Translations under genes and position numbers: made by a program
Assembly (NCBI GenBank): GCA_022573975.1
Contig: JACZSY010000012.1
Location: 1 to 33,228, forward strand
From: SAR324 cluster bacterium
Lineage (GTDB): Bacteria; SAR324; JACQKK01
Direction of reading: 5' to 3'
Length of the DNA stretch: 33,228 nucleotides
Notes under the pieces: generated by a model
Databases searched by the model: none
What the model was told of the DNA's origin: nothing
Seen by the model: only the letters and a program-made list of their open reading frames with translations
Shown here: piece by piece, positions 1-33,228 of the stretch
Numbering within the stretch: the stretch's first letter is position 1
How the letters are laid out: every line of letters begins with the position of its first letter

Positions 1-520
1 CCCCATAGAATAAATTGCCCACCATATTCGCCATCTCGGCCGCGGTGAAGGGGCCCAGCCCGCCCAGCATGGCGGAGGCTTCCTCGGCCACCCGGGTCAG
101 CAAATCGAACCACCCCCCCCTCATTTTTTGTATCTCGGCCGCGATCTCCGGATCGCTCCAGCCCGCAGTGGTCATTTCCAGCAACACCCGCACGTAGCCC
201 GATTCCAGATCCACGTCGAGAAAATCGCAGGCGATTTCCCAACGCTTCCACAAGGGCAGCCGCTCCCCAAACATTTCGGTCTGCCGTTCCAGCAGACGCT
301 CGTTCTGCCGGGCCAAAAGGGCCAGCACCAGATTCTTCTTGGTGCCGAAGTGATAATGGATCTGGCTCAACGGCACTTCCGCCATTTCGGCCACCTTGCG
401 GGTGGACAGCCCCGCGTAGCCATACCTGCGCAGGCAGGCTTCCGTGGCCGCCAGCAGTTTCCGGGCCGTGTCGCTTGGCTCGCTATGCGGAGCGGGTTTT
501 TTCGCCCTTGCCTGAGACAT
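1..520 (-). CDS. TetR/AcrR family transcriptional regulator (partial, cut by window start)
   Basis: Reading leftwards from the ATG at 518-520, the frame stays open to the window edge, giving at least 173 residues; the C-terminus lies outside. The N-terminal part (about residues 19-68) is a TetR helix-turn-helix containing STRKVAEMAEVPLSQIHYHF, the signature of the recognition helix and the following Tyr/Phe. The rest is helical and should form the ligand-binding and dimer domain; the ligand cannot be told. An AAGG purine run lies just upstream of the start. A 29-bp imperfect palindrome (542-570) lies 22 bp before the start codon, so autorepression is likely. The SDR gene upstream on the same strand is a plausible co-regulated target. 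Family assignment is firm; function is not known. Confidence 0.9.
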   Translation of the reverse strand, partial: MSQARAKKPAPHSEPSDTARKLLAATEACLRRYGYAGLSTRKVAEMAEVPLSQIHYHFGTKKNLVLALLARQNERLLERQTEMFGERLPLWKRWEIACDFLDVDLESGYVRVLLEMTTAGWSDPEIAAEIQKMRGGWFDLLTRVAEEASAMLGGLGPFTAAEMANMVGNLFYG

Positions 521-541
521 CTTGTAACCTTGTGGAAAATT

Positions 542-570
542 TCGGTCGACCGATTCATTCGGTCGTTCGA
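542..570. promoter_or_regulatory. Palindromic operator, probably for the adjacent TetR regulator
   Basis: The core is a perfect 7-bp inverted repeat, CGACCGA-N5-TCGGTCG (547-565). It extends to a 29-bp palindrome with 10 of 12 positions per arm matching. It lies immediately upstream of the TetR start and downstream of the SDR gene. Size, symmetry and position are those of a TetR-family operator. That this protein binds it is inference. Confidence 0.65.
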
Positions 571-700
571 CCAATTAATGGAAGATCCAATCGAGCCTGT
601 CAACCTTTTTTTCAGGATGTTTTGTGATCGAGAGAAAACACCGCAGCCTGGCAGGGTCGGATTTTGGGCATCCTCTCCCATTTTGCCCCTCGCCAAAAAA

Positions 701-1492
701 TCAAAACAGGGCGTAGGCGCCGTCGATGACGAAGGTGTCGCCGCTGTGGTAGGCCGAGGCGTCGGAGGTGAGGTAGCAGGCGATGCCGGCGAAGTCGTCG
801 CCGGTGCCCCAGCGCTTCATGGGCACTCGGGTGAGCACTTTTTCCTGCACGGCCTTGAGAGCGAAAAAATCGCGGGTCATGGCGGACTCGATCCAGCCGG
901 GGACGATGGCGTTGGCGCGGATGCCCTTGCGGCCGTACTCGACGGCGAGGCTCTTGATCAGGGAGATCAGGCCCCCTTTCGAGGCGGCGTAGTGCTGGCC
1001 CCGGGGGGCGCCCTCCATGGCGGAAAGGCTGGCCGTGCCCACCAGGGAGCCGCCCTGGCCGCGCTCCATCATATGGCGCACGGCGGCGCGGAGGGTGAAG
1101 AAGGCCCCTTCCAGGTTGATGTTCATCACCCTCCGCCATTCCTCTGTTGTCATCTCGGCGAAGGACTTGCGGCGGCCGCTGCCGATTCCGGCGTTGGCGA
1201 AGCAGGCGTCCACCTTGCCCAGCGCGTCCACGGTTTCGGCGAATCCCCGCTCCACGGCGTCCTCGTCGCCCACGTCGCATTGCAGCGCCATCACCTGTCC
1301 AGGGGTGGCCGCTCCTTTGGCCGCGTCTCGCAGTTGCTCCAGGGCGGCGGCGTTCTTGTCCGGGTTGGTGCCCCAGATGCACACGCCCGCCCCGGCGGCG
1401 GCCAGGCCCTTGGCCATGCCCAGGCCGATGCCGCTGTTGCCGCCGGTGACCAGGGCGGCCTTGCCGCTCAAATCGAAGGCATGTCCGGACAT
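701..1492 (-). CDS. Short-chain dehydrogenase/reductase (SDR), classical type
   Basis: This is a 263-residue NAD(P)-dependent oxidoreductase with the usual length of classical SDRs. It shows the nucleotide-binding TGGNSGIG motif (residues 16-23), NAG (100-102), the catalytic Ser155 and the YAASK motif with Tyr168 and Lys172. The C-terminal DGAYALF is also typical. The substrate cannot be told; relatives include gluconate, acetoacetyl-CoA and sugar-alcohol dehydrogenases. The start chosen is the ATG at 1490-1492 because the fold begins right after it (FDLSGKAALVTGG); an upstream in-frame extension to 1552 has no SDR-like sequence. It lies upstream of the TetR gene in the same direction, with about 180 bp between, and may be controlled by it. 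Confidence 0.9.
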   Translation of the reverse strand: MSGHAFDLSGKAALVTGGNSGIGLGMAKGLAAAGAGVCIWGTNPDKNAAALEQLRDAAKGAATPGQVMALQCDVGDEDAVERGFAETVDALGKVDACFANAGIGSGRRKSFAEMTTEEWRRVMNINLEGAFFTLRAAVRHMMERGQGGSLVGTASLSAMEGAPRGQHYAASKGGLISLIKSLAVEYGRKGIRANAIVPGWIESAMTRDFFALKAVQEKVLTRVPMKRWGTGDDFAGIACYLTSDASAYHSGDTFVIDGAYALF

Positions 1493-1592
1493 GGGAGTTC
1501 CGTTGTGAGATGGGGAAACCGGATCGGGCGGTGGCTTCGGCCCTTGTTCCACCGGCGGGTCATTGCACTGTCAGGAGGCTTCCGCACCCTCC

Positions 1593-3533
1593 TCAGGTGG
1601 CTTCCACACGGTGTCTGAGGCGGTCCCGCTGTTCCTCGGTGATGACGTCCACCATGCGCGCCGCGACCGGCTTTGACACTCGGATGTCGGGGATCTTGTC
1701 CGCCATCCCCAGGGTGCCCATTCTGTCCTGGAGTTGGGAGAGGCATTTGTCCTGGCGCAGGTAGTCCTCGTAGAACTGAAAGCGCTGGCCCATGGTGTTG
1801 TTGATGTTCTCCCACCGCTTCTGGCTGCGCTGAAAAGCGAATTTCAGGATTTGCGTCTGCGTTTCCACCAGCCGCATGGCGCTGCCGTTTTGGGGATTGA
1901 AATAGAGGGCCTCCGAATTGAGTTCGATGGATTGTTCCAGATTGGCGTAATCGATCAACAATTCGCCGCTGTTTTTGCTCTGCAGCAGGGAGAGGGAGGT
2001 GAACGCATGGGAGATGTAAAACAACAGGGCCGAATGCACCTCGTTGCTTTCCAAATCCTTGATGAATTCCTCATCCTTGAGCCGCAGGGCGGTGCGGTAG
2101 GTGTCCAGATAGGCGATGGAATACTCGTGGGCGTTGAGGATGTACAGGGTTTTCAACTCCTGTAGCATTTGCCGCACCTTGGTCAACTCCCCGCCCGTGC
2201 AGAATTCGGCCAGCAGCACCCATTGCACGATTTCCGGGTTCAACATCTCGCCATTGGCTTGATGGTCCAGAAAAGCCAGATTGCGGAAGGCCTGGTTGTT
2301 CAGTTTCGATAAATCATGATCGAAGGTTTCCAGGTACATCTTGAACAGCGTGTCCCTTTGGTTCATGTCGTCGAGATAATGGAACGCCACCAGCAGATTG
2401 ATGTAGGCTTGGTGGTAGCCTTTTTGCAGCACCAACGCCCTCATCAATCCGCTGATTCCGTTGCTCAGCAACCCATGGCGGAATTCCACCGATTGGCGCT
2501 GGGAGAGCAGCGCTTTCAAATATGAAGTCCCCAGCATGAAGGGAATATCCGGGAATGTGTCATGCTGGTACTGACGCAATTGCTTGTCTTCGGGGCGAAG
2601 CTGAGAGCTGGATTTCAGGGTGCGGATGAGGGCGCTCACCGTGTCTTCGGGATTGTCCTCCAGAAAATTGAGGATGCCCAGTTGCAGCAGATGTCCGGTG
2701 TACTTGCGAAAATCCTTTTCCTTGCGGGCCTGGGCGATTTGCAGATTGGCGGTCTTCATCGCCGCTTCCAACTGGGAATGACCGATCCCCCGTGGCGGGG
2801 CGATGTCCGTGGCGATATGCACCGATTGCGGGATATTGCGGGCCACGAAGCGTTCGATGTTGTAAATATTGGCGATCAGGAACTTTTCCACTTTTTCCTG
2901 GGAGGACACCACCACATGATTTTCCGCGATGAATTTCTTGGCGCGGATGATGCCCGAGGCCAGGGTCAACTCTTCCTTGATCCGCTCCAGGATTTCGGCC
3001 AGGGGCACCATCCGGTGTTCCTGCACCCGGTCCTTGTAGAACATGACCGTCTGGTCCTTGTAGATCGGGAAGAGGGGTATGACGCCGCTGTACCAGGCGG
3101 AGGGAAGCGGCTCGAAAGTCACCGGAAAATTTTTCAGCAGGGTTTCGCAGATGGAAAGCGCCCGGGCGTCCTGATCGTTGTAGATGTTGCTGGATTTCTG
3201 GGTCTCCCGCGCCGCCATGTATTGCAGCCCGGATTGATGCATCAGCAGGTCCACCTCCAGGCGCAGGGCCATGGTGAAAAAAACCCGGTCCTCCCGGAAA
3301 CGCTTGACCTCCTGAAGGATGCCCGTGGCCTGCCGAATGATCCGCGAAATATCCAACTGCTGGGATTCGGCGGAATTGTAATAGGCGAAGGCGGCCTGGG
3401 TGAGGCGGATCAGGTAGCGGTCCCTTGAATTCGACGGCGCTTCGTCGGCCATCTCCTGCAACAACTGCTGAGACCGCCTGTCGAACAGGAAAAGCGTTTC
3501 GGCGTCTTCAATGGCCTTCTCAAATTCCATCAT
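1593..3533 (-). CDS. Large all-helical protein of unknown function (TPR-like)
   Basis: A 646-residue protein with no signal peptide or membrane segment, so probably cytoplasmic. It is almost entirely amphipathic helix, with several stretches that look like degenerate tetratricopeptide pairs (for example around residues 385-440, GLMRALVLQKGYHQAYINLL). I see no catalytic motif, nucleotide-binding loop or metal-ligand cluster. It starts with two Met codons (3533 or 3530). An AGGAG sequence lies about 15 nt upstream, which is a long spacing. Codon use resembles that of its neighbours, so it is a real gene. It might be a scaffold or a lineage-specific protein; I do not recognise the family. Confidence 0.8.
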   Translation of the reverse strand: MMEFEKAIEDAETLFLFDRRSQQLLQEMADEAPSNSRDRYLIRLTQAAFAYYNSAESQQLDISRIIRQATGILQEVKRFREDRVFFTMALRLEVDLLMHQSGLQYMAARETQKSSNIYNDQDARALSICETLLKNFPVTFEPLPSAWYSGVIPLFPIYKDQTVMFYKDRVQEHRMVPLAEILERIKEELTLASGIIRAKKFIAENHVVVSSQEKVEKFLIANIYNIERFVARNIPQSVHIATDIAPPRGIGHSQLEAAMKTANLQIAQARKEKDFRKYTGHLLQLGILNFLEDNPEDTVSALIRTLKSSSQLRPEDKQLRQYQHDTFPDIPFMLGTSYLKALLSQRQSVEFRHGLLSNGISGLMRALVLQKGYHQAYINLLVAFHYLDDMNQRDTLFKMYLETFDHDLSKLNNQAFRNLAFLDHQANGEMLNPEIVQWVLLAEFCTGGELTKVRQMLQELKTLYILNAHEYSIAYLDTYRTALRLKDEEFIKDLESNEVHSALLFYISHAFTSLSLLQSKNSGELLIDYANLEQSIELNSEALYFNPQNGSAMRLVETQTQILKFAFQRSQKRWENINNTMGQRFQFYEDYLRQDKCLSQLQDRMGTLGMADKIPDIRVSKPVAARMVDVITEEQRDRLRHRVEAT

Positions 3534-3557
3534 GGTGTTATCGTGCGCTCCTTACTA

Positions 3558-3593
3558 TGCTGTCACGGACCTGTGCTGTCACGGACCTGTGCT
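3558..3593. repeat. Tandem repeat, 16-bp unit, 2 copies plus 4 bp
   Basis: The unit TGCTGTCACGGACCTG occurs twice without mismatch (3558-3573, 3574-3589), followed by TGCT. It lies just upstream of the start of the minus-strand helical protein, so it is in its leader or promoter. Confidence 0.95.
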
Positions 3594-3686
3594 TTGATGG
3601 ATGGCCCTGGCGAATATCCCGCCGGCCGCTGGCTTCGGTCGTGGCGTGTTGGTAAGCTTGAGGCAGACCGCCTTGAGCGCCGTACC

Positions 3687-3732
3687 ATCGCCCTCAAGGG
3701 CCATTTCATCGCCCTCAAGGGCCATTTCATCG
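3687..3732. repeat. Tandem repeat, 21-bp unit, 2 copies plus 4 bp
   Basis: Two identical 21-bp copies (3687-3707 and 3708-3728) beginning ATCGCCCTCAAGG are followed by ATCG. Each contains the small palindrome CCCTCAAGGG. The position is mid-intergenic. Confidence 0.95.
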
Positions 3733-4009
3733 TGGCCGGCGGGTTGTCAATGACCGCTGGGCCGTCCATCGCCGCTGGATGCTTCCCTGCCCCGGCGCAT
3801 TTTTTCGATGGCGCGCCTTCCGCCCCTCCGGAAAGGGCAATTTAATGAAATGTTTACGCCCATCGCGAAAAGATGACAACCACTTGACGTTTCCCGGCCC
3901 CGGCCGGCGGAAATCCAGGCGCCTCCCCGCCCCCCCGCGGAAGCGCCCTGGATGGCCCGCCCGCCCCCAGGCGTCCGCCCCCTGGAGCGCGGGCATCGCG
4001 GCAGTGCCG

Positions 4010-4681
4010 ATGCGGATTTTGGCGGCCGGATGGGAGGTGTTTTTGCTGGTGTTTTTGCTGGTGGTATTTTCCGTGGTGGCGGCGGGATTGACCGCGCCTG
4101 GCGCGTTGGCCGGAGAAGCGGAGCGGGAACTGTTGCAACGGCTGAAAAAAGGCGGCGTGGAACAACGGCGCCAAGCCCTGATGGGGTTGGGGCGCCAGGG
4201 CGGCGGCGCCGCCGTGCCGGCCCTGGTGGAGGCGTTGCGGGACTTCGACCCGGTCAGCCGCGCCCTGGCCGAGCAGTCGCTGTGGTCCATCTGGATGCGC
4301 TCGGGGGATGCCCAAGTGGATGCGTTGCTGCAAAATGGCGCGCGGTTGTTGGCGGAAGGGGAACTGGGAAAGGCCGTCGAGGCTTTCGACAGGGTGATTC
4401 GGCTGCGGCCCGGCTTCGCCGAGGGGTACAACAAGCGCGCCACGGCCATGTACCACCTGGGACGGTTCCAGCAATCCCTGGACGACATCGCCGAAACCCT
4501 GCGCCGCAATCCCTATCACTTCGGGGCGCTCAGCGGCGCGGGATTGTGCATGCTGGGCCTGGAGCGTCCGCGCGAGGCCATGAACTACTTCCTGCGCGCC
4601 TTGCGCATCAATCCGAACATGAAAGGCATCGTCGAGTTGAAAAAACGGGTGGAAGGCCTGCTGCGCAAGCCAATGACCTGA
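4010..4681 (+). CDS. Exported HEAT-repeat and TPR protein
   Basis: From the ATG at 4010 this is a 223-residue protein. It opens with a long hydrophobic segment (residues 8-28) and an ALA-GEAE site that fits signal peptidase I cleavage near residue 34, so it should be periplasmic or membrane-anchored. Residues about 38-90 look like a HEAT-type helical pair (RRQALMGLGRQGGGAAVPALVEALRD). Residues about 100-210 form roughly three tetratricopeptide repeats (LLAEGELGKAVEAFDRVIRLRPGFAEGYNKRA...). Such proteins act as protein-protein scaffolds; the partner is unknown. The frame is open further upstream, with possible starts at 3845 and 3779; I prefer 4010 because it places the signal peptide at the N-terminus. 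Part of the hydrophobic core is encoded by a 12-bp tandem repeat. Confidence 0.75.
   Translation: MRILAAGWEVFLLVFLLVVFSVVAAGLTAPGALAGEAERELLQRLKKGGVEQRRQALMGLGRQGGGAAVPALVEALRDFDPVSRALAEQSLWSIWMRSGDAQVDALLQNGARLLAEGELGKAVEAFDRVIRLRPGFAEGYNKRATAMYHLGRFQQSLDDIAETLRRNPYHFGALSGAGLCMLGLERPREAMNYFLRALRINPNMKGIVELKKRVEGLLRKPMT
4037..4072. repeat. 12-bp tandem repeat inside a signal-peptide region
   Basis: GTGTTTTTGCTG occurs twice exactly (4037-4048, 4049-4060), followed by a degenerate third unit GTGGTATTTTCC. In the gene's frame it encodes a repeated Val/Phe/Leu-rich tract (VFLLVFLLVVF), the hydrophobic core of the signal peptide. It does not change frame. Confidence 0.9.
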
Positions 4682-4771
4682 TACGGTTCCCGGGCTGCTC
4701 CCGCGGCGGTTTCCGGACAGAATGAATCCCATCGCCCAGAAACGAATCCCCGCAATTGGGCCTGATTCCAA

Positions 4772-5764
4772 TCAAAAGCGGAAAATTTCCGCCCTTCTTC
4801 TGTCCAGCCGGGTGAGGCCCTCCCGGCTGGCGATATGGAGCGCCTCGGCGAACTCCCCGGACCGGGGCCGGCGGTTCAATTCCGGGTGATCGGCCGCCTT
4901 GTGATCGGGCCGGTATTGCTCCATCAGGTTGACCCAGCTGCGGGGCGAAAGCCGGGAGGCCACCCAGCGCAGGATGGCCCGCGTGTCCTCCAGGGCGCCG
5001 GGCATCACCAGATGGCGGAGCAACAGGCCCCGCCTGGCCATTCCCTGGCCGTCCAATTCCAGCTCGCCCACCTGGCGGTGCATCTCCGCGATGGCGGCCC
5101 GGGCCACCTCCGGGTAGTCCCTGGCCCGCAGGTAGGCGAAAGCTTTCTGCTCATCCCAGTATTTGAAATCGGGCAGGTAGATATCCACCAGCCCGTCCAT
5201 CAACTCCAGGCTGGAGAGGGCGTCGTAGGCGGATGTGTTGTAGACCAGCGGCAGCCGCAGGCCCCCCTCGATGGCCTCGGGCAGGGCTTCCACGATCTGC
5301 GGCGCCACGTGCTCGGGCGTCACGAAATTGATGTTGTGACAACCCATGCCTTGCAGTTTCAGCATCAGACCGGCCAACTGGGAGGCCGTCACCTCCCGCC
5401 CGGCGGTCTTGTCCTGGCTGATGTCCCAGTTCTGGCAGAACACGCAGCGCAGGTTGCAGCGGGCGAAGAAGATCGTGCCCGATCCCGCATGGCCGCGCAG
5501 GCAGTCCTCCTCCCCGTGATGGGGGAAGGCGCTGCTCACCGCGGCGTGCCGGCCCGTATGACAGGCCGCCGTGCGCCCCGCCATGCGGTCGATTCCGCAA
5601 TCCCGGGGGCAGGCCCGGCAGGCCCGCAACTCCTCCCGCGCCCGCGCCACCTTCTCCGCCAAAGCCCCCGAGCGCCAGGTTTCCAGGTAGACGGGTTCGA
5701 AATGCGCGGGTGCTTGGCTGGCGGGGCCCTGCCGGTTCGGTGTTGGATTGGTTGCGAAACGCAT
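4772..5764 (-). CDS. PflA-like radical SAM protein (COG1313/PflX type)
   Basis: A 330-residue iron-sulphur protein. The radical SAM motif CNLRCVFC (Cys103, Cys107, Cys110) binds the [4Fe-4S] cluster that cleaves S-adenosylmethionine. Upstream is a second cysteine set, CRACPRDC plus Cys68, characteristic of the PflX/COG1313 branch, which resembles pyruvate-formate-lyase activating enzyme. The physiological substrate of this branch is not established. The ATG at 5764 has a strong AGGGGAGG ribosome site 5 nt away. No glycyl-radical enzyme is visible nearby. It converges with the HEAT/TPR gene and is divergent from the HTH-metallopeptidase gene. Confidence 0.9.
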   Translation of the reverse strand: MRFATNPTPNRQGPASQAPAHFEPVYLETWRSGALAEKVARAREELRACRACPRDCGIDRMAGRTAACHTGRHAAVSSAFPHHGEEDCLRGHAGSGTIFFARCNLRCVFCQNWDISQDKTAGREVTASQLAGLMLKLQGMGCHNINFVTPEHVAPQIVEALPEAIEGGLRLPLVYNTSAYDALSSLELMDGLVDIYLPDFKYWDEQKAFAYLRARDYPEVARAAIAEMHRQVGELELDGQGMARRGLLLRHLVMPGALEDTRAILRWVASRLSPRSWVNLMEQYRPDHKAADHPELNRRPRSGEFAEALHIASREGLTRLDRRRAEIFRF

Positions 5765-5900
5765 CGTTGCCTCCCCTGGGGAATGCGGGATTCTATCACG
5801 TTCCTCGTTCGATCACACATCCCTGATGCTTCCTGAATGGCTCAATTTTGGGCCGAAATAGCCCAAATCAAATTATTTTTTCGGAAAATGGGAAATTAAT

Positions 5901-5928
5901 TTGACAATGTCAGAATAAATGATATAGT
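5901..5928 (+). promoter_or_regulatory. Sigma-70-type promoter of the HTH-metallopeptidase/PIN module
   Basis: TTGACA (5901-5906) is a perfect -35 box, separated by 16 bp from TATAGT (5923-5928). The surrounding DNA is much more AT-rich than the genes. It would start transcription about 55-60 nt before the ATG at 5993. Confidence 0.7.
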
Positions 5929-5940
5929 AAATCTGACATT
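5906..5940. promoter_or_regulatory. Perfect 9-bp inverted repeat overlapping the promoter (operator)
   Basis: AATGTCAGA (5906-5914) and TCTGACATT (5932-5940) are exact inverted copies separated by 17 bp. They bracket the -10 box, with centre-to-centre spacing of about two and a half helical turns. This is the expected layout for autorepression by the HTH protein encoded just downstream. Binding is inference. Confidence 0.7.
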
Positions 5941-5992
5941 ATTTCCAAATGTATTTTTTTTCCAACCCAACCATGAAATCCGGTCAAAGACG

Positions 5993-7153
5993 ATGAATGC
6001 TCCGATCCCAATGGAGAGCCGCGAGCTGGGCGAAAGGCTCAAGGCGGCCCGGTCCCGCGCCGGACTGACCCAGGGGCGCGCGGCGGATCGGCTGGGTCTG
6101 GCCCGCACCACCCTGGTCGCCATCGAAAAGGGCCAACGGCCGGTCAAAGCGGAGGAAATCCGGAGTCTCACCATGCTGTACGGCGTGTCTGTGAATTCAT
6201 TGCTGCGTCCATCGGCGGTTCACGTGGAACTGGTTCCCCATTTCCGCGGCCTGAAAGGAGCAAACGACGATGCGGTGGCGGACGCCACGCGGTTATTGAA
6301 CGATCTGGCGGCGGCGGAGGTGGAACTGGAACAGATGCTGGGCAAACCGCTCAGCACGGCCTACCCGCCGGAACGTCCCATTCTCGCCGGCGAGGTCAAG
6401 GAGCAGGCGGAAGAGGCCGCCATGGAATTGAGGCACCGTCTCGGCATCGGGCTGGCCCCGGTGAACGACATGATCAGCCTGCTGGAACTCGAAATCGGAA
6501 TTCGCGTATTCGTGAGGCCCCTCGGTGACGGTAGGATCTCCGGCCTCTTCGCCTATCACGACCAGATAGGGGCATGCATTCTCATCAACAAGAATCACCC
6601 CAGGGAACGCCGCGCCCTGACCGGGGCGCATGAGTTGGGGCATTTTGTGTCCAACCGCAGGGATCCGGATGTGTTCATTGAGGATGGAAAGGAAAATTCG
6701 AAGGAAGAAAGATTCGCCACCGCTTTTGGATTGGCCTTTTTGCTGCCGGCGATTTTGGTGCGGAAACGTTTTGATGAATTCGTCACCGATGAAAAACATT
6801 TTTCGCCGAGACATTTGATTTTCATGGCCCACGCCTTACACGTTTCCACCGAAGCCATCTGCAGGCGGCTGGAGGATATGAAGCTGCTGCCTCGCGGAAA
6901 ATGGGAATCGTTGAAGGAACGCGGGTTTTCCGGTGAAATCGAGCGCCAGGCGCTGGGAGATCAACCCCAGGGCGAGGCTTCCGTGTTTCCACCCCGCATC
7001 CTTTACCTGGCCGCCGAGGCATTCGGGCGGGGGCTTGTCAGCGAAGGCCAGTTGGCGGGCATGTTGAGAATGAATCGCGTCGAAATTCGGGAAATGCTCG
7101 ATTTACTCGATTCCGGGAAATACGATGATGCCGAGTCCATCCCGGTTAAGTGA
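5993..7153 (+). CDS. XRE-type HTH protein fused to ImmA/IrrE-family metallopeptidase
   Basis: A 386-residue protein. Residues about 12-70 are an XRE helix-turn-helix (LKAARSRAGLTQGRAADRLGLARTTLVAIEKGQRPV). Residues about 135-260 form an ImmA/IrrE (COG2856) zinc peptidase domain with HELGH (His213, Glu214, His217) in the context TGAHELGHFVSN. The downstream EERFATAFGLAFLLP matches the usual third-ligand and LLxP region. The C-terminal 100 residues are helical and end in a second HTH-like stretch (VSEGQLAGMLRMNRVEIREML). Relatives cleave repressors (ImmA on ImmR, IrrE on DdrO) or act as antitoxin-like partners of PIN-type toxins. The PIN gene overlaps its 3' end by 29 bp. The protein probably autoregulates through the 5906-5940 repeat. 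The start is followed closely by another Met codon at 6011. Confidence 0.88.
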   Translation: MNAPIPMESRELGERLKAARSRAGLTQGRAADRLGLARTTLVAIEKGQRPVKAEEIRSLTMLYGVSVNSLLRPSAVHVELVPHFRGLKGANDDAVADATRLLNDLAAAEVELEQMLGKPLSTAYPPERPILAGEVKEQAEEAAMELRHRLGIGLAPVNDMISLLELEIGIRVFVRPLGDGRISGLFAYHDQIGACILINKNHPRERRALTGAHELGHFVSNRRDPDVFIEDGKENSKEERFATAFGLAFLLPAILVRKRFDEFVTDEKHFSPRHLIFMAHALHVSTEAICRRLEDMKLLPRGKWESLKERGFSGEIERQALGDQPQGEASVFPPRILYLAAEAFGRGLVSEGQLAGMLRMNRVEIREMLDLLDSGKYDDAESIPVK

Positions 7154-7733
7154 TGCCCAAAACCAACTCGTGCTGGATGCGAGTGTCCTGATCAATCTGC
7201 TGGGTACCGGGGAACCCGCGAAAATTCTTCGTGCGCTTGACCGGCGCATCATCGTGGAAGCGTACGCCTTGGGAGAAGTCACCATCGACCCTTCAACCAA
7301 TGGTTCCCCCGAACCTATCCTCAATTCAATGGCCTCAACAGGGCAGATCCATGCCGAACGGTTGTCATCGCGAGGTTTCGATCTTTTTCTTTCCTTGACC
7401 GGGGCGGAATTTCAGGCGGGTTTGGGGGATGGAGAGGCCGCGGTCATCGCACATGCGGTGGAAAACGGCGCGGCCGCCGTGTTGGATGATCGGAAAGCCA
7501 CCCGGACAGCAAGATCGAAATTTCCGCAACTCCCCATTTTCAATTCGCTCGATCTGCTGTCTCACGAAAATGTTCTTCAGCAATTCGGTGAGGAAGCGCT
7601 TGGTGACCTGATTTTCAAAGCGCTCCGTCATGCCCGCATGCGCGTTCCGCCGGATTATCTGGATTGGGTCGTTGCCCTCATCGGTGAGCACCGCGCCAGG
7701 GAGTGCCCCAGCATCAAGTGGTCCGGGAAATAG
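7125..7733 (+). CDS. PIN-domain nuclease-like protein (probable toxin)
   Basis: A 202-residue protein whose start (ATGATG at 7125/7128) lies inside the end of the HTH-metallopeptidase gene, implying translational coupling. It has the PIN-domain acidic pattern: LDASVLINLL (Asp18), an acidic residue near Glu45, GDGEAAVIAHA (Asp102/Glu104) and AVLDDRKA (Asp121/Asp122). These would coordinate Mg2+ for RNA cleavage, as in VapC-type toxins and DUF3368 relatives. The C-terminal 60 residues extend beyond the minimal PIN fold. Its role as the toxic partner of the upstream protein is inference from gene pairing, overlap and the shared regulated promoter. Confidence 0.8.
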   Translation: MMPSPSRLSDAQNQLVLDASVLINLLGTGEPAKILRALDRRIIVEAYALGEVTIDPSTNGSPEPILNSMASTGQIHAERLSSRGFDLFLSLTGAEFQAGLGDGEAAVIAHAVENGAAAVLDDRKATRTARSKFPQLPIFNSLDLLSHENVLQQFGEEALGDLIFKALRHARMRVPPDYLDWVVALIGEHRARECPSIKWSGK

Positions 7734-7743
7734 CCGGACCACT
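7717..7743 (+). terminator. Hairpin spanning the stop codon of the PIN gene
   Basis: AGTGGTCCGG (7717-7726) pairs perfectly with CCGGACCACT (7734-7743). The 7-nt loop contains the TAG stop codon. No T-run follows, so it is not a classical intrinsic terminator. It may stabilise the 3' end or separate the converging trpB2 transcript. Confidence 0.45.
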
Positions 7744-7765
7744 CGAAAGATTGCCTGGCGCCCCC

Positions 7766-9130
7766 CTACCCCACCTGGGGCAGGCCGCTGAGGGCCTGCT
7801 TCACTGCTTCGGCGGGGTACTCGTAGTCGATCAGGTTGCCCGCGAAGTACTCTTCATAGGCCACCATGTCGAAATGGCCGTGGCCGGAGAGGTTGAAGCA
7901 GATCACTTTCTTCTCCCCGCTTTCCTTGCATTTGAGGGCCTCGTCGATGGCCGCCTTGATGGCATGGGCCGTTTCCGGCGCGGGAATGATGCCTTCGGCC
8001 CGGGCGAAGGTCACCGCCGCCTCGAAGACCGTGTTTTGGTGGTAGGCCACCGCCTCGATCAACCCCAACTGGTAGAGATGGGAAATCAGGGGCGACATGC
8101 CGTGATAGCGCAATCCTCCCGCATGAATGGGGGCGGGCAGGAAGGTGTGCCCCAGGGTGTTCATCTTGAACAGGGGCGTGGTGGCGGCGTTGTCGCCGAA
8201 GTCGTAGGTGTAGCGGCCCTTGGTCAGGCTGGGGCTGGCCATCGGCTCCACGGCGACGATGCGCGCGGACTTGCCGCCGGTCAGGTTCTCCCGCACGAAC
8301 GGGATGGCGAACCCGCCGAAGTTGGAGCCGCCGCCCGCGCAGCCGATCACCACGTCCGGATATTCCCCGGTCATTTCCATCTGTTGCATCACTTCCTGCC
8401 CGATCACGGTCTGATGCATCAGCACATGATTGAGCACCGAACCCAGCGAGTATTTTTTCTTGCCGCCGCTGGAGACCGCCGCTTCCACCGCCTCGGAGAT
8501 GGCGATGCCCAGCGAGCCGGTGGACTCGGGATTGGCTTCCAGCACGGCCTTGCCGGCCTGGGTGTCCTGCGACGGGCTGGGGGTGACCTTCGCGCCATAG
8601 ACCTCCATCATGTTGCGGCGGTAGGGTTTCTGCTCGTAGGAAATCTTGACCATGTACACCTCGCAGGTCAGCCCGAAATATTCGCAGGCCATGGCCAGGG
8701 CGCAGCCCCACTGCCCGGCGCCGGTCTCCGTGGTGAGCGCGTTGATGCCCTCCTCCTTGTTGAAAAAGGCCTGGGCCAGCGCGGTGTTGAGCTTGTGCGA
8801 GCCCACCGGCGAGAGGCTTTCGTTCTTGTAATAAATATGCGCCGGCGTATCCAGGGCCGCCTCCAGCCGCTTGGCGCGGTGCAGGGCGGTGGGCCGCCAC
8901 AGCCGGTAGGCTTCCCGCACCGGGCCGGGGATGTCGATATAGCGCTCCTGGCTCATTTCCTGTTCGATCAAAGCCATCGGAAACAGCGGCGCCAGATCCT
9001 CCGGACCGACGGGTTCGCCGGTGCCGGGATGGAGCACCGGCGGCAGGGGTGTGGGGAGGTCAGCCTGCAGGTTGTACCATTGTTTGGGAATGTCCGCTTC
9101 GCCGAGCAGGAATTTGGTGGAATCGCCCAT
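7766..9130 (-). CDS. trpB: Tryptophan synthase beta chain, TrpB2 type
   Basis: A 454-residue PLP enzyme that joins indole and serine to make tryptophan, or acts as an indole-salvage enzyme. The PLP-binding lysine is Lys113 in [17 protein letters not shown] (135-142) and the phosphate-binding loop [10 protein letters not shown] (264-273) are present. The length and the N-terminal extension (residues 1-75, with [18 protein letters not shown]) are those of the TrpB2 subfamily, not the 400-residue TrpB1 that pairs with TrpA. No trpA or other trp gene is in the window, which fits a stand-alone TrpB2. The start has a GGGAG site 7 nt upstream. Confidence 0.95.
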
Positions 9131-11300
<2,170 letters not shown>

Positions 11301-11337
11301 GCGGGCGGGCGGGCCTTGCGCGGCGCCCATCCGCTCC

Positions 11338-11385
11338 TTGACAAGCTCCGTGACAAGCTCCGTGACCGGCTCCGTGACGCGCCCA
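11338..11385. repeat. 12-bp tandem repeat, 4 units, spanning the LptA-like start
   Basis: The units TTGACAAGCTCC, GTGACAAGCTCC, GTGACCGGCTCC and GTGACGCGCCCA follow without gaps. The GTG that begins the fourth unit (11374) is the probable start codon of the next gene. The earlier units offer in-frame GTG codons at 11350 and 11362. Confidence 0.9.
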
Positions 11386-12537
11386 CTCCAGGCAGGCCGC
11401 CGCGGCAGGTGGGGGGCAACACGCCTGTTGCTGATGGTTGCTTTCCTTTTGTCTCCCCAATTCCCGTTTCCTGGTTTTCCCTCCGCGAAAGCGGCCTTCC
11501 TGGAACAATGTCCCAAGGACCGCCAACTCTGCCTTCAGGCCGACAAGAGCGGTGGGATCGACCTGAAAACCGGGGTGGCCCATCTGATGGGCAATGTGAA
11601 GGGGCTGATGCGCGCCCGGCAACTGGAGTTTGAGGGACAAAGCCTGAAAGCTTACCGGGGCGGAGGCAAGGAGTGGGTGCGGCTGGTGATCGAGGGCGGG
11701 GTGCGCATCCGTCAACCGGGCCGCCAATCCAAAAGCGACCGGAGCGTGCTGGAGAAGGGGCGCATCCGGCTCAGTGGAAATGTCACCATCACACAGGGGG
11801 ATATTTCCATCCAGTGCCAGGACGCCCTGCTGGAATCCGATCCGGAGCGCACGGTGGTGCGGGGCGGGCCGGGCGCGCCTTTGCGCATCGTGCTGAAGCG
11901 CGTCCTGGTGGGCGCCCCCCGGAAACCGTCCGCCAAGCCGGTAAACACCGTGATCACGGCCGCCAAGGCCGTGTTGGAGGAAAGCGCCCGTCTGGTGCGG
12001 CTCAGCGGCAATGTGCGCATCCTCCAGTCGGACAACGGCCTGGAAATAAAGGCGGAACGGGTGACGTTGCGCTTCGGGGCCGGCGGGTCGCTGGGATCCT
12101 TCCAGGCCGAAGGCAAGGTCACCATCACCCAGCCGGGACGGGTCATCTCGGCGGAGCGGGCCAGTTCCAGCAACAAAATGCGCACCATCATCCTCTCCGG
12201 CAAGGCCCGCATGCGGCAAAAAGGGCAATTCGACCTTAGCTCGGAAACCCTGGAGGTGCACACGGACTCCCGGCGGGGCGTGATCCAAAGCGCGAACCCC
12301 AAGAAGCCCATCACCCTCCTGCTCGATTTCAAGGAGGATCGAACCCGGCGATTGACCCCGGCGGAAATGACCACCCTGGCCCAACAGGGGGTGCCCCCGC
12401 TGATCCTGGAAAAACTGGGTCCCCTGCTCAATAAATCCTATCCCTCCCCCAAAGCGTTGGAGGCGGCGGTGAAAGCGCGGCTGACCGGGGCCGAATCGCG
12501 GCGCTACCTTTCACGCATTGTGGGAACGGCCCGCTGA
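11374..12537 (+). CDS. lptA: LptA/OstA-like periplasmic protein (lipopolysaccharide transport)
   Basis: About 387 residues from a GTG start. The N-terminus (RPLQAGRRGRWGATRLLLMVAFLL...SAKAAF) is a signal peptide with a basic n-region. The mature part is built of OstA-type beta strands: repeated SGNVxI, RLSGNVTITQGDISIQCQ, VRLSGNVRILQSDNGLEIKAE and ILSGKARMRQ segments. LptA bridges LPS from the inner to the outer membrane. This protein is about twice the size of E. coli LptA (185 residues) and seems to hold two OstA-like halves plus a helical C-terminus. lptB follows 2 bp after the stop, which supports the role. An ATG at 11434 is an alternative start but would remove the basic n-region. Confidence 0.75.
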   Translation: MTRPLQAGRRGRWGATRLLLMVAFLLSPQFPFPGFPSAKAAFLEQCPKDRQLCLQADKSGGIDLKTGVAHLMGNVKGLMRARQLEFEGQSLKAYRGGGKEWVRLVIEGGVRIRQPGRQSKSDRSVLEKGRIRLSGNVTITQGDISIQCQDALLESDPERTVVRGGPGAPLRIVLKRVLVGAPRKPSAKPVNTVITAAKAVLEESARLVRLSGNVRILQSDNGLEIKAERVTLRFGAGGSLGSFQAEGKVTITQPGRVISAERASSSNKMRTIILSGKARMRQKGQFDLSSETLEVHTDSRRGVIQSANPKKPITLLLDFKEDRTRRLTPAEMTTLAQQGVPPLILEKLGPLLNKSYPSPKALEAAVKARLTGAESRRYLSRIVGTAR

Positions 12538-12539
12538 TC

Positions 12540-13403
12540 ATGGCCCCGCCACCCACCGGCCCGGCGCCGGACGAGGCCTCCCTTCCCTCTCAGGCCGCGG
12601 AGGATAAGGGGGAGCCTGACCCTGCTTCCGGCGGGACACCCGGCTCGATCGCCGACACCGATTTCGGCGTGCCTTTCAGCGAGGACATGCTGGCCGCCCG
12701 CGGGCTGGTGAAGCGCTATGCCCGCAGGGTGGTGGTGAACAAGGCCTCCCTGGCCGTGCGGCCTGGGGAGGTGGTCGGACTGCTGGGGCCCAACGGCGCG
12801 GGAAAAACCACCATCTTTTACATGATCGCCGGGGTGATCCGGCCGGAGGCGGGGGACATTTACCTCAAGGGAGACCGCATCACCTCGTTGCCCATTCACA
12901 AAAGGGCGCGCCGGGGGCTGGGCTATCTGCCCCAGGAGCGTTCGGTCTTCCGGCGGCTCACCGTGGAGCAAAACCTGCTGGCCGTGCTGGAGCAAATCCC
13001 GATCTCCCGGGCCGAACGCATGGAACGGATGGAACAGGGGCTGGAGGAATTGAACCTGACCCAGATTCGCGGCTCGCTGGGATTTCAACTCTCCGGGGGC
13101 GAGGCGCGCCGGTTGGAAATCGCGCGCGCCCTGGCCCTGCGGCCCTCGTTCATTCTGCTGGACGAGCCTTTCGCCGGGGTGGACCCCATCGCCGTGCTGG
13201 ACATTCAGGATGTGATCATCCAGATCAAGGGGCGTGGTATCGGGGTGTTGATCACCGACCACAACGTGAGGGAAACCCTCGGCATCACGGACCGGGCCTA
13301 CATCATCAACCAGGGAGAGGTGCTGCTGCATGGCGTGCCGGACGAGCTGGTGCACAACGAGCTGGCGCGGAAAATTTATCTGGGCGAACAGTTCTCGCTA
13401 TAG
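12540..13403 (+). CDS. lptB: LPS export ABC transporter ATP-binding protein LptB
   Basis: A 287-residue ATPase that drives LPS extraction by LptFGC. It has Walker A GPNGAGKT (83-90), the Q-loop PQERSVFRRLTVEQN typical of LptB, the signature LSGGE (184-188), Walker B ILLDEPFAGVDP (205 onward) and the H-loop His241 in TDHNVRE. The LptB tail DELVHNELARKIYLGEQF is present. The first 49 residues are a Pro/Asp/Ser-rich extension absent from most LptB proteins. The ATG at 12687 (MLAARGLVKRY) would give a standard-length protein. I kept 12540 because it lies 2 bp after the lptA stop, which suits coupling. Confidence 0.93.
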   Translation: MAPPPTGPAPDEASLPSQAAEDKGEPDPASGGTPGSIADTDFGVPFSEDMLAARGLVKRYARRVVVNKASLAVRPGEVVGLLGPNGAGKTTIFYMIAGVIRPEAGDIYLKGDRITSLPIHKRARRGLGYLPQERSVFRRLTVEQNLLAVLEQIPISRAERMERMEQGLEELNLTQIRGSLGFQLSGGEARRLEIARALALRPSFILLDEPFAGVDPIAVLDIQDVIIQIKGRGIGVLITDHNVRETLGITDRAYIINQGEVLLHGVPDELVHNELARKIYLGEQFSL

Positions 13404-13711
13404 GAGATCGCGGTAGTTGATCGCCATAGCCGATCGTTCTTTCCACCGCGCCTTGGCCTCCCGGCCACGAAAAATTCTCCCCCCCTCTCATCACGCCTTT
13501 CCCCAGCCAGTCCGGCGCCGGGCGCCGCTTTCGCTCCTGGCGGATTTTCCCGCCCCCCGGCCCCGGTCCATCGGCACCCCGCCGGGTCTTTGGGCAAAAT
13601 CAGTGCCATGGGCTTGCATGGCGCAACGATTTTCGTTAAATTGGAATCCGGAAGGCAAAACGACAAAAGGAATTTGCCGATCTTCGCCATCCCCCTTCCC
13701 ACCGGAAAACG
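13404..13711. other. Intergenic region upstream of rpoN
   Basis: This 308-bp gap is pyrimidine-rich at its centre and more AT-rich in the last 100 bp, where a possible promoter lies. No small gene is evident, and no hibernation factor gene is present here. Confidence 0.4.
13614..13641 (+). promoter_or_regulatory. Possible sigma-70-type promoter of rpoN
   Basis: TTGCAT (13614-13619) and TTAAAT (13636-13641) are separated by 16 bp, about 70 bp before the rpoN ATG. The match is partial and the call rests mostly on position and local AT content. Confidence 0.3.
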
Positions 13712-15397
13712 ATGTCCCTCAATTTAAAACTTCAAATGCGGCTGAGCCAACAGCTCATCATGACGCCGCAATTGCAGCAAGCCATCAAGCTGCTGCAACT
13801 CTCCCGCCAGGAACTGGAGGAATTGATCGATCAGGCCTTGATCGAAAATCCGGTGCTGGAGGAAACCACGGAGGAATCCGAGACCGCCGAGGAGCCCCGC
13901 GCGGACGGCGAAACGGAGGCCGTGAGCGGCGAGAGGGAGGCGGCCCCCGAGGCCAAAGACAATAAGCTGACCGAAAACGATGTGGACTGGCAACAGTACC
14001 TGACATCGGGAAGCGGCATCATCCCGGAGCGCGGAACGAGGGATGGAAGCGATGAATACAACCTGGAAGCCACCATTTCCAGCACCGACTCCCTGCAGGA
14101 ACACGTGCTCTGGCAACTGGACATGGCCCAGATCACCCCGGTGGAAGTTTCCATCGGAAAAATTCTGATCGGCAATCTGGACGAGGACGGCTACCTCACC
14201 CTCAGCATCCAGGAAATGCTCGAAAGCGACCGCGAACTGCACGACAAGATCGCCAAACACCTGAAAAAAGGGATGCTGGCCTTGGGGCCGCTAACCGAAC
14301 TCGATCCCGAAGTGCTGACCTGGCGCCACAACTCCCGGAACGCCGAACCCAAAACCAAAAAGAAAAAAGCCCCTCCGGTTTTCGAGGAAGACGAGGAAAA
14401 ACCTGCCGCCCCGGTGCGCGCGGTTTCCATGCGTCCGGAAGTGGGATCGGCGACCGAACACGTGTTGCGGCTGATCCAGCAGTTCGATCCCATTGGCGTG
14501 GGCGCCCGCAATTTGCGGGAGTGCCTGGAAATTCAGCTCAAGGCCGTGCAACTGGAAGGAGAGCTGCCCTGGCTCATCGTGCATCACGACCTGAAACTGC
14601 TGGAAAACAAGGACCTCAAAAAAGTCGCGCGGCGCCGCAAGGCCGATCTGGAGGCGGTGATCGAGGCCTACAAGCTGATCATGGAACTGGAGCCCAAGCC
14701 GGGCCGTCCTTTTTCCCGGGACAGGGCGCAGACCATCATCCCCGACGTGTATATTTACAAGGTGTTCGGAGACGCGGAGGAGGACGGGGAGGACCGTTTG
14801 GGGGATTACCGGGTGCTGTTGAACGATTCGGGCATCACCCGCCTGCGCATCAACAATTATTACAGGGGGATGGCGGAAAACAATCAGGGCGACACTTCCC
14901 TGACCCATGAATACATTCAGGAAAAAATCAAGGCCGGCAACTGGCTGATGAAGAGCATCGAGCAACGGCAAAAGACCATCCTGCGGGTCACCCGCTCCAT
15001 CCTCAAGCACCAGTATGAATTCTTCGAAAACGGGATCAATTACCTGCGGCCCCTGGTGCTGAAAGATGTCGCCGAGGACATCGAGGTGCACGAGTCCACC
15101 GTCAGCCGCATCACCACCAACAAGTTCGTCCACACCCCCCAGGGCATTTTCGAACTGAAATATTTTTTCACCAGCGGAATCGATCAGGGACACGGCGAGG
15201 TGATCTCATCGAAGAAGATCAAGGACATGATCTTGAAAATCATCACCGGCGAGGACGCCCGCGAACCCCTGACGGACATTCAAATCGCCGAGCATCTTTC
15301 CGATGAGAGCAAAATCAAGGTGGCGCGGAGAACGGTCGCGAAATACCGGGAGGCGTTGAACCTGCTTCCATCCAACAAAAGGAAAAAGATGTTCTGA
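13712..15397 (+). CDS. rpoN: RNA polymerase sigma-54 factor
   Basis: A 561-residue sigma-54. Region I (residues 1-50) has the Gln/Leu-rich activator-interaction segment (RLSQQLIMTPQLQQAIKLLQLSRQELEELI). An acidic region II follows (about 50-95). The core-binding domain includes NLDEDGYLTLS and FDPIGVGARNLRECL. The helix-turn-helix is LKDVAEDIEVHESTVSRITTNKFVHTPQG, and the RpoN box ARRTVAKYRE near the C-terminus reads the -24 element. Within the core-binding domain there is a Lys/Glu/Pro-rich insertion (about residues 199-245) not normally present. It sits upstream of ptsN, the common proteobacterial order. Confidence 0.97.
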   Translation: MSLNLKLQMRLSQQLIMTPQLQQAIKLLQLSRQELEELIDQALIENPVLEETTEESETAEEPRADGETEAVSGEREAAPEAKDNKLTENDVDWQQYLTSGSGIIPERGTRDGSDEYNLEATISSTDSLQEHVLWQLDMAQITPVEVSIGKILIGNLDEDGYLTLSIQEMLESDRELHDKIAKHLKKGMLALGPLTELDPEVLTWRHNSRNAEPKTKKKKAPPVFEEDEEKPAAPVRAVSMRPEVGSATEHVLRLIQQFDPIGVGARNLRECLEIQLKAVQLEGELPWLIVHHDLKLLENKDLKKVARRRKADLEAVIEAYKLIMELEPKPGRPFSRDRAQTIIPDVYIYKVFGDAEEDGEDRLGDYRVLLNDSGITRLRINNYYRGMAENNQGDTSLTHEYIQEKIKAGNWLMKSIEQRQKTILRVTRSILKHQYEFFENGINYLRPLVLKDVAEDIEVHESTVSRITTNKFVHTPQGIFELKYFFTSGIDQGHGEVISSKKIKDMILKIITGEDAREPLTDIQIAEHLSDESKIKVARRTVAKYREALNLLPSNKRKKMF

Positions 15398-15431
15398 AAT
15401 ATCGCCGCAGGCCTTCGCCCTGGAGCGCCGT

Positions 15432-15466
15432 GCCTGGGAGAGTCACCGCCTGGGAGAGCCACCGCC
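15432..15466. repeat. Tandem repeat, 16-bp unit, 2 copies plus 3 bp
   Basis: GCCTGGGAGAGTCACC (15432-15447) is followed by GCCTGGGAGAGCCACC (15448-15463), with one mismatch, then GCC. It lies between rpoN and ptsN. Confidence 0.9.
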
Positions 15467-15557
15467 GGTTCCCATGGCCGCTTCCGGCTTGGGTTTTCGA
15501 TTCCTGTCCCATACGGTTGCCCGTACCGCCTTCAACCCTCTTCCCCCCATCGCCTTC

Positions 15558-16016
15558 ATGAAGTTGCTGGATTACCTGGATCCTTCGCACATCGAACTGA
15601 AACTGGGCGGGGACAACAAGGAGGAAGTGCTGCGCGCCCTGGTCCAGGTGATGGCGGATCAGGGAACCATCGCCAAGCCGGGGCACCTCCTGGATTCGCT
15701 GATGGAACGCGAGGAGTTGGGCTCCACCGGCATCGGGCATGGCGTGGCGATTCCCCACTGCCGCTCAAAGGAACTGGCCCGATCGGTGGTGGTCTTCGGG
15801 CGAACGGAAGCGGAGGTGAATTTCGCATCCATCGACGGCAAGACGGCCAGGATCTTTTTCCTGTTGGTGGCTCCGGAAAACGGGGAAAACCAGCACCTCC
15901 ACCTGCTGGCCAAGATCGCGCGGTTGATGCGGGACGCGGCCATCCGGGAACGGCTGCTGGCCCTGCAGGCCCCCCCGGAGGTTCTGGAACTGCTTGGGCT
16001 GCACGATCTGGAGTGA
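15558..16016 (+). CDS. ptsN: PTS IIA-like nitrogen-regulatory protein PtsN (EIIA-Ntr)
   Basis: A 152-residue PTS EIIA type-2 domain from the ATG at 15558 (MKLLDYLDPSHIEL, the standard PtsN beginning). The phospho-accepting His67 lies in TGIGHGVAIPHCRS. PtsN is phosphorylated by the nitrogen PTS (EI-Ntr, NPr) and adjusts potassium transport, sigma-54-linked nitrogen and envelope responses. No EI-Ntr or NPr gene is in the window. The frame is open upstream to 15474, but the added residues are not family-like. It follows rpoN by about 160 bp, probably in the same transcript. Confidence 0.93.
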   Translation: MKLLDYLDPSHIELKLGGDNKEEVLRALVQVMADQGTIAKPGHLLDSLMEREELGSTGIGHGVAIPHCRSKELARSVVVFGRTEAEVNFASIDGKTARIFFLLVAPENGENQHLHLLAKIARLMRDAAIRERLLALQAPPEVLELLGLHDLE

Positions 16017-16396
16017 CGGCTTCCCGGCCGGCCGGTTAAATGGGTTCCGGCAACGTTCCATCGTGATACCCTCGATCCATGGCCGGTTTTTCCTTGGCGG
16101 CCGGGCCGTTTCGTTGGGATAAATCCGCGCGGAAAAACATCCGGCGGCGCCCCCGCCCGGCGCCACGGTCCACGGTGTTCCGGTTCCCCCTGTTCCGGTT
16201 CACGGCGGCAAAGGCCCACGGCCCACGGCGGCGGGCCACATCCCGGGAGAACCACCGGGTTTTATTGTCCCTTGCCAAAAGGGGGGAATGCTGGCGGGAA
16301 GGTTCCCGAAAAACCGTGGATGGGGTATACAACACCGAACGATTGCGAAAGGGCTTCGCGGGCCGGCTGACAACCAACGAAGGGAGCCATGTTTCA
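16017..16396. other. Intergenic region between ptsN and the EIIA-Man gene
   Basis: 380 bp without a supported gene. The reading frame of the downstream gene is open from 16079, but the translation is Arg-rich and unlike the family. It contains two imperfect 15-bp units (16176-16190, 16191-16205, TGTTCCGGTTCCCCC type) and a doubled GGCCCAC near 16212. hprK and rapZ, often found at this spot in related clusters, are absent. Confidence 0.45.
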
Positions 16397-16825
16397 ATGG
16401 GCACTGAAATCGGTCTGATCATCGCCACCCATGGCCATTTCGCCGGCTCCCTGGTACACACGGCGGAAATGATTCTGGGACGGGAAACCTCGCTCCAGGC
16501 GTTCGAATTTCCCGAGCATGAAACGGCCAATGTTTCGGCCAAAAAATTGAAATCCCTGATCGAAAAAAGCGACCGGGGACGCGGGGTGATCATCCTGTCC
16601 GACCTGTTCGGCGGTACGCCGGGCTCCCTCGCCCTTTCCATGCTGGAGGAAGAGGCGGTGGAGGTGATCAGCGGGGTCAATCTTCCCATGGCGATCGCCG
16701 CCGCCACCCTGGAGCCGGAATTGGACCTTTCCGCGGCTTCACAGTCTCTCATGCTCACCGGGCGCGATGGCATTAAAAAGGCCGGATCGATCCTGAAAGG
16801 AAAGTCCCCGCAGGGGCCGGAATAA
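16397..16825 (+). CDS. PTS EIIA domain protein, mannose family (ManX/EIIA-Man-like)
   Basis: A 142-residue protein of the size of a single EIIA-Man domain. The N-terminus MGTEIGLIIATHGHFAGSLVHTAEMILG carries the phospho-accepting His12 in THG. DLFGGTPGSLAL and GVNLPMAIAA are also conserved in the family. With no EIIB, C or D genes beside it, it most likely has a regulatory role with ptsN and not sugar import; such orphan EIIA-Man proteins occur next to ptsN/rapZ in several proteobacterial groups. An AGGGAG site lies 10 nt before the ATG. EI and HPr genes are not in the window. Confidence 0.9.
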   Translation: MGTEIGLIIATHGHFAGSLVHTAEMILGRETSLQAFEFPEHETANVSAKKLKSLIEKSDRGRGVIILSDLFGGTPGSLALSMLEEEAVEVISGVNLPMAIAAATLEPELDLSAASQSLMLTGRDGIKKAGSILKGKSPQGPE

Positions 16826-16849
16826 TCCCCTTCGTCTCCGCCCTGCGCG

Positions 16850-16909
16850 GTGTTGTTTTTGGTGGTGTTTTTGGTGCTATTTTGGGTGTTGTTTTTGATG
16901 GCATTTTGG
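16850..16909. repeat. 12-bp tandem repeat, 5 units, upstream of pspA
   Basis: Units: GTGTTGTTTTTG, GTGGTGTTTTTG, GTGCTATTTTGG, GTGTTGTTTTTG, ATGGCATTTTGG. The consensus GTGNTNTTTTTG closely resembles the 12-bp unit inside the signal peptide at 4037. It lies in the pspA leader or promoter. Confidence 0.92.
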
Positions 16910-16936
16910 ACGGGGTAATTTTGCCGGAGCACGGGA

Positions 16937-16992
16937 GGCGCGGCACGGAAGGCGCGGCATAGAAGGCACGGCACGGAAGGCGCGGCACGGTG
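16937..16992. repeat. 14-bp tandem repeat, 4 units, upstream of pspA
   Basis: The consensus GGCGCGGCACGGAA is repeated four times (starting 16937, 16951, 16965, 16979) with 0-3 mismatches per unit. It is adjacent to, but unrelated in sequence to, the 12-bp array 30 bp upstream. Confidence 0.92.
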
Positions 16993-17070
16993 TTCTTTCC
17001 CGGGAAAAGCTCCGGCCGCCTTCCCGAATCGATAAACGCCGCTTCGGCGGCAAATCACTCCAGAGGAACA

Positions 17071-17763
17071 ATGGGCATAATTTCTCGATTCTTTACCGTG
17101 GTGCGGTCCAATTTGAACGCCATGTTGAACCGGGCGGAAGACCCCACCAAGATGCTCGAACAAACCCTGATCGACATGGAGGCCGCCTACCGGAAAGCCA
17201 AGGAGCACGTGGCCCGCTCGGTGGCCGATGAAAAACGCCTGCAAAAATCGCTGATGGACCATCAAAACCAGGTTAAGCGTTGGGAGAATCGGGCCATTTT
17301 GGCGATTGAAAACAATGACGACGACCTGGCCAAGGAGGCCCTTCGGCGCAAGAAGGAGCACACCCGGCTGGCCCTGCAGTTCGAGGGGGAACATACGGCG
17401 CATTCGTCCACCGTGGATCGGCTGAAAGACAGCCTGCGGGAACTGGAAAGTAAAATCGAGGAAATCAAGCGCAAGAAAACCCTGCTCATTTCCAAGCAGA
17501 AACGGGCCGAGGCGCAAGATCAAATTTACCAGACCATCGACGGGATAGAATCCGCCGGCGCCATGGACACCATTGACCGGATGGAAAACAAGATCGAGGA
17601 AATGGTCGCGCTGGCCGACGCCCACCAGGAAATGAGCGAGGAATTCAGCGGAAACGCCCTGGAAAAACGCTTCGCCGAACTGGATGCCTCCGGCGCCGAC
17701 GTGGAGTCGGAATTGCTGGAATTGAAACAGCGCGCCCGGATCGAGGACAAGAGCGGACGATAG
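17071..17763 (+). CDS. pspA: Phage shock protein A / IM30 family (ESCRT-III-like)
   Basis: A 230-residue, almost wholly alpha-helical protein. The N-terminal amphipathic helix (MGIISRFFTVVRSNLNAMLNRAEDPTKML) inserts into stressed membranes, and the long coiled coil (about residues 25-190) forms the oligomeric scaffold. The EDPTKMLEQTLIDMEAAY segment is a family hallmark. It protects the inner membrane from leakage. Elsewhere psp genes are often sigma-54-dependent, and rpoN lies 3.4 kb upstream, but no pspF, B or C is visible. AGAGGA lies 4 nt before the start. Two tandem-repeat arrays precede it. Confidence 0.95.
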   Translation: MGIISRFFTVVRSNLNAMLNRAEDPTKMLEQTLIDMEAAYRKAKEHVARSVADEKRLQKSLMDHQNQVKRWENRAILAIENNDDDLAKEALRRKKEHTRLALQFEGEHTAHSSTVDRLKDSLRELESKIEEIKRKKTLLISKQKRAEAQDQIYQTIDGIESAGAMDTIDRMENKIEEMVALADAHQEMSEEFSGNALEKRFAELDASGADVESELLELKQRARIEDKSGR

Positions 17764-17870
17764 CGCCCCTTCCTTCCTCCCGCCGGGCGGGTGCGCGGGG
17801 CCGGGGGGCGGCGAGATTGCGGAGAAACGAGTTCGCCGTGGAGATGCGCCAGACCGGTGGTAAAGGGGAA

Positions 17871-18641
17871 TCACCCGGGGTAGGTGTAGATCATGATGTC
17901 GTAAAACGCATGGCTGTAGGCGGCGAGGGAGAACCCGCGGAAATAATACACACCGGTAAACCAAAGCCCCGCGATGAACCGGAACAGGAAGGTTTGAAAC
18001 TCCAGCGGATAAGCCATGGGTCCTATGTAATGGGCGGCTGAAAAAAGCCCCGCCGCAATGCCGATGGCCGCCGCGGTGGCCAGATAATTGGGAAGCCAGG
18101 GCTTGAACAGCAGCAGCAATCCCCACAACAGCACCACCCGGAAGATGAACTCCTCGAACAATCCGGCGCCCAGGAAGAGGGCGATGTCCTGCACCACTCC
18201 GCCAGACAACGCTCCCGCCGCGGCCAGGGCTTGGGTTTGCAAGGCGGGACCTTCCAATACAAAAGAAGAAATGGCGAAAATAACATTTGAAATAATGGCC
18301 AGCAGCAACCCATAGACCGCAGCCTCCGCGGCCATCGGCCCCAGATACGATCCTTTCAGGCGAATTCCGCCGCGCCGGAGCACCACCATGGCGATCACCA
18401 ATCCCAACAGCATCACCATGGCGGCGTGGGATTGCTTGATATCCAGGCTTCCCAGGATTTGGCGCAACCAGACGTCTCCCAGGTTTCGAATCTGCCCCAT
18501 CTGCGGGTTGCCGCCGATGAAAAGAAGCGCCTCGTAGACCAACAGCATGGGAATGGCCGTCACCACCCCATAATAGGCGCTGCCGGAATGCTTGAAGTAA
18601 CCCGAAAACCGTCCAACCGTTAGATTGGTAGATGATTCCAC
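17871..18641 (-). CDS. CPBP/Rce1-family intramembrane metalloprotease
   Basis: About 256 residues with some seven or eight hydrophobic segments. The three CPBP (ABI/Rce1) motifs are present: EEFIFR (residues 163-168), the FxxxH type FSAAHY (His204) and HAFYD (His244, Asp248). These form the active site within the membrane. Bacterial members are thought to process membrane peptides or prenylated-like substrates; the substrate is unknown. The start is uncertain: a GTG at 18641 precedes the first membrane segment, while a TTG at 18725 would add 28 residues of poor coding character. It is divergent from rsmD. Confidence 0.85.
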   Translation of the reverse strand: MESSTNLTVGRFSGYFKHSGSAYYGVVTAIPMLLVYEALLFIGGNPQMGQIRNLGDVWLRQILGSLDIKQSHAAMVMLLGLVIAMVVLRRGGIRLKGSYLGPMAAEAAVYGLLLAIISNVIFAISSFVLEGPALQTQALAAAGALSGGVVQDIALFLGAGLFEEFIFRVVLLWGLLLLFKPWLPNYLATAAAIGIAAGLFSAAHYIGPMAYPLEFQTFLFRFIAGLWFTGVYYFRGFSLAAYSHAFYDIMIYTYPG

Positions 18642-18666
18642 GTTCTCACCCGAACAAATTGACAAT

Positions 18667-18691
18667 GCCAATGCCACTTCCGAGCATTGGC
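18667..18691. promoter_or_regulatory. Inverted repeat in the cpbp-rsmD divergent gap
   Basis: GCCAATGC (18667-18674) and GCATTGGC (18684-18691) are perfect inverted copies with a 9-bp spacer. A TTGACA hexamer lies just before it (18659-18664). It could be an operator or a leader hairpin for either gene. Confidence 0.35.
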
Positions 18692-18758
18692 GCGCTTCCC
18701 CGGAGAGGGAAGCGATGGTTTCCAAGAGCGGTTAAAATGTAAATGCAAGGCATCCGCC

Positions 18759-19349
18759 ATGTTGAGGATTGTCGGTGGAAATATGGGCGGCCGCCGCATC
18801 GCCGCCCCCCATGGGAAGCACACGCGCCCCACTTCCGAACGGGTGCGCGAGGGTATCTTCAATGTGCTGCACACCCTGCTCCGGCTTGAGGGCGCCCGCG
18901 TGTTGGACCTTTTCGCCGGCTCCGGCGCGTTGGGCATCGAGGCTCTGAGCCGCGGCGCGGCGCATGCGACCCTGGTGGAATCCCATGGCCGCACCGCGGG
19001 GGTCATCAAGACCAACCTGAAACGGCTCGGGATCGATCTCCAAGCCGCCCGGGTGGTCACGGTTCCAGTGGAAAGCTGGCTGGCCAAAACGAAACCCGCG
19101 GCGCCATTTTCGCTGGTGCTGCTGGATCCGCCCTACGATTATTCCGGCCATGACCGCCTGCTCGCGCTCCTTTCCGGCGCTCCCGCCGTCTCCGCCGGCG
19201 CCGTGATCGTACTGGAAACCGGCCGGGATCGATCCCCGGCCCCTCCGTCCAGCCTTGATCCGATCCGGACAAAACGATATGGTGAGACACAAGTTTCGTT
19301 CTTTCGCAAAAACCCCCCGGATTCCACCCGGGAATGCGCTCTCCCCTGA
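18759..19349 (+). CDS. rsmD: 16S rRNA (guanine966-N2)-methyltransferase RsmD
   Basis: A 196-residue SAM-dependent methyltransferase. The start MLRIVGGNMGGRRI and the RPTSERVREGIFNVL segment are RsmD hallmarks. The SAM-binding motif is DLFAGSGALGIEALSRGA (50-67), and the catalytic DPPY motif is at 123-126. It methylates G966 of 16S rRNA in the 30S subunit. The length is typical. coaD, often adjacent to rsmD, is absent here. Confidence 0.95.
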   Translation: MLRIVGGNMGGRRIAAPHGKHTRPTSERVREGIFNVLHTLLRLEGARVLDLFAGSGALGIEALSRGAAHATLVESHGRTAGVIKTNLKRLGIDLQAARVVTVPVESWLAKTKPAAPFSLVLLDPPYDYSGHDRLLALLSGAPAVSAGAVIVLETGRDRSPAPPSSLDPIRTKRYGETQVSFFRKNPPDSTRECALP

Positions 19350-19386
19350 ATGGCTTCCTGGGGCGCATTGGACGCCGGGGGCTGCG

Positions 19387-19414
19387 TTTCCCGCGATCCG
19401 TTTCCCGCGATCCG
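19387..19414. repeat. Tandem repeat, 14-bp unit, 2 perfect copies
   Basis: TTTCCCGCGATCCG occurs at 19387-19400 and 19401-19414. It lies between rsmD and the next gene, about 35 bp before that start codon. Confidence 0.95.
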
Positions 19415-19449
19415 ATCGAAGGCGTCCTTTTTTCTCCAGGGTGAGACCG

Positions 19450-20280
19450 ATGCGTCACAAAATACTTCGAAAGACGGCCCATGGGAATACAGTGGTCTTC
19501 AGGGTGGTCTTCAGGATGGCTTTCAGGGTGGCCTTCCTGGCGGCCTTTCTGCTGGGCCTGGGGACACAGCCGCGAACCGCCTCGGCCGAAACCATCGGCG
19601 GGTTTTTCACCTTGGCCAACACCTTCATGTACACCAAGGGTCCGCGGCAAGGCCGGCGTTTTCTGGTGCGCCCCCGCCTGTCGTTTCAGGTGGTGGACAT
19701 CACCACGGACGACAAGGACCGGATTTGGTACCTGGTGGTCACTCCCGGCGTAATCCGCAGGTTCACCGGCCAGGGATGGATCACCCAGGCGCCCCATGAA
19801 ATCGGTAAAACCAGTGATCGGCCGGTGCGGGTGTTCTCAAAAATCCCCACCCTGGCGGGCGGTTCGTTCGAGACGATGATGGCGCCTTCCAGCGCGATCA
19901 AACTGCTCAATGAATCCACCAGGGTCAAGTGGTTCGACAAAGTGATCTGGCAGAAGGTGGAGTATCGCTTCAATGCTCCGGGAAAAGCATGGGCCAGGGA
20001 AGCCGCGGGGATTTTCCGGGCCGGAAAAACGGACCAGTATCTGCTGCGGGTCTATGGGGAAATGGTGACCCGCGGGATTTCAAAAGGCCTGCAAATCAGG
20101 CTTCTTTCCGGCATCGTGCGGGTCGGGGACACCATGCGCCAGGTGCAATGGGCCTTCGGCGATCCCCTGCGGCGCACCGAGACCAAAAAAGACAATGCCA
20201 CTCAAACCAATTGGGAGTACCAGAATCTGCGGGTGGTGCTGCAAAACGGCGTGGTGAAGACCATCAGCGGGACGAATTGA
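19450..20280 (+). CDS. Exported protein with BamE/SmpA-like C-terminal domain
   Basis: A 276-residue secreted protein. The signal peptide (residues 1-47) has a basic start (MRHKILRK), a hydrophobic core built from VVFRVVFRMAFRVAFLAAFLLG and an ASA-ET cleavage site. No lipobox cysteine is visible. The middle part is beta-rich and unrecognised. The last 55 residues (VRVGDTMRQVQWAFGDPLRRTETKKDNATQTNWEYQNLRVVLQNGVVKTIS) follow the SmpA/OmlA pattern of a G-x-t-x-x-x-V motif, G-D-P and a final beta strand, as in the outer-membrane assembly factor BamE. That likeness is inferred by eye. The core of the signal peptide is a 12-bp DNA tandem repeat. AGGGTGAG precedes the ATG. Confidence 0.8.
   Translation: MRHKILRKTAHGNTVVFRVVFRMAFRVAFLAAFLLGLGTQPRTASAETIGGFFTLANTFMYTKGPRQGRRFLVRPRLSFQVVDITTDDKDRIWYLVVTPGVIRRFTGQGWITQAPHEIGKTSDRPVRVFSKIPTLAGGSFETMMAPSSAIKLLNESTRVKWFDKVIWQKVEYRFNAPGKAWAREAAGIFRAGKTDQYLLRVYGEMVTRGISKGLQIRLLSGIVRVGDTMRQVQWAFGDPLRRTETKKDNATQTNWEYQNLRVVLQNGVVKTISGTN
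19492..19551. repeat. 12-bp tandem repeat, 5 units, encoding a signal-peptide core
   Basis: Units: GTGGTCTTCAGG twice exactly, ATGGCTTTCAGG, GTGGCCTTCCTG, GCGGCCTTTCTG. In frame they encode VVFR, VVFR, MAFR, VAFL, AAFL. The progressive change from Arg-ending to Leu-ending units looks like duplication followed by selection for hydrophobicity. Confidence 0.92.
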
Positions 20281-20306
20281 GGTTATTTGCGTTGGGTTAT
20301 GATAAT
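20277..20306 (+). promoter_or_regulatory. Possible promoter of the TPR gene
   Basis: TTGAGG (20277-20282), an 18-bp spacer and GATAAT (20301-20306) in an AT-rich stretch. It overlaps the stop codon of the previous gene. The leader would be about 240 nt and would include the six-unit repeat array. Confidence 0.35.
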
Positions 20307-20466
20307 ACCGGCATTCAATAATACCATCATGCCATTGGCCGCGCCCTCGAGGAACCGCCCGCGGCCGGCGCCGGATTGGCGGCCTCGCAAAAGGCAAATG
20401 CCGGTGGCCAGGTGGCGCGTTTGGCTTGGCGGAGGCAGTGTCGCCAACGGCCGGACGGGGAATTTT

Positions 20467-20538
20467 TTCACGCAGTTTTTCACGCAGCCATTCACGCAGT
20501 TTTTCACGCAGCTATCGAGGCAGTTTTTCACGCAACAA
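20467..20538. repeat. 12-bp tandem repeat, 6 units, upstream of the TPR gene
   Basis: Units of the form TTCACGCAGTTT and TTCACGCAGCCA alternate, giving a higher-order 24-bp period. The fifth unit is degenerate. The array ends 17 bp before the start codon. On the other strand the unit reads GTGAAAAACTGC, similar to the GTGACAAGCTCC unit at 11350. Confidence 0.93.
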
Positions 20539-20555
20539 ATCGCCGGATGCATATC

Positions 20556-21434
20556 ATGACACGGGATAACGACCAATTTCTGGAAAGCATCATCAAGGGG
20601 AATATCCTCGGAGGTCTCGAGGCGCTGTATGCCGTGGATGAAGACGGCCCCTCGGCGCCCCTGTCGCTGAACCGCCTGCTGTACGGCAACGCGGAAGAGG
20701 CGCAACTGGACCTCATCCGTGAGGAGGAATCCAGCCTGGCCGGGAATTTGTCGGGCCTGGAAGATTCGGAGAAGGCCCTGGCCTACTACAATCTGGGATG
20801 TTTCTCCCTGGTGCAGGACGATGTGGTGGCCTCGAAAGACCGCTTCGCCCAAGCGGTGGATCTCTCGCCCCAAAATTTGATGGCGCGTCATAACCTGGCC
20901 TACGCCCATGAATTGCTGGCGGAGACCGAGGAGGCGCGGAGCCATTACCATGCCATCATGGAACAAATGCCCGATTGCGCGATCACCCGGCTAAACTTGG
21001 CCCAACTCTCCTTGCAGGAGGGGGACACGGAAACGGCGTTGAACGAGTTGCAGGGATTGTATGACCGGGATACGGGAAACAAGGGGTTGTTGCTATTTCT
21101 CTGCCGGGCCTTGCTTTTCCGCGCGGAACCGGAGGACGTGGAAAAGGCGAACCAACTCCTTGGCGTCATCCCCGGCCTGAAACAATATCCGGACCTGCAT
21201 GAATGCCTGGCCTACGCCTGGTATCTAAGCGGAAAAGCCGAAGAAGCCGAGCAGGCGTTTTCCGAGCTGCTGGCCGAAAACGACGAAAATCTATTCGCGC
21301 GGATGGGGATGATCAGGGTGTTGTGCGAAAAAAGCGATTTCAAGGGCGTGGAACAACATTTGGAGCGTTTCGAGGAGCTCAGTCCCGACGAGAAAACCCG
21401 GGAGTTGCTCGAAATGGTCAAATCCGGCCCTTGA
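20556..21434 (+). CDS. Tetratricopeptide repeat protein
   Basis: A 292-residue helical protein without signal peptide or membrane segment. At least five TPR units are visible (KALAYYNLGCFSLVQDDVVASKDRFAQAVDLSPQNLMARHNLAYAHELL and following, then TRLNLAQLSLQEGDTETALNEL, LHECLAYAWYLSGKAEEAEQAF). It should act as a cytoplasmic protein-interaction scaffold; the partner is unknown. The start is either ATG 20547 or ATG 20556; the latter has GGA 8 nt upstream. The frame is open through the repeat array to 20376, but this is an effect of the 12-bp period. Confidence 0.85.
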   Translation: MTRDNDQFLESIIKGNILGGLEALYAVDEDGPSAPLSLNRLLYGNAEEAQLDLIREEESSLAGNLSGLEDSEKALAYYNLGCFSLVQDDVVASKDRFAQAVDLSPQNLMARHNLAYAHELLAETEEARSHYHAIMEQMPDCAITRLNLAQLSLQEGDTETALNELQGLYDRDTGNKGLLLFLCRALLFRAEPEDVEKANQLLGVIPGLKQYPDLHECLAYAWYLSGKAEEAEQAFSELLAENDENLFARMGMIRVLCEKSDFKGVEQHLERFEELSPDEKTRELLEMVKSGP

Positions 21435-21527
21435 GCCGCCGGACCGGCCTGCCATGGCATGAGAATTTCATGGACCTAAGGAAGCGGAGAAACCCGAATC
21501 TCCAACCCCCTTTGACAGGCCGTCACC

Positions 21528-22016
21528 GTGGAACCCATCCGAATTGTCTCCCTGGATCATCTGCTGCTTCAAATCGGCGATCAATTGCGCGGCCAGGGCT
21601 GGGCGCTGATCTGTACGGAGCACCAGGGATTTCCCCTCCAGTTCACCCTGGGCCTGACAGTCACCTACGATCACCCGGAACTGGAAATCGTGGGCGTCAC
21701 TCCCGATCTGGGGCAGGCCATGTTGCAAAACCTGGTGGAGCGAATCCAGCAAGGCGGCCGGCTTGAGGCGGGCGCGTTTTTTTCCGACCTGAAGAGAGGG
21801 TACGATTTTTTCCTGGTGGACAACCCGATCGACCCCGAGGGGCCGCCGGTCACGGGGGATCGGCTGCGATTGATCTGGCCCGACAGGAATCACCGCTACC
21901 CCTGGCATCCCGATTGCGATCCCTATTGCGCGGCGCAGAGCCTGATGCTGGAATGGGATGGCATCGACCTGAAAGGCCTGGAGCGCCTGATGGCCCATAC
22001 GGCCGAAATTTCCTGA
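21528..22016 (+). CDS. DUF4262 domain protein
   Basis: A 162-residue protein starting at a GTG. The features LICTEHQGFPLQFTLGLTVTYDHPELEIVG, FFLVDNPID and LRLIWPDRNHRYPWHPDCD match the DUF4262 family, found widely in bacteria and without a known biochemical role. It is probably cytoplasmic. It follows the TPR gene by about 90 bp in the same direction and may share its transcript. No strong ribosome site is seen before the GTG. Confidence 0.75.
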   Translation: MEPIRIVSLDHLLLQIGDQLRGQGWALICTEHQGFPLQFTLGLTVTYDHPELEIVGVTPDLGQAMLQNLVERIQQGGRLEAGAFFSDLKRGYDFFLVDNPIDPEGPPVTGDRLRLIWPDRNHRYPWHPDCDPYCAAQSLMLEWDGIDLKGLERLMAHTAEIS

Positions 22017-22208
22017 TGCCTCGCCGCTGACGGAACCTCACTCCCCGCATGGGAACCACGGCGGGAATCCCACCGGGGAATCCCCGGGAAATCCCTGGGA
22101 AACGCCCGGGGGATAAAAATCCGTCCCGCACCCAAACCGAGCGCGCGAAATTTCGAGTGCCCCATTTTGCCCCGCATCCCGCCGCTCCGTATTCGTCCGC
22201 CAGGATTC
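22017..22208. repeat. Intergenic region of imperfect GGGAAtCCC-type repeats
   Basis: Between about 22060 and 22111 the motif GGGAA(A/T)CCC recurs four or five times at 11-14 bp intervals. The copies diverge, so unit boundaries are unclear. The rest of the gap shows nothing distinct. Confidence 0.6.
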
Positions 22209-23000
22209 ATGACCGCACAGCCGTCCACCCCTCCCGCATCACCGGCCAGTCTCGCCCCCCACCATCAGCGATTGTTCGCCTTGATCCTGGATTATCTGCT
22301 GGTGGTGATGACCCTCAACGTGGCGCAAAAAATTCTCTTGGGCATGGATATGGAACTCAATGCGCCCTCGATGCCCTGGTGGGCGCTGCTGGCGCCGGGA
22401 GCGGTGCTGATCGCGTTCAAGGACACCCTGGGCGGCGTGAGCCCGGGGCGTTGGATCACCGGCATCGCCGTGGTGTCCGCCGCCGATCCGGGCTCCGCGC
22501 CCTCCTGGCGCAGGCTGGCCCTGCGCAACCTGTTCCTGATCCTGCTGCCGCTGGAAGCGGCGATGGTATTCTTCGATCCGTTCTACCGCCGCCTGGGAGA
22601 CCGCGTGGCGGGCACCGTGGTGGTGACTCCGAACCGGGTCGCCCCCTATACCCGGCGGCTGCTGGGCCTGGCTATCCTGTTTCTCGCCACCTTCCTCATC
22701 ATCCTGGGGCTGGAGTCCTGGAGGGCCGAAAAGGTGCGCCAATCGGCGGCCTATCGCACCGCCCTGGAGGCGGCGGCGGTGCATCCCAAGGTGATCGCCG
22801 CGGTGGGGGAGGCGCCCCGCTTCGGAGACTCGCTGGGGGGCAGCCTGATGAAGGATCCACAAGGCGTCAAGGCGGTGGTCATTCTGAGAGCCGAAGGGAA
22901 GCAAGGGGAATTCGAAGTCAAAGTGGTGCTGCGGCGGAACCGCGGGGCCGGCCGCTGGCGGGTGGAGGAAGTGACCGTCAGCAAAAACATGGACCGGTAA
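22209..23000 (+). CDS. RDD-family membrane protein with Coa1-like C-terminal domain
   Basis: A 263-residue protein from the ATG at 22209 (AGGA 4 nt upstream). Residues about 15-170 form an RDD domain: HHQRLFALILDYLLVV with the Arg and Asp, GRWITGIAVVS, LRNLFLILLP and DRVAGTVVV, in three or four membrane segments. The last 80 residues (AYRTALEAAAVHPKVIAAVGEAPRFGDSLGGSL...GVKAVVILRAEGKQGEFEVKVVLRRNRGAGRWRVEEVTV) look like the Coa1 (cytochrome oxidase assembly factor 1) fold: helix, h-P-x-V-x-x-x-x-G, then a beta sheet. RDD proteins include transport and envelope roles. The function of the fusion is not known. The Coa1 reading is by eye. Confidence 0.8.
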   Translation: MTAQPSTPPASPASLAPHHQRLFALILDYLLVVMTLNVAQKILLGMDMELNAPSMPWWALLAPGAVLIAFKDTLGGVSPGRWITGIAVVSAADPGSAPSWRRLALRNLFLILLPLEAAMVFFDPFYRRLGDRVAGTVVVTPNRVAPYTRRLLGLAILFLATFLIILGLESWRAEKVRQSAAYRTALEAAAVHPKVIAAVGEAPRFGDSLGGSLMKDPQGVKAVVILRAEGKQGEFEVKVVLRRNRGAGRWRVEEVTVSKNMDR

Positions 23001-23417
23001 AAGGGGATTACAACCCCCTGGGATGTGCCGCATGTCCTGGGGGAACGGGTTCCATTGCCCTCCATCCGCGGACCAACTATCCCGCGGCCATGGGCAAAGT
23101 TTTCCAACACCAAGGATACCCTCTGCCCGGGTACCTCTTTCCCTCTGGAAAAATCCAACGGATTGTCAGGGCGGGCCACCGCGCCGGCCTGTTTTCCCAT
23201 GGGAGGGGAGGCCCGCGCCGCGCTTTTTCCCACGGGCAGGGACGCCCGCGCCACTGCATTTTTCTATTTTTCGATCTCGAAGCGTCCGTTGCTATGGAAG
23301 TCGCACCGCCAAATGGGGTATAAGTCAGTTCCCGCCAGGTTCGCGGCGGGGCGCAACGGCCACGGTATTTGGAAACCATGGTGTTTCGAGCACGGATCGC
23401 AAGACGGGATATCGGCA
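23001..23417. other. Intergenic region upstream of polA with an imperfect 33-bp repeat
   Basis: 417 bp without a supported gene, although the polA frame is open back to 23025. Two 33-bp units (23192-23224, 23225-23257) beginning TTTTCCCAtGGG / TTTTCCCAcGGG are similar. The stretch 23260-23330 is more AT-rich and may hold the polA promoter, but I cannot point to clear boxes. Confidence 0.5.
23192..23257. repeat. Imperfect tandem repeat, 33-bp unit, 2 copies
   Basis: Both copies share TTTTCCCA, a G-rich centre and GCCCGCGCC, with several mismatches between. They lie upstream of polA. Confidence 0.7.
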
Positions 23418-26147
23418 ATGCCCACATTTTTCGCGGTTGACACCATGGCGGTGCTGTACCGTTCCTACTTCGCCATGATCCGCAATCCCCTCATCAACTC
23501 GAAGGGTCTCAACGTGAGCGGCCTGTTCGGCCTGACCCACGCCCTGATCGGCATCCTGGAGCGGGAGAAACCGGCCTATCTGGCCGTGGTTTCCGATACC
23601 CCGGAACCCACCTTCCGGCACAAACGCTATCCCGCCTACAAGGCCACGCGGGAGAAAATGCCCGAGGAATTGGTGGCCCAGCTGCCCTACATTCCGCGCC
23701 TCACCGCGGCCCTGGGGCTGCCCTACCTGATCCTTCCCGGCTATGAGGCGGACGACATCATCGGCACCCTGGTCAAGAAGGCCGAGGCCGCGGGAATGGA
23801 CAGCTACATGGTCACCGGGGACAAGGATTTCATGCAACTGATCAACTCCAAGACCCTGATGTACGCGGCCAGGGGGGAGGAGGTGACCCTCACCGGGATG
23901 GACGGGGTGCGCGAGCGCTTCGGCTGCACCCCGGAGCGGGTGATCGAGGTGCTGGCCCTGATGGGCGACGCCTCGGACAACGTGCCCGGCGTGCCCGGCG
24001 TGGGACCCAAGACCGCCACCAAGCTGATCGGAGACTACGGCGACCTGGAAACGCTGTACGATCACCTGGACGACCTGAAGGGGAAGTTGCGCGAAAACCT
24101 GGCATCCAACCGCGAGCAGGCCTTCCTCTCCCGGGAGTTGGTGACCATCGACACCAGCGTGCCCCTGACGGTGACATTCGAGGAGCTGACGCTCAAGCCC
24201 GCGGCCCATACCCACAACCCGGCCTTGCTGGACCTGCTCACCGAACTGGAGTTCCAGACCCTGCGCGACCGCTTGTTGAAACAGGCCGGCCTCTCCCCGC
24301 CGGCCGGGGAGAGCGACGCAGGGGAGGCCGAGCCGGTGCGCTACTTCACGCTCAAATCCCCGGCGGCGGTGGCGGCCAAGGTGGCCGAATGGAAGGACGC
24401 CCCGATGCTGGTGTTCGATACGGAAACCACCGGGCTGGACTATCTGACCGCCGAGTTGATCGGGCTTTCTTTTTCCACCGAAGCCAAGGAGGCCTATTAC
24501 GTTCCGCTCAACCATCCGTTCCTGGCGCCCCGCCGGGCCGAGGTGCTGGCGCTGCTGAAGCCGTTGTTGGAGGGCGACCGCCCGCCCAAGGGCGGGCACA
24601 ACATGAAGTTCGACATCCACGTGCTGCGCAAGGAAGGAATCGCGGTGGGCGGGTTGGCCCACGACACCATGATCGCCTCGCACCTCAGCGAGCCGGCGGA
24701 ACGGCGCCACGACCTGGACTCCGTGGCCCTGCGCCGGTTGAACATCACCAAGATTCCCACCAAGGAGCTGATCGGCAAGGGCAAGGACGAGATCACCATG
24801 GCCGACGTGCCCATCGACCGGGTCTCGGCCTATGCCTGCGAAGACGCGGACGTGACCTATCGCCTGTTCGAGGACTTTCAGCCCCGGTTGAAGGAAACCG
24901 CGCAGCAGCAGGTCTTCGACACCATCGAAATCCCGCTGATTCCCGTGCTGGTGAACATGGAACACTCCGGCATCCGCTTCGACACCGAAGGCTGCCGCCG
25001 CCTGGGGGAGGAACTGGAGGGGCGGCTGGAAGAAAACCGCGAGCAACTCTACCGGCTGGCCGGGGAGCGCGAGTTCAACCTGAACTCCATCGTGGATCTG
25101 CAGCGGGTGATGTACGAGCGGCTGAAAATCCACGAGCAACTCAAAGTGCGGCCCAAGAAAATCAAGACCGGCATGGGCCTCTCCACCGACGAGGAAACCC
25201 TGGAGAAAATGCGCAGCCATCCTTTTCCCAAGGCCCTGCTGGTCTACCGCGAACTGAGCAAGCTCAAATCGACCTACCTGGACCAGTTGGGCAACGCGGT
25301 GCATCCGCTCACCGGGAAAATTCATACCTCCTTCCGGCAAACCGCCGCGGCCACGGGGCGGCTGGCCTCGGACAGCCCGAACCTGCAGAACATTCCCGTG
25401 CGCAGCGAAGAAGGACGGCGGGTGCGGGCCTTGTTCGTTCCCTCGGACGCGGATCACGTGCTGGTTTCGGCGGATTATTCCCAGATCGAATTGCGGGTGG
25501 TGGCCGATTTCTCCGGCGACCCGGCCTTCCTGGAGGCCTACCGCGCCGGGGAGGACATTCACGCGCTCACCGCCGCGGCGATTTTCGCCGTCGCGCCCGG
25601 CGAGGTGGACCGGGAAATGCGCTCGGTGGCCAAGGAGGTCAACTTCGGCTTGATCTACATGATGGGCCCGGACCGGCTGGGCCTGGTCACGGGGACTTCC
25701 CGGGACGAGGCGCGCGAATTCATCGAGCGCTTCTTCGCCAAATTCAGCACCATCCGCAAGTTTCAGGACGATCTGATCGAACGCGCCCGCAAGGAAGGCT
25801 ACGCCCTCACCAAATGCGGAAGGCGCCGCACGCTTTCGGACATCAACAGCAGCCACCCCTATGCCGCCCGGCTGGCCGAAGGCGCCGCCGTGAACACGCC
25901 CATCCAGGGCACCGCCGCCGAGATCATCAAGCTGGCCATGATCGGCATCGACCGCCGATTGCTTTCCGAAGGCCTGCGCTCCAGGATGGTGCTGAGCATT
26001 CACGATGAGTTGCTGTTCGACGCGCCCCGGGAGGAGGTGGATCGGCTCAAAGTGTTGGTGACCGAGGAAATGGAGGGGGCGATGGAATTGAAGGTGCCGC
26101 TGGAGGTGGAAATCGGCGTCGGCGAAAACTGGCTGGAAGCCCATTGA
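23418..26147 (+). CDS. polA: DNA polymerase I
   Basis: A 909-residue three-domain enzyme for Okazaki-fragment processing and repair. The 5'-3' exonuclease domain (about 1-290) has FAVDTMAVLYRSYFA, GYEADDIIGTL, VTGDKDFMQL and GDASDNVPGVPGVGPKTA. The 3'-5' proofreading domain is intact: Asp334 and Glu336 in VFDTETTG, GHNMKFD and YACEDADVTY. In the polymerase domain motif A is SADYSQIELR (Asp686) and motif C is HDE (862-864). Motif B keeps Lys739, Phe743 and Tyr747, but continues YMMGPDRLG where the usual text is YGMSAFGLA. The start is the ATG at 23418, with GGGA 8 nt upstream. Confidence 0.96.
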   Translation: MPTFFAVDTMAVLYRSYFAMIRNPLINSKGLNVSGLFGLTHALIGILEREKPAYLAVVSDTPEPTFRHKRYPAYKATREKMPEELVAQLPYIPRLTAALGLPYLILPGYEADDIIGTLVKKAEAAGMDSYMVTGDKDFMQLINSKTLMYAARGEEVTLTGMDGVRERFGCTPERVIEVLALMGDASDNVPGVPGVGPKTATKLIGDYGDLETLYDHLDDLKGKLRENLASNREQAFLSRELVTIDTSVPLTVTFEELTLKPAAHTHNPALLDLLTELEFQTLRDRLLKQAGLSPPAGESDAGEAEPVRYFTLKSPAAVAAKVAEWKDAPMLVFDTETTGLDYLTAELIGLSFSTEAKEAYYVPLNHPFLAPRRAEVLALLKPLLEGDRPPKGGHNMKFDIHVLRKEGIAVGGLAHDTMIASHLSEPAERRHDLDSVALRRLNITKIPTKELIGKGKDEITMADVPIDRVSAYACEDADVTYRLFEDFQPRLKETAQQQVFDTIEIPLIPVLVNMEHSGIRFDTEGCRRLGEELEGRLEENREQLYRLAGEREFNLNSIVDLQRVMYERLKIHEQLKVRPKKIKTGMGLSTDEETLEKMRSHPFPKALLVYRELSKLKSTYLDQLGNAVHPLTGKIHTSFRQTAAATGRLASDSPNLQNIPVRSEEGRRVRALFVPSDADHVLVSADYSQIELRVVADFSGDPAFLEAYRAGEDIHALTAAAIFAVAPGEVDREMRSVAKEVNFGLIYMMGPDRLGLVTGTSRDEAREFIERFFAKFSTIRKFQDDLIERARKEGYALTKCGRRRTLSDINSSHPYAARLAEGAAVNTPIQGTAAEIIKLAMIGIDRRLLSEGLRSRMVLSIHDELLFDAPREEVDRLKVLVTEEMEGAMELKVPLEVEIGVGENWLEAH

Positions 26148-26160
26148 ACGGAGTCGTCCG

Positions 26161-26560
26161 ATGGCCATGGAGACCTTGCGGGGCGGGTGTCATTGCGGAA
26201 AGGTGCGCTTCGAGATCGAGACGGATCCGTCCTATGTCTCCGAGTGCAACTGCTCCATCTGCACCAAAAAAGGCATTCTGCATCACCGGGTGCCCAAGGA
26301 AAAATTCCGCCTGCTGTCCGGGGAGCCGGAGCTGGAGACGTACCGCTTCAACACCGTGGCGCTGGCTCAAGGGCATGGCCGCCCGCCATTATTTTTGCAG
26401 GGTTTGCGGCATTCACACCTTCACCCATCCCCGCACCGCCCCGGAGGACTACACGGTCAATTTCCGCTGCCTGGACGATTTCGACCTGGAATCGGCGACC
26501 CTGGAGCGCCGGCGGTTCGACGGCCGGAACTGGGAAGAGGCGGTCAAATCCTATCGCTGA
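26161..26560 (+). pseudogene. Frameshifted GFA-family (DUF636/CENP-V) gene
   Basis: The N-terminal half (26161 to about 26365) encodes RGGCHCGKVRFEIE...CNCSICTKKG...YRFNT, the zinc-binding beginning of the glutathione-dependent formaldehyde-activating (GFA-like) fold. The C-terminal half (about 26380-26560) lies in the +1 frame and encodes ARHYFCRVCGIHTFTHPRTAPEDYTVNFRCLDDFDL, ending in KSYR and a stop. Together they make one normal family member of about 130 residues. The break falls between NT and ARHYFC, where the DNA is about 16-19 nt longer than expected from the family. CGGAG lies 8 nt before the ATG and polA ends 13 nt upstream. It is either a recently broken gene or a sequence error. 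Confidence 0.8.
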
Positions 26561-26575
26561 GAGGTGGCAAAACCA

Positions 26576-26617
26576 CGGAAACCAAACCGCGGAAACCAAA
26601 CCGCGATAACCAAACCG
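26576..26617. repeat. Tandem repeat, 14-bp unit, 3 copies
   Basis: CGGAAACCAAACCG twice exactly (26576, 26590), then CGATAACCAAACCG (26604). It lies between the GFA remnant and the cupin gene. Confidence 0.93.
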
Positions 26618-26673
26618 CGATGCCACGAGACCGCATCGAACCCGGCGTCTTTTACCAATGGAGAATATTCACG

Positions 26674-26997
26674 ATGGACGTATTCAAACTGGCGGAGATG
26701 ATCCGCTATCAACCCGATAAAATGGCCAAGGTGGATGTGGCCTCCAGCCCCCGCCTGATCTGCGGGCTGAACTGCTTCGAGCCGGGACAAGTGCAGAAGG
26801 TGCACGCCCACAAGGGAGCGGACAAGCTGTATTACGTGGTGGAAGGCAGCGGCGAATTTTCCGTGGGCGGGGAAAAGCGCACCCTTTCGGCCGGGGAGGT
26901 GCTCTACGTGCCCGAAGGCCTGGAACACGGCGTGGTCAACACCAGCGGCGCCCGATTGGCGGTGCTGATCGTGATCACCCCCAACCTGCATTCCTGA
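26674..26997 (+). CDS. Single-domain cupin protein
   Basis: A 107-residue beta-barrel protein. Cupin motif 1 is present as VHAHKGADKLYYVVEGSGEFSVGG, with metal ligands His44 and His46 but Asp50/Lys51 near the place where a glutamate usually stands. Motif 2 is AGEVLYVPEGLEHGVVNTS, with His85. It may bind a metal and a small molecule, or act as a small isomerase or sensor; the substrate is unknown. The ATG has TGGAGA 10 nt upstream. A 22-bp duplication begins inside its last codons. It sits between the GFA remnant and the ParB-like gene in the same direction. Confidence 0.85.
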   Translation: MDVFKLAEMIRYQPDKMAKVDVASSPRLICGLNCFEPGQVQKVHAHKGADKLYYVVEGSGEFSVGGEKRTLSAGEVLYVPEGLEHGVVNTSGARLAVLIVITPNLHS

Positions 26998-27032
26998 CCC
27001 TCCCTCCCGCCATTCCTGACCCTCCCTCCCAC
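26989..27032. repeat. Tandem repeat, 22-bp unit, 2 copies, starting in the cupin stop region
   Basis: Two 22-bp copies (26989-27010, 27011-27032) beginning CATTCCTGACCC differ at one position. The first copy contains the last codons and stop (CAT TCC TGA) of the cupin gene. The second copy ends 13 bp before the ParB-like start. Confidence 0.95.
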
Positions 27033-27045
27033 CAAGGAGACTTCC

Positions 27046-27960
27046 ATGGGCCGTCCCAAGCAGACCATGCGGCAACTCCAACGGATCTCTCCCTTGGAAA
27101 TATCCATGGCGTCCGAAGACGCGGCCCTTCCGGCCGAGGCGGTGGAGGGCCTCGCCCGATCCATGAAAACCAAGGGGCAGCGCGAACCGGTGCTGATCAC
27201 CCCCCACAATGGAAACCGCTCCGGGGGGGCGCCCGGCTACCGGCTGGTGCAGGGATCGAAACGGCTGCTGGCCGCGCGGCTGCTGAAATGGCCGGAAATG
27301 GATTGCATCGTGCTGGAGCCGGAATACGCCGAGGAAATCCGGGTCATCCAGCGCATCCGCGACGAGGGCTTCGAACCCTGGCAACTGGCCGATACGCTGC
27401 ACCGGTTGAAGAGCGAATGCGGCTGGTCCCAGGCGCAATTGGGCATGGCGATTGGCAAGTCGAGGGATTTCGTGGCCAATATCCTGGCCATCGCCAACAT
27501 CGCCCCGGAGGTGCGGAGCCATATCCTGGAGCACCGGGACGAATACAGGCTGACCGCCCGCCATCTGCGCTATATCGGGCGCACGGCCCCGGCCCGCCAA
27601 CTGGCGCTGGCCAGGGAGATGCTGGCCAATCGGATTTCCACCAAAACCCTGCAGGAGCGCAGAAAAGAGCTGCCCAGTTCCCGGCGGTTCCACCTGAAGG
27701 CCGGCCGGCCAAAACGGAGCGGAAGCGGGAAGGAGCCGGGCACCATCATGGAATGGCGGAAGGTGTACCGGAAAACCACCACCGAGCTAAAACGGCTCGC
27801 CAAGCAGGAGGCGGAAGCGATGAGCCGGATCGGCCGCGTCATCCAGGAAGCGCGGGTGCGCAAGCGGCTGGTGAAGACCGAGGCCAAGGAAAAAAGACGG
27901 CTTTTGCTGCGGGAGCAACGGCGGGCCGCCAGGAAACTGGCCGTCGCCGGTCATATTTAG
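27046..27960 (+). CDS. ParB-like DNA-binding protein (orphan)
   Basis: A 304-residue protein. Residues about 14-95 resemble a ParB/Srx N-terminal domain: ISPLEISMASEDAALPAEAVEGLARSMKTKGQREPVLITP and GYRLVQGSKRLLAARLLKW, where the ParB box is normally GERRxRAA. Residues 127-150 are a helix-turn-helix (WSQAQLGMAIGKSRDFVANILAIANI). The last 100 residues are Arg/Lys-rich and helical (EWRKVYRKTTTELKRLAKQEAEAMSRIGRVIQEARVRKRL), which suggests nucleic-acid contact or a coiled coil. There is no parA next to it, so a chromosome-segregation role is doubtful; a Noc-like or regulatory role is possible. AAGGAG lies 6 nt before the ATG. Confidence 0.8.
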   Translation: MGRPKQTMRQLQRISPLEISMASEDAALPAEAVEGLARSMKTKGQREPVLITPHNGNRSGGAPGYRLVQGSKRLLAARLLKWPEMDCIVLEPEYAEEIRVIQRIRDEGFEPWQLADTLHRLKSECGWSQAQLGMAIGKSRDFVANILAIANIAPEVRSHILEHRDEYRLTARHLRYIGRTAPARQLALAREMLANRISTKTLQERRKELPSSRRFHLKAGRPKRSGSGKEPGTIMEWRKVYRKTTTELKRLAKQEAEAMSRIGRVIQEARVRKRLVKTEAKEKRRLLLREQRRAARKLAVAGHI

Positions 27961-28101
27961 CCGTCCCTGAAAAAGCCTTATTTCCACCTTGGCGGGCTGG
28001 ACCTTTACCCGGAAGGAGTGATCCGGTGAGGGCTCCCACTCCAACAGGGGAAGAGCAATTATACCAATCCCCCGCATCACACCAAGGCCCATGTGGCCCA
28101 C

Positions 28102-28135
28102 AAAAAAAAACCCGCCGGTGTAGTCACCTGGCGGG
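28102..28135 (-). terminator. Rho-independent terminator of the tRNA-Ala gene
   Basis: On the minus strand CCCGCC and GGCGGG flank an inner GGTG/CACC stem with one bulged A, followed by nine T residues. It lies 24 bp beyond the tRNA 3' end. On the plus strand the same stem is followed only by CTTTT, so it may also weakly end the ParB transcript. Confidence 0.9.
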
Positions 28136-28158
28136 CTTTTGCGCTGGTAATATTTTAA

Positions 28159-28231
28159 TGGAGACGAAGGGGATCGAACCCTCGACCTCGGCATTGCGAA
28201 CGCCGCACTCTCCCAACTGAGCTACGTCCCC
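28159..28231 (-). tRNA. tRNA-Ala (anticodon CGC)
   Basis: The 73-nt cloverleaf folds cleanly: acceptor GGGGACG/CGTCTCC with one G-U, D stem GCTC/GAGT, anticodon stem CGGCG/TGCCG with loop TTCGCAA, and T stem GAGGG/CCCTT with loop TTCGATC. The anticodon CGC reads the alanine codon GCG. The discriminator is A73 and CCA is not encoded. A matching promoter lies upstream and a terminator downstream, so it is a single-gene transcript. Confidence 0.96.
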
Positions 28232-28266
28232 GGGCAGTCCGGCGCGAATGGCGCCGTCCATGGGGA

Positions 28267-28295
28267 ATTATCCGCCATGGGCTGTGAAAAGGCAA
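28267..28295 (-). promoter_or_regulatory. Promoter of tRNA-Ala, with -35 box inside a tandem repeat
   Basis: On the minus strand TTGCCT (28295-28290), a spacer of exactly 17 bp and GATAAT (28272-28267) form a good sigma-70 promoter about 35 bp before the tRNA. The -35 box belongs to a 16-bp repeat unit present three times, so two further TTGCCT copies lie 16 and 32 bp upstream. Confidence 0.7.
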
Positions 28296-28332
28296 CGCTA
28301 TGAAAAGGCAACGCTATGAAAAGGCAACGGCT
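28285..28332. repeat. Tandem repeat, 16-bp unit, 3 copies
   Basis: TGAAAAGGCAACGCTA twice exactly (28285, 28301), then TGAAAAGGCAACGGCT (28317). The third copy touches the crcB stop codon. The array lies between crcB and the tRNA. Confidence 0.95.
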
Positions 28333-28706
28333 CAAACCAGCCGGGCCAGCAGGAGTCCCAGGTATACCGCGGCCAGGCAGACCAGCACGTTGAGCATCAC
28401 GTTGCCCGCGGCGGCCGGCCACTGCTGGCTCTGCAGCAAAAGCCAGGTTTCATGGGAAAAGGTGGAAAAGGTAGTCAGGCTGCCGCAGAACCCGGTGGTC
28501 AGCAGCAGGCGCGTGCCCGGTGAGAACAGGAAGCGTTCGGTGCTCATTTGCATCAAGGCCCCCAGCATCAGCGAGCCCAGCACGTTGACCGCCAGGGTGC
28601 CCCAGGGAAAGCCCGCCCCGGTGAGGTCATGCACGGCGCCGGAGATCCAATAGCGCAGCATGGCCCCCCCCGCCCCGCCCGCGGCGATGGCAAGGTAGAG
28701 GGTCAT
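28332..28706 (-). CDS. crcB: Fluoride ion transporter CrcB/FluC
   Basis: A 124-residue protein with four membrane helices, the usual size of a single Fluc subunit, which works as an antiparallel dimer to let fluoride out of the cell. It carries the family motifs GGAGGAMLRYWISG (10-23), GTLAVNVLGSLMLG (36-49, with the pore Asn) and GFCGSLTTFSTFS (72-84, with the Thr/Phe track and central sodium site). The ATG at 28706 has GGAGG 7 nt upstream. The leader does not show a recognisable fluoride riboswitch. Only one crcB copy is present, so it should act as a homodimer. Confidence 0.94.
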   Translation of the reverse strand: MTLYLAIAAGGAGGAMLRYWISGAVHDLTGAGFPWGTLAVNVLGSLMLGALMQMSTERFLFSPGTRLLLTTGFCGSLTTFSTFSHETWLLLQSQQWPAAAGNVMLNVLVCLAAVYLGLLLARLV

Positions 28707-28794
28707 CCCACGCCTCCATCCGCCGCCGATGTTTTGCCGCCGGCAAGCGGAGGGGTGTTTATGGTTAAGCCATTGTTGACACTGCACATTTCCA

Positions 28795-28836
28795 CTCTCC
28801 ATCCTGATGGAGAGGGGAGGAGACCGCAGGCTGCGG
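28795..28836. repeat. REP-like pair of extragenic palindromes
   Basis: First hairpin: CTCTCCATC (28795-28803) and GATGGAGAG (28806-28814), perfect. Second: CCGCAG (28824-28829) and CTGCGG (28831-28836), perfect, one base between. A GTGAGG tail follows at about 28839. This layout resembles repeated extragenic palindromic elements; copy number in the genome cannot be seen here. Confidence 0.5.
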
Positions 28837-28938
28837 GGGTGAGGCCCGGCCCCGCGTCACCGGGCGTTTCCTCCGCGAGTTTTTCTGTGAAATTTTCTGA
28901 TAAAATAATCCACCGTCCTCTCCGGGACATGATGTCAG

Positions 28939-28960
28939 CGTGACGATGCCGTGACGATAC
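28939..28960. repeat. Tandem repeat, 11-bp unit, 2 copies
   Basis: CGTGACGATGC (28939-28949) is followed by CGTGACGATAC (28950-28960), one mismatch. It lies in the helicase leader. Confidence 0.85.
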
Positions 28961-29075
28961 CGCGCCGGATCCGAAGCAAAACCGCGCCGATGCCGGTTCG
29001 CCGGGAGGCCGGAAACCGGCTCGCCGCCTGAAACCGGTTGAAGCGCCGCAACCCTTTTGCACCGCTGGAAGACCT

Positions 29076-31625
29076 TTGAACGACCCGAACGACACAAACG
29101 ATACGAACGATGCGGCCGAATCCGGAGCCATTCGTTTCGCCGATGCGCTTTCCGCGGATGCCCGCGCCATCATAACCGAGGAGGTGGGCATCCTCAAGCG
29201 GCTGCGGACGCACCTCACCAGCTACGTGCCATCCTGGCGGGACGTGAATTACGACGAGTCGCTGCTGGAGTTGCGCGATTCCCTGGGCGAGGCCTCGGAG
29301 GACGAGGTCGCCCAGATCGTGCAGCAAATGGCCAACCTGGCCTCCCTGTCCAGCCATCACCGCGAGCAGGACGGGGCGGAAGCCACGCTGGACCCGGAAT
29401 CTCCCTATTTCGGCCATCTGCGCATTCACCAGAACGGCCGCACGCGCGAGCTGTTGATCGGCAACCGCACCCTGGCCAGCAGCGAGCTGCCCTATGCCAT
29501 CATCGACTGGCGTCACGCCCCCATCAGCAAGGTCTTCTACCTTTACCGTGAAAACGACGAGTACGAGGAAGCCATCGGCGGGCGAATGGTGGAAGGACGC
29601 ATCCTGGCCCATCGGCGGGTGATGATCCTCAAGGGGCGGCTGGTGCGCATCGTCTGTCCCCAGGGGATATTCATGCTGGATTCCGGCTCGTGGCGCGAAG
29701 CGGTGGAGCAACGGCCCGGACTTTCCGGGGGCGAGGGGACGTCGTTGCGGCCCGGCTCCCTGGCGCCGCTGAGCGAGGACTCCCCCGCCCTGGGGCGCAC
29801 CGACAAGCGGCTCTCCACCATCACCGGGCTGATCGATCCAGCGCAGTTCGACCTGATTACCCGGCCCGATTCGGGCGTGGTGGTGATCGACGGCGGGGCC
29901 GGGTCGGGCAAGACCACCATCGCCCTGCACCGCATCGCCTATCTGGCCTACCGGGACCCCGAACGCTTCCAGTCCCGCGCCATGCTGGTGGTCGTCTTCG
30001 GCCGCGCGCTGGCCAGGTACATCGCCTCCCTGCTGCCCGCGCTGGGGGTGGAGGGCGTGCGGGTCGAGGTGTTCGAAGACCTGCTGCACGAGTTGCGGCG
30101 GCGCCATTTCCCGGAGTTGGAGGCCGGCTACGACGAGGCCACCCCCGCCACGGTGGTTCGCTTCAAGCAACACCCCGCCCTGCTCGCCTTGCTGCAGGAA
30201 CGAGTCGCCGCCAAGAGCCTGGAGATCGGCCATGAACTGACCAGGACGGCCGCGGAACCCGAGGCCCGGCAGCGGGTGGAGATGGCCTGGGAGGCCCTTG
30301 GCGAGGTGCCTTTGGGCCGCCGGCTGCAAGCATTCGACCGCTGGGTGCGGGGCAAGGAACCGGTGCCGGGGGTGGGGGGCTTCGGCGATGACTGGCTGGC
30401 CAGACAGCGGCTGACCAAATACCTCGGCGATACTTATGGGGCCGAACTGGAGCGGCCCCGATTGCTGGCCCAGGGGTTATGGCGCGAAGCGCTGCTGGAC
30501 CTGGCCGGGCTTTCCAGCGCCATGGAACGGCTGGCCCCCGGAGAGTTTTCCCAAGGCCAATTGACCGAGGTGCGGGACTGGGCCTTTCGCTTGTATGCGG
30601 CCATGGAGGATCATGCCACCCTCCTGCAACAGCGAAAAGAGCAGGGAGGAGGGAGGAACAGGCGGCCGGAGGAGCAGGAACCGCGCATGGGCTCGGATGG
30701 CCAGGCACCCCGCATGGGTGCCGAGGAGTTGGAACCGCGCATGGGCTCGGGTGGCTGGGCACCCCGCATGGGTGCCGAAGAAAAAGAAGACATGGCGGCG
30801 CCCGAAATTCCCGGCATCGACCGGGAGGACGATACGCTCCTTCTGCTGCTGCACACCTTGACCGTGGGCCCCCTGCTCAGCCGCCGCAAGCGCCCCCTGC
30901 GCTTCCAGCATTTGCTGGTGGACGAGGCGCAGGACCTGGGGCCGCTGGACTTGCGGGTGCTGATCGGCATGGCGGCCCAGCCCCACTCGATCACCCTGGC
31001 CGGGGACACCGACCAGCGGATGGTCATCCACAACGCCTTCAACCGCTGGGAGGATGTGCTGGAACATCTGGAACTGGAAAGCACGGCCATCTCCCCGCTG
31101 CAGGTGGGCTACCGCTCCACAGCCCAGATCATGGACTTCGCCAAGGCCGTGCTGGGGCCGCTGGCCACCGGCCGCCCCTGGATCGCCACCCGGGAGGGCG
31201 CCCCGGTGTCCCTGCTCCGCTTCACCGATCCAGGGCAGGCCGTGGCCACCCTATCGGAGGAACTGCTGCAACTGATGCGCCGTGAACCGGGAGCCAACGT
31301 GGTGCTCATCTCCCGCCATCCCGAACGCGCCGACCTGTATTACGAGGGCCTGCTCCAGGCCGATCTGCCGAGCCTGCGGCGGGTGGCGGACCAGGATTTC
31401 ACCTTCACCCCGGGAATCGAGGTGACCGACGTCAGGCAGGTGAAGGGCCTGGAATTCGATTACGTGATCCTGCTGGACGTGGACGCGGCCAATTACCCAG
31501 ACGACACCGCCTCGCGCTACCTGCTGCACATCGGCGCCACCCGGGCCGCCCATCAGTTGCTGCTGACCGCCTGCGCCAAACCCTCCCCGCTCATTCCCCC
31601 CAACGTGCCCGTACACTTGTCCTGA
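29076..31625 (+). CDS. HelD/UvrD-like superfamily 1 helicase
   Basis: An 849-residue protein. The N-terminal 230 residues follow the HelD pattern (SPYFGHLRI, AIIDWRHAPISKVFY, GGRMVEGRI). The helicase core has Walker A GGAGSGKTT (273-281), Walker B VDEAQD (615-620), motif III LAGDTDQRM, motif V VRQVKGLEFDYVILLDVD and motif VI GATRAAHQLLL. HelD proteins recycle stalled RNA polymerase; DNA unwinding in repair is the alternative. The start is a TTG (29076), with GGAAGA upstream; no ATG precedes the conserved region. Residues 2-13 come from a 9-bp repeat, and residues about 535-570 are a linker of two 18-residue repeats (EPRMGSxGxAPRMGAEE). A decayed copy of its last 55 codons lies downstream of pyrF. 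Confidence 0.9.
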   Translation: MNDPNDTNDTNDAAESGAIRFADALSADARAIITEEVGILKRLRTHLTSYVPSWRDVNYDESLLELRDSLGEASEDEVAQIVQQMANLASLSSHHREQDGAEATLDPESPYFGHLRIHQNGRTRELLIGNRTLASSELPYAIIDWRHAPISKVFYLYRENDEYEEAIGGRMVEGRILAHRRVMILKGRLVRIVCPQGIFMLDSGSWREAVEQRPGLSGGEGTSLRPGSLAPLSEDSPALGRTDKRLSTITGLIDPAQFDLITRPDSGVVVIDGGAGSGKTTIALHRIAYLAYRDPERFQSRAMLVVVFGRALARYIASLLPALGVEGVRVEVFEDLLHELRRRHFPELEAGYDEATPATVVRFKQHPALLALLQERVAAKSLEIGHELTRTAAEPEARQRVEMAWEALGEVPLGRRLQAFDRWVRGKEPVPGVGGFGDDWLARQRLTKYLGDTYGAELERPRLLAQGLWREALLDLAGLSSAMERLAPGEFSQGQLTEVRDWAFRLYAAMEDHATLLQQRKEQGGGRNRRPEEQEPRMGSDGQAPRMGAEELEPRMGSGGWAPRMGAEEKEDMAAPEIPGIDREDDTLLLLLHTLTVGPLLSRRKRPLRFQHLLVDEAQDLGPLDLRVLIGMAAQPHSITLAGDTDQRMVIHNAFNRWEDVLEHLELESTAISPLQVGYRSTAQIMDFAKAVLGPLATGRPWIATREGAPVSLLRFTDPGQAVATLSEELLQLMRREPGANVVLISRHPERADLYYEGLLQADLPSLRRVADQDFTFTPGIEVTDVRQVKGLEFDYVILLDVDAANYPDDTASRYLLHIGATRAAHQLLLTACAKPSPLIPPNVPVHLS
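29078..29113. repeat. 9-bp tandem repeat, 4 units, at the helicase N-terminus
   Basis: GAACGACCC, GAACGACAC, AAACGATAC, GAACGATGC encode the acidic/polar start NDPNDTNDTNDA. The unit length keeps the frame. Confidence 0.85.
30678..30785. repeat. 54-bp in-frame tandem repeat in the helicase linker
   Basis: Two 54-bp copies (30678-30731, 30732-30785), each made of two similar 27-bp halves, encode a Pro/Arg/Met/Gly linker between helicase subdomains, just before the Walker B region. Confidence 0.9.
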
Positions 31626-31645
31626 GGGGGGCGGCGGAAGGAATA
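31463..31645 (+). repeat. Helicase 3' end: functional copy of a dispersed direct repeat
   Basis: This stretch, the last 54 codons of the helicase gene plus about 20 bp, is repeated in decayed form at 32727-32912. Long identical runs include GCCAATTACCC, GGCGCCACCCGGG, TTGCTGCTGACCGCC and CCAAACCCTCCCCGCTCATT. Confidence 0.9.
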
Positions 31646-31676
31646 ATCCACGACTCCCGCGGCAAGCGGCGGGGAA

Positions 31677-31805
31677 TCAAACCTCCGGGCAGGTACGCAG
31701 CCTGAAATTTGGCGGCGGGCCTGTTGGCGGGACGCTGTGTGAACCGGCGCATTCCCAATAAAAGAGGCTGGCGCCCACGGTGACAATTTTGAATTTCGTT
31801 GCCAT
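31677..31805 (-). CDS. Possible 42-residue protein in the pyrF upstream flank
   Basis: A short frame on the minus strand, MATKFKIVTVGASLFYWECAGSHSVPP... ending at TGA 31677-31679. A GGAAAAA run sits just before the ATG. It has two cysteines and a Pro-rich tail, and resembles no family I recognise. It may be a real small gene carried with pyrF, a fragment of a longer gene, or chance. Confidence 0.25.
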   Translation of the reverse strand: MATKFKIVTVGASLFYWECAGSHSVPPTGPPPNFRLRTCPEV

Positions 31806-31882
31806 TTTTTCCGCATCAGCGTCTATTACGTCATATTGCGAGGGAGGAGAAATTGGGGGGCTGAAATTCCAAGGGAGGTGGC

Positions 31883-32653
31883 ATGGCGAAGGGATTGCCG
31901 GGAATTCCGCTGCAAGATCGCTTGATTGTCGCGCTCGATTTGCCGGAATCGGATGCGATCGAACTCGTCGGCAAGCTCCAACCAAGCGTAAATACATTCA
32001 AGGTGGGTTTGCAACTGATTGTGTCGTCCGGTGGCATGGGCGTAGTCGAGCGCCTGGGCGAACTGGGGGCGCGGGTTTTCCTCGATCTCAAGATGTTCGA
32101 CATTCCGGAGACCGTGATTCAGTCTCTCAACCAGATTCAAACCCGTCATCGGCACATCGTTTTCACTACCATTCATGCTTTCAGCCGTGGGTTGGAGGGC
32201 GCCCTCAAATTCAGGGATGCATCCAACAGCCTGAAAATTCTCGTCGTTACCTTGCTGACCAGCATGGACCATACCGATCTCACGGATATCGGGATTGAGA
32301 AAAATGTGATGGACTTCGTGATGGCCCAGACCAGACGCGCCGCCGATGCCGGCTGTGATGGCGTGATCGCATCGGGGCTTGAGGCCAAGGTTATCCGCAA
32401 GGAGTTTGAAAACCTGCTCATCGTGACTCCGGGAATCAGGCCCGCATGGGCGCAGGTGCCGAACGACGACCAAAAACGAGTGACCACCCCAAGGGAAGCA
32501 ATCATCAATGGGGCCGACTACCTTGTGATTGGCCGCCCCATTTATCGAAATCCCCTGGGGAACGACCCACGCGAGGCGGTGCGCCGCATTTTGGATGAAA
32601 TTGCCGCGGCCATCGATGAAAGAGACGCCTCCTCGGCGAGCGCGGTGGGGTAG
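31883..32653 (+). CDS. pyrF: Orotidine 5'-phosphate decarboxylase
   Basis: A 256-residue TIM-barrel enzyme that converts OMP to UMP, the last step of UMP synthesis. LIVALDLPESDA begins the barrel. The catalytic segment is DLKMFDIPETV (Asp68, Lys70, Asp73), and the phosphate-binding parts TPGIRP and DYLVIGRPIYR are present. A strong AAGGGAGG site lies 5 nt before the ATG. A small hairpin (GCGGG AAA CCCGC, 32656-32668) follows the stop. Its third codon positions and its upstream flank are visibly more AT-rich than those of the neighbours. The gene is flanked by the helicase 3' end and a decayed copy of it, so transfer or duplication is likely. Confidence 0.95.
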   Translation: MAKGLPGIPLQDRLIVALDLPESDAIELVGKLQPSVNTFKVGLQLIVSSGGMGVVERLGELGARVFLDLKMFDIPETVIQSLNQIQTRHRHIVFTTIHAFSRGLEGALKFRDASNSLKILVVTLLTSMDHTDLTDIGIEKNVMDFVMAQTRRAADAGCDGVIASGLEAKVIRKEFENLLIVTPGIRPAWAQVPNDDQKRVTTPREAIINGADYLVIGRPIYRNPLGNDPREAVRRILDEIAAAIDERDASSASAVG

Positions 32654-32726
32654 TGGCGGGAAACCCGCGGGATGCAACGATAGCGCAGGCCCAAGCGATC
32701 ACGTAACAGCCGGCAACGCCCCGCGA

Positions 32727-32912
32727 ATGTGAATCGGTTGGACAGGTTGGCCGTGGCCAATTACCCCGGCGATACCGCGTCGCGCACCCTGCCGCACCCT
32801 GCCGCACACCGGCGCCACCCGGGACGCCCACAAATTGCTGCTGACCGCCCGCCAAACCCTCCCCGCTCATTCCCCCCAGCGTGCCCGTTCACTTGTCCTG
32901 AGCCGGGCGGCG
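32727..32912 (+). pseudogene. Decayed second copy of the helicase 3' end
   Basis: The sequence aligns along its length with 31463-31645. Reading in the first frame gives AVANYPGDTASR, matching AANYPDDTASR of the helicase. It then loses frame where GCACCCTGCC is duplicated (32784-32803), and again at a 2-bp deletion (CTGACCGCCCGCC against CTGACCGCCTGCGCC). Identity recovers through CAAACCCTCCCCGCTCATTC to the TCCTGA stop. No other helicase sequence precedes it. Confidence 0.88.
32784..32803. repeat. Tandem repeat, 10-bp unit, 2 perfect copies, inside the decayed helicase copy
   Basis: GCACCCTGCC occurs twice in a row, where the intact helicase has a single related segment (GCTACCTGCT). This is a frame-breaking duplication that arose after the large repeat formed. 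Confidence 0.9.
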
Positions 32913-33228
32913 ATAGGCGCATAAAATAACTGGTGCTTCGAGCACGCATAGCAGGTTGATCCTTAACATCAACGCGGACTTGACAAGCGTCCCCATAACA
33001 GCGCCGGAGATGGGGATTCCCCCGTCAATCCCAGCGAAAACCTACCGAATCCGCACAAGGCGGAAACCCAGGGGATGGGTATTGCCACGAGACCCCACCC
33101 TCGGTCCCTCCCCGTGCGATGATGTTGAACAGCCCAGGGAGGGATGACTTCTCCCATTATCAAAGTTGAAAAAACTTCGCTTTTTCCCTTATCAAGGTTT
33201 TTCAAAAAAACCTCGGAGAAGGACGATT

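Follow-up and report, generated by a model that had tools for sequence, protein, structure and literature searches.

The question raised by this locus is why the only pyrF gene of a genome lies between the 3' end of a helicase gene and a decayed copy of that same end. The locus occupies the last part of the window, i.e. the whole 33,228-nucleotide stretch of SAR324 cluster bacterium DNA that was analysed (contig JACZSY010000012.1; Table 1). The reading favoured here, with moderate confidence, is that a resident pyrF was set beside the helicase by a rearrangement that took place after this genus had split from its sampled relatives, that the helicase tail was duplicated, and that an IS110-family insertion sequence was either involved or trimmed the region later.

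Table 1. Features of the helicase–pyrF region (window positions)
Feature	Position	Strand	Remarks
HelD-like SF1 (UvrD-type) helicase gene	29076..31625	+	complete, 849 aa; start codon uncertain
Proximal repeat copy	31464..31641	+	last 54 codons of the helicase including the stop, plus 16 nt; from alignment
REP-like palindrome CCGCNGCAAGCGGCGGGGAATC	31657..31678	+	in the helicase–pyrF spacer, 15 nt past the proximal copy
pyrF, orotidine-5'-phosphate decarboxylase	31883..32653	+	256 aa; OMPdecase 8.5e-45
Distal repeat copy	32729..32917	+	decayed, non-coding helicase 3' end; 86% identity, indels, broken frame
IS110-family insertion sequence, truncated right end	32918..33024	+	directly abuts the distal copy; 90% identity over 107 nt with the L087 right end
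Dispersed repeat	33071..33228	+	reaches the contig end; 93% identical to G000:C42 6286-6445

The direct repeat around pyrF

The protein encoded upstream of pyrF matches the Pfam families UvrD-helicase (2.5e-12) and UvrD_C_2 (1.9e-11), and its best NCBIfam match is HelD_BACSU (1.1e-47, under the cut-off of that model). Since it does not pass the curated model of HelD, the RNA-polymerase recycling motor (162.5 bits against a cut-off of 419), it is referred to as HelD-like only. Between the two halves of the helicase a 54-bp unit containing the palindrome GGCACCCCGCATGGGTGCC occurs twice in frame (30669-30778), with no further occurrence in 384 kb of the genome. The downstream pyrF is intact: its product exceeds the curated cut-offs of NF001273/PRK00230 (210.5 against 193 bits) and TIGR01740 (155.7 against 92.3), and the catalytic D-x-K-x-x-D-I-P motif can be read from the translation as FLDLKMFDIPETV. 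The gene gives the only pyrF match in the 93%-complete assembly, in which no second or native pyrF was found elsewhere and pyrE is present.

An earlier note on this DNA had claimed that the last 54 codons and the stop of the helicase recur downstream, with indels and in the same orientation, and had suggested aligning the two copies. Local alignment of 31463-31660 with 32720-32940 bears this out: the copies are identical at 151 of 176 gap-free columns (86%), and the score of 111 lies far above the best scores obtained with random windows of the contig (18) and with shuffles (23). The two copies are offset by ~1.27 kb and match most strongly at 31480-31636 and 32748-32912, and both ends of the repeat are sharp, with flanking stretches that align no better than shuffles. 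Between the copies lies pyrF with an AT-richer flank, as the note had also stated (G+C of 56% in the spacer and 57% in pyrF, against 67% in the helicase). Equally sound was its claim that the distal copy is decayed and the event not recent, since the copies have diverged by 14% and the distal one carries insertions of 3 and 10 nt, the longer being a tandem copy of CGCACCCTGC, and a deletion of 2 nt, by which the reading frame is broken twice. Substitutions number 15 in 70 positions of the 5' part of the repeat and 10 in 108 of the 3' part (Fisher p 0.03, for a comparison picked after viewing the data). That the repeat is an artefact of assembling a metagenome bin is scarcely credible: the assembly does comprise 428 contigs, and the window contig ends in dispersed repeats, but a duplicated assembly path would not give copies that differ by 14% and by frameshifting indels, and the reported contamination is 0.93%.

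Within the coding part of the distal copy, 21 substitutions are split 4:10:7 over codon positions 1, 2 and 3, so that silent changes are not in excess and this copy is under no coding constraint. The distal copy matches the proximal one at 11 of the 13 private residues, i.e. those at which the proximal copy departs from four other helicases of the family, which places the copying in this lineage, after its split from those genera. Judged by these sequence characters, the distal copy arose within this lineage by duplication from the adjacent helicase and has since decayed; homology to a parent gene, a disrupted frame and the loss of coding constraint are also what characterises a truncated pseudogene. 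A foreign or independent second helicase as its source is ruled out by the common private residues and the absent synonymous bias. A related proposal, also raised in the earlier note, by which a complete second helicase once stood here in tandem and was mostly replaced by pyrF, would account for a distal piece that consists of a helicase 3' end running in the same direction, but it is highly improbable: no other helicase remnant was found between pyrF and the distal copy, the relatives examined are without tandem helicases, and the excess of silent changes expected of a once-working second gene is missing.

Helicase and pyrF neighbourhoods in the family

Upstream of the helicase the divergent crcB is conserved in five other genera; the downstream side varies. 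The comparison of the region downstream of the helicase in relatives, which had been proposed together with the original observation, revealed neither pyrF nor a second helicase or helicase tail downstream at 26 related helicase loci, all from other genera, the absence of pyrF being judged from pyrF matches on other contigs or at other places and from the listed downstream ORFs. The arrangement is absent from the relatives examined, and the sequences support an old bracket that, among these genomes, only this lineage has. An older helicase–pyrF adjacency is nevertheless possible, since among the family comparison genomes (which include G002, G004, G006, G007, G008 and G009; G000 is the present genome) G007 gave no helicase match and the contigs of G002 and G009 run on for no more than 200 bp past the helicase stop. 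A match of the G009 sequence downstream of the helicase to the proximal spacer (18 against a null maximum of 17) proved gappy and of low complexity on inspection and was not used. Such an adjacency would have to be ancestral if the helicase 3' end and pyrF had been duplicated together in tandem and the second pyrF had then been lost through an IS-linked deletion. This course of events requires no incoming DNA, and it would explain the abrupt left boundary of the distal copy as a duplication joint and its right boundary as a deletion joint into the IS remnant. We consider it unlikely, however, as the prior adjacency that it requires was seen in no relative examined and neither a second pyrF nor the proximal spacer could be traced after the distal copy.

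The relocation of a resident pyrF is approached more directly through the gene itself. In the PyrF tree, G000, G007 and G009 have one type, which groups with the PyrF of two proteobacterial MAGs, and G002, G004, G006 and G008 of the same family carry a different clade. In G002, G004 and G006 pyrF, an ABC transporter and fabI make up a conserved block (pyrF-ABC-fabI); the fabI neighbourhood of G000 and G007 is without the pyrF block. Upstream of fabI in G007, where G002, G004 and G006 have pyrF-ABC-permease, there is an IS110-transposase-like ORF (34% identity; L114, G007:C36, 2624-3673). Since the CTP-synthase tree unites G000, G007 and G009 in one clade (support 99/98), the simplest history would be a single exchange of the PyrF type before these genera split, and judging by the trees this exchange probably predates the present rearrangement. 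In the PyrF tree G007 branches more deeply than it does with CTP synthase, with modest support, so that repeated transfer, with more than one exchange, is possible.

The position of pyrF differs between the three genomes: it lies beside the helicase in G000, between an MFS transporter and a cytochrome-oxidase-like gene in G009 and beside an acetyl-CoA-synthetase-like gene in G007 (the neighbours in G009 and G007 were named from N-terminal sequences, not from profile hits). A PyrF type that is common to the three but sited differently makes relocation a more likely source of the G000 bracket than fresh import, and pyrF was probably relocated beside the helicase; we infer that it moved in, rather than that the neighbourhood changed around it. 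As to flanks moving along with the gene, those of G007 and the downstream flank of G009 align no better than shuffles, and the upstream flank of G009 is marginal (score 15.5 against a shuffle maximum of 15.5). The GC3 of pyrF (0.68) falls inside the range of the other ORFs of this genome, so that its AT-richness is weak evidence of foreign origin, and a recently imported foreign pyrF was rejected on these grounds of composition. A literature search on pyrF transfer returned nothing relevant. The earlier note had offered, as one of two possibilities, that pyrF arrived with the bracketing segment, and it is partly supported that the gene reached its place by rearrangement; the bracket as a mark of foreign acquisition is not supported, given the PyrF type common to G007 and G009, the CTP-synthase clade and the different sites. 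Similarly, the PyrF tree for which the note had called does separate this type from that of G002, G004, G006 and G008, but unites it with G007 and G009, so that the exchange is probably older than the bracket. The locus thus suggests that the exchange of the PyrF type and the later change of position were separate events.

The outer junction and the repeat background

The IS110 remnant starts where the helicase homology stops, and its 107 nt correspond to the right end, outside the coding region, of a ~1.55-kb insertion sequence, of which intact copies in this genome (L087:4145-5221 and L088:5257-6333) encode DEDD_Tnp_IS110 and Transposase_20 domains. These elements, with intact transposase ORFs (L087 3886-5436 and L088 5029-6592), are 84% identical to each other, and solitary right-end remnants are present not only in the window but also at L086 26-140, at L091 2114-2233 and in L158. 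No left end was found near pyrF or in the helicase–pyrF spacer. Because the piece in the window is without its left part, the junction is better regarded as a deletion or recombination joint than as a clean insertion boundary, and the joining of the distal copy to a truncated IS110 end points to an IS-linked deletion or recombination that shaped it. The insertion sequence presumably took part in the rearrangement.

Other repeats are found in the window and beyond it. The REP-like palindrome occurs at 25 places genome-wide, including the window (≤2 mismatches), against 0 for the reversed control, and contigs of this genome (e.g. L117, L144, L146, L153, L155 and L157) hold numerous dispersed repeats of ~150-300 bp with 70-90% identity between contigs. 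Rfam gave no structured-RNA match in the region up to an E value of 0.5. Elsewhere in the window, a single ORF (26161-26997) begins with a match to a GFA-like domain and ends with one to a cupin; the overlapping frame 26144-26560 appears to extend the GFA protein, which would mean a frameshift or two overlapping genes.

The repeat could also have been left by integration at the gene 3' end, in which an element with an attachment site matching the helicase 3' end restored the gene with its own copy and displaced the original tail, and was afterwards reduced to pyrF, with loss of its integrase. Integration of this type is recognised by direct repeats of a gene 3' end that extend through the stop, as described for tRNA and tmRNA targets (PMC4383910), and a second, younger bracket of like shape exists at an enoyl-CoA hydratase gene. 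We regard such an integration as quite unlikely: between the repeat copies pyrF stands alone, with no integrase or recombinase (the contig ends ~300 bp past the distal copy, so that the outer side is unseen), the bracketed piece has only ~1.1 kb and one housekeeping gene, the helicase end serves as a target in no relative examined, and the proximal copy bears no signs of foreign sequence, its private residues being common to the distal copy.

At the second bracket, the 81-nt end of the enoyl-CoA hydratase gene (L159, G000:C286, 11464-11544) recurs 1.85 kb downstream (13309-13389) with 98.8% identity, on the far side of an alpha/beta hydrolase and a TetR gene. The geometry is that of the helicase–pyrF bracket, the age much younger, and the two could be products of the same kind of event. 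Local direct repeats (45-400 bp) amount to 14.5 per Mb in this genome (828 kb of 4.38 Mb surveyed), 18.3 in family relatives (109 kb) and 9.6 in the next family (314 kb), rates close enough for a genome-wide excess of such brackets to be rejected. The remark of the earlier note that an essential-pathway gene in such a bracket is unusual is weakened by the hydratase bracket in the same genome and by local direct repeats that are about as frequent in relatives. It is a long shot that the genomes of this group exchange small cargo, a gene or two at a time, at protein-gene 3' ends, with a displaced gene tail but no recombinase left behind, so that the old helicase–pyrF bracket and the young hydratase/hydrolase-TetR bracket would reflect one process, possibly IS110-guided; a site-specific process at gene ends is speculation from two cases. 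If both brackets do reflect one process, they would mark a route of small-cargo gene exchange that can be put to the test; if not, they belong to routine genome remodelling.

For the relocation of a resident pyrF, the following steps can be envisaged. After the genus had split from its sampled relatives, a rearrangement would have placed a segment of ~1.1 kb with pyrF directly downstream of the helicase, leaving a second copy of the last 170-180 bp of the helicase on the far side of pyrF. The proximal copy would still complete the helicase, the distal copy would be untranslated and decay neutrally, and an IS-linked deletion or recombination would have shaped its outer junction. The event that produced the bracket would be one of three, namely integration at the gene 3' end, integration of a circle, or tandem duplication followed by an IS-linked deletion. 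In each case, the locus documents that the sole gene copy for a step of a central pathway, the last of UMP synthesis, sits in a remodelled, IS-marked spot.

Comparison with known systems

Integration at a gene 3' end is known from e14 at icd in E. coli, where the target is regenerated and a fragment displaced. The present locus resembles such genomic-island and prophage integrations in that the repeat comprises the 3' end of the target gene including the stop, with a proximal copy that completes the helicase, and thus a restored gene, and a distal copy that forms a displaced tail on the far side, which are the marks of an integrative element. By contrast, only ~1.1 kb and one housekeeping gene separate the copies, there is no integrase, and no use of this target is known in relatives. 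A likeness may also be drawn to decayed partial gene duplications near insertion sequences, since the distal copy is a frameshifted fragment of the neighbouring gene, is free of coding constraint and is joined to an IS remnant; unlike an ordinary truncated pseudogene, however, this fragment is one side of a bracket around the genome's sole pyrF.

IS110-family insertion sequences are guided by a bridge RNA (PMC11208160). The sequence past the distal copy agrees over 107 nt with the right, non-coding end of IS110-type elements of the same genome, but in contrast to an intact element the remnant is truncated and without a transposase, and no left end was found near pyrF. Finally, the two PyrF clades in one family, and the usual block that is without pyrF in G000 and G007, resemble xenologous replacement of a housekeeping gene. 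Since the exchange of PyrF appears to be older than the bracket, the latter would not be a direct scar of this replacement. Most likely, the bracket is the scar of an old local rearrangement beside an IS remnant, and not a new kind of genetic system.
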